Below, in pieces: positions 1 through 64,000 of a stretch of 64,000 nt of DNA. Under the pieces are notes generated by a model. That model made no database searches. It saw nothing but the letters and a program-made list of their open reading frames with translations, and was not told the DNA's origin. The stretch covers positions 5,216,522 to 5,280,521 of the forward strand of contig OX638329.1 of the NCBI GenBank assembly GCA_951812755.1, written 5' to 3'. The stretch is from an uncultured Latescibacterota bacterium (GTDB lineage Bacteria > Latescibacterota > UBA2968). The translations under genes and the position numbers were made by a program. How positions within the stretch are numbered: the stretch's first letter is position 1; the number at the start of each line of letters is the position of its first letter.

Positions 1-582
1 CCACCATGCGAATACAAGTCCAAATGTAAAGCCTAGGGGAAATTGCCACGGGTTCAGGTAAGATAAAAAAAATAAAATTGTCGACAAAATAGCGGCCTGA
101 GACTTTGACCAACAGACCAATAAACCACCTAAAATAATGCCTCTAAATAGCACCTCATCTACTATGGGTTCTTGAATTACCGTGGCATAAAAGGCCAACC
201 AATAAGGGACTTCCTGGCCGACCATTGATTGAAAATTATTCAGCCAGAACTCCGGCATCGGAATCAAGTATATTACCATTTTTCTTAATTCTAGAGCGAC
301 TATAACTAATCCGAGGATAGATACGACAATTGGAAATAACAATTGCCACGAAATTGCTTTTATGGGCATAATATCGGACCACGAAGACCATGTTCGATCA
401 GTTCGGCGCAAAACATAACACACGACCAAAACAAAACTCGCCAGTCCTACATAGATCATATAATGACTTGTGTGTATCGGATAGCCTATAATTCTTCCCA
501 GTATCACAATCGGGATCATCAAACCTATCTGAATCAGGAATAACAATAGCCAAACAGACTGCTTCAGATTTGGATATGTCAC
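1..582 (-). CDS. CPBP/Abi-family intramembrane protease homologue (3' part cut by window edge)
   Basis: The minus-strand frame is open for 194 codons from a GTG at 582-580 to the left edge. It encodes a very hydrophobic multi-TM protein. Near residues 137-146 it reads EPIVDEVLFRG, the first glutamate/arginine motif of CPBP (CAAX protease/bacteriocin-processing) proteins, followed by FFLSYLNPWQ, the second motif. In the family the second motif is normally FxxxH; here the His position is Tyr (codon TAC), and the usual Glu-Glu pair is Asp-Glu. The GTG overlaps the stop of the upstream gene by one base (TAGTG), so translation is probably coupled. CPBP proteins act as membrane proteases or bacteriocin-immunity proteins; the altered motif suggests immunity or a dead protease. 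Family call fairly sure, function inferred. Confidence 0.7.
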   Translation of the reverse strand, partial: MTYPNLKQSVWLLLFLIQIGLMIPIVILGRIIGYPIHTSHYMIYVGLASFVLVVCYVLRRTDRTWSSWSDIMPIKAISWQLLFPIVVSILGLVIVALELRKMVIYLIPMPEFWLNNFQSMVGQEVPYWLAFYATVIQEPIVDEVLFRGIILGGLLVCWSKSQAAILSTILFFLSYLNPWQFPLGFTFGLVFAWW

Positions 583-1148
583 TACTTTCTCCCGGTTGAT
601 AGGGTTAAATCACCAGTAACTCTCAACCCTCGCGATTGAACGGGAACGCCTTTTTCTGACAGTAAGGACAAGACAGATTCAGGTTGTCTCGATACGAGGA
701 TCAATTGTTTCACCTTTTTTTTTCGTTTGAGTTTATAGCGGGTAAGGTATTCTTTATTTAATCTTAACCTAATCAATGCCCCTGGAAGCCAAAATCCTTC
801 TAAAAAAACAGGAGGGCCTGAGGCATTAATGGCGAAACGATTTGTAAATTTTTTTCGATCAACAATAAAAATCTCAGCATATTCAATTGTATTCAATAAA
901 ATCTCTTCCTTACCGGAAAAATAATAACCAAATGTTATTGTTGTGTCCCCTATCTGAATTATATAACGCCAATAAAGAAAAAATATAAAGCAAATCATCA
1001 AAAGTGCAGCAACCATACTCAAGTAACTTATAAATTTCATACTAAAAAAATAAAGAAAAATAAAAACAATAGCCAGATTTGCTGTTGTGAAAGACAGGAT
1101 TACTGTCCAAGGTGTTATCGTCTCGTAATAGACTATATTTTTTTTCAT
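582..1148 (-). CDS. Two-TM membrane protein with PH-like domain
   Basis: A 188-residue protein with two adjacent transmembrane segments (about residues 14-35 and 40-62). A soluble, beta-rich, basic C-terminal half follows, in the arrangement of bacterial PH-domain (YdbS/YcxB-like) membrane proteins. I do not recognise a specific family. The region is AT-rich compared with the glycosyltransferase genes next to it. The ATG at 1148 has only a weak ribosome site (GAG). It lies 123 bases downstream of the small precursor-like gene and is coupled by a one-base overlap to the CPBP gene, so the three likely form one operon. A role in immunity or transport for the small protein is inference. Confidence 0.55.
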   Translation of the reverse strand: MKKNIVYYETITPWTVILSFTTANLAIVFIFLYFFSMKFISYLSMVAALLMICFIFFLYWRYIIQIGDTTITFGYYFSGKEEILLNTIEYAEIFIVDRKKFTNRFAINASGPPVFLEGFWLPGALIRLRLNKEYLTRYKLKRKKKVKQLILVSRQPESVLSLLSEKGVPVQSRGLRVTGDLTLSTGRK

Positions 1149-1271
1149 TTATGAATTCTCATTTTTTGGAACTGAAGCCATATATCTTCTTTCCCAATTC
1201 GAAATACAGATTTTTCAGACAAAGATTGAAGTTGGCTTCAGTCCCAAGTTCAATTACTCAACTTGGTCAAT

Positions 1272-1670
1272 TCAAGATGAATTGCTGGCATTCATAAGAT
1301 CTACTAGAAGATTTTCCCCCATTAGAAAAGTTTCACTGACCATATCTCCCAAGCTGTCTACACCTGAAGCTACGGTTTCGGCGATCTGATCATTAAGATC
1401 GGGTTTTATCGCAGTAGCAAGAGCATAAACTCCTGCTCCAATTGCAACCCCAGCTGCAATGCCAGGATGGCCTGTTGCAACAAGAACCTCTGCACCCGTT
1501 GCAGCAGCATAACAAACTGCGTAGGTTAGAAAATCACTTTCGAGATCTCCTCCTCCCTGTACATTCATCTGAGCCTGTTCAAGATATTCCTCTCGCACAG
1601 GCAATGGAGCACAGGTCAAAAAAGCATTTTGAGGGTCGGTTGTCGTACGATTTGCCAACGTTTGAGTCAT
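1272..1670 (-). CDS. Small precursor-like protein with Gly-Gly-Gly motif and glycine-rich hydrophobic core
   Basis: A 132-residue protein of unknown function. Residues 1-38 are polar and end in NVQGGGD (Gly 39-41), resembling a double-glycine leader. Residues 49-88 are hydrophobic and rich in Ala and Gly (GIAAGVAIGAGVYALAT), like membrane-inserting bacteriocins or GxxxG helices. The tail is acidic. The start is firm: GGAGG at 1676-1680 lies six bases before the ATG. It is followed by a PH-like membrane protein and a CPBP homologue, a combination seen in bacteriocin loci. It could equally be a small membrane-associated protein of another kind; no ABC peptidase transporter is visible in the window. 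Confidence 0.45.
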   Translation of the reverse strand: MTQTLANRTTTDPQNAFLTCAPLPVREEYLEQAQMNVQGGGDLESDFLTYAVCYAAATGAEVLVATGHPGIAAGVAIGAGVYALATAIKPDLNDQIAETVASGVDSLGDMVSETFLMGENLLVDLMNASNSS

Positions 1671-1836
1671 AATATCCTCCGAAAAATAAGTGAATTGTAA
1701 CGTTCATCAAGTAATTTATTTTTGTACGTCGTATCAAACCAATTTCTCAGGATTTGATACAACTCATCTCGTCATTTCTCTCACCTCCTTTCTTCAATAT
1801 CTCAGCGAAGCACAGATAGCATCCCTTTGGCGCCTG

Positions 1837-3240
1837 TCAGGGAGCCGTGAGCATATCGCTGAAGTGTCGGATTTTGCGAAGCGTTTTGTAAGCTCTATCG
1901 CGTGTCTCACACAAGCCCAGCAGAGCAGCTTCGACTTCATTTGGATGTAAATGTTGCATCAAGTGAAGGCCCATGCCCTCAAGAAGGGACATATCCTGTC
2001 CCAAAAACGAAATGCGCGGCAACGGACCCTGCCTGCTTCCCAAATAGTTAAATATTTTGGACATACTTTTCGGGTTACCAGACACATCACAACCCTGTGA
2101 AAAATTCACAGTTACTGGAATCGGGCACGCGGGTGCATCGCGTTTGACCAGCAAATCTTCAAACAGTGCCATGTGCTGCTGCGCCGTATGATCCCAGGAA
2201 AATTCGAGCGCGCGTTTGCGAGCACCCTCTCCCATTTCCACGCGCTCTGTCTTACTATTCAATAGATCGCGCACAGCATCCGAAATCACCTCAGGAGCGA
2301 TATAACCCGTCACATTCAATGGCTCATCTTCAAACCGTTCAATCTCGATCAACCGCCCACAACTGCCCAACAACTCTGGCGCACCCGCAAAATTGGTCGC
2401 CACAACAGGCAGACCACACGCCATGCCCTCTATGACAGTTGAAGGACAAGACTCATACGAATACACTGACAGCGCGCACAACACATCCAGCATATTGTAA
2501 TACAGCGGCATAGCCGTATAGGGTTGCGCGCCCAAAAAGACCACATTGGGTGGATGTGTCACAGGTGCAAACTGCTTGCCAATCACCGCAAACAACACAT
2601 TGGGATTCAGATCGGCCATTCGCAAAAACGGATAAGCACCCTTGCCCGGCTCAAACCGCCCGCAAAAACCCACCACAGGCATCTCTAAAAAACGTTGATC
2701 ACCCGTCTTATCCGCGACCTCCTTTCGCGCTTGCAACTTATCCATCGGCACAAACACCTCGGCATCTATCCCATTGGTAATCGGATGCAAATACGACTTG
2801 TCAAATACCAGCTTGCCGATTTCGTCAGCGACATACACCGATTTGGGCGACAGGGCATCACAAGGCCGCAACAGCGAATAACATTGAAGCACCTTGTCTA
2901 TAAAATCCCGATTGCGTCCAAAAGAACACGACAGCCGAATCACAATGGGTGCGGGACACACATGGCGGAAAAACGCGACATCATCTGCTTTGGGTTCAAA
3001 CATCAACACACCGTCATATCCCTGCCGCTCAAACCATTGTCGAGACGAATCAATCGTCTCAAATGAGGGTCGAATACCGTGCAAATTCGGACCATAATCC
3101 ACTGCTTCAGACGCTGGCATATACACCTCGCAATACTTCGATAACGCCTGCACATGGTTAAAACCTGATAGGGCCGCTCCGCTATTTGACGCTATTACTT
3201 TCTCGCGGTCGTGATATGGATGTGGCACGTAAATTTTCAT
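1837..3240 (-). CDS. GT4-type glycosyltransferase
   Basis: A 467-residue GT-B fold glycosyltransferase of the GT1/GT4 group, predicted to move a sugar from a nucleotide donor to a cell-surface or lipid acceptor in the cytoplasm. The C-terminal Rossmann half shows VVGFCGRFEPGKG (about residue 188) and the donor-site stretch YESCPSTVIEGMACGLPVVA with the family EX7E-like acidic residues, followed by GAPELL. The last 100 residues after the catalytic core (from about 370) are an extension I do not recognise. It starts eight bases after the stop of the upstream glycosyltransferase fusion, so the two are one operon and probably build the same polysaccharide or glycolipid. Confidence 0.8.
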   Translation of the reverse strand: MKIYVPHPYHDREKVIASNSGAALSGFNHVQALSKYCEVYMPASEAVDYGPNLHGIRPSFETIDSSRQWFERQGYDGVLMFEPKADDVAFFRHVCPAPIVIRLSCSFGRNRDFIDKVLQCYSLLRPCDALSPKSVYVADEIGKLVFDKSYLHPITNGIDAEVFVPMDKLQARKEVADKTGDQRFLEMPVVGFCGRFEPGKGAYPFLRMADLNPNVLFAVIGKQFAPVTHPPNVVFLGAQPYTAMPLYYNMLDVLCALSVYSYESCPSTVIEGMACGLPVVATNFAGAPELLGSCGRLIEIERFEDEPLNVTGYIAPEVISDAVRDLLNSKTERVEMGEGARKRALEFSWDHTAQQHMALFEDLLVKRDAPACPIPVTVNFSQGCDVSGNPKSMSKIFNYLGSRQGPLPRISFLGQDMSLLEGMGLHLMQHLHPNEVEAALLGLCETRDRAYKTLRKIRHFSDMLTAP

Positions 3241-3248
3241 TTTTTACC

Positions 3249-5774
3249 TCATTTCAGCGATTCGATAAATTTTCGCGTTTGCTCGGCACCATCCATAGAT
3301 AGATGGTGTTCGGGCACAGAACTTTCGAGTATTTCGGCAATAGCTTTTGCCATCTTTGTCACACCGAGTTGGTCGGGGTGTATCACCTGTACAATACCCA
3401 ACCCCATCAACTGCTGTGCGCGAAATTCCTGATCATCCATCGCAATACTCGGCACCAGAATCGATGGAACTTGTGTCTCCAACACATTCATACACGTATT
3501 GTAGCCCGCACGACTAATCGACAAATCCGCGTGTTTCATCCACGCCAAAAAATTGGACGTAAAGCGTTCAATGCGAAACGGACCATCACCGCACAACGCG
3601 CGCAAAGCATCAAAATGCCTTTCATCGATAAACGCACCTGCAAAAATCACCATCTTACGCCCATCGTACGCATCGTCCTGTGCCAATTGTTTCCACGCTT
3701 CAATACACGGCGCAACAAGCGCAAGCCCCTCAGCACCACCGCCAGCACTGACCAACACATACCGACCAGGCGCACCATCAGGTCGAGATACATCCTCAAG
3801 TTTCTCAGAAACAAACCCCGTATAAACCACGGGAATACCGATATCATCTATCCAGGGAAAGTGATCTTCCAACCGCGATAGTTGGGAATCGCCATGCACC
3901 AGTACCGCATCGAAATACTGATTCAACACGGGCACAACCTCCTCGTAATACCGCCGATTAAAAGCCAAATACTCGTGATGTATCCCGCCAAAAGGCACCG
4001 AATAAAACCGTATTGCGTCCCCATCGCGTCTCTGTGCAAGCGCAACAGTCGGTTGCAACACATTGCTTTTTGCCCGCGTTGGAATATCGCGCAGCGAACA
4101 CAACACCTTCGCGCCGGGATTGATCTGATTGAGCCTGATAATAGTATTGAGGATTTCGCTCTTGAGCGACCACCGAGAAAAAGGGAAAAACTCAACACAA
4201 AACACATCCGGACAAATCTGTTCCATCGCTTTGGAAAGCCTGACCTGACGCTCGTGCATCACAGCCTGCAAATCACTCTCCGTATCAACAGGCTCAATGC
4301 CCTGTGCGCCCGTGCGAAGGGGCGGCAGAGAAATACGCACCACCCGATCATCGAGATCGGCTTCGGGAACAGGGCGTCCGCCATCGAGAAAAAACACATC
4401 GCATGTCTTGACTAACGCATTGACAATCTGTCGATTGCGAAAATAGTGTCCAACGCCAATGAGATGCTGGCTGTAAAATGCAACGCGTGTGCGGGTTTTC
4501 ACTTGTTGATCGATACATTCCATACGGGCAGGACAAACGGCTATCGCGGACTCATATATCCCGCGATAGCCTTCCACAACCTGCCTCCATGTGCGCTCTG
4601 ACCGCACCCATTCGCTGCCCTTTTTTCCCAATTGCATCCGCAGCGCGGGATTCTCGATGAGTTCGACACACGTCTGGATGAGACTCTCGACATCATCTGC
4701 CACAAAAACGCGCCCGGTTTCGCCGTCTGTAACCACCTCCGTAAGTGCGGCTACATCACTAACAACAACGGCTTTTTCCATAGCCATCGCCTCATAAGGC
4801 TTCATCGGCGTGACCAGTTCGGTGACGCGGCTGCGCGTGCGCGGAATCACAAAAACATCCAGCATCGCGTAATAGGCAGCAATCTGGTCGTGCGGTATTT
4901 CACCCGTAAAAATCACCATGTCCGCCAGACCACGCTCATGCGCTTCGCGCTGCAATGGTGGCAGGTCTCGTCCACCGCCCACAATTAACACTTTGAGATT
5001 GACATACCGCCTGCGAAGAACCTCACACGCCTGCAACAGCAAACGCAATCCCTCCAGCGACCGCACCAGACCGATATAGCCCAACACCACATCGCCCAAT
5101 TCAATCCCCAGGCGATTGGCAAGTTCGCCTGACCGATTTTTGGGTGTATATTGCTCAACCGCCACGCCATTGGGCACCACACCTATTTTGCCTTCGTCAA
5201 CACCTTCGCGTATGCACTCTGCTTTCAATACCTCGGACAATGTCACCACAGCATCAGCTTGTCGCATCGCATTGACATGTTGCCCGTGCTGTTGGCGATA
5301 AGCCTCTGAATCGGGAGTTAGCATACCTTGCGCCACACCGCTATCGTGCCACAAACCCCGCACCTCGTACACCACAGGCAGACCATAGTGATGCCCTATA
5401 TCAATTGCAACCTGCGCGTTTCTACCCGGCGAAGCAGCGTGCAACACATCGGGTTTTTCTGCCTCAACAGCCCGCGCAACGCGCTTGCGAAAGTGGTGCT
5501 CCTGCCCCGCACGATAGATTTGCAGGGTATCTGTTTTGCCCAAGCGTTCGCCCATACGTATCCTGTATTCTTCAGAAGTGTTTCTCAAATAAGGCACATC
5601 ATCGATATATTCGACACCATCGGTGAGTTCCTTAGACACACCCCACCGCGTGAGCACCACAGGATCAAAACCAAGCGCTTTATGCGTGTTGATGATATAC
5701 TGGCTTCGCAAACTGTAGCCGCTTTGTCGGTGTGGCAGCGAAATATCCAGAATATGTAGAATTTTTATCGGCAT
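3249..5774 (-). CDS. Two-domain glycosyltransferase fusion: GT4 unit + MurG/GT28-like unit
   Basis: An 841-residue protein with two different GT-B glycosyltransferase units. Residues 1-415 are GT4-like: an N-terminal HILDISLPHRQSGYS strand-loop, GVVPNGVAVEQY, VVLGYIGLVRSLEG and PYEAMAMEKAVVVSD, the donor site. Residues about 435-841 form a second unit beginning RVAFYSQHLIGVGHYFRN and ending with RAGYNTCMNVLETQVPSILV near 770, the MurG/GT28-type donor loop (COG4671-like predicted glycosyltransferase). No stop or frameshift separates the halves. One polypeptide could therefore add two sugars in turn. It is followed by another GT4 gene eight bases on. The acceptor is unknown. Confidence 0.78.
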   Translation of the reverse strand: MPIKILHILDISLPHRQSGYSLRSQYIINTHKALGFDPVVLTRWGVSKELTDGVEYIDDVPYLRNTSEEYRIRMGERLGKTDTLQIYRAGQEHHFRKRVARAVEAEKPDVLHAASPGRNAQVAIDIGHHYGLPVVYEVRGLWHDSGVAQGMLTPDSEAYRQQHGQHVNAMRQADAVVTLSEVLKAECIREGVDEGKIGVVPNGVAVEQYTPKNRSGELANRLGIELGDVVLGYIGLVRSLEGLRLLLQACEVLRRRYVNLKVLIVGGGRDLPPLQREAHERGLADMVIFTGEIPHDQIAAYYAMLDVFVIPRTRSRVTELVTPMKPYEAMAMEKAVVVSDVAALTEVVTDGETGRVFVADDVESLIQTCVELIENPALRMQLGKKGSEWVRSERTWRQVVEGYRGIYESAIAVCPARMECIDQQVKTRTRVAFYSQHLIGVGHYFRNRQIVNALVKTCDVFFLDGGRPVPEADLDDRVVRISLPPLRTGAQGIEPVDTESDLQAVMHERQVRLSKAMEQICPDVFCVEFFPFSRWSLKSEILNTIIRLNQINPGAKVLCSLRDIPTRAKSNVLQPTVALAQRRDGDAIRFYSVPFGGIHHEYLAFNRRYYEEVVPVLNQYFDAVLVHGDSQLSRLEDHFPWIDDIGIPVVYTGFVSEKLEDVSRPDGAPGRYVLVSAGGGAEGLALVAPCIEAWKQLAQDDAYDGRKMVIFAGAFIDERHFDALRALCGDGPFRIERFTSNFLAWMKHADLSISRAGYNTCMNVLETQVPSILVPSIAMDDQEFRAQQLMGLGIVQVIHPDQLGVTKMAKAIAEILESSVPEHHLSMDGAEQTRKFIESLK

Positions 5775-5825
5775 AGGATTTTCAAATTGTCTCCTGTCTT
5801 TCCAACACTTTTAAGACCTATTCTT

Positions 5826-6539
5826 TTATGAATTTTTTTGAATAAGGCTTCCGCATCTCACTGTTGCGCGGTAATCGGTAAGAGACATGTCATTTACCTT
5901 CTTAAACACCTCACAAAAATACTTTGATGACCGATACCCACATGCATTTGCAACTTCATAGGTCAACAGGGATTGTTCGCCTATTAAGTGCTGTGCATGG
6001 GCGATTCTAACCTCTCTCAATTTTTCTCGGAAAGGCATGCCAACATGCTTTTTGAACAAAGCGCTCAGATGCGTTCTGGAAAGTTTGAAATGGTCTATGA
6101 GATCACTAAATTTGAGGTCCGGGTTGCTATAATGCGCCTCCAAAAAGGCTTCAAACGCGATTTTCCAACTCGAATCTGACGGGATATGGGTTTTGACCTC
6201 AGCCAAAAACCTGTTCTTCTCAATGGGCTTATTGACCACGCTGACCGCCCCTGCTCGGATTATTCCTTCGGTTAATTCCATCGGAGCAACTTCCCCCATG
6301 ATCAGGATAGGCGTCTGAATATTCTCTGCCTTCATCCCCTTCAAAAGGGTTATCCCATCGTGCCCATCTGCTCCTCTGTCAGCAATAACGAGATGGATAT
6401 CTTCTCGTCTCAAAATTTCAAGACCTTCTATCCCGTTTTCTGCTGTGAATACGCCATAAGGTTCATCGCGCAGAAATCCTGCAAGGGTCGATAGAACGCG
6501 GGGATCGTGATCTATAATCAGAATTTTTTGTTTCTCCAT
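5826..6539 (-). CDS. Response regulator with AraC-type DNA-binding domain
   Basis: A 237-residue two-domain transcription regulator. The N-terminal receiver (residues 1-118) has the acidic pair D10/D12, the phosphoacceptor D54 in VIADRGADG and the conserved Lys-Pro at K104. The usual Thr/Ser switch position is Gly (ILIMGE). The C-terminal half carries two helix-turn-helix motifs of the AraC/XylS type (LSRTHLSALFKKHVG and YEVANACGYRSSKYFCEVFKK). I chose the ATG at 6539, which begins directly at the receiver; an upstream GTG at 6632 would add 31 residues with no family match. No sensor kinase lies nearby, so it is an orphan regulator here. It sits upstream of, and co-oriented with, the glycosyltransferase genes, which it may control. 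Confidence 0.85.
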   Translation of the reverse strand: MEKQKILIIDHDPRVLSTLAGFLRDEPYGVFTAENGIEGLEILRREDIHLVIADRGADGHDGITLLKGMKAENIQTPILIMGEVAPMELTEGIIRAGAVSVVNKPIEKNRFLAEVKTHIPSDSSWKIAFEAFLEAHYSNPDLKFSDLIDHFKLSRTHLSALFKKHVGMPFREKLREVRIAHAQHLIGEQSLLTYEVANACGYRSSKYFCEVFKKVNDMSLTDYRATVRCGSLIQKNS

Positions 6540-7074
6540 ATCAGGACTCGAATAATCGGCAAAGTGTTTTACATGGGAAGAAATTGTAATATAGTTTTTG
6601 CACCGAACACAAACGTATGCACAAAAGAGCACATATCTCTACACTATTCAAACAGATACGTGCAACCTGTGTGCCAATGTGAATCTCTAAAATAATAACA
6701 CTTATAAACCATTATTATTATTGCGTATAAAGATTATTATCGAGTAAAAGGCAGGCTGAATACCGAATTAAGAGGTGAAAACATCGTTCACTTTTCTCTT
6801 TTCAATTGAACATTATTTGCACTTTAATTCGCATTGACAATCGCGTTCCAGATTGTTATTTTTTCTACATCTTTCTCAAGTTCTCAGCTTGAGATATTTA
6901 CCTGCCGCTGACAGTTGACTTGCCCGGTCTTGTCGGCGGCTTTTTCATACAACAATAATAATAATACCACCTCTTCTTTCGCTGCAATAAAAAAAGATTC
7001 CACTTATGTCCTATTTGACCTCTATATGTCTTATTTTTTGTACTTTTTTTCCTAATCTTACGAGCTTGTATTGC
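6540..7074. other. AT-rich intergenic region without a recognisable gene
   Basis: About 535 bases of AT-rich sequence upstream of the response regulator. Short open frames exist on both strands but show no family resemblance or good ribosome site. On the plus strand TTGACA (6834-6839), 17 bases, then TATTTT resembles a sigma-70 promoter but leads to no gene. The last bases before 7075 begin to match the 3' end of the DUF362 gene at 10290, see the duplicated block. Confidence 0.5.
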
Positions 7075-7100
7075 CCCCGAGTTCATTCACCAAAAAAATA

Positions 7101-7133
7101 ATAGGCGGATAATTGCAAAAATCATCCGCCTAT
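7101..7133. terminator. Perfect 10-bp hairpin (bidirectional terminator-like)
   Basis: ATAGGCGGAT (7101-7110) pairs perfectly with ATCCGCCTAT (7124-7133) over a 13-base loop. It lies downstream of the left PIN gene. A matching hairpin is at 10331-10363. No long T-run follows, so it may also act as a boundary or REP-like element. Confidence 0.6.
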
Positions 7134-7199
7134 CCTACTTCAGCACTGAGAAAGCTACTCAGTGAGATCAAAAGGCCGCTTTACAAAACACTGTTGACA

Positions 7200-7625
7200 C
7201 TACAAATAATCGGGAAATTCAACCTCTAAAAATCGTTTGGGAGATCCTATCAAAATGTCTTTATACTTCTCGATATCGAGAAGATCATCGTCTCCAGAAA
7301 TAATCCACTGAACCTTTCCCGCAATAGCGCAGGCTATCACATTATCATCGTCTGGATCTCTTTCTACAATACCACTCACACTTGCGGGTTCGTAAAGTTC
7401 GACCAGTTTCAATACTTCCCGCATCAACTCTGGTACACTGCTTTCTCGTGCAACCATAATTGACGCAAATTTATCACGCCCTAACACCTCTCGGAGTTCT
7501 GTGACAAGAACAGGCGAGATAACGGCTTTTATTTTTCCGTTCTCAATCAGTTTTAAAAGTTGATTCGGTAAGCCTGTCCAGAGCAGTGCCGAAACCCAAA
7601 CACTGGTATCAAGTACCACGCGCAC
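7200..7625 (-). CDS. PIN-domain toxin (TIGR00305-type), left copy
   Basis: A putative ribonuclease toxin of a type II toxin-antitoxin pair. It has the PIN acidic set: D in VVLDTSVW near the start, E in TELREVLGRDKF, the DPDDDNVIA cluster and ISGDDDLLDI. The frame is open upstream to 7670, but the GTG at 7625 is the likely start: AAAGGA lies eight bases before it and the encoded protein then begins exactly at the PIN fold (VRVVLDTSVW), giving 141 residues. This overlaps the antitoxin 3' end by 17 bases, the usual coupled layout. It differs from the copy at 10406 at only about nine positions, all in the N-terminal two thirds. Confidence 0.85.
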   Translation of the reverse strand: MRVVLDTSVWVSALLWTGLPNQLLKLIENGKIKAVISPVLVTELREVLGRDKFASIMVARESSVPELMREVLKLVELYEPASVSGIVERDPDDDNVIACAIAGKVQWIISGDDDLLDIEKYKDILIGSPKRFLEVEFPDYL

Positions 7626-7857
7626 CGCATTTTTCCTTTCGATAAGCATGAACCTCGTCGGCAATCTCACTTAATGGAGGTTCTACAAGACTTGGCCCTC
7701 TCGTGGCGATTTGGGAGAGCGATGCTGTTTTTTTTTGTTTTAGAATCAGCGTATCACCCTCTATAAAAGCTGTCAGGCTTTCGCCATTTTCAATCCAACC
7801 TTTGATTTCGTCAGGCAAAATCAGCTTATCATCAATGACTTCAACAGCATATTCCAT
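7609..7857 (-). CDS. AbrB/SpoVT-like antitoxin, left copy
   Basis: An 82-residue protein whose first 45 residues (VIDDKLILPDEIKGW, then GDTLILKQKK) fit the swapped-hairpin AbrB-type DNA-binding fold of antitoxins. The charged tail is probably the toxin-binding part. It precedes and overlaps the PIN gene. It would repress the pair by binding its own upstream region, which is conserved with the second copy at 10815-11063. Confidence 0.75.
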   Translation of the reverse strand: MEYAVEVIDDKLILPDEIKGWIENGESLTAFIEGDTLILKQKKTASLSQIATRGPSLVEPPLSEIADEVHAYRKEKCGARGT

Positions 7858-8071
7858 AGTGCTTGTCCTTTAAAAAATATTGAGCATAATATTCTTTTTC
7901 AAAAATATACAACTCCACCTTAAATGTCAATCTGCGATCCCCAATTGATTTTTTTAGTTATTCAGGATATAGAATACAATTCTTTGATTTTTTTCTTGAT
8001 GTTTTTTATATCTTTCTTCTACCTTTTGTCGCACTTTAAGTTATGCTATTACTTTTTCGCAGGATAGTCCA

Positions 8072-9043
8072 ATGAATCAACTCATTGATCAAAACGGCCA
8101 ATTTATTCCGCCCGCTTCGCTGGCAGAGTGGGAAGAAAAGCGCACGAAAATTCTCGAAGCAGCGCAGGAAATAATGGGTCTCTTGCCTGGAGACGAGAAG
8201 CGATGTCCCCTCGCCGTGGATTTCGTAGAAGAAGTAGATTGCGGCACCTATATAAGGCAAATGATCACTTACGCCGCAGAACCCGGCGACCGCGCACAGG
8301 CGTATTTGCTCATCCCAAAACAGGCTCTGGACGGACGGGTGTGTTCAGCTATCTTGTGTCCGCACCCGACGCATGCGACATTGGGATACAAAACCGTCGT
8401 GGGATTGGGCGACCGCCCCAATCGGGCCTATGCCAGTGAATTGGCCGAGCGCGGCTTTGTCACCATAGCACCGTCCTATCCCATGCTCGCGAGATATTGG
8501 CCCGATGTATTTGGTCTGGGCTATGAAAGTGGAACCATGAAAGCGATTTGGGACAATATCCGGGCAATTGATTTGCTGGAAACACTGCCGTATGTAAAGC
8601 GGGGACCCGTCGGGACAATCGGGCACTCCCTGGGCGGGCATAATTCGGTTTATACCGCTGTTTTTGAACCGCGCATCGGCGTTGTCGTATCGAGTTGCGG
8701 ATTGGATTCCTACATAGATTACAAAGACGGAAATCTCGCTGGATGGACGCAAGATCGGTATATGCCCAAATTGAAAAATTACGTCCATCGCCTGTGGGAT
8801 ATACCCTTTGATTTTCACGACTTAATCGCGGCTCTGGCACCCCGACCCTGTTTTATTGCCGCGCCTTTGCGCGATAGCAATTTCAAATGGCAAAGTGTAG
8901 ATGCTGTTGCCAACGCAGCCTCGCGCGTGTACGCCCTTTACGGTGCAACAGAAAATCTGATTGTCGAACACCCCGATTGCGAACACGATTTTCCCAACGC
9001 CATGCGCGAACAGGCGTATCAATTATTTGAAAAACACCTTTGA
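8072..9043 (+). CDS. Alpha/beta-hydrolase (dienelactone hydrolase/acetyl xylan esterase-like)
   Basis: A 323-residue cytoplasmic hydrolase with no signal peptide. The nucleophile elbow is GTIGHSLGGH with Ser186; the likely acid is in PLRDSNFKW (about 275) and the catalytic His in CEHDFP near 307. The N-terminal cap region (1-60) and a PHPTHATLG loop at 97 resemble large dienelactone hydrolase-type esterases often found in Planctomycetes and Latescibacteria-like genomes. The substrate cannot be read from sequence. The DUF362 gene follows after 16 bases, so they are likely co-transcribed. Both are bracketed by the duplicated toxin-antitoxin blocks. Confidence 0.75.
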   Translation: MNQLIDQNGQFIPPASLAEWEEKRTKILEAAQEIMGLLPGDEKRCPLAVDFVEEVDCGTYIRQMITYAAEPGDRAQAYLLIPKQALDGRVCSAILCPHPTHATLGYKTVVGLGDRPNRAYASELAERGFVTIAPSYPMLARYWPDVFGLGYESGTMKAIWDNIRAIDLLETLPYVKRGPVGTIGHSLGGHNSVYTAVFEPRIGVVVSSCGLDSYIDYKDGNLAGWTQDRYMPKLKNYVHRLWDIPFDFHDLIAALAPRPCFIAAPLRDSNFKWQSVDAVANAASRVYALYGATENLIVEHPDCEHDFPNAMREQAYQLFEKHL

Positions 9044-9059
9044 TGACCCGAGAGACTCC

Positions 9060-10334
9060 ATGCAAAGCAAAGTCGCTGTTCTCCGCACATCGCCGCGTAC
9101 AGTTTTTGAAGACTACCACCGCCTGCTCAATCTGGCGGATTACCAGAATATAATTGCCAGAGAAGTGGAAACCGCGCTCAAGATCAACATTTCATGGCAC
9201 TTTTTCTTTCCCGGATGTTCCACAACACCATGGCAACTCGATGGTGTTATCCGCGCCATGAAACGGGATGGTTACGATCCCGACCTCATTCACGGCTGCC
9301 ACAACCGAACCGTGGTCATCGACGCGCGTTTGGGCGAAAAAGAAAACAAACACCTTCCCGTCATCGAAGCGCACGGCTTAAAAAATATACATCTCTACGA
9401 AGGCGAAGAATGGATCAACGTACGCGATGCCGTAGGCGACCTCGCCAAAAAATTTCTCTGCCTGAACGAAGTCTATCCCAAAGGCTTTCACATACCCAAA
9501 CGCTTTATCGGTGAAAATATCATCCATTTCCCCACCGTAAAAACCCACGTCTTTACCACCACCACAGGCGCCATGAAAAATGCCTTTGGCGGCCTGCTCA
9601 ACGAGCGTCGTCACTGGACCCACCCGGTCATTCACGAAACCCTCGTCGATCTGCTCATGATACAAAAGAAAATCCACCGAGGTGTCTTCGCAGTTATGGA
9701 CGGCACCTTTGCAGGCGATGGCCCCGGTCCGCGCTGTATGATCCCCCACACCAAAAACGTCATCCTCGCCAGTGCCGATCAGGTCGCCATCGACGCAGTC
9801 GCCGCCAAAATGATGGGCTTTGATCCGCTTTCAATAAAATACATCCGCATGGCACACGACCTCGGCCTGGGATGCGGAGATCCATCCCAAATCGAAATCG
9901 CGGGTGATTTGGACGCCGCAGAAGAGAATTGGGACTTTGTCGGTCCTTACAAAAAAATGACCTTTGCCTCCAAAATGCAGCACAAGATCTACTGGGGAGG
10001 CCTCAAAAAACCCATCGAATGGTCGCTCAAAACCATCCTCGCACCCTGGGCTTATATGGCTTCAGTGCTCTACCACGACAGTTTCTGGTATCCTTTTCAT
10101 GCAAAAAACAAAATGCAAGATGTGCTAAATAGCGACTGGGGCCGCCTCTTCCGCAACTGGGAACACCTCACCCCCAACGCGCAGGGTTTCCCCGATGTGG
10201 GCGACGCCTCTTCCAAACTACAAAAAACGAACCTGCAAGCCTTATGGGATTCACTCGGCATCTTGCGTGATTGCATTGTCGAAGCTCCCGAGTTCATCCA
10301 ATCTAAAAAAAACACAGCTCATCCAAAAGAATAG
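9060..10334 (+). CDS. DUF362 domain protein
   Basis: A 424-residue protein of the DUF362 family (uncharacterised; some members carry iron-sulfur clusters, none obvious here). The typical stretch is FPTVKTHVFTTTTGAMKNAF followed by GGLLNERRH near 160-185; CMIPHTKNVILASADQVAID lies near 225-250. The start at ATG 9060 follows the hydrolase stop closely; an upstream in-frame ATG at 8961 lies inside the hydrolase gene and adds non-homologous residues. The last codons (PEFIQSKKNTAHPKE then TAG) lie on the duplicated block, and the stop codon is part of the hairpin at 10331. The reaction is unknown. Confidence 0.75.
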   Translation: MQSKVAVLRTSPRTVFEDYHRLLNLADYQNIIAREVETALKINISWHFFFPGCSTTPWQLDGVIRAMKRDGYDPDLIHGCHNRTVVIDARLGEKENKHLPVIEAHGLKNIHLYEGEEWINVRDAVGDLAKKFLCLNEVYPKGFHIPKRFIGENIIHFPTVKTHVFTTTTGAMKNAFGGLLNERRHWTHPVIHETLVDLLMIQKKIHRGVFAVMDGTFAGDGPGPRCMIPHTKNVILASADQVAIDAVAAKMMGFDPLSIKYIRMAHDLGLGCGDPSQIEIAGDLDAAEENWDFVGPYKKMTFASKMQHKIYWGGLKKPIEWSLKTILAPWAYMASVLYHDSFWYPFHAKNKMQDVLNSDWGRLFRNWEHLTPNAQGFPDVGDASSKLQKTNLQALWDSLGILRDCIVEAPEFIQSKKNTAHPKE

Positions 10335-10363
10335 GCGGATAATCGCAAAGATCATCCGCCTAT
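10331..10363. terminator. Hairpin overlapping the DUF362 stop codon
   Basis: ATAGGCGGAT (10331-10340) pairs with ATCCGCCTAT (10354-10363). The TAG stop of the DUF362 gene (10332-10334) lies in the stem. It separates convergent genes and so may end transcription from both sides. Same element as 7101-7133. Confidence 0.6.
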
Positions 10364-10405
10364 TCTAAGTACTGGAAAAGCTATTCAAATTGATTTTTAA
10401 GATAG

Positions 10406-10831
10406 CTACAAATAATCGGGAAATTCAACCTCTAAAAATCGTTTTGGAGAGCCTATCAAAATGTCTTTATACTTCTCGATATCGAGAAGATCATCGTCTC
10501 CAGAAATAATCCACTGAACCTTTCCTGCAATAGCGCAGGCTATCACATTATCATCATCTGGATCTCGTTCTACAATACCACTCACACTTGCTGGTTCGTA
10601 AAGTTCAACCCGTTTCAATACTTCCTGCATCAACTCTGGCACACTGCTTTCACGCGCAACCAGAATTGACGCAAATTTATCACGCCCCAACACCTCTCGG
10701 AGTTCTTTGACAAGAACAGGCGATATAACGACTGTGATCTTTGTTTTCTCAATCAGTTTCAAAAGCTGATGTGGCAAGCCTGTCCAGAGCAGTGCCGAAA
10801 CCCAGACACTGGTATCAAGCACCACGCGCAC
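10406..10831 (-). CDS. PIN-domain toxin, right copy
   Basis: Paralogue of the protein at 7200-7625, with the same PIN acidic residues intact (VVLDTSVW, KELREVLG, DPDDDNV, SGDDDLLDI). The GTG at 10831 with an upstream AAAGGA is taken as start for the same reason as in the left copy. The differences from the left copy (for example LPHQLLKLIEKTKITVV here against LPNQLLKLIENGKIKAV) cluster in the central part, while the last 55 residues or so are identical. It may cross-talk with the left antitoxin. Confidence 0.85.
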   Translation of the reverse strand: MRVVLDTSVWVSALLWTGLPHQLLKLIEKTKITVVISPVLVKELREVLGRDKFASILVARESSVPELMQEVLKRVELYEPASVSGIVERDPDDDNVIACAIAGKVQWIISGDDDLLDIEKYKDILIGSPKRFLEVEFPDYL

Positions 10832-11063
10832 CGCTTTTTTCCTTTCGATAGACATGGACCTCGTCGGCAATCTCGCGTAATGGAGGTTCTACAAGGATTG
10901 GTCCTCTCGTAGCGATTTGGGAGAGTGATGCTGTTTTTTTTTGCTTTACAATCAGCGTATCACCCTCTATAAAAGCTGTCAGGCTTTCGCCATTTTCAAT
11001 CCAGCCTTTCATTTCTTCAGGCAAAATCAGTTTATCATCAATGATTTTAACAGCATATTCCAT
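10815..11063 (-). CDS. AbrB/SpoVT-like antitoxin, right copy
   Basis: 82 residues, about 90% identical by eye to the antitoxin at 7609-7857 (IIDDKLILPEEMKGW against VIDDKLILPDEIKGW). It has the same AbrB-like N-terminal hairpin and a charged C-terminal tail, and overlaps the PIN start by 17 bases. The shared upstream sequence (about 11064-11160) probably contains the autoregulated promoter. Confidence 0.75.
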   Translation of the reverse strand: MEYAVKIIDDKLILPEEMKGWIENGESLTAFIEGDTLIVKQKKTASLSQIATRGPILVEPPLREIADEVHVYRKEKSGARGA

Positions 11064-11189
11064 AGTAATTGTCCTTTAAAAAAATACAGAGCACAATATT
11101 CTTTCCCCAAAATATACAACTCTATCTTGAATGTCAATCTATGATCTCCGATTGATTTCCCCTATATCACTACTTGTACTCTGACTCCC

Positions 11190-12176
11190 ATGACTGAAAC
11201 TATCCACCACCTGTTCCGCGACAAATTGCCAGAACAGGTCATTGCAAAAATCGAACCGCTCTCCGAAACCCGGGCGCATACAGTCTGGAAAGTCACGACT
11301 GACCGCTCGGTATTTGCCGTTAAACACCACATCTTTGCACCACTCACACGCGGCAAACCATACCACTTGCTCGCCGTTGAACAAAAAGTCACAAATCACC
11401 TCCTCGCCAATGGCGTCCCGGTCCCCCGCATCATCACAACCGACCACGACATAGTCATCTACGAATGGTGCGGCAATCACACCCTTGACGACATCTGCCA
11501 GACCACTGATCCCAGACCATTCGCGCACAGCGTCATCAACACCCTTTGCGCGCTCGAAAAAGCGTTTTACAAACATAGCTCCAAATTCATCCCGCACATC
11601 GCGCCCGGATGTAGCGCGGATGACTTGCAAGAACAATGGCATAACACCACCCAATCACTATCTGAAACGCTTCCCGCACTCGCACGCGATCCCAATGCTC
11701 CAGATCTGCTATCGACCTGGGAAACCCTCGTAAACGAACTCATCCACGCACCGCCAGTAATCGGTCCCACCGACTACAACGCCCGCAACATCGCGTGCCC
11801 CAATCCAGATACGGCAACTGTTCTCGAACTCGCCAAAATTGGCTATGATTGGCCCGAACGCCGCCTGATACAATACACGACATCGCTCGGCGCGCACAAT
11901 CCCCATGGTCGCATTGTTGGTCTCCTCACACCATCGCTTGTGCAATACTACGCACATCTTGCATCAAAATTGTACTCAACTCCAGCCGAGACCATCTGCC
12001 TGCGCCTCGATGCACATCATCTCATCTATCATGTCTTCGCAGCCCATATCTGCCTGACAACGCCACACTGGCAAAATATCAAAGCCCGTATAGCACAACA
12101 CAAAAGCCAGATATCCCAACCTTTATCCGACCACCCCCTGATGAACAAATTCCGCGCGTATTTTAAAAAAAAATAA
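11190..12176 (+). CDS. Aminoglycoside phosphotransferase/choline-kinase-like fold protein, degenerate active site
   Basis: A 328-residue protein resembling the APH kinase family. Residues 20-100 give the N-lobe (VWKVTTDRSVFAVKHH with the ATP-binding Lys, then VPRI and IVIYEWC). The catalytic loop normally reads HGDxxxxN; here it is IGPTDYNARNI near 190, so the His is Pro but Asp and Asn remain. The following IDWE motif is replaced by LELAKIGYDWPERR. It may have lost kinase activity or act on an unusual substrate. It stands alone on the plus strand between the duplicated toxin-antitoxin block and a terminator. Confidence 0.55.
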   Translation: MTETIHHLFRDKLPEQVIAKIEPLSETRAHTVWKVTTDRSVFAVKHHIFAPLTRGKPYHLLAVEQKVTNHLLANGVPVPRIITTDHDIVIYEWCGNHTLDDICQTTDPRPFAHSVINTLCALEKAFYKHSSKFIPHIAPGCSADDLQEQWHNTTQSLSETLPALARDPNAPDLLSTWETLVNELIHAPPVIGPTDYNARNIACPNPDTATVLELAKIGYDWPERRLIQYTTSLGAHNPHGRIVGLLTPSLVQYYAHLASKLYSTPAETICLRLDAHHLIYHVFAAHICLTTPHWQNIKARIAQHKSQISQPLSDHPLMNKFRAYFKKK

Positions 12177-12201
12177 AGGCGATCGTCTTATGGATCGCCT
12201 T
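12176..12201 (+). terminator. Hairpin terminator after the kinase-fold gene
   Basis: AAGGCGATC (12176-12184) pairs with GATCGCCTT (12193-12201) around an eight-base loop, starting at the last base of the stop codon. An A-run precedes and a short T-stretch follows, consistent with rho-independent termination, possibly in both directions. Confidence 0.65.
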
Positions 12202-12212
12202 GTTACAGAGTC

Positions 12213-12271
12213 GAGGCAGGGATGCCTCTCTTACGGGTCTATGAACTGGCCTGAACCAGTTGTACACCACT
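12213..12271. repeat. Small palindromic intergenic repeats
   Basis: Two hairpins side by side: GAGGCA...TGCCTC (12213-12228), then AACTGG...CCAGTT (12244-12261) followed by GTAC. The second recurs at 34955-34995 and, inverted, at 56382-56412. They lie between convergent genes. Confidence 0.55.
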
Positions 12272-12277
12272 CCGTTG

Positions 12278-12314
12278 ATTCGTCTATTCGTCTATTCGTC
12301 TATTCGTCTATTCG
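12278..12314. repeat. Tandem 8-bp repeat (ATTCGTCT, 4.6 copies) at the glnE stop
   Basis: Four exact copies of ATTCGTCT at 12278-12309 and a partial fifth to 12314. The glnE stop codon TAG (12310-12308, minus strand) lies inside it. Such arrays can slip and would change the 3' end of glnE. Confidence 0.85.
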
Positions 12315-15300
12315 CGTTTTACCAACCGCTCAAAAATCTCCCGCGTCTGCGCCATATCGTTCTTCAAAACATCTTCAAACACCTCAGCCGTATCAAACCC
12401 CATAGCCCGGGCTACTGCTGTCAACGCGCGGTCTTCGGTAGGCAAGTGGGTACGTGCCTGTTCATCCTGGCGTCTGATCACTTTTTCTACAGTACGCAAA
12501 AAAACAAATGCTTGCTGAAGCCGTTGTGCATCTTCTGCCCCCAAAAACCCGCCTTCGACCAATCTCGTCAGAGCCTCAAGCGTATTGGCACTGCGCAACT
12601 CCGGATGATCTTTGGCGAACTTCAACTGCAAAATTTGTGCAATAAACTCAATATCCACAATCCCCCCCGCATCTGTTTTGATACTCAACACCTTACGGGA
12701 TCTTTGCCCATCTTTGCGTTCCATCTTCTTGCGAATATCCAGCATCGTGGCAACTTCTTCATCCGAAAACCCGCTACCCACAACAAAAGGCTCAAACAAA
12801 TTCAGCAGCTTTTCTCCCAGAACCGCATCGCCAGCGACGACCCGGCTGCGAGACAATGCCATGCGCTCCCACGTTGACGCGCGCGTCTCCAAATAGCGAC
12901 TATAAGATTCCAAAGACAGTGCCAAAAGTCCGCTCGCCCCCTCGGGACGCAACCGCGGATCCACCGGATAAAGCTTCCCCTGTGGCGTATTCTGTTCCAG
13001 CATTGCGATCATCTGCTGTGCCAGATCGATAAAAAATTGCAAATTCCCCTGCGGCCTCGCGCCATCTGTTTCGCCATCTTCGCCATATACAAATACGATA
13101 TCCAGATCCGAACCAAAACTCAACTCGCCCCCACCCATCTTACCCAGACCCAGCACCACAAACCCGACCTCCTCGCCGCTGCGATTGCGCGGCACCCCGC
13201 GCTTTTCAATTAGACGCGCATAAACCACCTCATAAACCGCCTGCAAAACCCCATCGGCCAACATCGTCAGCGCCTCAAATGTTTCAAACGTATCGGTCAA
13301 TCCCACGAGATCGCGCGTGCCAAAGCGCAGCAACTCGCGATGTTTTATCCTGTTTAGCGCACTCACCAATTCGGGAGTATCGCCATACCGCTCAATCTCT
13401 GCTCGAAATTGTTCTTGCAAAGCGTCCACACCCGGGCTGAGATGCAGCACTTCTGCCTCTGGATCCAAATACAAAACCTCTGGGCGAACCAGCCAATCGA
13501 GCAATCCGGGGTTGCGCGTCATCACCTGCACCAGAAATTGACTGCCCACACACAGTGACAACATCAGTTCTCGGAATCCTTCATGAGATGCCAAAATTCG
13601 AAAAAACATATCGCCCGCGCCATAAGCAGACACCAGACTTTCCAGGTTGCTCAACCCCTGATCGGGATCGGCTGACTCCTGGAGCGCTTGCATCAATGCC
13701 GGTGCCAATTCTGTAAAGCTCTGACGCGCCCGCGTGCCCCGAATCCGCGGCACATGCCCAAAAGCCAGATAAATGAGATTGCGATGCGCTTCGCCCGGTC
13801 GATCAAACCCAATCTCTTCTAACAACCCGCTGGCCTCTGCATCGCCTATTTCCATATTTACCAGCGCGCCTATAGAACGGCCCTCGCTTTCTCGCGCTTC
13901 GGTAAAGACCTGGGCATAAACCTCCTGCACAGCCTGCAAATGGACATCCAATGTTTTGCGATACGCCTCAGCCGATCCCATATTCATCGCACGCGCCAAT
14001 ATGCCCTGTTCATCCTCCCCTTCGGGCAGCGCATAATCACTGCGATTGTGCATCATCTGCAAGCGGTGTTCCAAACGCCTGAAAAATATGTAAGCCGCCT
14101 TTAGCTGATCGGCTTCCTTACCCGAAAGCGCGGATACCCGTTGCAACTGCCGGATAGCCTCGAGCGTATTGTCTGACCGCGCATTCTCGTGTATGCGCCC
14201 CACCAGCAATTGCAAACACTGCACAATAAATTCGATATCTCGGATACCACCCGAGCGCAACTTCAAATGCGTTTCGCGCTGGCCCTTGCTTCCAATCTGA
14301 TCTTCTATACGCGCCTTAATGCGGTTGATCTCCGTTGCCGGGCTGGTGTCAAAATAGCGCGGATAAACAAAGGGTTGTACCATCTTCAAAAATCGCTGCC
14401 CCAGACGTTCAGACCCGGCACAACAACGGGCTTTAATCAGCATCTGCCGCTCCCACAACTCGCCCCGCCGCATATAGTAGCCCTCATATCCGGCAAGAGG
14501 CATCACGAGTGCGCCAGCCGCGCCATCGGGACGCAGACGCATATCCATGCGATACAAAAACCCCTCTGGCGTCACCTCTGTTGCCGCACGCACAATTTGC
14601 TCACACAATCGGGTGAAAAACTCCTGATTGGTCACAGGCCTTGCACCATCTGTATTGCCCTCGGCGCTATAGACAAACATCAAGTCGATATCCGAACTAA
14701 AATTGAGTTCCATGCCACCCAACTTGCCCAACCCAAAAATCGCAAATTCCACGGGCTGTCCATCGCCATTTCGCGGCATGCCATAACGCGCTTGCAGGTC
14801 GGGCAACAAAATATCAATCAGCTTTTGCAAACACACATCTGCCAAAATCGACAAATCAGCCGCAACATATTGAATGGCGCGCCCGCCGGCCAGATCGCCC
14901 ACGCCAATATGCAACAACTCGCGTCGCGCACTTCGCCGAACAGCATTGAGTTTGTCTTCGCGCGTATCCACAGCCTCGACAGCCCCACCAAAAGACACCA
15001 GCAATTGTTCTTTATCACACGATTGCTCAAAGTGGTCGGGGGCATCTGACAACCAGTCAAAAATATCGGGGTCGCGCACCAGCATATCAGCCATAAAAGG
15101 GCTACCGCCCAAAACGCACAACAACATGCGACACAACTCGGGATGCTCTTTGAGCATGTGCAAAAACGACGCGCGACCAGCCTGCACAATGCGCAAAAAA
15201 TTATTCAGCGCCATATCGGGATCGGGCGCATCAATTAACGCCTGAAAAAAATCGTCGGAAAGTTGACCATCAGCCTCTGAGCCAGCCAATTCTTCGAGAT

Positions 15301-15385
15301 TGTGCAACGCGCGTTCAACATCCCGAAATCCCGCCTGTACAAGCGCGTCTTTTGCGTCGGATGTGTTAAAATCAAAAATGTTCAT
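12308..15385 (-). CDS. glnE: Bifunctional glutamine synthetase adenylyltransferase/deadenylase
   Basis: GlnE adds AMP to, and removes it from, glutamine synthetase in response to PII and glutamine. The 1025-residue protein has the expected duplicate architecture: an N-terminal deadenylase nucleotidyltransferase domain with FGLGKLGGMELNFSSDIDLM (about 220) and a C-terminal adenylylase domain with VLGLGKMGGGELSFGSDLDI (about 750). Each is followed by the long helical RDIEFIVQ / VDIEFIAQ segments. It is slightly longer than the E. coli protein. A PII gene lies 93 bases upstream in the same direction, so regulator and effector enzyme are probably co-expressed. The start at ATG 15385 is followed directly by the family-like helix. 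Confidence 0.95.
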   Translation of the reverse strand: MNIFDFNTSDAKDALVQAGFRDVERALHNLEELAGSEADGQLSDDFFQALIDAPDPDMALNNFLRIVQAGRASFLHMLKEHPELCRMLLCVLGGSPFMADMLVRDPDIFDWLSDAPDHFEQSCDKEQLLVSFGGAVEAVDTREDKLNAVRRSARRELLHIGVGDLAGGRAIQYVAADLSILADVCLQKLIDILLPDLQARYGMPRNGDGQPVEFAIFGLGKLGGMELNFSSDIDLMFVYSAEGNTDGARPVTNQEFFTRLCEQIVRAATEVTPEGFLYRMDMRLRPDGAAGALVMPLAGYEGYYMRRGELWERQMLIKARCCAGSERLGQRFLKMVQPFVYPRYFDTSPATEINRIKARIEDQIGSKGQRETHLKLRSGGIRDIEFIVQCLQLLVGRIHENARSDNTLEAIRQLQRVSALSGKEADQLKAAYIFFRRLEHRLQMMHNRSDYALPEGEDEQGILARAMNMGSAEAYRKTLDVHLQAVQEVYAQVFTEARESEGRSIGALVNMEIGDAEASGLLEEIGFDRPGEAHRNLIYLAFGHVPRIRGTRARQSFTELAPALMQALQESADPDQGLSNLESLVSAYGAGDMFFRILASHEGFRELMLSLCVGSQFLVQVMTRNPGLLDWLVRPEVLYLDPEAEVLHLSPGVDALQEQFRAEIERYGDTPELVSALNRIKHRELLRFGTRDLVGLTDTFETFEALTMLADGVLQAVYEVVYARLIEKRGVPRNRSGEEVGFVVLGLGKMGGGELSFGSDLDIVFVYGEDGETDGARPQGNLQFFIDLAQQMIAMLEQNTPQGKLYPVDPRLRPEGASGLLALSLESYSRYLETRASTWERMALSRSRVVAGDAVLGEKLLNLFEPFVVGSGFSDEEVATMLDIRKKMERKDGQRSRKVLSIKTDAGGIVDIEFIAQILQLKFAKDHPELRSANTLEALTRLVEGGFLGAEDAQRLQQAFVFLRTVEKVIRRQDEQARTHLPTEDRALTAVARAMGFDTAEVFEDVLKNDMAQTREIFERLVKRE

Positions 15386-15404
15386 GATGGATATCCAATA
15401 CGAC

Positions 15405-15428
15405 GGGCGAAAGATCTTTCGCCCCTAC
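15405..15428. repeat. Perfect 20-base palindrome ending in CTAC
   Basis: A self-complementary run from 15405 to 15424 (GGGCGAAAGA and its complement) followed by CTAC. It belongs to a family of short intergenic palindromes ending in CCCCTAC; another is at 50935-50958. It lies between glnB and glnE and could form a hairpin in their transcript. Confidence 0.6.
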
Positions 15429-15478
15429 AATCATCTGCGTTCATGCTCAAATTACTCGCCTTCATTCTGCGGATCACT

Positions 15479-16268
<790 letters not shown>

Positions 16269-16301
16269 CGATCAGCAGTCAGCCAGTCCCCAATCCCTCT
16301 T

Positions 16302-16372
16302 TTTCTGCGTCCATCTGCGTCATCTGCGGATCGCCTCGCATTCCTAATTCTTAATTTTTAATTTTTAATTCT
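16302..16372. repeat. ATCTGCG-type dispersed repeat followed by TTTTTAA string
   Basis: 16302-16334 carries TCTGCGTCCATCTGCGTCAT and then CTGCGGATCGC, which recurs at 50967-51008 and, weaker, at 15431-15475. It is followed by repeated ATTTTTAA/ATTCTTAA units to the next start codon; similar strings occur at 18704-18722, 49129-49163 and 54960-54987. Confidence 0.6.
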
Positions 16373-16373
16373 C

Positions 16374-16943
16374 ATGACTATTCGGGCCATCATCTTTGAC
16401 ATGGACGGTACGCTCACAGAATCTTACATCAACTGGCCGGAGTTGCGATCAAAAATCAATTGCCCGCCCGAAAAAACCATCATCGAACACATCGACAACT
16501 TACCCGAAAAACAACGCAAACAGGCCAATGAGATCCTTCTCCAAAAAGAGTGGGAAGCAGCACAACACGCTGCCATTCGCACTGGAGCAACAGAACTCAT
16601 CGACACGCTACGAGCGCGCAACTACAAACTCGGCCTGGTCACCAACAACCACGGCGCAGCCATGCACTGTGTGATCAACCGACTCAACCGCGCCTTTGAT
16701 GTCGCTTTCAGCCGCGACGATGGCCCCATAAAGCCCAATCCCTATCTCATCTACAAAACACTCCAGGCCCTCGGCAGTTCTCCAAACGAAGCCATAAGCA
16801 TCGGCGATAGCCGTTACGATCTCATGGCCTCTGCCGCCGCCCGCGTGCGCTGTATTCACTTCACCGGCGGCGCATCCGACCTCGCGCACGATCTCCAGGT
16901 CGCGTCACTATACGCCATCATACCGCTCCTGGATCGGCTCTGA
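16374..16943 (+). CDS. HAD-family hydrolase (phosphoglycolate phosphatase-like)
   Basis: A 189-residue HAD phosphatase. Motif I is IIFDMDGTLTES (nucleophile D9, D11), motif II GLVTNN near 92, motif III Lys in GPIKPNPYLI (about 121) and motif IV IGDSRYDLMAS near 145. A small helical cap lies between motifs I and II. The substrate is unknown. Its 3' end overlaps the convergent aminotransferase gene by 26 bases. Confidence 0.85.
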   Translation: MTIRAIIFDMDGTLTESYINWPELRSKINCPPEKTIIEHIDNLPEKQRKQANEILLQKEWEAAQHAAIRTGATELIDTLRARNYKLGLVTNNHGAAMHCVINRLNRAFDVAFSRDDGPIKPNPYLIYKTLQALGSSPNEAISIGDSRYDLMASAAARVRCIHFTGGASDLAHDLQVASLYAIIPLLDRL

Positions 16944-18114
16944 AAGACACCAACTTTTCTGCACACATTCGGATACGCGCCAACGCCTTCTCGATATTTT
17001 CCACAGAATTCGCGTAGGAAAATCGCAAATATCCCTCGCCGTATTCGCCAAAGTCCGACCCCGCCAAACACGCTACATGTCCCTCATTCAAAATCACATC
17101 CGAGACTTCTGCCGATGACTTGCCCAATCCCGTGATATTGGGAAATGCGTAAAAAGCACCTTCGGGCATTGGACATGTAATCCCCTCAATCGCATTCAAA
17201 CCCTCTACAATAATCGCACGCCGTTTGCGAAATGCATTCATCATGTCCCCAACTGCATCCTGCGGCCCCTTCAATGCAGCTAAAGCCGCCATTTGTGTAA
17301 ACGCAGCCGTACACGAATTGCTATTGACCATCAACCTGTCAAAATGCGGGACCAGATCCATCGGCATCACCCCATAGCCAATGCGCCAGCCCGTCATAGC
17401 ATACGTCTTGGAAAACCCATCGAGAATAATCAACAGATCTGCAATACCCTCACACGCCGAAATGCTGTGAAACACATCGCCATAGACCATCCGAGAATAA
17501 ATCTCATCGGACAACACGGGAATCTGATGCGCAACCGCCACCTCGGCAATCGCCTTCAAATCACCTTCTGGAATCACGCCACCCGTGGGATTTTGTGGTG
17601 AATTCAAAATAATCAGCTTTGTGCGTTCCGTCACCAGATCGCGCAATTGATCCGCATTTAGGCTAAACCCGCGATCCTCCGTCAAAGGCACGGGCACGGG
17701 TTTGGCACCCGCAAAGCGAATCACCGACTCGTAAATCGGAAAACCCGGATTCGGATAAATCACCTCATCGCCACGCTGGGCCAATGCCAGTATAGAATAA
17801 AACATAATCGGCTTGGCACCGGGCGTCACCACCACCTGATCGGGATGAACATCAATCTGTCGCGTAGTCGAAATCTCTTCCGCTATTGCCTCCCGCAACT
17901 CGGGCAATCCCACGGGCGGACCGTAATGCGTAAACCCATCGGACAGCGCTCTTTGTCCCGCCTCGACAATATGCGCGGGCGTATCAAAATCTGGCTCACC
18001 AATTTCCAGATGCACCACATCGTGCCCCATAGCTTCCAGCGCACGCGCCTTCACCAGCACTTCAAAAGCAGATTCTGTACCCAACAGCGACATGCGGTTC
18101 GCAGTATTCATCAT
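16918..18114 (-). CDS. Class I/II PLP aminotransferase (AspC/PatA-like)
   Basis: A 398-residue fold-type I aminotransferase. Features: LEIGEPDFDTP substrate segment (about 36), PGAKPIMFYSILALAQ, NSPQNPTGG, SDEIYSRMVY and the PLP lysine in DGFSKTYAMTGWRIGYG (about 235), with the C-terminal Arg in GYLRFSYA. It would transfer amino groups between an amino acid and a 2-oxo acid; aspartate or aromatic substrates are typical. GAGGTGAG precedes the ATG. It follows the LUD gene by 13 bases, one operon. Confidence 0.88.
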   Translation of the reverse strand: MMNTANRMSLLGTESAFEVLVKARALEAMGHDVVHLEIGEPDFDTPAHIVEAGQRALSDGFTHYGPPVGLPELREAIAEEISTTRQIDVHPDQVVVTPGAKPIMFYSILALAQRGDEVIYPNPGFPIYESVIRFAGAKPVPVPLTEDRGFSLNADQLRDLVTERTKLIILNSPQNPTGGVIPEGDLKAIAEVAVAHQIPVLSDEIYSRMVYGDVFHSISACEGIADLLIILDGFSKTYAMTGWRIGYGVMPMDLVPHFDRLMVNSNSCTAAFTQMAALAALKGPQDAVGDMMNAFRKRRAIIVEGLNAIEGITCPMPEGAFYAFPNITGLGKSSAEVSDVILNEGHVACLAGSDFGEYGEGYLRFSYANSVENIEKALARIRMCAEKLVSFRADPGAV

Positions 18115-18127
18115 CTCACCTCACGCC

Positions 18128-18691
18128 TTACCGAATAACAATTGCGTGTGCGACTTCGGGGCCGTGTACGCCCAGCGTCAATTTCATTTCAATATCTGCG
18201 GTTCGGCTCGGACCAGAAATAAAAGTTGCCGTTGCATTTTCGGGATGATCCAGATAAAACTGGCGCAACGGCTCAGCCGCATCCTTCAAATACTCCAGCA
18301 ACGTACTCGCCTTAAAAATACCGATATGCACGCGGGGCAATGTCGAAACAAGACGCACGGCATCGTCCAGAGCAAACTCGACGAGACTACCCGACTCTGC
18401 CACCGCAAAAACCGCCCAGGACACCCCCACATCGGCAGCATCAATCGCGTGGGGCAATTCGGAACTGTCAAAAGGCGGCATACCCACATCAACCCCCGCA
18501 TCCACACACGCGCGTTCAATAGCATCGTCTAACCCATCGGGCAACTCGGCGAACACAACCCGTTTACAACCCACCTCCCTGAGCACATTGACCACAATGG
18601 GCGCAACTGCATCAGCATTCTCAGCCACATGCGCGATACCGGACAGAGACGCGTACTTTTCGACAAAAGCATCGATCAACTCAGCACTCAT
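18128..18691 (-). CDS. LUD-domain protein (LutC/YkgG-like)
   Basis: A 187-residue LUD (lactate utilisation) protein. Characteristic stretches are VSWAVFAVAESGSLV (about 89) and HIGIFKASTLLEYL, ending with ISGPSRTADIEMKLTLGVHGP. LutC-type proteins work with the iron-sulfur LutA/LutB in L-lactate oxidation, but neither partner is present here, so its role is open. AAGGTGG precedes the ATG. Confidence 0.85.
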   Translation of the reverse strand: MSAELIDAFVEKYASLSGIAHVAENADAVAPIVVNVLREVGCKRVVFAELPDGLDDAIERACVDAGVDVGMPPFDSSELPHAIDAADVGVSWAVFAVAESGSLVEFALDDAVRLVSTLPRVHIGIFKASTLLEYLKDAAEPLRQFYLDHPENATATFISGPSRTADIEMKLTLGVHGPEVAHAIVIR

Positions 18692-18939
18692 AATCCACCT
18701 TATGAATTAAAAATTAAAAATTATCCCCGTCTCCCAATTCTCGTTTTAACCCTGATTCAGGGACATTTATTGCAACGCTTCGCCATCAGTAAAAGTTTTA
18801 AAAAGCATTCAAATTAATGTGAAACACCGTTTGGCGCAAGCAAAAGACCTTACTTTAACTTTACCCTTTACCCTTTGCACTCTCCACTTTATCTTATCCC
18901 CATTCCGCACGCACTATCCATTGTTCACTGGTAACTACC
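18692..18939. other. Divergent intergenic region with AT string
   Basis: 248 bases between divergent genes. It holds the short AT string AATTAAAAATTAAAAATTA at 18704-18722. No gene or clear promoter is seen. Confidence 0.5.
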
Positions 18940-19932
18940 ATGCACTCTCCAATACGCATCGCACAAATCGGCCTTGGGCCACTCGGCCAGATGCTCACCC
19001 CTTATCTGGCAAAACGATCGGGCATTGAAATCGTCAGTGCCGTTGACATTGATCCATCTAAAACGGGTCGTGACCTGGGCGAAGTGAGCCAATGCGACCA
19101 ACCCCTCGGCATAGCCATCACCGATGATCTCGACAAGGGCTTGACCGACGCAGATCTCGCTGTGGTGACAACCGTATCAGAACTCCAACGCATCGCCCCT
19201 ACATTAAAAGAAATTATCGACCAGGGCGTCAACATCGTCTCAACCTGCGAAGAACTGTCTTATCCCTGGACAACACAACCCGAATTATCCGCAACCATCG
19301 ACACCTGGGCAAAAGAACGCGAAGTCTCGGTTCTCGGAACCGGCATCAACCCCGGTTTTCTCATGGACTTTTTACCCACAGCGGCCACGGGCGTGTGTCA
19401 CACCGTGCAATCCATTCGCATAGAACGCATCCAGGACGCCTCTGCACGCCGTCTCCCCTTCCAGCAAAAAATAGGTGCTGGCCTCACCGTTGAAGAATTT
19501 CAGAACCTCGTCGCACAAAAAAAAATTCGACACGTCGGCCTCACCGAATCCATGCACATGATCGCCGCGCGACTGGGATGGCAACTCGACCGCACCGAAG
19601 ACATCGTGGAACCCGTTCTCGCAGAACCGGGACATTGTGCAGGCGTATTGCAAACGGGACGGGGATACCACAACGGGCGGGAAGTCCTCACCCTCATCTT
19701 CAAAGCCGCCGTTGGACAAATGAATGGCGAATCAATCGAATCTCAGGAACGCATCCAGATCAATGGCACGCCCGCTTACGACCTCATCATACCCGGCGGC
19801 ATCAACGGCGACATCGCCACCTGTGCCGTCATCGCCAATGCCATCCCAATAGTCGCATCTGCCGCACCCGGACTCCGCACCATGATTGACATCCCCCCAC
19901 TTTCCTGCGCCCAGGAAATCCCTGAGGGATAA
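18940..19932 (+). CDS. DapB-like dehydrogenase (2,4-diaminopentanoate dehydrogenase-like)
   Basis: A 330-residue NAD(P)-dependent oxidoreductase. The N-terminal Rossmann motif is RIAQIGLGPLGQMLTPYL, with an acidic residue for the ribose at VDIDPSK. The middle has STCEELSYPW and SVLGTGINPGFLMDFLP, typical of the COG3804 dihydrodipicolinate reductase-like family that includes 2,4-diaminopentanoate dehydrogenase. The substrate is likely an amino-acid-derived imine but is unproven. The stop codon is immediately followed by the glgB ATG, so they are co-transcribed. Confidence 0.75.
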   Translation: MHSPIRIAQIGLGPLGQMLTPYLAKRSGIEIVSAVDIDPSKTGRDLGEVSQCDQPLGIAITDDLDKGLTDADLAVVTTVSELQRIAPTLKEIIDQGVNIVSTCEELSYPWTTQPELSATIDTWAKEREVSVLGTGINPGFLMDFLPTAATGVCHTVQSIRIERIQDASARRLPFQQKIGAGLTVEEFQNLVAQKKIRHVGLTESMHMIAARLGWQLDRTEDIVEPVLAEPGHCAGVLQTGRGYHNGREVLTLIFKAAVGQMNGESIESQERIQINGTPAYDLIIPGGINGDIATCAVIANAIPIVASAAPGLRTMIDIPPLSCAQEIPEG

Positions 19933-21813
19933 ATGCCATCTATTCTAAGCGATTTTGACCTGCACCTGCACAGCGAAGGCAATCACCATCACATCTACGA
20001 TTGTCTCGGCGCACACCCCACAGAAAAAGGCGTGCATTTTGCCGTCTGGGCACCCAATGCCCGGCGCGTAAGCGTGGTAGGCGACTTCAACGCCTGGAAT
20101 GGATGCCAGCACCCCATGCAAAACAGGGGCAGCACGGGTATATGGGAGTTATTCATCCCCGACCTGCAGCCCGGCACCCTCTACAAATACGAAATCAAGG
20201 CTCAAAACGGCGATATCTTTACCAAAAGCGACCCCTATGCCTTCTGTATGGAACACCGCCCGCGCACAGCCTCTGTTGTGTACCAGCCCAACGACGCCCT
20301 GTGGTCCGATACCGATTGGCTGCAAACCCGCCAGAAAAGAGACCCATACACAGACCCAATCGCCATATACGAAGTACACCTGGGATCATGGCGGCGCAAC
20401 CCACACGAAAACAACCGATCGCTTACCTATCGCGAACTCGCGCATGAACTCGTCGAATACGTCCTCGAAATGGGCTATACCCACATCGAACTCCTCCCCA
20501 TCATGGAACATCCCTTAGACGAATCCTGGGGATATCAGGTCACGGGCTATTACGCGCCAACCAGTCGTTTTGGCACGCCAGACGATTTCAAATATCTCGT
20601 CAACCACTGCCACACCCACGGCATTGGCGTCATCCTCGACTGGGTACCCGCACATTTTCCAACAGACGCGCATGGACTCGCGCAATTTGACGGATCTGCC
20701 CTGTACGAACACACCGATCCGCGGCAAGGAACACACCCCGATTGGGGCACTCTAATTTTCAACTACGGACGCAATGAAGTGCGCAATTTTCTAATCGCCA
20801 ATGCCCTCTTCTGGGTCGAAAAATACCACATCGACGGACTGCGCGTCGATGCGGTTGCTTCCATGCTCTACCTCGATTATTCGCGCAAAGAAGGCGAATG
20901 GATCCCCAACCAATATGGCGGCAGAGAAAATTTAGACGCCATCGCCTTTATGCACCAGCTCAACACCCTGATCCACGAAAAGTTCCCGGGCGTCTTGATG
21001 ATCGCCGAAGAATCGACCTCCTGGCCCGGCGTCTCCCGCCCCGTTTATCTGGGCGGCCTCGGATTTGGATTCAAATGGAACATGGGCTGGATGAACGACA
21101 CCCTGTCCTATATCTCTAAAGAACCCATCCACCGCAAATACCACCACGACAACCTCACCTTTGGCCTCGTCTATGCCTTTCACGAAAACTTCATCCTCGT
21201 ACTCTCCCACGACGAAGTCGTTCACGGTAAACGCGCCCTCATCGACAAAATGCCCGGCGACCGCTGGCAAAAATTCGCCAATCTGCGCGCCTTTTACGCT
21301 TTTCAATACGCCCATCCCGGCAAAAAGTTGCTCTTTATGGGCGGTGAACTCGGCCAATGGCAAGAGTGGAATTCACAGGAAAGCGTACACTGGCACCTCC
21401 TTGCAGACCCCGACCACGCGGGCCTGAAGCGCTTTGTAAGAGACCTCAATACCCTCTATCGGGGAGAACCCGCACTCTACGAAAGAGATTTTGACCCCGA
21501 AGGCTTTGAATGGATCTCGCTCCACGACGCCTCAAACAGCGCCCTATCCTTCCTGCGCCGCGCGCGATCACACGACGCCCCTTTGATCTTTGTCTGCAAC
21601 TTTACCCCCGTCCCAAGAGAAAACTACCGCATAGGCGTACCCACCCCGGGCACCTACCGCGAACTCATCAACAGCGACTCCGAACGCTATGGCGGCAGCA
21701 ACATGGGCAATCTCGGCACCGTCCAAACCGAACCCATTGCAAATCACGGACATCCACAATCCCTGCAAATCACCCTTCCCCCACTCGCTGCTGTCATATT
21801 CAAACCTGAGTAA
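19933..21813 (+). CDS. glgB: 1,4-alpha-glucan branching enzyme
   Basis: A 626-residue GH13 branching enzyme that makes alpha-1,6 branches in glycogen. An N-terminal CBM48 ([20 protein letters not shown], about 34) precedes the barrel. The conserved regions are [26 protein letters not shown] with the nucleophile Asp, [11 protein letters not shown] with the acid/base Glu and [10 protein letters not shown] with the third acid. It starts the base after the preceding stop. No other glg gene is nearby. It is a little shorter than the 730-residue E. coli form because it lacks the extra N-terminal domain. Confidence 0.95.
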
Positions 21814-21819
21814 AATCCC

Positions 21820-22010
21820 TTAGAAGCTGTTTTAAAATTAATACCTGATGCTACGGATGTCCGGCGTTTTGTCATGCTGAGCGTAGCCGAAGCATCTTTT
21901 CCACCTGAGTTGGTAAGAGATTCTTCGACTCCGCTGCGCTCCGCTCAGAATGACAGGGCAATAGCGCATCGCTGAGAAGGGGCAAAATGAGTTTTAAAAC
22001 AGTCTCTTAA
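21820..22010. mobile_element. MITE-like element with REP-type internal hairpin
   Basis: About 190 bases just after glgB with imperfect terminal inverted repeats: CTGTTTTAAAA at 21827-21837 and its complement TTTTAAAACAG at 21992-22002, with AGAAG/CTCTT flanks also roughly pairing. Inside, 21870-21896 (TGTCATGCTGAGCG...) is the near complement of 21919-21955 (...CCGCTCAGAATGACA), giving a long hairpin. No gene lies inside. A non-autonomous element or REP-like repeat is the best reading. Confidence 0.6.
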
Positions 22011-22089
22011 AAAAAATTGTGTATCAAAGTTTTGGCAATAGCCATATATGGCTATTTTAATATAAATAGTTGTAAATAAATACTATAAG

Positions 22090-22153
22090 AGCCATTCTGA
22101 TCATTTTTTGACCATATACCGTCAAAAAATAAAAAATTCAGACTGGCTTTTTT
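22090..22153 (+). terminator. Terminator-like hairpin, first module
   Basis: AGCCATTCTGA (22090-22100) pairs with TCAGACTGGCT (22138-22148) with one mismatch, followed by a T-run. The loop holds GACCATATACCGTC. A related hairpin at 22366-22419 has the similar GACCATATACAGTC just before it. Confidence 0.55.
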
Positions 22154-22222
22154 GTTGGCATAGAAATTTTATCTCAAATAAAAATAATACCTTATGATTA
22201 TTTATTTAGATTCCATTCACAG

Positions 22223-22238
22223 TGGCACACTTTTTGCG
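22223..22238 (+). promoter_or_regulatory. Sigma-54 (-24/-12) promoter, first
   Basis: TGGCAC, five bases, TTGC at 22223-22237 matches the sigma-54 consensus with exactly ten bases between GG and GC. No protein gene starts before the terminator at 22366, so it may drive a small RNA. Confidence 0.65.
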
Positions 22239-22249
22239 CTATAAATCAA

Positions 22250-22419
22250 GTTGTGTGGTATAAAGCAGCAATACTATCACAGCCTGGGGTGAAGAAGACT
22301 TCGACGGTTGCGGGACCATAGAGACCATAGTACGTCTTTTAGACCATATACAGTCTTTTTTTAAGAGCCAATCCGACTATTCTGCGACGATATGATATAG
22401 TCAGATTGGCTATTTTTTT
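22250..22419 (+). ncRNA. Candidate sigma-54-dependent small RNA
   Basis: Between the first sigma-54 promoter and a strong hairpin plus T-run lie about 170 bases without a good open frame. The interval contains several short self-complementary parts. The boundaries are estimates: start about 12 bases after the -12 GC, end at the T-run. No known RNA family is recognised. Alternatively it is merely an untranslated leader or enhancer region for the second promoter. Confidence 0.35.
22366..22419 (+). terminator. Strong rho-independent terminator, second module
   Basis: AGCCAATCCGACTA (22366-22379) pairs with TAGTCAGATTGGCT (22398-22411) with one mismatch and is followed by seven T at 22413-22419. 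Confidence 0.75.
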
Positions 22420-22468
22420 CATAGAAAACAATTATTTACGAGTATATCTATCTATAACAACGCGCCTA

Positions 22469-22485
22469 TTGGCACGATTTTTGCA
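22469..22485 (+). promoter_or_regulatory. Sigma-54 promoter, second, for the propeller gene
   Basis: TTGGCAC, five bases, TTGCA at 22469-22485, again with ten bases between GG and GC. It lies about 150 bases before the ATG of the secreted repeat protein, the next gene. Confidence 0.7.
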
Positions 22486-22639
22486 TGTACATGTTATGTA
22501 AATTAAATTCGGATTTTCTTAACGGTCTCCAAATTTCGGTACGCCCCCGTGCGTCCCCCCGCAACAGATTCGCTCTTGATAATATAGACATTTTCCAACC
22601 TTTTACGTCACAACTTGGGTTATCTAAAGGGAGGCATCT

Positions 22640-23773
22640 ATGTGGAACCGTATGATCTTAACCATTTGTCTGGTGTTTGTGTTGACAGGTCCGGCATTGA
22701 CTGGCGACATGACCCACATCCCGGACAGGGACTTCGATAAACTCCGCGCCGCAGGAAACAGAAACCCCACAGGGATCTGGTCGGACGGGACGACCATGTG
22801 GGTGGCGGACAGGAGCGCTAAGATTTATGCCTACAACATGAGGACCAGAGCACATGACCGAGGCAGGGACTTCAATACGCTAAAAGATGCCAGAAACGAA
22901 TCCCCTGCAGGGATCTGGTCAGACGGAACGACTATGTGGGTGGTAGATCATGCTGGCGGTAGGATTTATGCCTACAACATGAGGACCAAAGCTCGCAACC
23001 CGAACAAGGACTTCGTTCTCGCCTTAGAACACGACGTCCCTGAAGGAATCTGGTCGGATGGGACAACCATGTGGGTGAAAGAAAGCTCTTACCAATTCGA
23101 TAAGATTTATGCCTACAACATGAGATCTAGATCCCGTGATCCGAACAAGGACTTCAATACGCTAACAGACGCCGGAGAACAAGACACTGACGGGATCTGG
23201 TCGGACGGGACGACCATGTTGGTAGCAGACGGATATCGGCATAAGATTTATGCCTACAACATGAGATCTAAAGCTCGTGACAAGGGCCAGGACTTCGATC
23301 TCGCCGCAGGAAACACCTCCCCTACGGGTATCTGGTCAGACGGAACGATCCTGTGGGTGGCGGACTACAGGGGCCACATTTATGCCTACGGCGGCCTGGG
23401 CGCCACCAGTGATCAGGCCATCCAGGACTTTTCAATGAAAATCAGAGGCTCGACGGGAAGCCTTAAAGTTTGCGTGCGAGACCACGAGTGCGAAGATGGG
23501 GATAAGATCAGGGTTGAGGTAGATGGCAGGAGCATATTTTCCGGCGAGATTGATAACGACTGGGACTGCTACACGCTGGATGTGTGGGCAGGAGAGAGCT
23601 ATGCAGTGGAATTGACAGCCCTCAACGGCACGGGATACAAGGGGGACTGTAGCTACAGAGATGAAAACACAGGCGAAATCCGCGTTACCGGAGAGAACAC
23701 AGAAACGCAGGTATGGCGTCATCGGGGTGGTGCCGGGTCGAAAGCGCGCATCATAGTCGAAACAGCCAGATGA
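22640..23773 (+). CDS. Secreted propeller-type repeat protein
   Basis: A 377-residue exported protein: signal peptide (MILTICLVFVLTGPALTG) and then five repeats of about 48 residues, each with GIWSDGTTMWVAD and KIYAYNMRT, ending near 255. Such repeats form beta-propeller-like structures. The C-terminal 115 residues form a second, Cys-containing domain (VRDHECEDGDKIRVEVDG) resembling beta-sandwich modules. No catalytic site is visible; surface binding is likely. GGGAGG lies six bases before the ATG. A sigma-54 promoter at 22469 suggests expression under a stress, nutrient or signal-dependent activator. Confidence 0.7.
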   Translation: MWNRMILTICLVFVLTGPALTGDMTHIPDRDFDKLRAAGNRNPTGIWSDGTTMWVADRSAKIYAYNMRTRAHDRGRDFNTLKDARNESPAGIWSDGTTMWVVDHAGGRIYAYNMRTKARNPNKDFVLALEHDVPEGIWSDGTTMWVKESSYQFDKIYAYNMRSRSRDPNKDFNTLTDAGEQDTDGIWSDGTTMLVADGYRHKIYAYNMRSKARDKGQDFDLAAGNTSPTGIWSDGTILWVADYRGHIYAYGGLGATSDQAIQDFSMKIRGSTGSLKVCVRDHECEDGDKIRVEVDGRSIFSGEIDNDWDCYTLDVWAGESYAVELTALNGTGYKGDCSYRDENTGEIRVTGENTETQVWRHRGGAGSKARIIVETAR

Positions 23774-23805
23774 TCGCAGAGAAAATTGATGAAAGGAGAG
23801 ACAAG

Positions 23806-23997
23806 ATGTATCGTCACTGTATTTGTGCAGGTGTATTAATTCTTCTGAGCCTTCCCCTCTGGTCACAACAGGGGACTGGGGATAGTGCGCCTTCACCCGG
23901 AGAGACATTTCAAGATTGTGATGAGTGCCCAAAGATGGTTGTCGTGCCGTCAGGATTTTTCACGATAGGATCATCAGAAGCAAAGAAATCTATGTGA
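23806..23997 (+). pseudogene. Truncated N-terminus of a SUMF1/formylglycine-generating-like protein
   Basis: A 63-residue frame with a good ribosome site (AAAGGAG), a signal peptide (CAGVLILLSLPLWSQ) and the entry of a SUMF1/FGE-sulfatase domain: GETFQDCDECPKMVVVPSG then FFTIGSSEA. Full family members continue for more than 200 residues; here the frame stops at TGA after KKSM and no continuation is seen in the other frames. It is either a decayed gene or a short secreted peptide made from its start. Confidence 0.55.
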
Positions 23998-24118
23998 ACG
24001 GCGAGAGGCAGGAGTAGCCTTTGCAGAAGATTCTTGGTCGCGTTTGTGGGCGGGGAAAGCCGTCCATCCATGTCTTGGACCGATCAAGCGTTGTTGTACC
24101 CACAGAAAGGAGAGTAAG

Positions 24119-24643
24119 ATGTTAAATAGAATGTGGTTAATAGCAGCAGGTATTGTTTTATCATTAGTTGTAATATTAGCTGTAATATTCGCAATATACA
24201 GTGAGGGCACTGTGGGGGCGATAGCTTATATCATAGGAGGAGGAGCGATCATAATAGGAATAAATGGAACAAACATATTATCAGAAAGGATGAAAGAAGT
24301 ATCTTCATTGATAATTTCAATAACCAGTATTTCGGGTGGAGTTACAGAGTATAATACAACTATAATAGAAAGGACCACGAAGACAGAAGTAGTCAAAGAG
24401 ATTAACAAAAGCATTTTTGACCCAATGAAAGCGGAAATTTTTGACTCAATGAAAGCGGGAGAGGGTCGTCTCTTGGCCTCTCAGGAGGAGCTAAAGAGAT
24501 TGCTCACTCAATTAGATTCTTCAGCCGTTCATCGTGATAGTCTTTCAGCAAAAATTGACTCAGTAGATAAACACATTACACGTCATTTCGACTTCATGTA
24601 TCCCAGGGTAAAAGAAATACAGGAGAATGTGAAGAAAGAATAG
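24119..24643 (+). CDS. Hypothetical membrane-anchored coiled-coil protein
   Basis: 174 residues, not recognised. Two adjacent hydrophobic helices (about residues 6-26 and 31-52) are followed by a Ser/Thr/Ile-rich stretch and a charged helical part (residues 90-174) likely to form a coiled coil. ATG 24119 follows AAAGGAGAG. The base composition is AT-rich, unlike the metabolic genes. It lies between the SUMF1 stub and the WG-repeat gene. Confidence 0.5.
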   Translation: MLNRMWLIAAGIVLSLVVILAVIFAIYSEGTVGAIAYIIGGGAIIIGINGTNILSERMKEVSSLIISITSISGGVTEYNTTIIERTTKTEVVKEINKSIFDPMKAEIFDSMKAGEGRLLASQEELKRLLTQLDSSAVHRDSLSAKIDSVDKHITRHFDFMYPRVKEIQENVKKE

Positions 24644-24972
24644 CGTGCAATTCTGCAACCGTATCTGTCTGGTCGAGAGGGATCTGTGGTTGGAAAAACG
24701 GCTGTTTGTGGCCTAAACACAGACTCTGTAAGTCCTATGTTTAGTTACATCGGGACATAATTCGGAATTCGGCAACAGCATCGCTTCGGTGGAGAGTTTA
24801 GGGCTTGTGTTTCAAGCCTGTGCTTGATGGAGCTTGCCGTATAGGTTTATTACGGCACATGCTTCGTGGGTCATTGGCGCGTGGTAGGCGATGGGAGATG
24901 CCTGCGATGCATTTGTACACCGTTTGATATTTAATTGGGACAAGATCTGTCACAGTAAAAGGAGGGACAGCA
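24644..24972. other. Intergenic region
   Basis: 329 bases with no recognisable gene. There are short inverted repeats (CTTGTGTTTCAAG near 24804) but no T-run. The WG-repeat gene has its own GGAGG ribosome site at the end of this stretch. Confidence 0.4.
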
Positions 24973-25992
24973 ATGAACAAGATATTATACATCCTGATTT
25001 TCTCAACCCTGCTATTTTCAAGCAGCGATGCGCAACAGGGGGAGGTCGAATATGTTATCAAGCCGCAATTTGACGATGCTGGGTCTTTTGTAGAAGGTCT
25101 GGCTCATGTGAAAATTGGTGACAGGTGGGGGTATATCAACAAGGAAGGACAATATGTTGCTAACCCCCAATTTGACGATGCTGAGCCTTTTTCAGAAGGT
25201 CTGGCTCGTGTGAAAATTGGTGACAAGTATGGATATATCAACAAGGAAGGACGATATGTTATTAACCTGCTATTTGACGATGCTGGGTCTTTTTCAGAAG
25301 GCCTGGCTCCTGTGAAGATCAATGACAAGTGGGGGTATATCAACAGAGAAGGACAATATGTTATCAGGCCGCAATTTGACGATGCTGAGCCTTTTTCAGA
25401 AGGCCTGGCTCATGTGGAAATTGATTTCGATGACGGATATATCAACAGAGAAGGACAGTATGTGATCAAGCCGCAATTTATCGATGCTATTATCGTTGCT
25501 GATGATTTTTCAGAAGGCCTAGCTGATGTGTATATTGGTGGCAGGTATGGGTATATCAACAAGGAAGGACAATGGGTTATCCAGCCCCAATTTGACTATG
25601 CTGATGAGTTTTCAGAAGGACTGGCTCTTGTGGAAATTGGTGGCAGGTATGGGTATATCAACAAGGAAGGACAATATGTGATCAATCCCCAATTTGACAA
25701 TACTGGGATTAGTTTTTCAGAAGGCCTGGTTCATGCGAAAATTGGTGACAAGTGGGGGTATATCAACAAGGAAGGGCAAGTTGTCATCAAGCCCCAATTT
25801 GACGGTGCTGGGTCTTTTTCAGAAGGCCTGGCTGCTGTGAAAATTGGTGACAAGTGGGGGTATATCAACAAGGAAGGGCAAGTTGTCATCAAGCCCCAGT
25901 TTGACTCTGCTGGGTCTTTTTCAGAAGGCCTAGCTGCTGTGAAAATTGGTGACAAGTATGGGTATATCAGTAAGGCGTCTTTTGAGAAATGA
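24973..25992 (+). CDS. Secreted WG-repeat protein
   Basis: A 339-residue exported protein: signal peptide (ILYILIFSTLLFSSSDA) followed by nine WG repeats of about 35 residues, each of the form PQFDDAxxFSEGLAxVKIGD then WGYINKEGQYVI. WG repeats form a KWG/beta-structured surface used for binding; no enzyme site is visible. The last two repeats are almost identical at the DNA level, so copy number probably changes by recombination. GGAGG precedes the ATG. Confidence 0.85.
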   Translation: MNKILYILIFSTLLFSSSDAQQGEVEYVIKPQFDDAGSFVEGLAHVKIGDRWGYINKEGQYVANPQFDDAEPFSEGLARVKIGDKYGYINKEGRYVINLLFDDAGSFSEGLAPVKINDKWGYINREGQYVIRPQFDDAEPFSEGLAHVEIDFDDGYINREGQYVIKPQFIDAIIVADDFSEGLADVYIGGRYGYINKEGQWVIQPQFDYADEFSEGLALVEIGGRYGYINKEGQYVINPQFDNTGISFSEGLVHAKIGDKWGYINKEGQVVIKPQFDGAGSFSEGLAAVKIGDKWGYINKEGQVVIKPQFDSAGSFSEGLAAVKIGDKYGYISKASFEK

Positions 25993-26041
25993 TGGTGTTC
26001 TCTCCTTTTGGTTCTGGATCGCGGCTAAATTCAGATGTGCG

Positions 26042-26287
26042 TTATTGGGTGCGTTGACGCCACCCTCTTATTTTACCCCTCTCTTGCCTGACAAGTGTGA
26101 CGACTTCCTGTGTAGAGATATCTGCCTCGATTGAAGGAACATCCAGCGGTGATGCGGTGGGGCGTTCTGGCACCAGGGCATAAGTCCTGCCATCTTTTCT
26201 GCGTATAAGAACCTTACCTGCTGACTCGGCTTTGTCCAGCACGCTGGAGAGTCTTTGTCTGGCTTCCGAGTACGTATATACTTCCAT
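26042..26287 (-). CDS. Phd/YefM-type antitoxin without an intact toxin
   Basis: An 81-residue antitoxin-like protein: VYTYSEARQRLSSVLDKAES and VLIRRKDGRTYALVPE are the Phd/YefM dimerisation and DNA-binding fold. Normally a PIN or RelE/Doc toxin is adjacent. Here only the C-terminal scrap of a PIN-like protein precedes it (26289-26396), its TAA one base before this ATG. Confidence 0.75.
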   Translation of the reverse strand: MEVYTYSEARQRLSSVLDKAESAGKVLIRRKDGRTYALVPERPTASPLDVPSIEADISTQEVVTLVRQERGKIRGWRQRTQ

Positions 26288-26288
26288 C

Positions 26289-26396
26289 TTATCCCTCCAA
26301 ATTAACGAGGTTGATACCGAGTGCGTCTGCAGCCCGTCTAAGTGTTCGGTCCAGTGTTAATAAGGGCGGGGACTGGAATCTGCGATCAGAGACACG
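26289..26396 (-). pseudogene. Gutted PIN-like toxin remnant
   Basis: Reading from 26396 downwards, one frame gives LLTLDRTLRRAADALGI then NLVNLEG and a TAA, like the end of a VapC/PIN toxin. A second frame at 26395 gives VSLIADSSP, like the start of a DUF3368 PIN protein, which normally follows a UPF0175 antitoxin. It looks as if the middle of a toxin gene was deleted, joining a start and an end in different frames. Confidence 0.55.
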
Positions 26397-26648
26397 TCAT
26401 TTATAACCAAATTCTGTATCGAGTTGATCATCATCCAGATCAACAACAGGGATGTTCAATGCACTGACCTTTGCGAGAAACTCGGGCTTGCTTAAACCAG
26501 ATAGCTCCGCTGCTTTTCCAGCAGAAATCCGGCGGAGTTCAAAGAATTTCAAAGCCAATAAAAACCGCGCTTCTCGTTCAAATACTTCGGGTTCTTGCCC
26601 GGTGATCAAGAGCAGGTCTTCAGAATATGGTATATTCAATGTTTTCAT
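26397..26648 (-). CDS. UPF0175-family antitoxin
   Basis: An 83-residue UPF0175 protein: a conserved opening (LNIPYSEDLLLITGQ), then FEREARFLLALKFFELRRIS and AGKAAELSGLSKPEFL, a helix-turn-helix. It usually pairs with a DUF3368 PIN toxin; only a remnant of such a toxin follows, so this gene is an orphan. Confidence 0.85.
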   Translation of the reverse strand: MKTLNIPYSEDLLLITGQEPEVFEREARFLLALKFFELRRISAGKAAELSGLSKPEFLAKVSALNIPVVDLDDDQLDTEFGYK

Positions 26649-26785
26649 ATTTTACCCTGTCAGATCGGACATAAGACTAAAAAACATTTAGTTACTCGAA
26701 ACTACAACATCCCAATTATATCAAAAAGGCCCTGTATTATCAAGGGCTTCTTGTTCGGCACCAACTCCCCTTTCTGGAAATCGCG

Positions 26786-27418
26786 TCATTCATCTAACAG
26801 ATGCTGAAATGCCTCAAGACTGACCACCTGAATCGCCGCGCGGTGCAACTGCTTGAGGCGTTGCAGATCGTCGATGGCGGCAATGCGAGCAGATAGAGGA
26901 TCTGTCTCGCGGAGATTAAATCGAATCTTCAATACATCGAGGAGATATTCAATAGCGCGTTCTCTACCCCCTTGCTCAATACCTTGCACAATACCTTGTT
27001 GCTTAATGTATTGTGCAAATGATGATTCGCGCATAATAGCGTCCATAAGACTCTCCTGTGATAGAATACGATTGATCAGTGTCGGATCATACTCTAACCC
27101 ACTCAATATCATCAACCTGCCCAAAAAGTCAACCTTTATTGATTCATCAACCGGCAAGGCATTCGTCGCGTCAACACATTGATGTAACCACGCCTCCGAA
27201 TCTATTCTAACAGGCCGTTTCATCAACGGCACGAACGGAAACAAGCCCGAAGGTCCTCCATCAAGAATATCTTGTCCCTCTATCTCACTCAGCCGAATCA
27301 CTGTGTATTCTATCAAAACGCGACGGCCGAGAAAATCCTGGATATAATACCCTGGATCGCGGCTAAGCATGTCCCGTAGTGCTTTTATACGGAGATCGTG
27401 CCGCGATGGATAGAACAT
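26786..27418 (-). pseudogene. N-terminally truncated Rpn/PD-(D/E)XK-like protein
   Basis: 210 residues matching the C-terminal part of the Rpn/COG5464-like family (YPSRHDLRIKALRDMLSR, FLGRRVLIEYTVIRLSEIEG, a helical GIVQGIEQGGRERAIEYLL tail). The N-terminal nuclease core, with its PD-(D/E)XK residues, is missing: the frame is open to 27619 but encodes unrelated sequence there. I take the ATG at 27418 as the first family residue. Probably a fragment of a mobile or recombination-promoting nuclease. Confidence 0.5.
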
Positions 27419-27691
27419 TTGCCATATCAATTGAGATGACAGGCAAAACCTGTGAGATAATATCAGAAAATATTTACAGACGCTATATTGCTCCGTGTAT
27501 TCAATTTCCTTATATTGATTTGACTCAGGCAAGTTATTGCCCAATTCCGCTGATTGGACGATGGATAAAACGGCTATTGAGGAAAACCTGTGAACAACGA
27601 TAGAAGATCTCATTCGCATTTGAGGCGATAATTCTGAGACCGCGTGCTATCAACTCGCACTCAAGAAGGTAAATTAGAGAAAGGTTGTGAC

Positions 27692-27919
27692 GTGAAAAAT
27701 CAAGAAATTACAATTTGCGTAACGCCAGAGGCTGCTCGTGTTTATCAGTCTGCATCAGTACAAGATCGGCAAAAATTAAATGTTTTGTTAAGTCTGCAAT
27801 TGAGTGGTTTGAGAAAACCGGCACGTCCAATTGAAGATATTATGCGCGAAGCCAGCGAAGAAGCGCGAAAAAATGGTTTGACGCCTGAAATATTGAAAGA
27901 ACTGCTTAATGAAGCATAA
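27692..27919 (+). CDS. Antitoxin-like protein of a PIN module
   Basis: 75 residues from the GTG at 27692, preceded by GAGAAAGG. It begins with a short beta strand (EITICVTPEAARVYQSAS) and continues helical (ARPIEDIMREASEEARKNG). It overlaps the start of the next frame by 11 bases, the typical antitoxin-toxin layout. The exact antitoxin family is not recognised. Confidence 0.6.
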   Translation: MKNQEITICVTPEAARVYQSASVQDRQKLNVLLSLQLSGLRKPARPIEDIMREASEEARKNGLTPEILKELLNEA

Positions 27920-28009
27920 ATCGCGCTATGTATTTGATACGAATGTCATTGTTAGTGCTCTTCTGTTTGCCCAATCAACATCTGGTCGTTCATTAAAAAT
28001 TGCGCTGAA
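27909..28009 (+). pseudogene. N-terminal fragment of a PIN toxin
   Basis: The ATG at 27909 opens KSRYVFDTNVIVSALLFAQ, a clear PIN start with its first Asp. After residue 34 the frame enters the antisense of the VapC gene and makes no sense. The toxin was cut off when the VapC/DUF2442 block joined here. Confidence 0.7.
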
Positions 28010-28417
28010 TCAAGGTGCGCGGATGAATGGCAGGTCGGGAATATCGGAGAGGTCACGGTCGTGGGAAGCAAGCGGACACTCCAGGAGTAGTGCGGTCGCG
28101 GCAATCCAGGCATCTCCCGTGTTTAGCCTACGCCCCACACGCTCTCGTTCGCTACGTAGTTGTGCAGAGATACGAACCAGATCAGAATTCGGCCATACAA
28201 CCTCATACAGGTTAAGAATCTGCCGTAGAGCATTCTTCCGCCTGTCGCCCCAGTTCCCTTTGTAGGCACCAAACCACAACTCTTCCAGTGTCTGAAATGA
28301 AATAACTGCACGCCGTCCCGCGATGCGCTCCTGGTAGTAGGCAGCCGATTCTGCTCGGCGTATGAGTATTGAGACAACGCTGGTATCGAGAACTATGGGC
28401 AAAGGACTTGAAAGCAT
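28010..28417 (-). CDS. VapC-type PIN toxin
   Basis: A 135-residue PIN ribonuclease toxin with its acidic set intact: D in IVLDTSVVSIL, E in LEELWFGAYKG, D in LNTGDAWIAATAL and D in LASHDRDLSDI. Start and upstream stop share one base (TGATG), so it is coupled to the DUF2442 protein before it. VapC toxins cleave initiator tRNA or rRNA. Confidence 0.88.
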   Translation of the reverse strand: MLSSPLPIVLDTSVVSILIRRAESAAYYQERIAGRRAVISFQTLEELWFGAYKGNWGDRRKNALRQILNLYEVVWPNSDLVRISAQLRSERERVGRRLNTGDAWIAATALLLECPLASHDRDLSDIPDLPFIRAP

Positions 28418-29088
28418 CAGATATCCCGACCTTCACATATCGCGCGGTTGAAAGCCTCCCACTCTTCTTGTGTCAAGTCAATGGCAACCATTTTATCAGG
28501 GTCAAAAATCTTCGGATTGGGGTCGTTGCGAAACGCCTCGAGGTCGAACGGCTTTGACCACGACCGCGTGCTGTTTACCAGCTCCACATAAATAACATCC
28601 CATTCGTCATTGTCGTTAAAACGGCCACGGCCTCTGATCTCGACATACTGTGTCGCCAGCCGACGCATGTCGTCGTTCAGCGCTGAATCGAAACACAACG
28701 GTACGATCCGTTGCGGCATGTCGTGCAACTCCGCCGTGCCACAAGCCCAGTTCACCTCCATCAATCGTCCTTCCATTAATGCAGGATCGTCCAGGACCTG
28801 CGGCTCTGTTTCGCGCTGTCGCGTGCCAGGCTCCCGCCTTTCTAATAAGGGACGGCCTGCAAGCAGACCTTCGATGCTAAGGTCTTCATTCAGATCGGGC
28901 CAATGGATGCCAGAGCCTCCTCCGGTACGTCGCCAGTTGCGTCTTTCTTCTGCGGTGGCGTGTACGAGCTTGGGATACCATTTCAGGGGCACGGAGATAG
29001 TTCGCCCATCTGAGAGCGTTGCCGTCAGCATTTCCTCTGTTACTTCCACACGTTTAGCCTGCGGCATATCAATTGTAGAGATATTCAT
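28417..29088 (-). CDS. DUF2442-containing protein, extended; probable antitoxin of the VapC
   Basis: 223 residues from the ATG at 29088 (GGAGG before it; an upstream ATG at 29142 lacks one). Residues 1-85 are a DUF2442 domain (VEVTEEMLTATLSDGRTISV, then WPDLNEDLSIEGLL), common in toxin-antitoxin pairs. The remaining 140 residues, including MRRLATQYVEIRGRGRFND and AIDLTQEEWEAFNRAI, are an unfamiliar extension that ends in an antitoxin-like helical tail. Usual DUF2442 proteins have about 90 residues, so this is a fusion. It is coupled to VapC by one base. Confidence 0.7.
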   Translation of the reverse strand: MNISTIDMPQAKRVEVTEEMLTATLSDGRTISVPLKWYPKLVHATAEERRNWRRTGGGSGIHWPDLNEDLSIEGLLAGRPLLERREPGTRQRETEPQVLDDPALMEGRLMEVNWACGTAELHDMPQRIVPLCFDSALNDDMRRLATQYVEIRGRGRFNDNDEWDVIYVELVNSTRSWSKPFDLEAFRNDPNPKIFDPDKMVAIDLTQEEWEAFNRAICEGRDI

Positions 29089-29142
29089 CTTATACCTCCA
29101 TGAATCAAGGATACTTTGACTATCCAGTTCACTCAGTAGCAA

Positions 29143-29500
29143 ATATCAGGCCAAAAATGCAATTATCACAAAATTGCGCGATAAAAGAGACTTGTCAAAA
29201 ACTCAGACACCTCATTATGCCTTCAATATGCTGTATTGCGCTCTTGTTCACAACTTGAATTTAAAGATCGCCTGTTGAAGCGGGGATGGAAGAGTACAAG
29301 CGTTGGCGGCAAAAGTGTATATTTTGAGCGATGAATGAGTGGTATAGTGAAAGATATGTACCTCTCACCCAGACCAATCTCTGGCAGCAAATCCAACTTT
29401 TTTTACCGCAAAGTCCTTGTGTACGCATCAACAGTGTTTTATAATGTCTCTCAACTTGACAAGCCCCCAACCTGACCGCACAAAAACAAAAGAGGCCGCG
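29143..29500. other. Divergent intergenic region
   Basis: 358 bases between the DUF2442 gene and the LarA-like gene. No gene or convincing repeat is seen; it must contain the promoters for both directions. Confidence 0.4.
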
Positions 29501-30745
29501 ATGGACAACTCCGCCACAATACACACCCGCGCCTGGGCGGGTGATGAAGCCCTCACCCTCACCTTTCCCAAAGGCTGGACAGTTGAAACCTTTGGTCCAC
29601 AAGAATGTCCTCAAGTCACCGCAGACCAGATCCAAACCGCCTTTGACAACCCCATCGGCACACCGCGGATATCAGAACTCGCCAAAGGGAAAAACAGCGC
29701 CGCAATCATCGTAGATGACCTGAGCCGCCCCACACCCGCTGCCGAACTCATCCCTTATGTCCTCAAAGAACTCGACACCGCAGGCATACCCAAAAACCAA
29801 ATTCGCTTTGTCGTAGGTGGAGGCTCTCATCGTCCAATCGACGCGGAAGAAATCGACAAAAAAGTGGGCGCTAATATTGCCCGCGCATATCAAGTCACGA
29901 ACCACAACTTCATGAGTGGCGACCTCCGCGCACTGGGCAGCCTGGACAGCGGCCTCCCCATTTACATCGACAGAGTTGTCGCAGACGCCGACCTCAAGCT
30001 CTGCGTAGGCGGCATCTATCCCCATGGCAACGTGGGTTTTGGCGGCGGCGCCAAACTCATCTTACCGGGCGTCTCGGGATTTGCCACCATGTTCTACTTT
30101 CACACCTTTTACGCAAGCCGAGGACACGCCAATATCGAACGACAAGGCGACGAACCCGACCACCGAGACGCCGCCGAAGCAGTCGCAAAAGTCCTGGGCC
30201 TCGATGCCGTCGTCAATGTGACACTCAACCGCAAACGCCAGATCACCGGTGTATTTGTGGGCGACTTCATCCAGGCGCAACGCACCGGTGCCCGATTCGC
30301 TCTCAAAACCTACGCAACCCAGGCACCAGAAACAGAGCCTGACCTCGTCATAGCCAACGCCTATCCGCTCGACTACGACCCCGTACAAACCGCCAAAGCA
30401 CTCTGGCCTCTTCGGCTGTTCAAAAACGCCTACAAAGTCGCCATCAATCCCGCCACCGATGGCATCTGTCACCACGGACTATACGACGAAATAGACTACG
30501 CGCGGTTTTGCAAACTAAAATCCGAACAGCCCCAGCAAGAACTCCCCGAACCCAAAATCGAAGGTCCGCACCAGACCCTGATGTGGTCTGAAAACTTTCC
30601 GGTTGACGAATTTTACAAACGCAACTCCGACGGTGTCCTATTCCGCGATTGGGACACGCTCTTCAACCAACTCATTGTAAAATTGTCCGATAATGCCCGC
30701 GTTGCCGTTTTTCCCAATGCGGCCATTCAAATTCCCAAAAAATAA
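29501..30745 (+). CDS. LarA-like (DUF2088) racemase family protein
   Basis: 414 residues resembling nickel-pincer lactate racemase LarA and the DUF2088 family. Marks are VDDLSRPTPAAELIPYVL (about 78), VVGGGSHRPIDAEEI with the His near 108, GIYPHGNVGFGGGAKLILPG (about 182) and a C-terminal half with FPNAAIQIP. LarA needs the LarBCE cofactor system, not seen here, and related family members racemise or epimerise other hydroxy acids, so the substrate is open. The start ATG at 29501 follows AGAGG; an earlier ATG at 29417 is out of family. Confidence 0.75.
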   Translation: MDNSATIHTRAWAGDEALTLTFPKGWTVETFGPQECPQVTADQIQTAFDNPIGTPRISELAKGKNSAAIIVDDLSRPTPAAELIPYVLKELDTAGIPKNQIRFVVGGGSHRPIDAEEIDKKVGANIARAYQVTNHNFMSGDLRALGSLDSGLPIYIDRVVADADLKLCVGGIYPHGNVGFGGGAKLILPGVSGFATMFYFHTFYASRGHANIERQGDEPDHRDAAEAVAKVLGLDAVVNVTLNRKRQITGVFVGDFIQAQRTGARFALKTYATQAPETEPDLVIANAYPLDYDPVQTAKALWPLRLFKNAYKVAINPATDGICHHGLYDEIDYARFCKLKSEQPQQELPEPKIEGPHQTLMWSENFPVDEFYKRNSDGVLFRDWDTLFNQLIVKLSDNARVAVFPNAAIQIPKK

Positions 30746-30824
30746 GGGTCTAAAACGCAGAATTTTACTTTCTCTCACGTACCTATCATGCTATATTGGG
30801 CCAATGCGATTAAGAAAAAAATCA

Positions 30825-30887
30825 CGCAAGAGAACGGGGAGACGTAGGGACTGGGGGAGATCCTTGCCGATCCCTTGTTCTCTTGCG
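30825..30887. repeat. Perfect 11-bp inverted repeat in the phyH leader
   Basis: CGCAAGAGAAC (30825-30835) pairs perfectly with GTTCTCTTGCG (30877-30887), with a GC-rich loop of 41 bases. It ends 22 bases before the next ATG. It can be a terminator for the gene before, or a leader hairpin. Confidence 0.6.
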
Positions 30888-30908
30888 TTATTATATTTGG
30901 AGGACGCC

Positions 30909-31709
30909 ATGTTGACACAAGAACAAATCGACTTCTACCACGAAAATGGATATCTCAAATGCGAAGCGCTCTTTACCCCTGAAGAAACCGCCGAACTCGG
31001 CACGGAAATGGTGCGCATCATCGAAAACTGGGGCAACGAGACCATCGGCTGGCGGGGACCCTGGCGAGATCGATACTTGCCCGAAGACGAACGCCTCAAC
31101 ACCAAAGCCGTCTTTATGCACAATCCCCAATTCTACTCCGCAACCTGGGGGCGCGCCATCTTTAACGAACGACTCGTCGGCTGTGTGGAAGACCTGATCC
31201 GCGACACCGTACAGTGGCACCACACCGTGCTCCATGCCAAACCGCCAGAACTCGGCACGCCTTTTCCCATGCACCAGGACTATCCCTTTTATCCACACGA
31301 CGGTCCCGATTTTGTCGATTGCTTGCTACACCTGGACGACACCCCAATAGAAAGCGGGTGCTTGCGCGTGGTGCCCGGCAGCCACAAAAAAGGTCCGCTC
31401 GTTCACGTCTTAGGCCCAGACACCTCTCCTCATCTGCCCCCAGACGAGTACCACCCCGACAAAATCGACTCTATCTTAATCCCGGCAAAAGCGGGAGACG
31501 TCATCTTCTTTAGCTATCAGATCATTCACTGGTCCGATTGCAACCGCACCAATGAGTGGCGAAAATCCGTACGCTTCGGCTACCACAGCACCCAGATGCA
31601 ACCCGTGGGCCGCGCAGAAGACGACCCCTACCGCATCGACCCCAACAACATTTTGGAACGCAAAGACAGCACCATTGTGTCCGGCTTTAGAATAAATGAA
31701 GTGAATTAA
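30909..31709 (+). CDS. Phytanoyl-CoA dioxygenase (PhyH) family protein
   Basis: A 266-residue Fe(II)/2-oxoglutarate dioxygenase of the PhyH family. The metal ligands are H122 and D124 in FPMHQDYPF and H207 in QIIHWSDC; CLRVVPGSHKKGP is the usual mid motif and the 2-oxoglutarate Arg is in WRKSVRFGYH. The start ATG follows GGAGG directly. The sulfatase gene starts three bases after its stop, so they are co-transcribed. PhyH proteins in such genomes hydroxylate varied small molecules; the substrate is unknown. Confidence 0.85.
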   Translation: MLTQEQIDFYHENGYLKCEALFTPEETAELGTEMVRIIENWGNETIGWRGPWRDRYLPEDERLNTKAVFMHNPQFYSATWGRAIFNERLVGCVEDLIRDTVQWHHTVLHAKPPELGTPFPMHQDYPFYPHDGPDFVDCLLHLDDTPIESGCLRVVPGSHKKGPLVHVLGPDTSPHLPPDEYHPDKIDSILIPAKAGDVIFFSYQIIHWSDCNRTNEWRKSVRFGYHSTQMQPVGRAEDDPYRIDPNNILERKDSTIVSGFRINEVN

Positions 31710-31712
31710 AGT

Positions 31713-32981
31713 ATGAACAAACCCAACATCATCATCGTACTGGCCGACGACATGGGCTATGGGGATTCCAGCGCGTACGGGGGCTGGATCGACACGCCCG
31801 CAATGGAACAGATGGCCCGCGAAGGGCTTAAATTCACCGACTTCCACTCCAGCGGTGCCGTTTGCAGCCCCACGCGCGCCGGGCTCCTCACCGGACGCTA
31901 TCAACAGCGCGCAGGCGTACCCAAAGTGATCGGCGCCGATCCCAAAAGTGCCGACCACTATGTGGGATTGTACCCCTCTGAAATCACCTTTCCCAAACTG
32001 CTCAAAAAAGCCGGCTACACCTCTGCCATCTTTGGCAAATGGCACCTCGGATACGACAAAAAATTCAATCCCCTGCACCATGATTTTGACCGCTTTCGCG
32101 GATATGTCAGCGGCAACATCGACTATATCTCGCACTACGACCGCATGGAAGTGTACGACTGGTGGGAGGGCCTCGAACACATCGAAGAAGAAGGCTATAC
32201 CACGCACCTCATCACCCAGCATTCCGTGCAATTCATCAAAGACCATAAAGACACGCCCTTTTGCCTCTACGTTGCACACGAAGCAGTACACACCCCATTA
32301 CAGGGACCAGACGACCCCGCCATTCGCGGTCCGGAAAAAGCGAACTTCCATCCCGACGACCCCCGAGAAACCTATTGCCAGATGATGAAAGCCATGGACG
32401 ACAGCCTGGCCGAAATTATGGGCACAGTGCGAGAACTCGGCATTGAGAAAAACACCCTCGTCTTCTTTTTTTCCGACAACGGCGGCACCCGTCAAAACCC
32501 CGAGTCTAACGCCCCGTTGCGCGGGAACAAGGGCACAGTATGGGAAGGCGGTCACCGCGTCCCCGCCATTGCATGGTGGCCCGGAACAATTGCTCCCAAC
32601 AGCGTCACCGACCAACTCGCCATCAGCATCGACCTCTTTCCCACCATGTGCGACCTCGCTCAAACATCTGCACCCGACAATCACTTTGACGGCATCAGCC
32701 TCAAATCCACTCTCCTAAGCGAGGGCGAACCGGGTGCCCGACAACTGTTCTGGAATGGCCTTGCCATGCGCGACGACAACTACAAGCTCGTAATCGACAA
32801 AGGCTCGCCGCATCTATTCGACCTATCCCATGACATATCGGAAAGCAACGACCTCGCATCGCAACAACCCGATCGCGTTCGGCAAATGTGTCATGCAATC
32901 GATGCCTGGAAACGTGACGTAGCCGATGGCGCAACACTGCAACCTGAACACGATGCAAAAGCGAGCGCAAGTCCAGTATAA
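31713..32981 (+). CDS. Sulfatase (type I, formylglycine-dependent)
   Basis: A 422-residue arylsulfatase-family enzyme. NIIIVLADDMGYGD supplies two metal Asp; the signature CSPTRAGLLTG starts at C51, the residue oxidised to formylglycine; GKWHLGY and FFSDNGGT give further site residues. No signal peptide is seen, so it acts in the cytoplasm or uses another export route. Maturation needs a formylglycine-generating enzyme; only a truncated SUMF1-like stub (23806) lies in this window. Its substrate is probably a sulfated sugar or choline-like ester. The C-terminus loses family likeness after about residue 400. Confidence 0.9.
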   Translation: MNKPNIIIVLADDMGYGDSSAYGGWIDTPAMEQMAREGLKFTDFHSSGAVCSPTRAGLLTGRYQQRAGVPKVIGADPKSADHYVGLYPSEITFPKLLKKAGYTSAIFGKWHLGYDKKFNPLHHDFDRFRGYVSGNIDYISHYDRMEVYDWWEGLEHIEEEGYTTHLITQHSVQFIKDHKDTPFCLYVAHEAVHTPLQGPDDPAIRGPEKANFHPDDPRETYCQMMKAMDDSLAEIMGTVRELGIEKNTLVFFFSDNGGTRQNPESNAPLRGNKGTVWEGGHRVPAIAWWPGTIAPNSVTDQLAISIDLFPTMCDLAQTSAPDNHFDGISLKSTLLSEGEPGARQLFWNGLAMRDDNYKLVIDKGSPHLFDLSHDISESNDLASQQPDRVRQMCHAIDAWKRDVADGATLQPEHDAKASASPV

Positions 32982-33130
32982 TACAGAGTGGACATGGTCC
33001 TGAACGCACTCGCCGCAGGCGATCCAGAGACAGTGGTCGCGGTGTAGATGACGCATTGACTTATTGCGGAAGTCAGCGTTATATTCCACCATCTCAAAAT
33101 TTTGCCTTCCAAAAAAGAGGTAATAACGCT

Positions 33131-34309
33131 ATGTCCCTGGAACGACTCGGCAATCAACTACACCTTCCGAGCCTATCGATAAAGGGATTTCGAGGGATTG
33201 ACGCGCTTACCATTGATCGGTTGGGCCGCGTAACCCTGATCGCAGGAAAGAATAGCGTCGGCAAAACGACCGTCTTAGATGCCATCCAGGTCTATGCGGC
33301 ACGGGGGCATTATGACATTCTGTCTCAACTACTAACAAGCCGCCAGGAAGTCTCTATCGCTACCGTCGAAGAGGTCCACGGGCAAAGAAAATTTGTACCC
33401 GATTTTCCTGCCCTATTTCACGGACGCGATGTGTCGAGATGTGCCCGCATCGCAATTGGCCCCAAAGGCTACACAGACCAACTCAGGATAGAGGAGAGTT
33501 TGCTGGACGAGGAAGAGTTGGCTTCTCAAATCGAGAAAAATCTATCTCGGTATGTTGCAAAAGGCTACACGCAAACATTCCGTGTCGTCTTTCAAGACAC
33601 AGAACAGATACTTCCCTGGATACTCCCTATCCAGGGATCAGATGCGGCCAGAACCGTAGAACGTTATAGCGTTAGCGCGTGCTTATACTTATTTCAGTTA
33701 TTGGTCAGAGCTAAATGGCCGTCTCCAATAGGATGTCAATTTTTGGGACCAGGCCTGTTGAGCGACGAAGAAATTGTACGATCCTGGAATGCCATTGCGC
33801 TGACGGAAGATGAAGACCGAGCGGTGCAAGCCCTGAGACTGATCTTCGGAAACGACCTGGAGCGCGTCGCGGTGCGCCGAGATGAAATATCAGATACAGA
33901 ACATGTCCAGCGGGTAGTAGCAAGGCTCCGAGGTCAAGCCCGTCCAGTTCCTTTGCAAAGTCTTGGCGATGGGGCACTGCACCTATCTGGCGTTGCTCTG
34001 GCACTGACCAATAGCCGCGACGGTTTCTTGCTCATCGATGAAGCAGAAAATGGCATTCACCATTCCGTACAGCGCGATTACTGGCGCATGGTATTCGAGA
34101 CCGCACAGGCAAACAACGTACAGGTTTTGGCGACAACGCACAGCTTTGACTGTCTGTGCGGCTTCGCACAAGCGATGACCGATTGTGAGGAAGTTGATGG
34201 TGCGCTCGTGCGCCTTGAACGGAAAAATGGCACCCTTCGTGCAGTTGAGTATTCAGAACGCAATATCAAGGCCGCTGCGAAACAACGCATTGATATTGAG
34301 ATGAGGTAG
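33131..34309 (+). CDS. AAA ATPase of the OLD/RecF-like SMC group
   Basis: A 392-residue ATPase. Walker A is IAGKNSVGKTTVLDAIQ (G39-T46), the signature region QSLGDGALHLSGVALAL near 278, and Walker B FLLIDEAENGIHHS near 300, then ATTHS with the H-loop. It has the standard layout of the ATPases that pair with a TOPRIM (DUF3226-like) protein. The partner follows directly but is broken (34310-34919). GTT/AGAGG-type ribosome site; the start ATG at 33131 is where family likeness begins. Such pairs are suspected of a defence role. Confidence 0.75.
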   Translation: MSLERLGNQLHLPSLSIKGFRGIDALTIDRLGRVTLIAGKNSVGKTTVLDAIQVYAARGHYDILSQLLTSRQEVSIATVEEVHGQRKFVPDFPALFHGRDVSRCARIAIGPKGYTDQLRIEESLLDEEELASQIEKNLSRYVAKGYTQTFRVVFQDTEQILPWILPIQGSDAARTVERYSVSACLYLFQLLVRAKWPSPIGCQFLGPGLLSDEEIVRSWNAIALTEDEDRAVQALRLIFGNDLERVAVRRDEISDTEHVQRVVARLRGQARPVPLQSLGDGALHLSGVALALTNSRDGFLLIDEAENGIHHSVQRDYWRMVFETAQANNVQVLATTHSFDCLCGFAQAMTDCEEVDGALVRLERKNGTLRAVEYSERNIKAAAKQRIDIEMR

Positions 34310-34919
34310 GTGGATAGAGAATAATGACCGCGTTCTTCTCGTTGAAGGGACAGACGACGAGCATGTCGTCAGACATCTTAATCATAGACATCAAGCAATG
34401 CCAAAATTCAGTATTCGGAACAAAGAAGGAATAGAAAACCTTCTCGACGACATTGGCCTGGAAATTTTAGCTCCTGGTCGCAAAGCCATCGGCATCATCG
34501 TAGATGCAAATGACGATTTGGATGCTCGCTGGCAGGCTGTGGCAAACAGACTTTGAGAAGAGAACATCGAAGTACTCAACAGTCCAGACCCAACCGGTAC
34601 AATTATATCCAGCACCCCTCGCGTCGGCTTATGGTTAATGCCCGACAATAAATCGCCCGGTGAACTCGAAAATTTCGTCTCCGAAATGATTCCCGACGAC
34701 GATCCGATATGGCCTCGATCCCAGTCCTACATTGACGACATTCCAGAGTCGGACCGAAAATTTACCGAGAAAAAGATATTGCGAGCCAAGGTCCACGCCT
34801 GGTTGGCGACCCGAAGGGACCCCAGGCCGATGGGCACCGCCATTCGCGCACGAGATTTGCACATAGATGGCACACTCAGCACAACATTCGCAAAGTGGCT
34901 ACGGCAGCTATTCGAGTGA
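34310..34919 (+). pseudogene. TOPRIM/DUF3226-like partner of the ATPase, broken twice
   Basis: The frame from 34317 gives NDRVLLVEGTDDEHVVRHLN, then RKAIGIIVDANDDLDARWQ, a clear TOPRIM pattern. It stops at TGA (34554-34556) where CGA would give the expected Arg, then continues in the same frame (GTIISSTPRVGLWLMPDNKS, then HAWLATRRDPRPMGTAIR) to the TGA at 34917. Also no start codon exists in this frame after the ATPase stop; the plausible GTG at 34310 is one base out of frame. Two lesions make a pseudogene likely. Confidence 0.75.
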
Positions 34920-34954
34920 GCAAATTTCCGCTTTGCGTCTTCTTTTTTGTGATT

Positions 34955-34995
34955 TTGAACTGGCCTGAGAGACAGCCAGTTGTACCCCGCTCGTA
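34955..34995. repeat. Palindromic repeat AACTGGC...GCCAGTT
   Basis: AACTGGC (34958-34964) pairs with GCCAGTT (34975-34981), followed by GTACCCCGCTC. The same family appears at 12241-12271 and inverted at 56382-56412. Confidence 0.6.
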
Positions 34996-35034
34996 GGCAA
35001 TTCGATTTTGATTTTTTAAACAAAAGGTGGATTA

Positions 35035-36576
35035 ATGCTTGGACTACACGCGCTGGACTTTGCTACGCTCGCCATCTATTTAATCGGCATTATGATTGCC
35101 GGCATCTGGGTCGCCCGCAAAATCAAAAATACGGGCGACTATTTTATGGGTGGACGCAGCTTTGGCAAAGCATTTATGATCATGCACGCCTTTGGCACCG
35201 GCACCCACACCGATCAAGCCGTCACCGTTGCAGGAGCATCCTACAAATTGGGTATGGCGGGAATATGGTATCAATGGCTCTATTTATTTGCCACCCCCTT
35301 CTACTGGCTCATCGCGCCAATATGGCGAAGACTGCGCTATCTCACCATAGCGGACTTCTTTGAAGACCGATTCAGCAATTCACTCGGTTACTTCTACGCC
35401 CTCTATGGCCTGCTCTACTTTGCCATACAAATCGGCATCATGCTCCTGGGCACCGGCAAAACAGCCAGTGCCATGACTGGCGGCGCGATCTCTCCCGAAC
35501 TCGCCATCGGTGTTATGACCCTCCTCTTTCTCTCCTACGGTCTCGTAGGCGGCCTGCCCGCGGCCATCATCACCGACTTTATTCAGGGCATCTTCATCAT
35601 CGTCCTCTCTTTTCTCCTCGTCCCCTTTGTCATCGAAGGCGTCGGCGGCTTCACTGGCCTTCACCAGCAAGTACCCATTGAAAAATTTAGCCTCGAAGCC
35701 CCCGGCGATCCCCCGCCCGGATACGACCGCATCACGCCCTTCTTCATCGTCATGGTCGTCATCAACGCCCTCGTCGGCATCATTGCCCAACCCCACCACA
35801 TGGAAATTGGCGGTGCGGGCAAAACCGAACGCGAAGCCCGCGTGGGATTCACATACGGCAACATGATCAAACGCCTCTGCACCGTAGCCTGGGCATTTAC
35901 CGGCGTAGCCTGCATTGCACTCTATCCCAACATCGACGACCCCGAACACGCTTTTGGGCTGGCCTCGCGCGACCTCTTGCCCATCGGTCTCGTCGGCGTC
36001 ATGCTCGCCTCAATGATCGCCGCGGTAATGTCCACCTGCGACTCATTCATGGTCGATGGCGCCGCCCTCTTTGTCGAAAACTTTTACAAACCCCTCTTCA
36101 AACCCGAAGCCGACGACAAACACTACCTCACCACGGGCCGCATCGTCGCCCTCATACTGGTCGTATTCGGCATCATCATCGCGCTCTATTTCACCTCGGT
36201 CGTCGCGATTATTCGCCTCTCCTGGTCGCTTGTGGCATTCTTTGGGATTGCATTTTGGGGAGGAATTCTCTGGCGCAGGTGCAATGCGCCCGGCGCCTGG
36301 GCGGGTCTGCTTGTCTCGGCATTATTATTCGCCATATCCGGTCAAACAATTATCAATTGGGAAAGCCTGGGCATCTACATTGGCGGCCTCAACTGGGAAT
36401 TGCCCTATCGCTACGTGCTCTACATCACCGGTGGTTTTGCCGCACTCATCATCGTCAGCAAACTCACCAAACCGCAGGACAAAGAGCGACTCGACCGATT
36501 TTACACCTTGCTCCACACACCCGTTGGACAAGAACACAAATTGCGCGAAGCGGGCATAAAAGTCGTTCTCGAGTAA
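35035..36576 (+). CDS. Sodium:solute symporter (SSS family)
   Basis: A 513-residue inner-membrane transporter with about 13 TM helices. The opening DFATLAIYLIGIMIAGIWVA and NTGDYFMGGRSFGKAFMIMH, and the later MIAAVMSTCDSFMVDGAALF (about 325), are SSS family marks. It would import a sugar or organic solute with Na+. AAAGGTGG precedes the ATG. A glycosidase gene follows after nine bases, so it probably takes up the released sugar. Confidence 0.88.
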   Translation: MLGLHALDFATLAIYLIGIMIAGIWVARKIKNTGDYFMGGRSFGKAFMIMHAFGTGTHTDQAVTVAGASYKLGMAGIWYQWLYLFATPFYWLIAPIWRRLRYLTIADFFEDRFSNSLGYFYALYGLLYFAIQIGIMLLGTGKTASAMTGGAISPELAIGVMTLLFLSYGLVGGLPAAIITDFIQGIFIIVLSFLLVPFVIEGVGGFTGLHQQVPIEKFSLEAPGDPPPGYDRITPFFIVMVVINALVGIIAQPHHMEIGGAGKTEREARVGFTYGNMIKRLCTVAWAFTGVACIALYPNIDDPEHAFGLASRDLLPIGLVGVMLASMIAAVMSTCDSFMVDGAALFVENFYKPLFKPEADDKHYLTTGRIVALILVVFGIIIALYFTSVVAIIRLSWSLVAFFGIAFWGGILWRRCNAPGAWAGLLVSALLFAISGQTIINWESLGIYIGGLNWELPYRYVLYITGGFAALIIVSKLTKPQDKERLDRFYTLLHTPVGQEHKLREAGIKVVLE

Positions 36577-36585
36577 GGAGTCGCC

Positions 36586-38121
36586 ATGCGCCTCAGTGCC
36601 ATATTGCTTATCGCAGCACTCTACACGAGCTTGGGAGCAGCTGACCATGCACTACATCTAAAAATTGACCGCAGCGAGACACAGCCTCTCCCCAAAAACC
36701 TCTACGGCTTCAACACAAACATGATGAGCGGTGACTACGGTTATCTCGACTCCAGCTTCGTCGCGCTCACAAAAGACCTGCAACCCCAAATAATGCGTTT
36801 TCCCGGAGGCACAATCGGCAATTTTTACCATTGGGAAATAGCTGGATTTGTCCAGAGCGAAATGAGTTCAACCAGCAACGAGCAACTCAACAGACGAAAC
36901 AGAGGCAATTTTGTCAGACTGAGAAAAAGGAGAAACGGGAGACTTGCATTTGATGACTTCATGCAGATGTGCAACGCACTAAAAATAACGCCCATCGTAG
37001 TCGTCAACCTGTGGACTGGGAGCCAGGAGGAAAGTGCAGGATGGGTCCAATACGCGAAAAACAAGGGATATAAGATCGCGTATTGGGAACTCGGCAATGA
37101 GCATTATCTGCCGTGGTACGCAGAAAAATACCCCTCTGCCGAAACCTATATCGCACAAGCGAAAAAACATGCCCAGGCGATGAAAGCTGTTGACCCAACT
37201 ATAAAAGTCTCGGTCTGTGCAAGCCCGGTTGCCTTCCACAAAAACGGCTTTGAAAAAAACGTGGATCAACGCGAATGGGATAGTGCCCTGGCGGCTGCGG
37301 ATCAATTTTACGACGCCTATACCGTTCACGTCTATGCTTATCGAACCGCTCGGCAAAAAGAAATAGAGGAATACCGGGGCTATCTCTTCGGTTGGATCCA
37401 CTGCGATTTCGATGACGCCATGGACTATTATAAAAAATTATTTCCCAACAAGGAAATGTGGATAACAGAGTGGAATATCGCCAACCCTGCAAACCGGGTC
37501 GCCAATACACAACTCCATGCCATGTACGCGGGCGACTTCTTCTTAAAAATGCTCACGCAACCGCGCATTACCCATGCAAATTTTCACGTACTTGCTGGCC
37601 CCGGCAAAGGATTCCCCGCATTCTCCCCAATCACCCCCCCATCGCCGAGAACCAATTGGAAATACGGAGGTGAACCAGAAGCGGATTTTGGAAAGACAAT
37701 TCGGCGCGCGACCTACTATCCCCTTCAATTAATCGGAGAAGCATTCGCGCAATCGGACGCAAAATTCGCCCTCTCCATCCAAAATCCACCCATCCTCAAT
37801 GGACAACTCGAATACGAAGGAAAACAAATACCGGGCGTTCAAGCACAGGCAGTCGGAAGTGCCTCGCACCTTTTTGTTCTCATCAGCAACCGCACAGCAG
37901 ACGACCTATCGCCGAGCCTCACCATCGACGGCAAAAAATTTGAAGGTACACTCACATATCGCTACGTAGCCAATGAAAGACTCAATGCATCAAACGGAGG
38001 CAATGCAGAAATGGAAGGCGCGGGCAAAATAGAAGTAGCGATCCGCGAATGGTCTGGTGCTTACACTAATCTCTTGATTTCCAAAAACAGTTTTGGCATT
38101 TTAGAGTTATCGCTCAAATAA
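36586..38121 (+). CDS. Secreted clan GH-A glycosidase (alpha-L-arabinofuranosidase-like)
   Basis: 511 residues with a signal peptide (ILLIAALYTSLGAADH). The (beta/alpha)8 barrel shows the acid/base E172 in YWELGNEHYL and the nucleophile E295 in MWITEWNIA, as in GH51/GH39-type enzymes. MRFPGGTIGNFYHW near 70 matches the GH51 substrate loop. A beta-sandwich (about 390-511) follows. It probably cuts arabinose or a similar sugar from a polymer outside the membrane, feeding the symporter upstream. Confidence 0.75.
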   Translation: MRLSAILLIAALYTSLGAADHALHLKIDRSETQPLPKNLYGFNTNMMSGDYGYLDSSFVALTKDLQPQIMRFPGGTIGNFYHWEIAGFVQSEMSSTSNEQLNRRNRGNFVRLRKRRNGRLAFDDFMQMCNALKITPIVVVNLWTGSQEESAGWVQYAKNKGYKIAYWELGNEHYLPWYAEKYPSAETYIAQAKKHAQAMKAVDPTIKVSVCASPVAFHKNGFEKNVDQREWDSALAAADQFYDAYTVHVYAYRTARQKEIEEYRGYLFGWIHCDFDDAMDYYKKLFPNKEMWITEWNIANPANRVANTQLHAMYAGDFFLKMLTQPRITHANFHVLAGPGKGFPAFSPITPPSPRTNWKYGGEPEADFGKTIRRATYYPLQLIGEAFAQSDAKFALSIQNPPILNGQLEYEGKQIPGVQAQAVGSASHLFVLISNRTADDLSPSLTIDGKKFEGTLTYRYVANERLNASNGGNAEMEGAGKIEVAIREWSGAYTNLLISKNSFGILELSLK

Positions 38122-38138
38122 TTCCCGAGGAGGCTATT

Positions 38139-38258
38139 ATGTTTGGCCTTGAAATCCGCAAACCATCCAAAGAAACAGTCATAGGATTCATCGTCACATG
38201 GATCTGTGTGATCGGCATTATATTTCTCACACTGGCCCTCGTCCGCATCGGTACGTAA
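38139..38258 (+). CDS. 39-residue single-TM protein
   Basis: An ATG at 38139 after GGAGG opens 39 codons to TAA. Residues 1-14 are charged (FGLEIRKPSKETV) and the rest forms one hydrophobic helix (FIVTWICVIGIIFLTLALV). It lies 17 bases after the glycosidase stop and 12 before the acetyltransferase. Possibly a small subunit of the transporter, but this is a guess. Confidence 0.6.
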   Translation: MFGLEIRKPSKETVIGFIVTWICVIGIIFLTLALVRIGT

Positions 38259-38270
38259 AGGACTATCCCA

Positions 38271-38750
38271 ATGATCCGAAAATACCTTCCAGAAGACCTC
38301 GACGCCCTCAAAGAAATCACCGTTATCTGTTTTGATGGGGTATCGATTGACCAGAATATCGAAAAAAACTTTGGACAATTTGCCGACACAGATTGGAAAA
38401 CCCGCAAAGCCAAACACATAGACGCAGACGTCGCCGCCAATGCCGATGGCATCTTCGTTTGGGAAGACAACGGCAAAGTCGCGGCCTACATCACCACGCG
38501 CATTGACCATGAAAGCAAAATAGGCGGCATACCCAACCTCGCCGTCTTGCCCGAATACCAGGGCAAAGGAATCGGCAAAGCATTGATGACAGCCGCCTTT
38601 GATTACTTTGAAGAACAGGGCATGGCCGTGGCAAAAATCGAAACCCTCGACCAGAATCCCGTTGGACAGAACTTTTATCCGCGCTCGGGCTTTACCGCAG
38701 TCGCCCAACAAATCCACTACGCAATGCCAATGAAAGATCGCAAAGTGTAG
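38271..38750 (+). CDS. GNAT-family N-acetyltransferase
   Basis: A 159-residue GNAT enzyme that uses acetyl-CoA. The CoA-binding motif A is LAVLPEYQGKGIGKALM (about 95), preceded by the beta strand VAAYITTRIDH; GQNFYPRSGFTAV near 142 is motif B-like. The acceptor is not predictable. Confidence 0.85.
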   Translation: MIRKYLPEDLDALKEITVICFDGVSIDQNIEKNFGQFADTDWKTRKAKHIDADVAANADGIFVWEDNGKVAAYITTRIDHESKIGGIPNLAVLPEYQGKGIGKALMTAAFDYFEEQGMAVAKIETLDQNPVGQNFYPRSGFTAVAQQIHYAMPMKDRKV

Positions 38751-38754
38751 CTCT

Positions 38755-39543
38755 TTACTCAGCCCTCCACACCGTTGGAAAGTGGTCCCCCCGCAAAATC
38801 TCACCATCTTCCACAGTTACAAATTCCTTCATCACGTGATCCCCACTCGCATCGTAATACGTATCCTGCGTCATGTAGTGAATCGCAATCGCGCGCCGGG
38901 GTCGCTTGCTGCGATTGTCGTGCGAACCGTGCCAGGTCAGAGCGTGGTGATAATGCACCTCGCCCTTTTTCACCGGCCGACGCATCACCGATATGGGTTG
39001 GCTTTCAAACTCTGACGGCATGGCGTCAAAATCCTTTACCTGTCGCACAAACGCAATCTGATTGCCCCACTTGTGCGAACCAGGCACCATACTCATACAC
39101 CCATTCTCCACATCCACATCGTCCAATGCCACCCACGCACTCACCTCTGTCATCGGTCGAATAATCGGCCACAGCGGCGCGTCCTGGTGCCATCCGGTCG
39201 TCCCCCCAATCTCAGCGGGCTTGTACTGAATCTGATCGTGCCAGATACGCAACTCCGTCGCCCCGGTCAACTGCGCCATCTCCTCTACAATCTTCTCTGA
39301 ATACATCAAATTCCTAAACGCCTCACTCGCTTCCCAGATATTCACAATCTGCCAGACCGGCGCCGAATCATTACCGCCCAAATTGCGCAACAAAACCGGC
39401 TGCGACACATCATCGCGGTCTTTATTTTTAATCACCCGGTACAATTCCTCGCGCAACACCTCAACCTGCGCGTCGTCCAGCACCGAACCCCCATTCAAAA
39501 ACCCATTTTCGTGAAACTCCGCCACTTGTTCTTGCGTCAGCAT
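38755..39543 (-). CDS. Phytanoyl-CoA dioxygenase (PhyH) family protein, second
   Basis: 262 residues, related in type to the dioxygenase at 30909. Metal ligands: H119 and D121 in TGWHQDAPLW, H205 in LTWHGSHDN; 2-oxoglutarate Arg in RPRRAIAIHY; MSMVPGSHKWG is present. It is convergent with the acetyltransferase (four bases between the ends). It lies 13 bases after the beta-helix gene, one operon. Confidence 0.88.
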   Translation of the reverse strand: MLTQEQVAEFHENGFLNGGSVLDDAQVEVLREELYRVIKNKDRDDVSQPVLLRNLGGNDSAPVWQIVNIWEASEAFRNLMYSEKIVEEMAQLTGATELRIWHDQIQYKPAEIGGTTGWHQDAPLWPIIRPMTEVSAWVALDDVDVENGCMSMVPGSHKWGNQIAFVRQVKDFDAMPSEFESQPISVMRRPVKKGEVHYHHALTWHGSHDNRSKRPRRAIAIHYMTQDTYYDASGDHVMKEFVTVEDGEILRGDHFPTVWRAE

Positions 39544-39556
39544 GATTCATCTCCTA

Positions 39557-40783
39557 TCAAACCAAATTCCCCTCTGCCCGACTATTTCTCCCCACAACAG
39601 CAACAGCCTTCTCCATCCCCACACAAAGATTACCACTAATCAAATTATAGTCGCTCTCACCACTCTCCTCAATACCCTTCAACTGCGTCGGCTTTTCCTG
39701 ATCGTCTGCACACCGATTGCCCTGCATGATCGAATGGGTCAAATCATACACGCGGATGCCGGGATATTTCCCTTTCTCTGCCCGAGAATTGCTCAGCAAC
39801 AAATTCCCCGTAATCACCTGCTCATCCCCTCTATTTGCATCTATCCCACACATCCCATTGTACGAACACACATTATTACTCACAATATTGTGATGATCCC
39901 CGCCATTTGCCACACCGCCAATCCCGTGTTGCCCATTTTCGGAAAACACACTATCGCTACACACCGAATGATGCACCCGCGCGCAAAAATAATACCCATC
40001 ACCTCCATTTCCCTTCCCGATATTATGCGACCACACACTTCGCGCCAACCCCGTTCCGGGATGAAACCCATGCCCGCGACACCCGTGTGCCTGACAATGC
40101 GCCACCTGGGCATCGCAACCGCGCTGAATCCCAAACCCATCGCTGGGCCATCCAAACACCGAACAATTCAGAATGCGCACGCGCTCACAACCCACAATAT
40201 GCACCGCCGAATACGTAAAATCCCACCAATCACCCTCGTAATCCTCAGGTCCCTTAATCGTCAAATCCCGTATTTCAATATCCGTCTCACCCTCTGCCCA
40301 TATACAGGGAAACAGATTCACCACCCGAGCATTGTCACGCGCCAACAATCGCCGATTAAACGGCACACTCATCCACACGCGATTGCCCACAACCCGCTCG
40401 ACCTCCCCGTGCGTACCCCACCATCCCCTGTGCTTATCATCGCAAACCCCAATCCCCTCACCCACGCGGAACTCGGTCTTGCAGGTCAGCACCCGACCAC
40501 CTTTGCGAATATCCTTTGCCAGATAAGCCACCTGCAAGGGCCGAATCCTCAACACCGTCGCTGGCCCATCGCCGACCAAACTCACCCGACTGGGTATGTA
40601 CAGCGTCTTGCGCAAAAGATATGTCCCCGACGGAACACGCACCCGTCCGCCGCTCTCTGGCAAAGATGCAATAGCGTCTTCCAACCCACAGGTCATCGAC
40701 TCCCGATCAAAAAAATCCGCTGCATTCACCTCATCTCGCGGCGCGTCGGGCAATGGAATCTCTCTCGCTGGCATAGCAGGCAT
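39557..40783 (-). CDS. Right-handed parallel beta-helix protein
   Basis: A 408-residue protein: N-terminal cap GGRVRVPSGTYLLRKTLYIP (pectate-lyase/Pro-peptidase-like entry, about 45) followed by about ten short coils (SAVHIVGCERVRILNCSVFG, SDGFGIQRG, NIVSNNVCSYNGMCGIDANR) of the PbH1 type. Families with this shape include pectate lyases, polysaccharide epimerases and depolymerases. No signal peptide is seen. The catalytic residues cannot be identified by eye. Confidence 0.8.
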   Translation of the reverse strand: MPAMPAREIPLPDAPRDEVNAADFFDRESMTCGLEDAIASLPESGGRVRVPSGTYLLRKTLYIPSRVSLVGDGPATVLRIRPLQVAYLAKDIRKGGRVLTCKTEFRVGEGIGVCDDKHRGWWGTHGEVERVVGNRVWMSVPFNRRLLARDNARVVNLFPCIWAEGETDIEIRDLTIKGPEDYEGDWWDFTYSAVHIVGCERVRILNCSVFGWPSDGFGIQRGCDAQVAHCQAHGCRGHGFHPGTGLARSVWSHNIGKGNGGDGYYFCARVHHSVCSDSVFSENGQHGIGGVANGGDHHNIVSNNVCSYNGMCGIDANRGDEQVITGNLLLSNSRAEKGKYPGIRVYDLTHSIMQGNRCADDQEKPTQLKGIEESGESDYNLISGNLCVGMEKAVAVVGRNSRAEGNLV

Positions 40784-40834
40784 GTTTGTCCCTCCGATGC
40801 TTCACTACACAATAGGGAAATTTCAATGTAACCC

Positions 40835-41608
40835 TCAAAGTGCATGAGCAGTATTTTTTTCTAAAAATCGGATAAACGCTCGCCCGAGTGCTGTTATTTC
40901 TACAATCTGAAATGGCCTAGTTGCTCCGAGACGATTCATACCATTATCATAGAGAAGGGCCTTTGAAATTAAATCTTGAACTAAAAAATAGTAATCCGAA
41001 TCCAAGAGATCGTAGTAACTCGGCTGGCGATGATCATTACTCTCATCAGTAGCGCGGAGATGTTCGTCCAAAATGCGTACCTGAACCTCTGTTAATGATA
41101 GTAACAGATCCAGAAAGCGATCATCGAAAGGCGTACTTTTGGCATGCTGCAATCGTCCTGCGAGTACTGCTGCCAATTTTCTCCGTTTTTCCTCCGCTCG
41201 GGTCTTGGCGGCTCGTATTAAGACATCCTCCAGGAAATCGACAAATTCTTCACTTTGAATATACGCGGTATCAATCTTGTCGGATTCAAGGGTTTGAAGG
41301 ATACCGGCCAACTCCTCTACAAATTTCTCAAGACGCTCCTGTTTAAGACGGGCACGGCAGTCAAAAATAGCCTCGTTTAATGCTGTCCCGATGGTCGGGA
41401 TTGCCCCGAATATACCGCGAACTACTGATTCTGTCGTTTTCATGACATAGGTCTTTTTAGATAGAGGTATAGTGCTTACCAGACGACCACGATCTTGTAT
41501 TTCAGCGGCTTTGAAGCGTTCCATCAATTGACTGAGATCGCCACCGCACTCTTCCAAGAGTTTCTGCCTCGTCTGGTGAATTTCTTCAACAATGGGATCG
41601 AGCTTCAT
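40835..41608 (-). CDS. Immunity-like protein with an antitoxin-type N-terminus
   Basis: 257 residues. Residues 1-50 (DPIVEEIHQTRQKLLEECGG, then ERFKAAEIQDRGRLVS) resemble the small antitoxins that follow this type of PIN protein. Residues 60-170 (IFGAIPTIGTALNEAIFDCR, EFVDFLEDVLIRAAKTRAEE) form an all-helical domain with a glycine hinge, similar in look to unassigned proteins near defence loci. The C-terminal 80 residues may be a winged helix. It overlaps the PIN stop by four bases (ATGA), so it is its antitoxin or partner. Confidence 0.5.
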   Translation of the reverse strand: MKLDPIVEEIHQTRQKLLEECGGDLSQLMERFKAAEIQDRGRLVSTIPLSKKTYVMKTTESVVRGIFGAIPTIGTALNEAIFDCRARLKQERLEKFVEELAGILQTLESDKIDTAYIQSEEFVDFLEDVLIRAAKTRAEEKRRKLAAVLAGRLQHAKSTPFDDRFLDLLLSLTEVQVRILDEHLRATDESNDHRQPSYYDLLDSDYYFLVQDLISKALLYDNGMNRLGATRPFQIVEITALGRAFIRFLEKNTAHAL

Positions 41609-42090
41609 AGTTCTCCTCCGGGATGTTCCAAAAGTTCTTCAGGTGTAACAATAATGGGCGTATGACATTGTAATTCCGAATTGATGTCCATGAGCCTACG
41701 AATGACTGCCCCATTAGCAATATGGGCACAATTCCATGTTACCAGATAATCCATTGCGTATGCGACAGCAAAAGCAATATGGGGCAAGTCTGCTTGGGCA
41801 CGGCCTGTCAAACCAAGACGTTGAGCGTAGATATTAACAAGATTCTGCACTTCATCGTTGACTTGTAAGATAGGCAATTTTTCCACGACCGCAAGACGGC
41901 GTGCGGCTAAATTTTGATCACCGACGCGAATTTCTGTCAACACAATCTCAGATATATATATGTCAAAATGCTCGCGAGCATCACGCCACCAGTCATGTGT
42001 GATTTGCTGATGAGCGGCGACGATAAGATCTCGGCTGGGTCGTGATACCAAGTAACTGGGAATCGTTGTTTCCAAATAAATGGTTGGCAT
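41605..42090 (-). CDS. PIN-domain protein
   Basis: A 161-residue PIN-like protein of the type starting IYLETTIPSYLVSRPSRDLI; E/D residues follow in EIVLTEIRVGD and the site region ADLPHIAFAVAYAMDYLVTW NCAHIAN. Note the first acidic residue is Glu and the central one Asp. It is coupled to the gene at 40835 by four bases and lies 81 bases after the helicase. Likely a ribonuclease toxin. Confidence 0.7.
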   Translation of the reverse strand: MPTIYLETTIPSYLVSRPSRDLIVAAHQQITHDWWRDAREHFDIYISEIVLTEIRVGDQNLAARRLAVVEKLPILQVNDEVQNLVNIYAQRLGLTGRAQADLPHIAFAVAYAMDYLVTWNCAHIANGAVIRRLMDINSELQCHTPIIVTPEELLEHPGGEL

Positions 42091-42171
42091 ATTGTGCTAT
42101 TATGGGACAGTGTGCGTTCAGGATACTGTCGAAAATGTTGTCTCAAACTTATCACCATCTCAATTTTCGAA

Positions 42172-45100
42172 TTACGGCACCACCTTTGGGGCAAGTTCGT
42201 GTTGGAAGTTGGCCCTAGGACTAAGACATAAAAGACGAAGTGTGCCCGCTTGCCGCCCAAGGTCCACCAGCTTTGCGACTGGCCCCTTGCCATCCGGGGC
42301 GAGACACCCCAAATGTCCCAATATGATCACTGCCTCGCGTGCTCTCGAAAGAGCAACATTGAGCCGATGTCGATCAAGGAGAAACTGAGTACTCCCGCTG
42401 CTACGGGTCATTAGCAAAATCACTATATCGGCCTCATCACCTTGAACAGCATCCACAGTTGTTGCTTCTACGGAAAAGCCGTATGATTTATTGCGGATTT
42501 CCTCTTCCACGGCACTGCGTTGCGCTTTGTATGGACAAATGATCATAAGTTCCTCTACTGTACTCTTATTCCGATCTCGCAGGCGATCCAGGATGGTACG
42601 CAAAGCGTCACGCTCGGTGGGATTTTCTTGCGAGGTCCCGCTCTTGCGATTTCGGTAGGACGAAAACCGAGTGAAATCAACGAACACGATACGCCGATTG
42701 GTGAGTGTCCATTCGCCACCTTTCCGGTGCGACTGGAGCTTACCTTTATAGAATAAGTTGCTGACGAGGGAGCCGATGTGCTCGTGCATACGGTACTGCA
42801 TCGTGAGCATCCCTTTGTTCTGATCGGGCAGTTGTTCAAATATCTCGTGAAACATGTTTCGCCGTAGCAGTTCTTCGACTTCGGACATTGAGAGCCGGTA
42901 TCCAATTCCTTCGTCGAGCATGTCTGTAGTCACAGTTGGAGGCAACTGGTGATGGTCACCAACCATAATGACGCGGCGAGCCACGGCCGCGGGAATAAAC
43001 AACTCTGATCCGAAAGCCTTTCCCGCTTCATCGACGATTGCGATGTCGAATGTTCGGTTGCTCAACGCGAGATCCCGACGCGCCATGCCAACACATGTAG
43101 CCGCGTGGATGTGCCTCGGCCCCAGTAGCCACTTTGCGGCTGCCTCGCGCCCCTCCCTATTCCGGAGTACCTCCGCCCACCTTTCCACACCTGCATTATC
43201 CGATCCGTCTCTGATGTTCTCAGGATCAACGCCTTGGAGGAGATATTTATGCCAGACATCTTTCAGACTGGTCCCTTGAACACGATCTTTATGGCCGTAC
43301 CTCACGGAATCTTCTCTTAACCGCTCCCCGTCTTTTTCCAAGAGGCGAGTAAGGAGGTTATCCACCGCTACATGCGTTGGTGCTGTCAGTAGGACACTAT
43401 GCCATTCGCGTTCCCTACCAATAGGGAAAAGTGAGAGGAGCCAATTCACCAAAGTCGTGGTTTTTCCCGTACCTGGCGGTCCCCAGATCGCAACAACCGA
43501 CGCTTCGGAGGCGAGGAGTTTCTCGACCGCTTGTTTTCCAAGGACGCGATTTTCTACTTGGTCGCCAGACAGACCAAACAGCGTGCTGTGTACTCCGGAA
43601 GAAGCAAACTTTCCAAGTATTGCACGCTCCAGGGCCTTCGAGAGGGTCTGTTGTGAGATTCCTTCTCCGACGCGTTCCAACCGCTTGATGTGAAAAGGAT
43701 CAATCTCTTGAAATGACGCTTCGTCTGGAACCCTCAGTTCCAAACGACAAATTCTGAGCCGCTCATTTGTCCATTTAGCGCGGCGAACTTCCCAAGAGGC
43801 CTCCTGTGATATTGCCTGGAGCCGCGGATCCTGGTCGGAAGAAAGACTCTCGTTCAGCCAGTCAGGAATATCGTTATCGGGTATGGTTCCGATAACGACT
43901 CGACCGCCTTTATGCTCATCACCGGGAATAAAGCCACACGAACCCGTGTCGCGCAGATATTCCTCTTGATCCTGATAGATGAGCGACAATTTGCGAAGCC
44001 GAAACGCAGACCGCCGCTGGAGTAGCTGTTGTTTTTGACTGCTCAACTCTCCATGCACAGCCTCTAAAAAGGACTCAAAGAGTGTTCTATCCGCATCAAC
44101 ATCATCCTTTGTACCCGGAACGAACGCACTCAGTCCAGCCTGGAAGCGAACCGATACATCGGGCGTTTTGGATACCATTTTCACATCTTTGAGGACAAAT
44201 GCCTTCTGCTCAAAGTCTGGTTGAGTTTCAAGCGTCACCTGGCCCAATGTGAATCCCAATCCGCCTGAATCAAGTAGGTGGAGTCTCCACGGCGACTCAC
44301 TTAGCGACGAGTCGGAGATGTGCTCGTACGCTTTGACCAAGCTCGGCAATTTGTCCTCGGTGATAGAAAGCAGGATCGGCGACCAGAACTTACGGCTACC
44401 ATCTACACGCGGATGAACGCGCACACGTAATGGCCCCTCCCTGTCAAAGCGCGTGACCTCTTTTAATGTCCATATCTCAGGATAGACCTCAACCTCATTT
44501 TCAGGAAACAGCCACTCGCCTCCTCTTCCTCCTTGGTTCGGTAGGAGAAATGGCACACCCTGGTATTCGAGATGCACGCCATCACCATCTCGATGCAGAA
44601 CCTTGGCCTGCATTGGACCGCCCCCATCTGTGAGGTTCGCCTCTAATAGGGCGCATCGAGACGTAGATATACGAGCGATGCGTTTGTCATGGTTGACATC
44701 GTAGAAAACTGCTCGTCCATCAAGCTCTTTTGACCAGTCCGTGCCTTGGAGCCTATAGCCGTGGAGGTAGGATGGGGCTGAATTAAAGTGTACGAACCCA
44801 CCATCGCGCGGAAAATCATTCGGGAGATCCAATGAGGCCGGGCTTGGAACCTCCATGTGCCTCTCCAAAACATCTTTGAAGGTAGCCCTCAAGGTCGAGA
44901 GGTACGCACACTCGGCTTTCACACGACTAAGGGCCATTTCCAACTCGAGTACCAACCGTTGGAAAGTCCCGCTCTCTTGACTTCCGAATCGATTCCGGAT
45001 GATTGAGCGAGCCTTGTCCAAGCACATGGTCAGTTCTGAATCAATGTCTTTGCGTGTACTAAGTTCCTGCTCAATCAACGCGTCAAGCCGATGGAGGTAC

Positions 45101-45264
45101 TTCTCAATCATTGAGCGTCGAGCCGCAGCATCCTCAGCATGAATTCGTTCGCGCTCAGTTTCGAGTTCGTTGATCTCCTGTTGTACCTTAGCCGTTCGCT
45201 TTCCGTTCCACCAGGAGATGGTGGAGGCTGCCAAGCTGATACCAGCAGCGAGGAGCAGTAACAT
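42172..45264 (-). CDS. Membrane-anchored UPF1/DNA2-like SF1 helicase
   Basis: 1030 residues. It starts with a TM helix (MLLLLAAGISLAASTISWW) and a charged coiled coil to about residue 125, then a 450-residue region not recognised. The SF1 helicase core follows: Walker A WGPPGTGKTTTLVNW (about 595), Walker B IVDEAGKAFGSEL, motif III GDHHQLPPTV, QYRMHEHIG (motif IV), TVDAVQGDEADIV (motif V) and NVALSRARE (motif VI). This set is that of UPF1/DNA2/NAM7 helicases. The gene starts four bases after the coiled-coil gene. It probably works on phage or plasmid nucleic acid near the membrane; that role is inferred from the company it keeps. Confidence 0.85.
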   Translation of the reverse strand: MLLLLAAGISLAASTISWWNGKRTAKVQQEINELETERERIHAEDAAARRSMIEKYLHRLDALIEQELSTRKDIDSELTMCLDKARSIIRNRFGSQESGTFQRLVLELEMALSRVKAECAYLSTLRATFKDVLERHMEVPSPASLDLPNDFPRDGGFVHFNSAPSYLHGYRLQGTDWSKELDGRAVFYDVNHDKRIARISTSRCALLEANLTDGGGPMQAKVLHRDGDGVHLEYQGVPFLLPNQGGRGGEWLFPENEVEVYPEIWTLKEVTRFDREGPLRVRVHPRVDGSRKFWSPILLSITEDKLPSLVKAYEHISDSSLSESPWRLHLLDSGGLGFTLGQVTLETQPDFEQKAFVLKDVKMVSKTPDVSVRFQAGLSAFVPGTKDDVDADRTLFESFLEAVHGELSSQKQQLLQRRSAFRLRKLSLIYQDQEEYLRDTGSCGFIPGDEHKGGRVVIGTIPDNDIPDWLNESLSSDQDPRLQAISQEASWEVRRAKWTNERLRICRLELRVPDEASFQEIDPFHIKRLERVGEGISQQTLSKALERAILGKFASSGVHSTLFGLSGDQVENRVLGKQAVEKLLASEASVVAIWGPPGTGKTTTLVNWLLSLFPIGREREWHSVLLTAPTHVAVDNLLTRLLEKDGERLREDSVRYGHKDRVQGTSLKDVWHKYLLQGVDPENIRDGSDNAGVERWAEVLRNREGREAAAKWLLGPRHIHAATCVGMARRDLALSNRTFDIAIVDEAGKAFGSELFIPAAVARRVIMVGDHHQLPPTVTTDMLDEGIGYRLSMSEVEELLRRNMFHEIFEQLPDQNKGMLTMQYRMHEHIGSLVSNLFYKGKLQSHRKGGEWTLTNRRIVFVDFTRFSSYRNRKSGTSQENPTERDALRTILDRLRDRNKSTVEELMIICPYKAQRSAVEEEIRNKSYGFSVEATTVDAVQGDEADIVILLMTRSSGSTQFLLDRHRLNVALSRAREAVIILGHLGCLAPDGKGPVAKLVDLGRQAGTLRLLCLSPRANFQHELAPKVVP

Positions 45265-45268
45265 TGTT

Positions 45269-45745
45269 TTACCTCTTTAGCTTCACAATATGGTCGGAGA
45301 GTTGCAGCAGGTATTGACGACTCTTGGCTTTGCTTTCCTCATCCAGACCTGCGGATGCCAGTTCGTGCATAACTTCGTCAAATAGCCCCAGCAGGCGATC
45401 TTGAACTTCCTTGGCCTGCCGAAGTTCCTCCATTCCCAACAGGTTCTTTGCGCGTACGGTCTCCAGTTCTACCTCAGCTTGCTTCACCGCGGTCTCGGCT
45501 GCGTTGACTCGTCCTTCCCACTCAGTGCGAGTGGTCTCAAGTTCGTTTCTCGACTTGATCACCTCGAAAAATGCCTTTGTCGCGGTGATAGCTTCTTTCG
45601 CCACCTGAAGGCGAGCGATCTCAACTTTTGCTCCCGCGTCAATATCTGCACGTTGTGTTTTAAGTATCTCTGTCTGGACGACTTCCGAAACCTGGGGAGA
45701 TTTCTGTGGCAGACCATTAGGAAGTTTTAGTTTGTCATTGGACAT
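45269..45745 (-). CDS. Coiled-coil protein of the helicase operon
   Basis: 158 residues from the ATG at 45745 (GAGG before it; the frame is open to 45811 but inside the previous gene). After a Pro-rich 20-residue start the protein is nearly all heptad helix (KVEIARLQVAKEAITATKAF, ETAVKQAEVELETVRAKN). No family recognised. Probably a structural or coupling subunit of the helicase complex. Confidence 0.6.
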   Translation of the reverse strand: MSNDKLKLPNGLPQKSPQVSEVVQTEILKTQRADIDAGAKVEIARLQVAKEAITATKAFFEVIKSRNELETTRTEWEGRVNAAETAVKQAEVELETVRAKNLLGMEELRQAKEVQDRLLGLFDEVMHELASAGLDEESKAKSRQYLLQLSDHIVKLKR

Positions 45746-45759
45746 AGTTTCCTCAACTT

Positions 45760-46260
45760 TCAGTTGGATAAGTCGCTGTAGTTTGCGAGCGCGTGTCGAA
45801 GTTGGTGCCACGCATCTTCAAGATCCTCAAGTTTGTGTTCGAATGCTTCTATATCGGGCAGTTCGGCAGTTCGGATCGCATGGAGTTTCTCCCATGTCTT
45901 GCTATATACAGACGCACAAACGAGCGTCAGAGTACCCAAACGCCTCTGAATCTCACGACGCTGGTCAACTGCAGTCCTCGCCATTTCCAGTTCCTCGCAT
46001 AGTTTCTCTCTCTCGAGCTGTAGCCGTTCCTCCTCGTAAGGCAGTATCAGGCGCAGTCCGTCTCGGTATTCACGTCTCTGGCGCAACTGCAGGTACGAAT
46101 TTACAGCTTCGGCCATCGAGCCAACTGCCTCAAGAACCAAGAGAGCCGGATTTGCCCTTGCGGCTGCCTTGGATATGCCCCTTTTTAAGCCATGTTGCAC
46201 AGCGAGTTTGGTAGTAGAAGCCATGAAAGTCAGCGCATACTTTGGAGGTTGAACCGCCAT
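45760..46260 (-). CDS. Helical protein of the helicase operon
   Basis: 166 residues from the ATG at 46260, which lies two bases after the stop of the S1-fusion gene with GGAGG upstream. A mildly hydrophobic N-terminal half (NPALLVLEAVGSMAEAVNSY) may touch the membrane; a long charged coiled coil (EEERLQLEREKLCEELEMAR) follows. No family recognised. The spacing shows it belongs to the same transcript as the genes on both sides. Confidence 0.6.
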   Translation of the reverse strand: MAVQPPKYALTFMASTTKLAVQHGLKRGISKAAARANPALLVLEAVGSMAEAVNSYLQLRQRREYRDGLRLILPYEEERLQLEREKLCEELEMARTAVDQRREIQRRLGTLTLVCASVYSKTWEKLHAIRTAELPDIEAFEHKLEDLEDAWHQLRHALANYSDLSN

Positions 46261-46262
46261 GA

Positions 46263-48296
46263 TTACACCTCCACCTTGCACCAGCAATCGGGCGTTGCAT
46301 TTGTAATCTTACCACCCCGCGGCAAAATGACTCCTTTGATGTTAGGAGTCGGAGGAACTTCACCAGTACGTTCACGAACCCGGGGATGATCATCTGATCG
46401 AGGGATCCAATAGGTTTTTGTCCAAGGCTCAAAGTATAGGGGCTTTGTTTCTTTTTTATCTGCTACTTCAACTATGAATCGAATCATGAGGAAATCTCGA
46501 CATCGCTCCTTGAGTTTGTTAGAATCGGGGCGGTAGGGTTTGGCTTCTACAGCGTCGAACTTGCTCCATAGCCCTGCAAGCACCCAATGCTCAGGCACAG
46601 GGACATACTCTATCTTCGGGGGGCCATCACGGCGAAGGTAGACACGAAGTCGCGTGTCCTCCCGGAGGGATGCCCAAGCATCCCGTTGATCATTGCTGGC
46701 GATGTGCTCAATCAGTATTTCGAGGTGTGCCTCATCAGTTAAGAAGTCGGTCTCAGCGGGTCGGTTGAACGGTGGTCTCGCCCAACTGTTTGGGTATTCA
46801 CGCTGAGAATGGTTAGACTTATGCCTCCGACGATATTGTTCCGGCGGGGGCGCTGCACTGGCAAACAGACCTCGAATGGGATCGGCATTCAAATCTCGAG
46901 CACGAGAAATCGCCTCTGTCAACTCAATCCCCTGTGTGCTTGGCATCCTTGATTGAGCAAGGCCCTCGTCCTCAAGCAGATCGAGAATCTCGTCCAGTGT
47001 TCGCGCTGGCAGCCCGGTCGATTTTCGTATCTCATCTTCGTTACACCCGCGTACGAGTTCTTCAAGCACATGAAGTACAACTGGGTCGCAGTTCCGCGGC
47101 TTTTTGGGAACTGCCCAGACCTTGAATGCCAGGCAACTAAAGGGCATTTCGACAATAGGCGACACTTGCTTGAGACCCAGCGAAATTTTTTGCCCTTCCT
47201 GGTCAACGCGCAGGACCATAACCTCAACTTCATCGCTAATGGAGACCAGCTTGGAAGGATGACGGATATGCTGCGTCCAAGACATTTCAGAAATGTGTAC
47301 CAACCCTTCGACACCCTGCTCCAACTCGACAAAAGCCCCGTAATCCGTAATGCTGACAACCTTGCCTATCACCTTGCTATCAACCGGATATTTTTCCTCG
47401 ACATCTTTCCAGGGATGGTCTTGTAATTGCTTCATGCCCAGCGAAATACGCTCGCGTTTTTCATCGTAATTGAGCACCTTGACTTCTACTTCTTCACCAA
47501 TGGACAAGACTTCTGATGGATGTCCAACGCGCCCCCAGGCAATATCCGTAATATGCAACAACCCGTCTAAGCCGCCCAGATCGATAAATGCGCCAAAATC
47601 AGTGATATTTTTGACCGACCCCTGACGCACTTGCCCCACTTCCAATGTGGCGAAAATCTGTTTGCGCAGCCTGGAGCGTTCTTCTTCGAGAACGACCCGG
47701 CGAGAAATGACAATATTTCGGCGATTCTTGTTGAGCTTGATAATACGAAACGGGTACACATTGCCGAGAAATTGATCAAAATTTTTGACCTGTTTGATGT
47801 CAATTTGGGAGCCGGGCAAAAAAGCATCAACGCCGAAAAGATCGACCACAATGCCACCCTTGATTCGCCTCATCAAACGCCCCTCAACAATCTGATCGCT
47901 ATCATATGCGTCCTTAATGCGATCCCATACCCGCATAAAGTCAGCCTTGGTCTTAGACAGCACCACCTGGCCTTCTTGATTTTCAATGCTCTCCAAAAAA
48001 ACCTCGATTTCATCGCCTTCCTCTATAGCTGGCGGATCGCCAAACTCAGAGAGAGGAATCGCGCCTTCAGACTCGAGACCAATATCTACTACCACGATTC
48101 CGTCGTGGATGGACCTCACAATGCCCATAACAATCTCGCCCTGCTTAATGGTCTCTAACATCTCTTCGTAGAGCTCCATCATTTCATTAAACTCTGCCTC
48201 GCTATATTCGCTTTCATCCAGCGCGGCGAGAGCTTCTTCGGGCAAGAGCAAACGCTCTTCGTCCTGCCCCCCGAACAGATTCTTCAACCAGCCCAT
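46263..48296 (-). CDS. rpsA: Ribosomal protein S1 (four S1 domains) fused in frame to an unknown winged-helix-like protein
   Basis: 677 residues from the ATG at 48296 (GGAGG before it). Residues 1-380 are ribosomal protein S1: an acidic start, then S1 domains at about 51-115, 137-200, 221-290 and 306-376 with the signatures ITDFGAFIDLGGLDGLLHIT and ITDYGAFVELEQGVEGLVHI. S1 of most Gram-negatives has six domains. Here, after EGQKISLGLKQVSP, the next 297 residues are different: a winged-helix-like segment (VVLHVLEELVRGCNEDEIRK, STGLPARTLDEILDLLEDEG), a charged linker and a globular domain with PVPEHWVLAGLWSKFDAV and TWCW-like end. The junction is at about 47157. An internal ATG at 47150-47148 has no ribosome site, so the second part depends on S1 translation. 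Either a real insertion-generated fusion or an assembly join. Confidence 0.75.
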   Translation of the reverse strand: MGWLKNLFGGQDEERLLLPEEALAALDESEYSEAEFNEMMELYEEMLETIKQGEIVMGIVRSIHDGIVVVDIGLESEGAIPLSEFGDPPAIEEGDEIEVFLESIENQEGQVVLSKTKADFMRVWDRIKDAYDSDQIVEGRLMRRIKGGIVVDLFGVDAFLPGSQIDIKQVKNFDQFLGNVYPFRIIKLNKNRRNIVISRRVVLEEERSRLRKQIFATLEVGQVRQGSVKNITDFGAFIDLGGLDGLLHITDIAWGRVGHPSEVLSIGEEVEVKVLNYDEKRERISLGMKQLQDHPWKDVEEKYPVDSKVIGKVVSITDYGAFVELEQGVEGLVHISEMSWTQHIRHPSKLVSISDEVEVMVLRVDQEGQKISLGLKQVSPIVEMPFSCLAFKVWAVPKKPRNCDPVVLHVLEELVRGCNEDEIRKSTGLPARTLDEILDLLEDEGLAQSRMPSTQGIELTEAISRARDLNADPIRGLFASAAPPPEQYRRRHKSNHSQREYPNSWARPPFNRPAETDFLTDEAHLEILIEHIASNDQRDAWASLREDTRLRVYLRRDGPPKIEYVPVPEHWVLAGLWSKFDAVEAKPYRPDSNKLKERCRDFLMIRFIVEVADKKETKPLYFEPWTKTYWIPRSDDHPRVRERTGEVPPTPNIKGVILPRGGKITNATPDCWCKVEV

Positions 48297-48310
48297 ATTG
48301 CCTCCGCTTT

Positions 48311-49030
48311 TTACGCACTCTCCAAAAACACCGTCACCCCCATATCGGCGTACTTCTCGCGCGTATCCGGCGTGCGATTGCGATGACAGACCGCCACGCC
48401 AGTCCCTTCCAAAGACCTGCACAAATACGCAATCGTATCATCCACAGACTTCAACCAGTGTTGCGGATGTGCCTTAATGCTCATAGACAAATCCGTCGGA
48501 CCCATCGACAAACAATCCACACCCGCCTTGGCAAGCAAATGCCCGCGTGTTGCGGCCTCTACCGACTCAATCTGCAACCACAAAACCCCAAAGCTATTCC
48601 ACCAATCGGCGTACTCCTCCGTAGATTTATCTTCCGCGCCTCGCCGATGTCCCCCGCCAAAACTGCGCCCTCCAGCCGGCGGATAATAAAAATAATGCAA
48701 CGCATCATCAACCGTCTCTTCCAACTCGGTCTGCGGAATCTCGATCCCACACGGTCCCAAATCGAGATAATTGCCAATCAAATAGGCGTTGCGCGTGTGT
48801 TTAATCCGAAACTGCACAAACACATCGCGCTCGGCAGCCATATCGCAAAACGCCGCGACGCGCTCTTCGCTCAACGGCGTATGCTGGCTGTCAATAGATA
48901 CGAAATCGTAATCATCTTGATCCATAATCTGATCAAACCGATCCGGCGGTGTATTCGGTGCCATAGACACACCAATAATGCGTTCCCCATTGCGATATTT
49001 TTGCTTTAGTCCAATTGCGTTTTCGAACAT
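48311..49030 (-). CDS. HpcH/HpaI aldolase/citrate lyase family protein
   Basis: 239 residues resembling class II pyruvate aldolases of the HpcH/HpaI family. YDFVSIDSQHTPLSEERV matches the DxQH motif (base His), PCGIEIPQTELEE is the metal-site region, LWLQIESVEAA carries the Glu and GVDCLSMGPTDLSMSI the C-terminal motif. It cleaves hydroxy-oxo acids to pyruvate and an aldehyde. Start taken at the second Met (49030), six bases after AAAGGAG. Confidence 0.85.
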   Translation of the reverse strand: MFENAIGLKQKYRNGERIIGVSMAPNTPPDRFDQIMDQDDYDFVSIDSQHTPLSEERVAAFCDMAAERDVFVQFRIKHTRNAYLIGNYLDLGPCGIEIPQTELEETVDDALHYFYYPPAGGRSFGGGHRRGAEDKSTEEYADWWNSFGVLWLQIESVEAATRGHLLAKAGVDCLSMGPTDLSMSIKAHPQHWLKSVDDTIAYLCRSLEGTGVAVCHRNRTPDTREKYADMGVTVFLESA

Positions 49031-49128
49031 GACCATCTCCTTTGTGTAATGCCAGTTAAGAATCAGGAATTAAAGAGCAGTTCATTGTCCTCATCCCAAT
49101 CCCGAGACAGGCAGCACTTGGTTCTTAT

Positions 49129-49163
49129 TTTTAATTTTTAATTCTTAATTCTTAATTTTTAAT
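49129..49163. repeat. TTTTTAA/ATTCTTAA string
   Basis: Tandem-like ATTTTTAA and ATTCTTAA units. The stop of the DegT aminotransferase (TAA at 49161-49159) lies inside it. Confidence 0.6.
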
Positions 49164-50406
49164 TGCTCTTCTCCCATTCCCGAAGCTTACCTGCATTTTC
49201 GCGCACCTTGACAAATGCGCGCGACATATCCCGCATCCGCGTTTCAGAAGTCAGCAAAGTCCTCTGGCTTATCGACAGCCGTTCCCTGCAATACTGCTCG
49301 ACCTTTGGCAAGTGCAACGAGCGATAATCCTGCGCCGTATCTGTCCATGCAAAAGGCGTGTAATCGCGCGCATTCCAATCCTCTTGAAAAACCGGATGTT
49401 TGTAAACCGGCGTCTCGTATCCCGTACTCACCGGCACTCCTTCAGCGCGCATCGCCCTGATAAATGCATCGCGGGAAACCCCATCAAATGCCTCGGATAA
49501 ATACCTCGCACCATATACATGCCAGTTGACGCGGGTTGCGTCTTCCAACCGATGAATCGGCTCAACACCCTCAATTTCCGACAACGTGCGCGTCAACATC
49601 GCCCCATTTTGTTCGCGGATCTCCGTATGCTCGGGAATGCGCTTCAACTGGCACAATAAGACCGCAGCGACAAATTCCGTCATCCGGTGATTGCCGCCCC
49701 ATTGTCGAGACTCCTCCGTATGACCATACCGCGACCGCCCAACATTGACCGCACAGCCAATCGCATCGGCAACTGCCTCGTCATTGGTCAGGGCAATACC
49801 CCCATCTCCACCCGTCATATTTTTGCTCTGCTGAAAAGAAAACCCCGAAGCCAGTCCCCAACTGCCCAGCCCGCGATCCCTATAGGCCGATCCCCACCCG
49901 TGCGCCGCATCTTCTAAAATCGCGAGATTGTGTCGCTCGGCAATATCCAACAACCGCTGGAGATCACACGCCAACCCACCAAAATGCACCGGCATAATCC
50001 CCTTCGTGCGATCTGTGATGAGATTTTCGACCTCCGCCACATCGAGATTATTGGTATCCGGGTCTATATCGCAAAAAACAACCGTAGCACCTGCTTTTAG
50101 AATCCCCGAACACGTCCCAATAAACGTATATGCACTCGTAATCACCTCATCCCCGACCCCAATACCCGCCCCACGACAAATCATCTCCAGAGCCACCGTA
50201 CCGCCAGTACACGCGATCCCGTATTTTGCATCTTGAAACGCCGCAAATGTCTCTTCAAATTCCTGGCACTTCGAGGAATTGTACCACGCCCGACTCTCCA
50301 GCACTTCAACAAGCGCATCTCTCTCAGCCGCATCGTACATCGGCCACAAAATATCATCCTTTTCTTTTACCTCACGCTCGCCACCCAACAGCGCTAACTC
50401 TGCCAT
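49159..50406 (-). CDS. DegT/DnrJ/EryC1/StrS aminotransferase
   Basis: A 415-residue sugar aminotransferase-type PLP enzyme. ACTGGTVALEMICRGAGIG, TSAYTFIGTCSGILKAGA, LEDAAHGWGSAYRDRG and the PLP Lys in FSFQQSKNMTGGDGG (about 205) are all family marks. Such enzymes aminate keto-sugars for polysaccharides or antibiotics, or make AHBA. Start ATG 50406 follows GGAGGAGG. It lies 14 bases after CinA. Confidence 0.88.
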   Translation of the reverse strand: MAELALLGGEREVKEKDDILWPMYDAAERDALVEVLESRAWYNSSKCQEFEETFAAFQDAKYGIACTGGTVALEMICRGAGIGVGDEVITSAYTFIGTCSGILKAGATVVFCDIDPDTNNLDVAEVENLITDRTKGIMPVHFGGLACDLQRLLDIAERHNLAILEDAAHGWGSAYRDRGLGSWGLASGFSFQQSKNMTGGDGGIALTNDEAVADAIGCAVNVGRSRYGHTEESRQWGGNHRMTEFVAAVLLCQLKRIPEHTEIREQNGAMLTRTLSEIEGVEPIHRLEDATRVNWHVYGARYLSEAFDGVSRDAFIRAMRAEGVPVSTGYETPVYKHPVFQEDWNARDYTPFAWTDTAQDYRSLHLPKVEQYCRERLSISQRTLLTSETRMRDMSRAFVKVRENAGKLREWEKSN

Positions 50407-50420
50407 ATCCTCCTCCTTGA

Positions 50421-50909
50421 TCAATCCCGCTGCAAACATTCGACCAGCAGGTCCAATGCTTCGCGGGCAAACACTTCCATATTCTCTCCCCGGTTCTCGC
50501 TGCCCGTCGCGATAGCAATCGCTCGCTCGGTATCTGGCCCCACAACGCCAATACACGTATGGCCGGGCGGATCGCCATACCGATTTCCCGTCGGACCAGC
50601 AGCACCCGTCTCGCCGATACCCCAGTCTGCCTCCAGACGTTCGCGCGCAGCCCGTGCCAGATGCAGTGCATGCGTCTTTGTCGCAGCCCTCGCCTCGCCC
50701 ATTGCCTCATCTGAAACAGCCATCAATATTTGCTTTGAGTCACCCGTATAACACACCCCACCACCCTTAAAATAAGCCGAAGCCCCCGGCACAGCCAAAA
50801 GTGTTGCCGAAATGATTCCACCCGCCGAAGACTCGGCCACCGCCACCGTCTGTCCTTTTTCTTTTAGCAATGCACCCACATCTACGGCCATTATCTTAAA
50901 ATCCGCCAT
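50421..50909 (-). CDS. CinA C-terminal domain protein (NMN amidohydrolase)
   Basis: 162 residues of the stand-alone CinA-C/PncC type, which deamidates nicotinamide mononucleotide. TVAVAESSAGGIISATLLAV (about 20), FKGGGVCYTGDSK and GETGAAGPTGNRYG are the family motifs with the active-site Ser. Start at ATG 50909, where the family begins. Confidence 0.85.
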   Translation of the reverse strand: MADFKIMAVDVGALLKEKGQTVAVAESSAGGIISATLLAVPGASAYFKGGGVCYTGDSKQILMAVSDEAMGEARAATKTHALHLARAARERLEADWGIGETGAAGPTGNRYGDPPGHTCIGVVGPDTERAIAIATGSENRGENMEVFAREALDLLVECLQRD

Positions 50910-50932
50910 ATTAGACCCCCACATTTCATCTA

Positions 50933-51008
50933 GCGGGCAGGCACGAGGCACTGCCCCTACATTTCATCCGTATCCATCTGCGTTTCATCTGCGTAATCTG
51001 CGGATGCT
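50933..51008. repeat. CCCCTAC palindrome followed by ATCTGCG repeat
   Basis: GGGCAG (50935-50940) pairs with CTGCCC (50951-50956), then CTAC, then CATCTGCGTTTCATCTGCGT and AATCTGCGGATG. The permease stop TAG (50959-50957) and its last 17 codons lie in this repeat. Confidence 0.7.
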
Positions 51009-52759
51009 TTTCTATCTCCCACCGGAGCCTCAACGCGAACCGTTACAATATCCGCATCGTGATATTGCTGGTGGCGCACAGACGACGTGAAATGCTGAAG
51101 CAAACGCAGTGAGATTTCATGCTCAACCGGCATCTCGTCTGTATGTTCTCTAAGATAGGCCATACGGTCCTCAATATTCCCCTCGCCAGTCGAAGCGATA
51201 AACTCGAGTTCTGCACCATTACTTCCATCGCTGCGTACAATTAGAAGCAGGCGTTTCTCCACTTGTTCGCCATCCCCTTGCTGAATGAGGATCAGGAGGG
51301 TTTCTTCCGCAGATAGACAGAGACGATTTGTCATCTCGGCGTTCCAGCCCCTGCGCGAGGCGAACTTCTCGAGGAATGCCGTAATCTCTGGCAAAGCTTC
51401 AACAGTGAGCACTGTCTCAATACGCTGGCGACGCGGTGCTGTCAACTCCATAAACAGTGTCAAGAGAATCGCCGTGAGACCGCCAGCCGTCATCCCATTG
51501 CCGAGCAGCGCCCCCCACCACTCGCCGAGGTATTCCGCAAAAATCGCCTGAGCCTGGAATCCCACACCAATCCAGAATGCGATGCCCGCAATCATCGCCT
51601 TGCGATAATCTACCCCATCCTGGACGACAACCCGCATACCCACAACAAAGAGAAGTGCCAGCAGCACCGTCACATAGGCCCCGACCACGGGATTGGGAAT
51701 CGCCAGCAGGAGTGCCGACACTTTGGGAATACAGGACGCCACTACAAATACGATACCAATACACACGCCGACGCCGCGTGCGGCAACACCGGTGAGCTCT
51801 GTGATTGAAACACTTGACGAGTAGGTCGTATTTGGAACTGTCCCCGCAATGCCAGAAAGCAAGTTGCCCACGCCGTCTGCGGTAACTGCGCCTTGCACCG
51901 CGCGAAAATCAGGCGCGCGGGGCGTGCGCCACGAAACCTTCTGGATAGCGATAGAATCGCCTATTGTTTCGATAGCACCGACCATAGTCACAAATATGAA
52001 GGCAGGAAGAAGCGACCAGAAAACAGGACCAAAGCTTAGGTCAAAACCCGGCCAGCCACCAGAGGGAAACCCTATCCATGGCGCTTCGATAACGCGCTGA
52101 ATGTCGTACAGCCCAAAAAACGCGGCAACAATACACCCCACAACAATCCCTATAATCGGCACCCAAAGACGCCACACACCCGAAACGCGCAGTGCGAGCA
52201 CCACGATGACGAACAAAGTTGCAAAAGCACACGTGGGCGCGGCAGCCGGTGGCGTTCCCTCGGGCACATCCGCCAACGTATCAAAGATGATCGGCATAAT
52301 GGTTACCGCAATCAACATGATCACCGTTCCAGCCACAGTTGGCGTAATGATTCGCCGCAGCAGCGAGAGCCGTGTCGAGAGCGCGAATTGGAACAACGAC
52401 GAGATAATGACCAGAGTAGCGAGCATCGCTGGCCCGCCCTCGGCAAGCGCCGTCACGCAAACCGCGATAAAAGCACCAGAAGTGCCCATAAGGAGAATGT
52501 AGCCAGCGCCAATGCGTCCAACGCGCACAGCTTGCAACACCGAGGTCAATCCGCTGACCATAAGCGCGGCAAAGACCGCCCACGACAGAAAAGGCTCGCC
52601 CCCGCCCGCGGCCCGCACCACGATAACCGGCGTAATCACAATGCCCGCAATACAGAGCATCGCAGCCTGAAATCCGAGCGCAAAAGTGATCGTATGCGGA
52701 GGCCGCTCGTCGGGTTCGTAAAGCACTTGTTGGTCGCGGCTACCAGACTCAGATTGCAT
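50957..52759 (-). CDS. NCS2 xanthine/uracil permease fused to a HATPase (RsbW-like) domain
   Basis: 600 residues. Residues 30-440 are a NCS2 nucleobase transporter with about 13-14 TM helices, including VGAIETIGDSIAIQKVSW and VGNLLSGIAGTVPNTTYSSS (the family QN-type loop) near 270-315. Residues 443-575 are soluble: ALPEITAFLEKFASRRGW, RLCLSAEETLLILIQQGDG with the N-box-like Glu, and FIASTGEGNIEDRMAYL, resembling anti-sigma RsbW/HATPase_c domains. The final residues (KASADYADETQMDTDEM) are translated from a dispersed repeat. A transporter carrying a GHKL-type regulatory domain is unusual. AAAGGA precedes the ATG. Confidence 0.82.
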   Translation of the reverse strand: MQSESGSRDQQVLYEPDERPPHTITFALGFQAAMLCIAGIVITPVIVVRAAGGGEPFLSWAVFAALMVSGLTSVLQAVRVGRIGAGYILLMGTSGAFIAVCVTALAEGGPAMLATLVIISSLFQFALSTRLSLLRRIITPTVAGTVIMLIAVTIMPIIFDTLADVPEGTPPAAAPTCAFATLFVIVVLALRVSGVWRLWVPIIGIVVGCIVAAFFGLYDIQRVIEAPWIGFPSGGWPGFDLSFGPVFWSLLPAFIFVTMVGAIETIGDSIAIQKVSWRTPRAPDFRAVQGAVTADGVGNLLSGIAGTVPNTTYSSSVSITELTGVAARGVGVCIGIVFVVASCIPKVSALLLAIPNPVVGAYVTVLLALLFVVGMRVVVQDGVDYRKAMIAGIAFWIGVGFQAQAIFAEYLGEWWGALLGNGMTAGGLTAILLTLFMELTAPRRQRIETVLTVEALPEITAFLEKFASRRGWNAEMTNRLCLSAEETLLILIQQGDGEQVEKRLLLIVRSDGSNGAELEFIASTGEGNIEDRMAYLREHTDEMPVEHEISLRLLQHFTSSVRHQQYHDADIVTVRVEAPVGDRKASADYADETQMDTDEM

Positions 52760-52822
52760 CGTTCAAATCCTTTCATTGTTTGTAACTATTTAGGTCATTT
52801 GAATAATGAGGGAAAAGGATGC

Positions 52823-52885
52823 TGTGGGAGCGGCATCCCTGCCGCGATCAAGGTCGGGAAAAGGATTTCCCTCCTACGCGACCAC
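52823..52885. repeat. Palindromic dispersed repeat
   Basis: A 63-base unit beginning GTGGGAGCGGCATCCCTGCC and ending CCCTCCTACGCGACCAC. The ends pair (GTGG...CCAC and GGGAGCGG-like), and GCGGCA...TGCCGC forms an inner stem. Near copy at 56351-56436. Confidence 0.7.
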
Positions 52886-52886
52886 G

Positions 52887-53894
52887 TTATGCCAACAACT
52901 CATCGCCATAAGCAAATAGCGCAGGCGTTCCACCCGTATGCACAAACACAACCGTCTGATCCCTGCGATACCATCCCTCGCGGATATGCTCAATCATTGC
53001 GCCATAAGTTTTGCCCGCATAAACGGGATCGAGCAACAACCCTTCGGTTTGCGCGGCCAACAAGACAGCCTCTCGCGCCTCAGGCGTCAGGACCCCATAA
53101 GCCGGCCCCGCGTATTTGCCATAACTCTCAAAATCATCTGCCGTAAAATACAGATCCAAATTCAGAATTTTGCACACCTCATTTGCAACCTCGGCGAGTT
53201 GCACATTCTTTTTCTCATCGTCCTGTGGACTCGGACTTATGCCAATAACCCGCACATCAACACCCAGTGCTTTTGCCCCAACAACAAGCCCGGTATGCGT
53301 ATGCACGCCCGCACACACATAGATCGCATCGGGCATCACATCCATCGCCTGCATCTGTTCCCACAATTCCAAAAACCCATCCACATAAGATACACTGCGA
53401 TAATAATACCCATCCGAACTCGTGTTATAGACCCTGAGTCCATCGGCCTTTAACTTTTCAATAACGACTTCCTTCTCCTGCTCGTTCTCGATCAAATGCA
53501 CCTCTGCGCCAAACAGATGCGTGAGCAACAAATTGCCATTCACGGGATCTGCATGGTCATCCTTGCGCCCCACCATCACCGCCTTCAGCCCCAACCTCGC
53601 TGCAACCGCCGCAGTCAACCGCGATTGATTCGACTGCGATGCCGCGCCGTGAAGCAACACATCATACCCTTCATCCACAGCAGGAGCTACGGAATATTCA
53701 AACTCGCGCACCTTATTCCCCCCAAACGCCAACCCCGTCTGATCCTCGCGCTTGACCAAAATGCGCGGACCCCCCAACTTTTCTGCCAGCCTCGGACAAT
53801 CCATCAACGGCGTGGGCAAATCGGCAAGCGACAATCGGCTGCACGTTCCCAACGCCTCTCGAACCTCTCGAATTGAATAGCTCAAGGGTATCAC
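52887..53894 (-). CDS. D-cysteine desulfhydrase/ACC deaminase-like PLP enzyme
   Basis: A 335-residue fold-type II PLP enzyme. ILVKREDQTGLAFGGNKVRE carries the PLP Lys (about 61), LLHGAASQSNQSRLTAAVAA binds phosphate and VHTGGTPALFAY closes the site. This is the D-cysteine desulfhydrase/ACC deaminase family; the substrate is not sure. The next gene is five bases upstream in the same direction. Confidence 0.85.
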   Translation of the reverse strand: MIPLSYSIREVREALGTCSRLSLADLPTPLMDCPRLAEKLGGPRILVKREDQTGLAFGGNKVREFEYSVAPAVDEGYDVLLHGAASQSNQSRLTAAVAARLGLKAVMVGRKDDHADPVNGNLLLTHLFGAEVHLIENEQEKEVVIEKLKADGLRVYNTSSDGYYYRSVSYVDGFLELWEQMQAMDVMPDAIYVCAGVHTHTGLVVGAKALGVDVRVIGISPSPQDDEKKNVQLAEVANEVCKILNLDLYFTADDFESYGKYAGPAYGVLTPEAREAVLLAAQTEGLLLDPVYAGKTYGAMIEHIREGWYRRDQTVVFVHTGGTPALFAYGDELLA

Positions 53895-53899
53895 TCCTC

Positions 53900-54946
53900 T
53901 TATGTTTCTATCTCCACCGCCTGAAGCAAGGCTTTGATAAAGCCAAATTGGAAGGCGAATGCCTGTTCGAAATGCCCTTGCGCCTCGTGGCCGGGCGCGT
54001 GATCGGGAACAATCATGTGCGGATATCCCACCTCCTTGAGCGCTTTCATCAGCACAAACATATTCATATCGCCTTCATCGGGATAAACTTCCTGAAACTT
54101 GTTGCGCCCACCCGTAATATTGCGAAAGTGGATGAGGTGAATTTTTTTGCGCTTGCCAAAATAGCGAATAATATCGGCGACCTCATTGCGCGGATCCACA
54201 ACGCTCTCCGCCATACAACCGAGACAGAGATTGAGGCCGTGATAAGGACTGGGACAAATATCGATAAAACTCTTGAACCCATCGTATCCACCCAACACGC
54301 GATCAACACTCTTATACCCCGGTGGCAACCAGGGATCGCACGGGTGACAGGCCATACGCACCTTGCATTCGGTGGCAACGGGAATGACGCGCTCCAAAAA
54401 GAAAGTGACATATTCCCAGTTCTGTTCCGCTGTAACCGGTTCATCATACCGCGGCGTATCCGCATCTGCCCGGGACAAATCCCACGTAGAATAGCGTATG
54501 CCCCCCCGCCCGAGCGGAACGCTTTCCGTGCGTTGATTTTCCATTTCGCACAGAAAATACTTCAGCGCGGGAATACCCGCATCTGCGGCAGCGCGTACCA
54601 TATCGCAGGCAATCTCAACTTCTTTTTCGCCGTCTTTCATATTGCCGCGCATAAACTCGGGCACAAAACTACCATTGACATTGAGGTGTTGCACAGGCAA
54701 TGCCACCATCTCCACGGTAATACCGTGTTTTGCAGCTTTTTCTTTTTTTTCTACAATTTCTTCAACCGTCCAGCCGCTACTTGGATCTGGCGTAATTTCC
54801 CTGGCATCGTTGAGCGCCATATTTGTGACGCCACATCGCGCGAGAAATTCGAGATGCTCATCCGACGTGGAAAAACGCTGTGTACCAATGTGCATGCGCG
54901 GGTTTTCCGGATCCCACTCTGCACCTGCATACATTTCGGCTGCCAT
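53900..54946 (-). CDS. Mannonate dehydratase-like TIM-barrel enzyme
   Basis: 348 residues of the UxuA/sugar-isomerase TIM-barrel group. RMACHPCDPWLPPGYKSVDR (His/Asp), NLCLGCMAES with the metal Cys, LIHFRNITGG and VPDHAPGHEAQG match the UxuA site. UxuA dehydrates D-mannonate to 2-keto-3-deoxygluconate; the Cys/His pattern fits, though the protein is shorter than E. coli UxuA. GGAG lies before the ATG. It is co-transcribed with the PLP gene. Confidence 0.78.
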   Translation of the reverse strand: MAAEMYAGAEWDPENPRMHIGTQRFSTSDEHLEFLARCGVTNMALNDAREITPDPSSGWTVEEIVEKKEKAAKHGITVEMVALPVQHLNVNGSFVPEFMRGNMKDGEKEVEIACDMVRAAADAGIPALKYFLCEMENQRTESVPLGRGGIRYSTWDLSRADADTPRYDEPVTAEQNWEYVTFFLERVIPVATECKVRMACHPCDPWLPPGYKSVDRVLGGYDGFKSFIDICPSPYHGLNLCLGCMAESVVDPRNEVADIIRYFGKRKKIHLIHFRNITGGRNKFQEVYPDEGDMNMFVLMKALKEVGYPHMIVPDHAPGHEAQGHFEQAFAFQFGFIKALLQAVEIET

Positions 54947-54959
54947 ATTTAAGTCTCCT

Positions 54960-54987
54960 GTAATTTTTAATTTTTAATTTTTAATTC
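54960..54987. repeat. TTTTTAA string
   Basis: AATTTTTAA repeated three to four times between divergent genes. Confidence 0.5.
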
Positions 54988-55099
54988 ATCATGATAATGC
55001 AAGAATTTCTGGATAGCAACATGATTGGGGATTGTGAGAGGTGTAAAATTGTGGTATCTTCTCACTCCTCAAACCCACCCCTATAAACTGGAGTGTTTT

Positions 55100-56350
55100 A
55101 TGCAAGTCGAAATCAACAAACACGCCCTGGATCGCGTGCCGATATCGATAATTTTTGATGACTCAACCGTGCTGGTAAATCTGAATTATTTTTTTATGCG
55201 AGACCGCCAGGCTGTAGATGGGACGGATTACCGCTGGGAAGATGTACCTGTAGTACATCCCGAATCGTTCACGCGCGAATTTGCCGAGTTCTGTCTGGAA
55301 AACGATGTAAAGGGCAAATTCAGCGTGGTACCGTGTCCCGCCGCACTTGGACGAATAGACCACGGACTGGCCCTGTTCTCTAAAGCACAGCAAGAAAGCT
55401 GGTTGACGATGTGTCGGGAACTGATTATGCCCAACTACGACATCACGCCGGAAATGATCACACACACCTTTGTGGTTGACCTTGAGACATTGCAACCTGT
55501 CAATCCAAATTTGTGGGAACAGTGGGGATGGAATAATTTGCCGACCGACGAAGAAGAGTTGGTAACAAATTATATCGCGCTGGCATGTGAAATCCTGCAC
55601 AACGTGGGCCTGACACCTGCAGGTGTGACAAGCCCAGGGGGATTTGGCAATCCAATAGACTTTTATGCCAGATGTGCGGAAAATGCCGTGCGTAGAGTAA
55701 CGGGCAATCCAACACCGTATCTGTTTAAGCGCGTATCGTCCAGCGGTGCGGTAGATTGCCCGGTGTGGTATCCCAAACCCGAGCGCGGCGAGGCAATGGG
55801 TGAAGTGATTGCCGCGACGGGTGATCGCACGGGATCGTGGACCGGATATGGCGAAGTAGATGTAGATTATTACATCACATCGGACCTTCAAGGCGGGCGT
55901 TTGCCCGAGGTCATCGACGCGGGCGATCCTGCCGTGATGATCAGCCACTGGCAGGGATTTTACGGAATTCACAATGAGGATCGGCGTGGATTTCGGGCAT
56001 TTCAGACCATTGTGCGAAGGCTCAAAGAACGCGACCCCAATGGCGAGAAATCACAATGGCGCAAGTGCAGTGAAATTACCAATTATGCCATAGCGCGCGA
56101 AATGGCCGATATCGGGATAGAAGAACAAATAATAACACTCGATTTACCCGTGCAAGTACCCGAATTCACATTGCGATTGCGCGATATAACAGTTGCAGGC
56201 GTCAAAATAAACGGCAAACCCCTGACACCCGCACTGACGAAAGCGGCCTTCCGAGATGGCACATATTATCGAGATGGCGATGTAACACTGGTAGCCTTCA
56301 CGCCCAAAGACCAAAATGTAAGAGTTGAAATAGAAAGCCGCGAGATGTAA
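55100..56350 (+). CDS. Uncharacterised protein, possible NodB/polysaccharide-deacetylase-like fold
   Basis: 416 residues from the ATG at 55100. The opening (RVPISIIFDDSTVLVNLNYF) with an Asp pair and DVKGKFSVVPCP recalls the first strands of NodB-type barrels, but the other catalytic motifs are not evident. A Trp-rich middle part (LWEQWGWNNLPTDEEELV) and a beta-sandwich tail (about 340-416) follow. It could act on a carbohydrate. I do not assign a reaction. Confidence 0.5.
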   Translation: MQVEINKHALDRVPISIIFDDSTVLVNLNYFFMRDRQAVDGTDYRWEDVPVVHPESFTREFAEFCLENDVKGKFSVVPCPAALGRIDHGLALFSKAQQESWLTMCRELIMPNYDITPEMITHTFVVDLETLQPVNPNLWEQWGWNNLPTDEEELVTNYIALACEILHNVGLTPAGVTSPGGFGNPIDFYARCAENAVRRVTGNPTPYLFKRVSSSGAVDCPVWYPKPERGEAMGEVIAATGDRTGSWTGYGEVDVDYYITSDLQGGRLPEVIDAGDPAVMISHWQGFYGIHNEDRRGFRAFQTIVRRLKERDPNGEKSQWRKCSEITNYAIAREMADIGIEEQIITLDLPVQVPEFTLRLRDITVAGVKINGKPLTPALTKAAFRDGTYYRDGDVTLVAFTPKDQNVRVEIESREM

Positions 56351-56436
56351 GAGCGGCATCCTTGCCGCGATCAAGTTCGGGGAGCGGGGTACAACTGCGC
56401 CAGCAGTTCAAAGGATTTCCCTCCTACGCTACCACA
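56351..56436. repeat. Dispersed repeat with a second palindrome nested in it
   Basis: GAGCGGCATCCTTGCCGCGA at 56351-56370 and AAGGATTTCCCTCCTACGCT to 56430 match 52827-52879. Between them 56382-56412 holds the inverted form of the AACTGGC palindrome, absent from the other copy. Confidence 0.7.
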
Positions 56437-56466
56437 AGACTTAAACAGTTACACAGGAAAAGATAC

Positions 56467-58548
56467 GTGACCCAAAAAACAGCAAAACTCAAACGAGAAA
56501 TCGGCTTGCTCGGCGTTTATGCCATTGCGACGGGCACAACCTTGAGCGCGGGATTCTTTTTATTGCCGGGACTCGCTGCCGAACAGGCGGGTGCTGCAAT
56601 TGTACTGGCGTATATCGTCGCCGCCGTTCCACTCGTACCGGCAATGTTCAGCATTATTGAAATGGCAACAGCAATGCCCCGTGCGGGTGGCGTGTATTAT
56701 TTTTTAGACCGGTCACTCGGACCGTGGATGGGCACGCTTGGAGGCATTGGCACATGGCTGGCACTCGTATTAAAAGTATCATTCGCACTCGTGGGCATGG
56801 GGGCGTATATCGCGCTTTATGTGCCCGAGTTGCCAATAACCCCCGTGGCGGTCGCAATTGCGGTTGGCCTGGGCATACTGAATCTATTGGGCGCGCAGAA
56901 AAGCGGTGGATTTCAGATGGCATTGGTGCTGGGTTTGTTGATGATCCTGGGAATATTTATCGGAGGAGGTGTACCCAATATTGAACGCGCGCGGTTGACT
57001 GCGATATTCGAAGTAGATACCCAGACGATTTTATCCACAGCGGGCCTGGTCTATATCAGTTATGTCGGCGTGACAACCGTAGCGAGTTTATCAGAAGAAG
57101 TAAAACATCCCGAGCGCAATTTGCCTTTGGGCGTCATCTTTTCATTGATTACAGCGGTTCTGGTCTATGCTTTGGGCACGGGCGTCATGGTCGGTGTATT
57201 GCCACTCGATCAACTGGTAGGTGATTTAACGCCCGCCGCCTCAGCAGCCAAAGCCGTATTGGGCGATTGGGGTGCTATAATCATCTCTGTCGCTGCCCTC
57301 CTCGCCTTTACATCGGTCGCCAATGCCGGAATGCTTTCGGCATCTCGCTTTCCCCTGGCAATGAGCCGAGACCACATGATGCCGAGACTTTTTCAGCATT
57401 TGAATGCAAGAGGCGCACCCGTTCAAGGGGTATTGGCGACCATGGGCGTAATTGTTTTGATCCTCATCTTTCTCGACCCAACCAAAATTGCCAAATTGGC
57501 CAGTGCGTTTCAATTATTGATGTTCGCGCTGGTGTGTCTCGCCGTAATTGTCATGCGCGAAAGCGGATTGGCTTCCTACGACTCGGGATATCATTCACCG
57601 CTGTACCCCTATATGCAGTTATTCGGCATGGTATCTTCGTGTACGTTAATTGTCCAGATGGGCTGGTTATCATCTCTATTTTCTCTCGCGCTGATCCTGC
57701 TGGGAACAATTTGGTACTTCAAATTTGCCCGCGACAAAGTCAACCGCGACGGTGCGATTTACCACATGTTTGAACGCTGGGGGCAAAAGCGGTACACTGG
57801 TCTGGATGCTGAACTGCGGGGCATCCTGAAGGAAAAGGGACTGCGCGATGAAGACCCCTTCGAAGAGGTCGCGGCGCGAAGTCTGGTCATCGATCTGGAT
57901 CGCCCGGCCGAATTTGAGGATATAGTTCGAAAGGTATCGAAATGGTTATCGAATCATGTACCACATACCGTAGATGAAATCGAGAAGCAATTGCTGGACC
58001 GCACACATATTGGATCGACACCCGTGACACACGGCGTGGGATTGCCACATCTGCGGATTGATGGAATTGAACACTGCGAAATGGTCCTCGTGCGATCACT
58101 GCCGGGCATTCACATCCAGTTTACAGATCCACTGACCGGACACGAGGTAGAAACGCAACTAACCGCGATCTTTTTCTTATTCAGCCCGGAACACGACCCC
58201 TCACAACACCTGCGTATTCTCGCACAAATTGCGCGGCGGGCAGACGATGAAAACTTCTTGCGAGAATGGCACGCCGCCAGCGATGAAGTCGAATTAAAAG
58301 AAGCCCTGTTGCGCGACGAAGCCTTTTTATTATTGACATTGCGCCACGACCACGCAACTGCTGCCCTCATTGGTCGCGCCCTGATTGAGACAGATTTTCC
58401 AGAAGGCTGTCTCGTGGCGATGTTGCGGCGCGGCGGGCGCATGGTGATTCCCCGCGGCAATACCGTACTGCAAGAAAATGATCGATTGACAATTTTGGGA
58501 AACAGTAAGGGATTGCGCAGCCTCGAAACGCGATTTGGCGAGCGGTAA
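56467..58548 (+). CDS. APC amino-acid permease with EIIA-type and TrkA-C domains
   Basis: 693 residues from the GTG at 56467 (AGGA before it; upstream codons are in a repeat). Residues 10-430 are an APC transporter with about 12 TM helices: GVYAIATGTTLSAGFFLLPG at the first helix and ISYVGVTTVASLSEEVKHPE (about 200) at the core. Residues 470-625 resemble PTS EIIA-2 with His near 525 in HGVGLPHLRIDG. Residues 628-693 match TrkA-C/RCK (LIGRALIETDFPEGCLVAML, TVLQENDRLTILGN). The soluble part would control the permease by phosphate or ligand binding. Confidence 0.85.
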   Translation: MTQKTAKLKREIGLLGVYAIATGTTLSAGFFLLPGLAAEQAGAAIVLAYIVAAVPLVPAMFSIIEMATAMPRAGGVYYFLDRSLGPWMGTLGGIGTWLALVLKVSFALVGMGAYIALYVPELPITPVAVAIAVGLGILNLLGAQKSGGFQMALVLGLLMILGIFIGGGVPNIERARLTAIFEVDTQTILSTAGLVYISYVGVTTVASLSEEVKHPERNLPLGVIFSLITAVLVYALGTGVMVGVLPLDQLVGDLTPAASAAKAVLGDWGAIIISVAALLAFTSVANAGMLSASRFPLAMSRDHMMPRLFQHLNARGAPVQGVLATMGVIVLILIFLDPTKIAKLASAFQLLMFALVCLAVIVMRESGLASYDSGYHSPLYPYMQLFGMVSSCTLIVQMGWLSSLFSLALILLGTIWYFKFARDKVNRDGAIYHMFERWGQKRYTGLDAELRGILKEKGLRDEDPFEEVAARSLVIDLDRPAEFEDIVRKVSKWLSNHVPHTVDEIEKQLLDRTHIGSTPVTHGVGLPHLRIDGIEHCEMVLVRSLPGIHIQFTDPLTGHEVETQLTAIFFLFSPEHDPSQHLRILAQIARRADDENFLREWHAASDEVELKEALLRDEAFLLLTLRHDHATAALIGRALIETDFPEGCLVAMLRRGGRMVIPRGNTVLQENDRLTILGNSKGLRSLETRFGER

Positions 58549-58563
58549 GTCTCTGCAACACGA

Positions 58564-60114
58564 TCAACTATAGAGGCGGCCAATGGTCTCGGGGCGTTTG
58601 CGAGCCTCGCGCATGAGGCGATTGCCCCATGTTGTGGGATATTTGCCCGTGACACATCCCAGACACAGGGTATCTGTTTCACACCCAATGCTGGAACCCA
58701 AATCGGGAACATCGAGGTACCTCAGGCTATCGACATCGAGTTCGAGAGCCATTTTTTTTAGCGTTTGGTCGCTGGGCAAACCGCGGTATCGCACGGGAAC
58801 GTGTTCGGGGGCAAAAAGTTCGTCCAGGGTGGACATATCAATACCGTAAAAACACGGCGCGACAATAGGCGGACAAGCCACGCGCACATGCACCTCGGTC
58901 GCACCGCCGATATCGCGCACCTGATGGGCCAGGGTGCGAATCGTAAGGGAGCGCACAATAGAATCCTCGACGAGAAAAACGCGCTTGCCCGATAAAACAG
59001 AGGCCAATGCCGTGTATTTGCTCTTTGCACTCTGCGAGCGGGTGGTTTTGGGCTGGATAAAAGTGCGCCCCACATAGCGGTTGCGGATCACGCCTTCCAT
59101 GCAGGGCATATTCAAGTGGTGGGCATAGGCATCGGCTGCAGCTTTGGCCGTATCGGGAACGGGCACAACCACACACGAATCGTCGATTCTCTGGCTTTCT
59201 TTTTCAGCCAAAATACGACCGGCCTCAGCGCGAGAAGTATAAACGCTGAGGCCGTCAATTTCACTGGCAACATTAGAAAAATAGACCCATTCAAAAAAGC
59301 AGCGGGCTGTTTTTTTGGATTCCGTATAGCGCGCAACGCGCAAATCGCCATTTTCGACGATCACCATTTCGCCGGGTTCGAGCCACTTTATATCGCTAAA
59401 ACCGAGATTGGAAAGAGCCGTTGATTCATTGGCAGCGGCAAAAAGGCGGCCTTTGACCCCCCAACACATAGGATGCAACCCGAGCGGATCGCGCGAGACG
59501 AACATGCGCCCCGATGCATCGAGAAATGCAATATTATAAGCACCGTCAAAGTCGCGGGAAAGCGAACGCATCACATTGGCCAGATCGGGTGGATTTTCAC
59601 CCTTCAACCGATACGCCAGAGTATGCATGATAATTTCGGTATCGATATTGAGGGTAAAGTGATACCCCTGCTTGGACAACAAGCGTTCGCGCAGCAGCGT
59701 GTAATTGGCAAGGTTGCCATTAAAAGCCAGGCTAAACCATTTCCAAATACGCCCGTGCTGCCGTTCAAAAGGCTGTGCGTAGCGCACATCGTCTTCGCCA
59801 CTGGTGGCATAGCGCGTGTGTCCAATCGCAGCAATCCCCGCATATTCGTTGATAATGGACTCGTATTTGCCGGGATGCGACATGCGAAAAGCCTCGGTAA
59901 CGCCGCCCAGATCTTTGAACGTGCGTAAAAGGTGATCGCGATTGGGGTGATAGGCGCAATACCCCGCGGCGAGTTGTCCCCTGTTTTGAAGATCAAGCAA
60001 CATGCCCGGCATAAGTGCTGCAACATTTTCAAAATCATCGGCACCGGCATTGCCATTTCCTTTGAGCCAGTAGAGGGCTGCCACGCCGCATTCGTGACCA
60101 ATATCTTCGCTCAT
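58564..60114 (-). CDS. purF: Amidophosphoribosyltransferase
   Basis: A 516-residue purine biosynthesis enzyme that makes phosphoribosylamine from PRPP and glutamine. The glutaminase part starts after an eight-residue leader at Cys9 (HECGVAALYW) with HTRYATSG (about 99) and NGNLANY. The PRPP loop is VFLVEDSIVRSLTIRTL (about 385); the usual VDDSIVRGTT is changed at the first Asp (Glu) and at Gly-Thr (Ser-Leu). ACPPIVAPCFYGIDMST follows. The variation fits a PurF sub-branch. Convergent with the APC gene. Confidence 0.88.
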   Translation of the reverse strand: MSEDIGHECGVAALYWLKGNGNAGADDFENVAALMPGMLLDLQNRGQLAAGYCAYHPNRDHLLRTFKDLGGVTEAFRMSHPGKYESIINEYAGIAAIGHTRYATSGEDDVRYAQPFERQHGRIWKWFSLAFNGNLANYTLLRERLLSKQGYHFTLNIDTEIIMHTLAYRLKGENPPDLANVMRSLSRDFDGAYNIAFLDASGRMFVSRDPLGLHPMCWGVKGRLFAAANESTALSNLGFSDIKWLEPGEMVIVENGDLRVARYTESKKTARCFFEWVYFSNVASEIDGLSVYTSRAEAGRILAEKESQRIDDSCVVVPVPDTAKAAADAYAHHLNMPCMEGVIRNRYVGRTFIQPKTTRSQSAKSKYTALASVLSGKRVFLVEDSIVRSLTIRTLAHQVRDIGGATEVHVRVACPPIVAPCFYGIDMSTLDELFAPEHVPVRYRGLPSDQTLKKMALELDVDSLRYLDVPDLGSSIGCETDTLCLGCVTGKYPTTWGNRLMREARKRPETIGRLYS

Positions 60115-60123
60115 AAAAATCTC

Positions 60124-61227
60124 CTATCCCAACGCCTGATTCTGCATATATTGAATCCCCGCAACGATTTCTTCGCGCGGCACATCATCTCGCGGCACAA
60201 TTTTTCCGATCCGCTCGGGCAATACAAATCGGATGACACCATCCCGCGCTTTCTTATCGCTCATCATCCGCGCCAACACCTCATCAACCTTCAAATCGGG
60301 CACACCTTTGGGAATGCCCAGACGGGTAATAAGTGCATTTTGCCGCTCAAACGCATCTTGCGACCACATCCCCTTTTGCACAGCGATATACCCTGCAGCC
60401 AGCATCCCCAAACACACCGCCTCACCGTGTTTGTAATAATCGTAATGCGTCACCACTTCCAGCGCGTGTCCCACCGTATGGCCATAATTCAAAATTTCGC
60501 GCAAACCCTTCTCGGTTTCATCAGCAGCCACAACCCCAGCCTTGATGCGACACTGTTGGGCAACGAGCCAATTGATCTGATCCGAAGGCAGGCTTAAATT
60601 TGCGGCACCTTCAATATGCTCTTCCAAAAACGCCACCAGACCGGGATCGCGTATGATCCCGTGTTTGATCACCTCTGCCATACCCGCTCGCACTTCGCGT
60701 TTGGGTAAGGTATCGAGTGTTGCTGTATCGATCAACACCAACTTTGGCTGGTGAAAAGCACCGATCATGTTTTTTCCCAAAACGTGATCCACAGCTGTTT
60801 TGCCCCCCACACTCGCATCGACCTGCGCTTCCAGCGTCGTGGGAACCTGAACAAAATCAACACCTCTCAAATACGTCGCAGCGACAAAACCTCCCATATC
60901 GCCGACCACACCACCGCCCAATGTCACAATACAGGATTTGCGATCCAATCCCGCCGCGATCAAATCGCCGTAGATCTGCGCGGCCGTCTCAAGCGTCTTG
61001 TATTGCTCGCCATCTGGTACAGTTACGACCACAACCTTCACACCGGAGCGCGCGAGACTTTGCTGAACCGTATCGAGATAGAGCGCGGCAACTGTCGGAT
61101 TGGTCACAATCACCGCTGTTTCTCCCAACCCGCGTTCCGCATACAAATCGCCCAAACTGCCCAAACAATCGCGACCGATCAAAATATCATAACTTCGATC
61201 ACCTAAATCAACCGTCACCGTTTCCAT
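60124..61227 (-). CDS. aroB: 3-dehydroquinate synthase
   Basis: 367 residues from the ATG at 61227 (GGAAGG before it; an in-frame ATG at 61311 is in the toxin gene). LGGGVVGDMGGFVAATYLRG and VPTTLEAQVDASVGGKTAVD bind NAD and substrate, and EILNYGHTVGHALE supplies the zinc His. AroB cyclises DAHP in the shikimate path. It lies 14 bases after the full-length RelE frame end, so aroK, the toxin-antitoxin pair and aroB share one transcript. Confidence 0.95.
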   Translation of the reverse strand: METVTVDLGDRSYDILIGRDCLGSLGDLYAERGLGETAVIVTNPTVAALYLDTVQQSLARSGVKVVVVTVPDGEQYKTLETAAQIYGDLIAAGLDRKSCIVTLGGGVVGDMGGFVAATYLRGVDFVQVPTTLEAQVDASVGGKTAVDHVLGKNMIGAFHQPKLVLIDTATLDTLPKREVRAGMAEVIKHGIIRDPGLVAFLEEHIEGAANLSLPSDQINWLVAQQCRIKAGVVAADETEKGLREILNYGHTVGHALEVVTHYDYYKHGEAVCLGMLAAGYIAVQKGMWSQDAFERQNALITRLGIPKGVPDLKVDEVLARMMSDKKARDGVIRFVLPERIGKIVPRDDVPREEIVAGIQYMQNQALG

Positions 61228-61241
61228 CACACCTTCCTTGG

Positions 61242-61517
61242 CTACGGAAATATCCTGTAAATATCTCTTCGATGAGCAATACGTTGGCATATAATCACCC
61301 TGTTTTCTCATTCAACCGCGATCCCTATACGATAATTGCCAATGCGGATCTTATATTTTTCTCGGTATCCCTTCATGCTTTCGATATATCCTAATTGAAA
61401 GGGGTTAGTTGAAGAAAGTTGATGAAATACAATGGCTTCTGCTCGTTTTTGAATATGTTTGGGGAGGCGGGCCAGTTCCCTCAAAAATCTCTCCGTATAA
61501 TCAACTCTCCAGTTCAT
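61242..61517 (-). pseudogene. RelE/ParE-type toxin interrupted by an in-frame TGA
   Basis: The ATG at 61517 gives NWRVDYTERFLRELARLPKH, then YKIRIGNYRIGIAVE and a TGA (61310-61308) after 69 codons. The same frame goes on for 21 codons with ENRVIICQRIAHRRDIYRIF and P and ends at a TAG (61244-61242). This is exactly the missing C-terminus of RelE with the active-site HRRDIY. Total length 91 codons including the TGA, the family norm. A Gly codon GGA changed to TGA is the simple explanation. The truncated product lacks the catalytic end. Confidence 0.8.
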
Positions 61518-61710
61518 TTTTCAGTGACCGATAGTGTTGGTATGCTTCTTCTCCTGTGAGACAAGGCTCATCTTGGACTTCATCCATCAGGCGTGAGAGA
61601 CCGTAATTTTCAATGATCTCTTCGATGCGCTCAAATTCCGCAAGCGGAATCTGCACAGCGATTGGATTTTGGTTTTCGTCAAGAACGTAATTTTTGTGTA
61701 TTTCCAACAT
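61501..61710 (-). CDS. Antitoxin of the RelE pair
   Basis: 69 residues from the ATG at 61710 with GGAGG before it (a Met at 61731 is less good). IAVQIPLAEFERIEEIIENY is a Phd/YefM or RelB-like antitoxin core. It overlaps the toxin by 17 bases and begins 17 bases after the aroK stop. Confidence 0.8.
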   Translation of the reverse strand: MLEIHKNYVLDENQNPIAVQIPLAEFERIEEIIENYGLSRLMDEVQDEPCLTGEEAYQHYRSLKNELES

Positions 61711-61727
61711 TTTTACCTCCTCATTGT

Positions 61728-62288
61728 TCATCCCTGTTTATCAGTGGTTCCAAAAACACTCTGTAATTCAATCAATGCTGTCTCTGCCGTGTCTTCGGGC
61801 GTGCAATCATTTGTCGAAGTTGCAAACGCATCTGCACGCGCATAAAAACGCTCTCTTTCCGCCATCATCACCTCAATTTTGTTTTTCAAGCCCTCGTCAT
61901 CCAGCCCGGCCAGCAAGGGTCTTTCATCGCGTTTGCGACTGACCCGTTCAAAAATCGTATGGACAGAAGCCCGAAAACACAAACACACGCCGGTCTTGCG
62001 AATAACCGCCCAATTCCGTTCCTGTGTGATGGCACCACCGCCGAGAGAAACGATCACACTGCCCATCTTCGATGCCTCGATAACCGCCTGGTGTTCCAAC
62101 TGGCGAAATGCGGTTTCACCACCTTCCTCAAAAATTTCCGGAATTGTTTTTCCAGCAGCATCGACCACCAATTCATCTGTATCGACAAAGGTCCGCTTCA
62201 ACCATCCGGCCAAAATGCGCCCAACTCTGGTTTTCCCAGTTGCCATAAAACCGGTGAGGAATATGGGTTTATCAGGTAGATCAAACAC
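61728..62288 (-). CDS. aroK: Shikimate kinase
   Basis: 186 residues. The P-loop FLTGFMATGKTRVGRILAGW (G17-R21), VDTDELVVDAAGKTIPEIFE with shikimate Asp, and SLGGGAITQERN are family marks; RKRDERPLLAG is the lid. It phosphorylates shikimate. It is followed by the toxin-antitoxin pair and aroB. Confidence 0.93.
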   Translation of the reverse strand: MFDLPDKPIFLTGFMATGKTRVGRILAGWLKRTFVDTDELVVDAAGKTIPEIFEEGGETAFRQLEHQAVIEASKMGSVIVSLGGGAITQERNWAVIRKTGVCLCFRASVHTIFERVSRKRDERPLLAGLDDEGLKNKIEVMMAERERFYARADAFATSTNDCTPEDTAETALIELQSVFGTTDKQG

Positions 62289-62310
62289 AGTGTTCTTCCA
62301 CGATACAGTA

Positions 62311-64000
62311 TCACATCTGTTCTGGCGCTTTCATCCCCAACAAACTCAGGCCCGATGCCAGCACTGTCTTAATCGCATAAACCAGTGCAACGCGGGCAGT
62401 TGTCAAATCCGCTTGTTCAGAAATAACCTGATGGGCATTGTAAAATCGATTGGCGACCGTACACAATTCAATCATAAGCGTTGTCACCACAGAGGGTTCG
62501 TATTCATCCGCAGCCTTTTGAATCTGCCCTGGAAATCGCGCAAGACATTTGACCACTTCAATAGCTTCTGGCTCATTTAACAACGCAAAATCAACATCCC
62601 GCGGCGGCAAAATGCCGTCATAACGTCGCAACACACTGCAATATCGCGCGTGGGTATATTGCAGATATGGACCGGTTTCGCCGTTGAAATTTAGAATCTC
62701 GTCCCAATCAAACACAATATCGCGCGTCCGTTTAGAATCCAGATCTGCAAAAATAATCGCACCAATGCCCACATCTCGTGCAATCTGCTCGCCATTTGGC
62801 AAATCGGGATTTTTATCGGCAATAATTTTCCGCGTCAATTCAATCGCGCGATTCAGCACATCTTCCAAAAAAACCACATTGCCCCTGCGCGTTGAGGCTC
62901 CACTGCCATCTTTGAATCGCAACCGCCCAAATTGCACATGAGCGCATTTTTCTCGCCAGTCATATTCCATCAATTCCAACACCTGAAACAACTGGCGAAA
63001 ATACAAAGATTGCGCCACATCCACCACATAGAGCAATTTTTCAAAGCGATATGTTTCCCACCGATACTCCAGCGCGGCCAAATCGCGCGTACCGTACAAT
63101 GTCGCATCGTCGCTTCGCAATGCGATCAAAGGCGGCATATCCCATTTTTCCAAATCCACAATAGTCGCGCCTTCACTCTCGGTCAGCAACCCCTTTGCCC
63201 GTAATCGATCCAGAGTCCCGGGCATCTTATTTTGATAAAAACTCTCTCCAGCAATCGACTCAAACCCAATGTCCAGCATATCGTAAACGCGATCAAACTC
63301 CTTAAAACTCACATCCACACACACCTGCCACATCCGTACGGCTTCTTCATCGCCGTCTTCGAGGCGGCGAAACCAATCGCGGGCTTCTTGTTCGAGTTTG
63401 GGGTTGTCCTCAATCTCTTCGTTAATGCGAACATAGAGTTCCAGCAACTTCTGAATGGTAATATCCGCCGTCAATTCGCCTTCACCCCAGTAATTCCACG
63501 CCAGAATCAATTTCGCAAACTGAGACCCCCAATCGCCCAGATGGTTCACCCCAACCACTTCGTAGCCCAATGCCCGATAAATATTTCGCAGGGCATTGCC
63601 AATAACCGTTGACCGTAGATGGTGAATGCCAAATGGTTTGGCAATATTGGGATGCGAAAAATCGATCACAATCGTCTTCCCAACACCCTGGTCTCCGCGC
63701 CCGTAATCCGCACCATGGTGGAGAATCGCAGAGAGTGTCTCCCCGACCAAATTGGCCTTTGGAACAAAAAAATTGAGATAAGGACCTGCTGGACGCACCT
63801 CGTCTATGAGGTCTCCCATAGCAATTTGTGCACATAGCTCTTCAGCAATCAAATGGGGTGCTTTGCGAAAAATTTTAGATAGAGCAAAACACGGCAAAGC
63901 GTAATCGCCCATCTCGGGCTTTGGCGGCGTTTCGATCAGCGCCCTCACATCGCCACAAGACATCTCGGTCGCTTTTGACACCTGCAATACAATTTCATCG
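62311..64000 (-). CDS. argS: Arginyl-tRNA synthetase (5' end beyond the window)
   Basis: The frame is open to the right edge; the first 20-30 codons are probably missing. The HIGH-type motif is HPNIAKPFGIHHLRSTVIGN. The KMSKS region is weak (DGSGASTRRGN), as is usual in ArgS. The C-terminal anticodon domain (ATTARVALVYAIKTVLASGL and a GMKAPEQM end) is complete. It charges tRNA-Arg. The next gene, aroK, begins 22 bases after its stop. Confidence 0.93.
   Translation of the reverse strand, partial: DEIVLQVSKATEMSCGDVRALIETPPKPEMGDYALPCFALSKIFRKAPHLIAEELCAQIAMGDLIDEVRPAGPYLNFFVPKANLVGETLSAILHHGADYGRGDQGVGKTIVIDFSHPNIAKPFGIHHLRSTVIGNALRNIYRALGYEVVGVNHLGDWGSQFAKLILAWNYWGEGELTADITIQKLLELYVRINEEIEDNPKLEQEARDWFRRLEDGDEEAVRMWQVCVDVSFKEFDRVYDMLDIGFESIAGESFYQNKMPGTLDRLRAKGLLTESEGATIVDLEKWDMPPLIALRSDDATLYGTRDLAALEYRWETYRFEKLLYVVDVAQSLYFRQLFQVLELMEYDWREKCAHVQFGRLRFKDGSGASTRRGNVVFLEDVLNRAIELTRKIIADKNPDLPNGEQIARDVGIGAIIFADLDSKRTRDIVFDWDEILNFNGETGPYLQYTHARYCSVLRRYDGILPPRDVDFALLNEPEAIEVVKCLARFPGQIQKAADEYEPSVVTTLMIELCTVANRFYNAHQVISEQADLTTARVALVYAIKTVLASGLSLLGMKAPEQM

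Follow-up and report, generated by a model that had tools for sequence, protein, structure and literature searches.

A probable non-autonomous MITE with IS5-family ends, and apparently with a second MITE-like family in its interior, behind glgB of an uncultured Latescibacterota bacterium

The window, i.e., the whole stretch of 64,000 nucleotides that was analyzed, comes from a genome assembled as one contig of 6,530,187 bases and 99.58% complete (referred to below as the own genome). The intergenic region downstream of glgB in this window contains a short palindromic unit, with the following features in and around it:

19933-21813, + strand: glgB (1,4-alpha-glucan branching enzyme, the name being that of the initial annotation), 626 aa, the upstream host gene, an ORF with same-genus homologs
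21820-21822, + strand: left target-site duplication TTA, present as a single TTA in the empty site of a relative (G009)
21823-22006, + strand: element of 184 bp, in all probability a MITE, canonical form GAAG...TCTC, of a family with 79 characterized genome copies
21823-21837, + strand: left terminal inverted repeat GAAGCTGTTTTAAAA, resembling the ends of an IS5-family element of the sister species G004
21838-21844, + strand: TTAATAC, the probable left 7-bp target duplication of a nested second MITE, both copies of which are found only in element L058
21845-21955, + strand: core matching a second repeat family, with the left end CTGATG(T/C)TACG(C/G)A and the hairpin
21870-21883, + strand: left hairpin arm TGTCATGCTGAGCG
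21942-21955, read on the - strand: right hairpin arm TGTCATTCTGAGCG
21992-22006, read on the - strand: right terminal inverted repeat GAGACTGTTTTAAAA
22007-22009, + strand: right target-site duplication TTA

The element (GAAGCTGTTTTAAAATTAATACCTGATG...GGGGCAAAATGAGTTTTAAAACAGTCTC) starts 10 bp after the glgB stop codon (21811-21813), has TTA on either side, and lies slightly inside the interval 21820-22010 of the initial annotation, which had described terminal inverted repeats framing an internal hairpin; both are found where it had placed them. The unit has 15-bp ends and no transposase gene. The inverted repeats share CTGTTTTAAAA, at 21827-21837 (+ strand) and 21992-22002 (- strand), and the hairpin arms share TGTCATNCTGAGCG, at 21870-21883 (+ strand) and 21942-21955 (- strand). 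The only inverted-repeat pair detected in 21600-22200 is formed by the element ends (21 nt, 81% complementary). Folding is better than expected both for DNA (z-score of -2.96; none of 200 shuffles folds as well) and for RNA (z-score of -3.84; one of 200 shuffles is as good). Within the window, matches to the end pattern (3 at up to one mismatch, 1.27 expected) and to the arm pattern (2 at up to two mismatches, 1.43 expected) are barely above chance; it is because the genome-wide counts given below far exceed their controls that chance does not account for these ends and arms. Beyond the element, the ORFs at 22640-23773 and 24973-25992 contain internal amino-acid repeats, of the WSDGTTMWV and GYINKEGQ types.

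Other copies are abundant in the own genome. A search with the element as query gave 53 match rows, of which 40, including the window copy, are long and 92-100% identical, and 13 are short or weak; 40 of 189 first-look candidates were scored, so the long copies number at least 40. The pattern GACTGTTTTAAAAC, at up to one mismatch, occurs 72 times, as compared to 4 times for the reversed pattern, and the end sequence TNAGARDCTGTTTTAAA occurs 172 times, as compared to none for its reversed control, which suggests about 86 elements. Both ends were characterized in 79 copies, the two genomic orientations being represented by 42 and 37 of them; these hold 156 of the 172 end matches, five more belong to single-ended or chance occurrences (L044, L185, L187, L251 and L253), and 11 are untraced. 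The copies are young, as the 39 members of the 184-bp class share 96.5% mean pairwise identity. The ends take the form GAAG...TCTC in 62 of the 79 copies, GAAG with CTTC or CTTT in 10, and GAGA...CTTC in five, and in two more they carry other single changes. In the last-named five (L025, L053 at 3369, L062, L064 and L065), the GAGA...CTTC copies, the interior is inverted relative to the outer four bases, apparently through a flip of the segment between the 11-bp repeats.

The three base pairs flanking the element are identical on both sides in 72 of the 79 copies (TAA 29, TTA 29, TCA 10 and TGA 4) and unequal in the remaining 7, while random re-pairing of left and right flanks yields 26.6 identical pairs on average and never more than 39 in 5000 shuffles. 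The initial annotation had called the element MITE-like and proposed to look for further genome copies, target-site duplications and an empty site in relatives; the first two were found, and so was the third (see below). A pyrimidine precedes and a purine follows the TNA in 64 of 79 targets. Preference for TNA targets is known in the IS1031 and ISL2 subgroups (ISfinder). A simple and crude ORF rule places 19 of the 79 insertions inside an ORF and the other 60 between genes; of 1580 points drawn at random from these loci, 293 fall outside ORFs. In 8 of the 79 insertions, the targeted TNA coincides exactly with the stop codon of an ORF (90 aa or longer), as compared to 45 of 3141 other YTNAR sites in these sequences.

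The glgB protein is found in 10 of the 11 same-genus genomes searched, including the own genome; the exception is G008, which gave no match at the cut-off used. In eight of them the protein is 94-96% identical over its full length, and one more hit, 93% identical, is cut at a contig end. All eight relatives with the full gene lack the element in the 260 bp after glgB. One of them, G009, contains an exact empty site (...AAAATCCCTTAAAAAAAATTGTG...), which is missing 184 bp and one TTA, and is the one site of this kind that we show in full. When 400 bp from either side of the window copy are aligned to this locus (L129), they overlap by 3 bp, i.e., the duplicated TTA; the right flank aligns for 54 bp only, after which the genomes diverge. 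Copies L005 and L071 also have both flanks matched in G009, there separated by about 174 and 160 bp, respectively, and these two may be shared older insertions. Just to the right of the insertion, at 22037-22056, the window has a short palindrome, AATAGCCATATATGGCTATT, also present in the empty site of G009, which could be an original signal behind glgB.

The proximity of a folded structure to a stop codon raises the question of whether it is maintained for a function. The initial annotation had suggested that the element may end glgB transcription, and one could indeed think of a selected RNA or DNA structure, such as a terminator or an mRNA stabilizer, on account of the RNA fold exceeding the shuffles (z-score of -3.84) and its place 10 bp after the stop codon. 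A consensus scan of 21700-22660 found no intrinsic terminator (G+C-rich stem followed by a T run) in the element, the sole terminator-like site in that interval being at 22461-22476 on the - strand, outside the element, and the three Rfam matches in 21600-22400 are all below their gathering scores. The eight relatives do without the element at this position, and the 60 intergenic insertions separate tandem genes in 35 cases, convergent genes in 10 and divergent genes in 13, with just one neighboring gene in the remaining 2, so that copies are also found between divergent genes. Tolerated insertions fit this pattern better than a selected terminator, and we regard a function of this kind behind glgB as very unlikely.

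Outside the own genome, the element has matches at E <= 1e-5 in 13 of 41 genomes (own included, with at most 19 candidates scored per genome). The matches cover most of the element in G004, G007, G009 and G010, all of the same genus, and many others are limited to the hairpin. The right-end pattern GACTGTTTTAAAAC is found in 4 of 11 same-genus genomes (own, G004, G007 and G009), and a broader end pattern in 23 of 47 genomes of the class, often around other interiors. A search for the exact 25-base left-end pattern in contigs of 84,980 species, from which records of the own genome were possibly left out, gave 16 stretches, all in one MAG, Candidatus Latescibacterota isolate 277c_43, the nearest named relative, and kinship with it places the own genome in the Latescibacterota. 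In G015, G016, G017, G019 and G021, of the same order or class, ends of the form TNA-GARDCTGTTTTAAA are abundant, up to 72 per genome; in some of those loci the interior is a different one, e.g., TTACCGGTGAGTT, which suggests that sister MITE families exist.

An IS with matching ends was found in the genome of the sister species G004. Its locus L219 contains a 928-bp element (934-1861), with the ends GAAGTTGTTTTAAAAA and GAAGCTGTTTTAAAAA and TTA on both sides, in which a transposase gene is located between GAAGTTGTTTTAAAAATG and GAAGCTGTTTTAAAAATA, again with TTA at both outer sides. The ORF, 292 aa long, matches PF13340, PF01609 and PF13586, as well as NCBIfam NF033580 (IS5_3, E = 8e-74); an upstream ORF, sulfatase-like by eye, stops at the element border. 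G004 and G001 have further ends of this IS where contigs terminate (L142 of G004, 95.6% over 137 bp; L146 of G001, 83.6% over 55 bp), and relatives of the transposase, 52-69% identical, are found in G014, G037 and G041 with related ends, e.g., GAAGCTGTCTTAAAAC and GAAGCTGTCTGAAAAC. The element under study thus has its ends in common with an autonomous IS5-family element that makes the same duplication, and the similarity between the two is confined to the terminal repeat. We conclude, with a probability of about 0.9, that the window copy is a non-autonomous MITE, its ends being of the IS5 family, and that it inserted 10 bp downstream of the glgB gene at a TTA target, which was duplicated. A DDE transposase of a full-length IS5-family element would recognize the 15-bp ends, GA(AG/GA)CTGTTTTAAAA, and paste the element into YTNAR sites, duplicating the central TNA; copies would accumulate mainly between genes, some of them right on a stop codon, which the duplicated TNA would preserve.

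An autonomous partner in the same genome was not found by domain searches. PF13340, an IS4/5-family transposase domain that matches in 13 of 47 genomes of the class and twice in G004, gave no match in the own genome (35 candidates scored), and neither did PF13586; the only hit of PF13359 there is below cut-off, on an IS982 gene. PF01609 has 21 matches in the own genome, the best at 62 bits, as compared to 105.7 bits for the G004 transposase. Their naming covers four representatives and two broken genes, with three short fragments left out: L171 is IS982, L163 is IS1380, and L172 (IS1182-like) and L175 (IS701/IS4-like) are below cut-offs. Since no IS5_3-type transposase domains were found there, the own-genome copies look orphaned.

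The own genome was also searched from the ends. The 37 sites of GACTGTTTTAAAAC (up to one mismatch) outside the 40 scored copies, inspected for an autonomous copy, are MITE copies with three exceptions: in L061 and L063 the partner of the end is missing, and L044 is a single-ended copy. A pattern for the ends followed by other sequence gave three places: L185, a single end; L186, a MITE copy; and L187, a probable chance match in an ORF. Because this pattern excludes T at the third base after AAA, and hence would miss IS ends of the G004 type, it is from the domain searches that we take the transposase to be absent. No ORF next to the terminal repeats in L133-L162 is evidently a transposase by eye. 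The IS982-like gene L171 was considered as a partner on the basis of an apparently matching end, GAGTCTGTCTTAA, and rejected, as its real ends look, by eye, like AAACGCTTGGTGTGAG. The pseudogenes L180 and L181 were likewise set aside: their best match is IS982, with a score at the cut-off for L181 and below it for L180, and neither showed matching ends. An observation of a different kind concerns G008, a single-contig genome of the same genus, which has 49 PF13340 matches; with 19 of 27 candidates scored, the window element has no counterpart there at E <= 1e-5, and none of the six loci scanned (L208, L220, L224, L227, L230 and L233) has GAAGCTGTTTTAAAA ends on both sides.

The initial annotation had also suggested that the element may be moved by a transposase in trans. 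A matching IS5-family element with a transposase does exist in the genus, and none was found in the own genome. Since domains of the IS5_3 type were not found in the own assembly, mobilization in trans, a well-supported reading, is what we infer rather than observe; the donor transposase would have been lost, or transient from outside, or encoded on DNA missing from the assembly. The recent spread of the MITE in a genome that lacks IS5_3-type domains and has IS982, IS1182-like, IS1380 and IS701-like transposases could also be attributed to one of these resident enzymes. This is unlikely: the IS1380 group has the ends CCCGACTAATTCAT, unlike those of the element, the ends of the IS982 gene L171 appear by eye to be of the AAACGCTTGGTGTGAG type, and it is the same-genus IS5_3 element that has the right ends and the right duplication.

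The interior of the MITE appears to have a separate history. The TGTCATNCTGAGCG arms, at up to one mismatch, account for 313 half-sites in the own genome, as compared to one in the control. We fetched 20 arm regions from the first 100 listed places, chosen outside the MITE copies then known. They include further copies of the family (e.g., L239, L243, L244 and L249) and also elements with the ends CTGAYGTTACGCA...TGCGTAACRTCAG, which make up a second MITE-like family (within L234-L252); a third hairpin context, ACGTCATGTGTGACTTCAAG-like, is seen in L240, L247 and L250. The fetched loci contain 13 CTGAYGTTACGCA-ended candidates, of which 8 are bounded by direct repeats of 6-8 bp and 5 are not; in 2000 shuffles, repeats of at least 6 bp bound 0.8 candidates on average and 5 at most. 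The second family therefore has terminal repeats and a target duplication of its own.

Several intermediates bear on the relationship between the two families. The IS5-type element begins ...TTAATAC|CTGATGTTACGCA, and its interior starts like the second family. L058 is an IS5-type element that holds a complete second-family element flanked by two copies of TTAATAC, a duplication of 7 bp, and L251 combines a second-family element with a single IS5-type end. Canonical copies, the window copy among them, lack the right end of the nested element. The TGTCATNCTGAGCG hairpin thus appears to be the remains of the second MITE family nested in IS5-type ends. As to the order of nesting, the second, palindromic family probably landed in the IS5-type MITE, which would leave an interior unlike that of the IS.

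Two other readings of the hairpin have to be weighed here. The initial annotation had described it as REP-type, a sequence repeated between genes. Repeated it is, 313 times against one; that it is a REP element is not shown, as in this genome it is also the core of at least one other family of repeats, which has ends of its own and duplications of 6-8 bp. In the stronger version of that idea, the whole would be a REP- or BIME-type palindrome spread by a REP-associated tyrosine transposase (RAYT), with the flanking inverted repeats incidental, and the repeated arms and REP-like tip cassettes that also occur outside the hairpins (10 of 26 contexts, see below) could be cited in its favor. The repeating unit is 184 bp long, with fixed ends and a 3-bp duplication, and both ends match a DDE-type IS, while REPs are palindromes of 20-40 bp (PMC3733652); the empty site also speaks against it, and we find this reading most improbable. 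Alternatively, the TGTCATNCTGAGCG hairpin might spread alone and be found in IS5-type ends by chance, the window copy then being an insertion of the hairpin; among the 20 regions examined, several do have its core without ends of the IS5 type. What is absent from the empty site is the entire 184 bp together with one TTA, so the inserted unit is the complete element, and IS5-type ends without the hairpin are seen at this position in none of the eight relatives read, which makes such independent spread hardly credible.

A further layer of variation is at the hairpin tip, which in the 79 copies is short in 44, carries GAACTG...CAGTTGTACCCCGCTCC or a derived form, in several lengths, in 32, does not fit the tip pattern in 2, and is 25 bases long in 1. 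A further insertion in one arm is seen in 9 of the 32 cassette-bearing copies; in the window copy the tip is short and bears no cassette. This cassette, GAACTG...CAGTTGTACMCCG, resembles REP elements and is distinct from the TGTCATNCTGAGCG hairpin. Of its 26 distinct contexts in the fetched loci, 10 are not hairpins of this kind, although one of these, in L182, is possibly still a hairpin context. It is free-standing, each time after T, in L018, L027, L029, L063, L187 and L243 of the own genome and in L101, L150 and L190 of relatives. Some MITE copies have gained REP-like hairpin cassettes at the tip, and, by eye, the longest form of the cassette appears to contain a second cassette in the opposite orientation. 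A tentative reading, to which we give somewhat less than even odds, joins all these layers: IS5-type MITE ends (3-bp duplication) surround a second MITE family (6-8 bp duplication), the hairpin tip of which is a repeated landing place for REP-like cassettes that themselves receive an inverted cassette, and the composite would have spread, as modular variants, to about 80 copies in a genome in which the matching transposase is not found, with the interior flipped in 5 of 79.

Several known systems are similar in part. The IS5-family IS of G004 (NF033580, IS5_3) has in common with the MITE the 15-bp ends GAAGYTGTTTTAAAA, the 3-bp TTA duplication and the genus, and differs in encoding a 292-aa transposase within 928 bp, as compared to 184 bp, with only the terminal repeats shared. 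Prokaryotic MITEs, the subject of the review PMC10969869, are likewise short and multicopy, with terminal inverted repeats and flanking direct repeats, and are thought to be mobilized in trans; unlike them in general, the present element has an interior resembling a second MITE family, cassettes in the longer copies, and no partner found in its own genome. Tourist-like PIF/Harbinger MITEs of eukaryotes also make a 3-bp target duplication (PMC2213677 and PMC2836001), and elements of the PIF/Harbinger type are treated in one phylogeny with the prokaryotic IS5 family in PMC12730594; the element differs from them in being bacterial and in having different ends and a composite interior. REP elements (PMC3733652) are high-copy palindromes, as here, and the tip cassette GAACTG...CAGTTGTACMCCG resembles them, whereas the window element is longer, with terminal repeats and target duplication and without that cassette. 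TIMEs, which are Tn3-derived, are also miniature non-autonomous elements, from which mosaic transposons arise (PMC4133298); the ends in our case are IS5-type instead. No report of the element was found in the open-access literature searched, mostly titles and beginnings of abstracts; in that literature the letters TGTCATTCTGAGCG were not found, and CTGAGCGAAGCGAAG occurs in one unrelated paper only.

The element is mobile DNA of a known kind, and its interesting parts are the nesting and the missing transposase. It carries a warning against taking a repeated hairpin such as TGTCATNCTGAGCG for a REP element or a terminator that functions as such. The sister genome that has the enzyme, a copy-rich genome in which none was detected, and a relative with the empty site together make a natural system for MITE amplification after, or without, the transposase. 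The duplications and intermediates show in what way mobile pieces of different origin can give rise to intergenic palindromes in bacteria, and, if the multilayer composite is true, the tip of a palindrome would be a preferred target for other small palindromes, and hairpins would grow by capture.

Follow-up and report, generated by a model that had tools for sequence, protein, structure and literature searches.

An open reading frame of an uncultured Latescibacterota bacterium encodes a permease of the SLC23/NCS2 fold that is fused to a C-terminal domain of predicted RsbW-type GHKL fold in which the residues of the ATP site are missing. The gene lies at positions 50957..52759 of the minus strand in the window, i.e. 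the whole stretch of 64,000 nucleotides that was analyzed, starts with ATG and codes for 600 amino acids. The permease domain (residues ~20–440; 51440..52702, minus strand) comprises 14 transmembrane (TM) helices in a 7+7 arrangement and was assigned by Pfam, Foldseek and motif columns. It is followed by the C-terminal domain, in the following C-domain (residues ~446–578, with ~445 as an alternative start; 51026..51424, minus strand), defined by fold, residue census and dN/dS, and by a C-terminal tail (residues 579–600; 50960..51025, minus strand) of variable length and, according to dN/dS, weak constraint. Our preferred reading, to which we assign a probability of roughly 0.6, is a homodimeric elevator-type transporter with a catalytically dead RsbW/SpoIIAB-type GHKL domain as a regulatory or assembly module.

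The fusion is real and conserved, and its distribution is patchy. In all full-length homologues the C-domain follows the permease at a constant position after TM14. Between close orthologues dN/dS is 0.07–0.12 in the C-domain and similar (~0.1) in the membrane domain, while the tail behind it mostly gives values of 0.5–1.3 over few codons. A chance reading frame or a decaying tail is ruled out by this conservation together with dN/dS, and the substitution pattern is that of a domain maintained under strong purifying selection.

Of the 64 genomes of the phylum, 24 contain full-length homologues of the same architecture, frequently two to five each. Such homologues also occur in metagenome-assembled genomes (MAGs) labelled Gemmatimonadota, Acidobacteriota, Alpha- and Gammaproteobacteria, Dehalococcoidia and Rhodothermales. 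Fused copies number from one to seven per genome. The window's genome contains two (55% identical) together with one ordinary permease of 447 amino acids, AzgA-like by inspection. Other permeases of these genomes were considered as close unfused relatives and rejected; they are short and AzgA-like, and the profile of the fused family barely matches them. In the window's genome and its phylum the C-domain occurs only within these permeases or their fragments. Among 398 sampled Pseudomonadota genomes it was present in two, with the probe genome counted as one of them. Isolate prefixes RHO and IRC, read as sponge genera, suggest that several of the homologue-bearing genomes are sponge-associated.

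When a maximum-likelihood tree was inferred from the membrane domain, the core fusions and one distant proteobacterial member fell into a single clade (support 100/100). Since phyla are interleaved within this clade, horizontal transfer and duplication are likely to have shaped it. A second set, annotated as 'solute carrier family 23 protein' and located on plasmids of Ca. Thiodictyon, Azospirillum and Pseudoroseomonas, carries a similar though diverged tail; the branch that decides on a common origin of the Thiodictyon-type and the core fusions has a support of 90/53.

Several loci deviate from the single intact gene. At L038:3675-7390 (genome G038) the fused gene is tandemly duplicated, with both copies intact and ~77–79% identical to the query. 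At L068:2348-4828, and also at L025, the GHKL domain of a fused permease is interrupted and the frame runs on into a Cache-like segment, reaching 883 amino acids; this may reflect a real recombination or an assembly error. Most of the apparent matches to the C-domain alone are contig ends or truncated genes, and two are without an upstream permease. One of these, in a Gemmatimonadota MAG (G066, L204:5448-5960), has the C-domain alone behind a single TM helix in 170 amino acids, with the motif residues kept; the other, in a Rhodothermales MAG (G072, L048:4776-5330), has it in a frame of 185 amino acids with no detectable permease upstream. The one-helix form in a single Gemmatimonadota MAG suggests that the C-domain may in addition function independently of a transporter.

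The preliminary description had proposed a nucleobase permease followed by an RsbW-type GHKL domain; this order of domains is borne out by fold and weakly by sequence. The Pfam model HATPase_c_2 (PF13581) aligned to residues 452–562 with an E-value of 0.019 when the whole protein was searched and of 9.4e-4 with only its C-terminal part, in either case short of the cut-off (20 bits compared with a gathering score of 27.4), and matched 10 of 23 homologous C-domains with a best E-value of 9.7e-6. An alignment with hhalign to a canonical RsbW set from the same phylum was likewise weak (E 0.0017, probability 16%), with the N-box helix aligned. Sequence homology to GHKL proteins is thus a sub-threshold indication. 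Searches of PDB sequences with the C-domain gave no relative, and matches came only from the fold search. An AlphaFold model of the C-domain was built from a 23-member alignment. It has the topology β-α-α-β-β-α-β-β (E-H-H-E-E-H-E-E) at a pLDDT of 80; confidence is low for residues 526–567 of the full-length model and moderate for the domain-only model. Foldseek returned ten PDB matches at E ≤ 0.001, all of them anti-sigma factors. The best was UsfX in the UsfX-RsfB structure 8ih8 (E 2.2e-5), B. subtilis RsbW and a SigF/anti-sigma complex (6m36/6m37, 8jzt) were also within this limit, and SpoIIAB came next with E-values of about 2e-3 to 2e-2. The modeled C-domain is therefore of the RsbW-type GHKL fold of anti-sigma kinases, and not a C-terminal STAS domain as in SLC26/SulP transporters.

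In order to judge the ATP site we carried out a residue census over 76 core homologues, with some columns aligned in 73–75 of them. The N-box Glu (E486) is kept in all 75 members aligned there. The N-box Asn is found in none of 75, the position being occupied by Thr, Ile, Ser, Leu or Val. The G1 strand ends in Ala, Ser or Val and has DxGxG in no core member, and the glycines of the lid (G2) are changed to Glu/Asp and Ser/Pro in nearly all of them. RsbW proteins from the same phylum read ...VMEALNNAIDHG..., ...VQDEGRGFDP... and ...SGRGLLMMRAF..., and EALNNAIDHG, DEGRGF and GRGLLMM are retained by RsbW proteins both of the same and of related genomes; with these controls a site masked by misalignment was ruled out. 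The G1 and G2 positions are those given by alignment and topology, because the hhalign match spans only the N-box half.

These residues bear on whether the GHKL domain could still be an active ATPase or kinase, either controlling transport or phosphorylating a partner. The RsbW-type fold and the universally kept E486 would fit such an enzyme, but the missing N-box Asn, the missing DxGxG and the replaced lid glycines practically exclude it by sequence, and the C-domain would be expected neither to hydrolyze ATP nor to phosphorylate any target. The preliminary description had pointed to a 'SAEETLL helix' and a 'late Gly loop'. The helix does correspond to the N-box helix, but it carries Leu/Ile where Asn should be. 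The loop (GEG, 525–527) is not a family feature; Gly occurs at 525 in 41 of 76 members and at 527 in a minority. An ATP-driven switch, as suggested there, has to be given up with the ATP-binding residues missing and Glu and Ser in place of the lid glycines.

In place of the G1 and G2 signatures the family has a motif of its own. The query reads EHEISLRLLQHFTSSVRHQQYH at residues 546–567 (family motif ExxSLRLLRHxASSVRHQQYH), and the pattern is E-x-[ED]-[IVL]-S-[LF]-R-[LI]-[LI]-[RQ]-H-x-A-S-S-V-R-H-[QR]-[QK]-[YF]-H. Among core paralogues the mean majority-residue identity is 0.77 over residues 546–570 compared with 0.56 in the TMS10 site of the permease.

The membrane domain retains a UapA/UraA-like fold. 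Pfam Xan_ur_permease (PF00860) matches residues 25–402 with an E-value of 9.8e-52, sub-threshold matches were obtained to the nearest NCBIfam models, TIGR03173 (pbuX) and TIGR00801 (ncs2), and Foldseek found UapA (5i6c, E 5e-18) as well as UraA and SVCT1, in agreement with the 7+7 TM fold of canonical NAT (NCS2/SLC23) proteins. The substrate motifs are altered. In TMS1 the query has Q31-A32, with Ala where the canonical Gln-His pair has His; Gln is present in 73 of 73 core members and His in none. In TMS8 it retains ExxGD (E264-T-I-G-D268); this Glu is shared by only 31 of 74 core members, including the query's group, and replaced in the others by Lys (17), Arg (11), Gln (11) or Asp (4). The TMS10 motif has been defined as [QEP]-N-x-G-x-x-x-x-T-[GRK] by Kourkoulou et al. 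(PMC5972032), and residues of the NAT motif are essential for nucleobase transport (PMC5972032). At the position where [QEP]NxGxxxxTG is expected the query has TTYSSSVSITELTG (311–324); no core member has the Asn or the Gly, and only T-G is left. While the permease fold of the preliminary description stands, its 'nucleobase' label is doubtful because the canonical TMS10 substrate motif is absent, and this specificity should not be assumed.

The same losses, together with the variable charge in TMS8, could indicate that the membrane half has become a receptor and no longer transports. We regard this as very unlikely. Conservation extends to the 7+7 fold and to much of the TM sequence (mean majority-residue identity of 0.64 over residues 20–440 in the core family alignment), dN/dS is ~0.1, and the Tsx-like channel partner of one group and the catabolic neighbors described below point to transport.

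Directly downstream of the query, separated by a gap of 5 bp, lies a CinA/PncC nicotinamide-nucleotide amidohydrolase-like gene of 176 amino acids (50421..50951, minus strand), an order that is kept in the genus. The next upstream gene (52887..53894, minus strand) encodes a PLP enzyme of the D-cysteine desulfhydrase/ACC deaminase/D-cysteate sulfo-lyase kind. Within the genus the query is also adjoined by a UxuA-like protein, a DegT aminotransferase and an HpaI/GarL-like aldolase. The PLP enzyme, the UxuA-like protein and the aldolase hint at sugar-acid or sulfonate catabolism. Other paralogues adjoin sulfatase, periplasmic binding protein, glyoxalase or enolase-superfamily genes, and since neighbors differ in this way among paralogues they provide a lead to the substrate only. 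In 10 genomes the members of one orthologue group are immediately preceded, on the same strand, by a Tsx-like gene. Channel_Tsx matched just twice across the 64 genomes of the phylum, both times next to such a permease; the assignment is weak, with a best E-value of 3.5e-5, five of nine members matching and no PDB match. In an 11th genome (G050, L217:4199-5635) the gene behind the Tsx-like one is a truncated fused permease of which only the last TM helix and the C-domain are left. Small polar metabolites are the probable substrates, and judging from the motif columns they probably differ among paralogues. A nucleoside- or nucleobase-like compound is probable for the group with the Tsx-like channel gene upstream, and perhaps an anionic one for paralogues in which the TMS8 Glu is changed to Lys or Arg.

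Two further observations concern the window. In a nearby transporter fusion (56362-58548, plus strand) an amino acid permease is joined to a PTS EIIA type 2 domain and then to a TrkA-C domain. A 719-aa reading frame (46263-48422, minus strand), read by eye, begins with S1-like repeats and continues with unrelated sequence; together with an SF1 helicase-like gene (42172-45264) it looks like an insertion into, or a fusion with, an S1-type gene.

According to the preliminary description the C-domain could couple transport to a sigma-factor or phosphatase switch. Models of SpoIIE, STAS and RsbW were run against the surroundings of 59 homologue loci, ~0.6 Mb in all. Neither SpoIIE nor separate RsbW genes were detected there, so that gene context lends this coupling no support. 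STAS gave 2–3 cases (three matches, one of them inside a 578-aa reading frame) compared with about one expected by chance, as estimated from the window's genome, which is not a clear enrichment. That genome does have a STAS/SpoIIE/RsbW module (C1:1368323-1370678) and several lone STAS genes, all of them hundreds of kb away from the fused gene. An operon with a partner-switching system is ruled out for the window, and elsewhere enrichment is not clear. STAS genes lie near the homologue loci L066 and L196. The latter, on Ca. Thiodictyon plasmid pTs417, contains two SLC23 proteins, each with the diverged, degenerate tail, along with what is left of a third, adjoining an NHLP-type RiPP precursor, ABC ATPases and the STAS gene. 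At L140:10564-12297 (G023) the 578-aa frame with its C-terminal STAS match, possibly a SulP transporter, is located just downstream of a fused SLC23-GHKL gene.

Such partners would matter if the proteins were substrate-diversified SLC23-fold transceptors, a reading that we hold to be possible, at odds well below even. The permease would sense its substrate, the kinase-dead SpoIIAB-like domain would hold, but not phosphorylate, a sigma factor or an anti-anti-sigma protein of the STAS type, and the transport state would be reported by altering the amount of free partner. We retain it because the fold of the C-domain is that of the natural STAS partner, RsbW, UsfX and SpoIIAB being its nearest relatives in structure. 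The module and lone STAS genes of the genome and the STAS genes near L066 and L196 are in line with it, as is a cytoplasmic motif better conserved among paralogues than the substrate site, which would suit diverse inputs and one output. The absence of a general linkage to STAS or SpoIIE speaks against it. If true, it would be the mirror image of SLC26-STAS, and SpoIIAA as well as SpoIIAB would have been recruited onto one and the same transporter fold.

We propose that the pseudo-GHKL domain acts in the assembly and regulation of a dimeric elevator transporter. It would pair with the second protomer or contact the gate helices, and present a conserved basic surface (R552, R555/H556 and R562-H563-Q564) to a partner or an anionic ligand, whose binding would set transport activity. 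RsbW-type GHKL domains dimerize. NCS2 transporters are dimers as well (PMC5972032). Together with the constant position behind TM14, this would also be consistent with a pure folding or assembly domain that stabilizes the dimer or aids biogenesis and does no switching. We consider such a restricted role improbable, as the polar motif (R, H, Q) is conserved beyond the apparent needs of the fold and many other NCS2 proteins, including the 447-aa one of this genome, do without such a domain.

The architecture of permease and GHKL domain was not found in our searches of the openly available literature. With canonical NCS2/NAT/SLC23 proteins (UapA, UraA, XanQ/PbuX, SVCT1) the query shares fold, length, PF00860 and the ExxGD of TMS8, whereas the fused family lacks the TMS1 His and the TMS10 [QEP]NxG and has an additional C-terminal domain. 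The database names 'xanthine/uracil permease' and 'solute carrier family 23 protein' probably mis-describe these transporters. The SLC23 proteins of Ca. Thiodictyon syntrophicum, Azospirillum thermophilum and Pseudoroseomonas cervicalis have an alignable C-terminal region, also devoid of ATP motifs, but they form a separate long-branch clade, keep the TMS1 QH and mostly NxG, and have Asp in TMS8. The anti-sigma GHKL kinases RsbW, SpoIIAB and UsfX (HATPase_c_2) share the domain fold and the order of helices and strands; in contrast to them, the fused C-domain has lost the ATP-site residues, is tethered to the membrane by a permease and, by the STAS, SpoIIE and RsbW models, is not encoded beside STAS or SpoIIE genes.

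The SLC23 and SLC4 families have been stated to lack C-terminal domains (PMC6497670), and the fused clade is therefore an exception. In SLC26, deletion of the STAS domain lowers transport, and STAS affects the gate helices TM13 and TM14 (PMC6497670); by analogy, the C-domain may play a comparable role. SLC26/SulP transporters share with the fused family the class of membrane fold and a cytoplasmic C-terminal domain drawn from the SpoIIAA-SpoIIAB pair. Theirs is STAS, the SpoIIAA (antagonist) half, whereas the fused clade of these uncultivated bacteria, in up to seven copies per genome, carries the other, SpoIIAB half in degenerate form with its ATP site erased. With catalysis ruled out, it offers a clean test of the role of cytoplasmic domains in elevator transporters.
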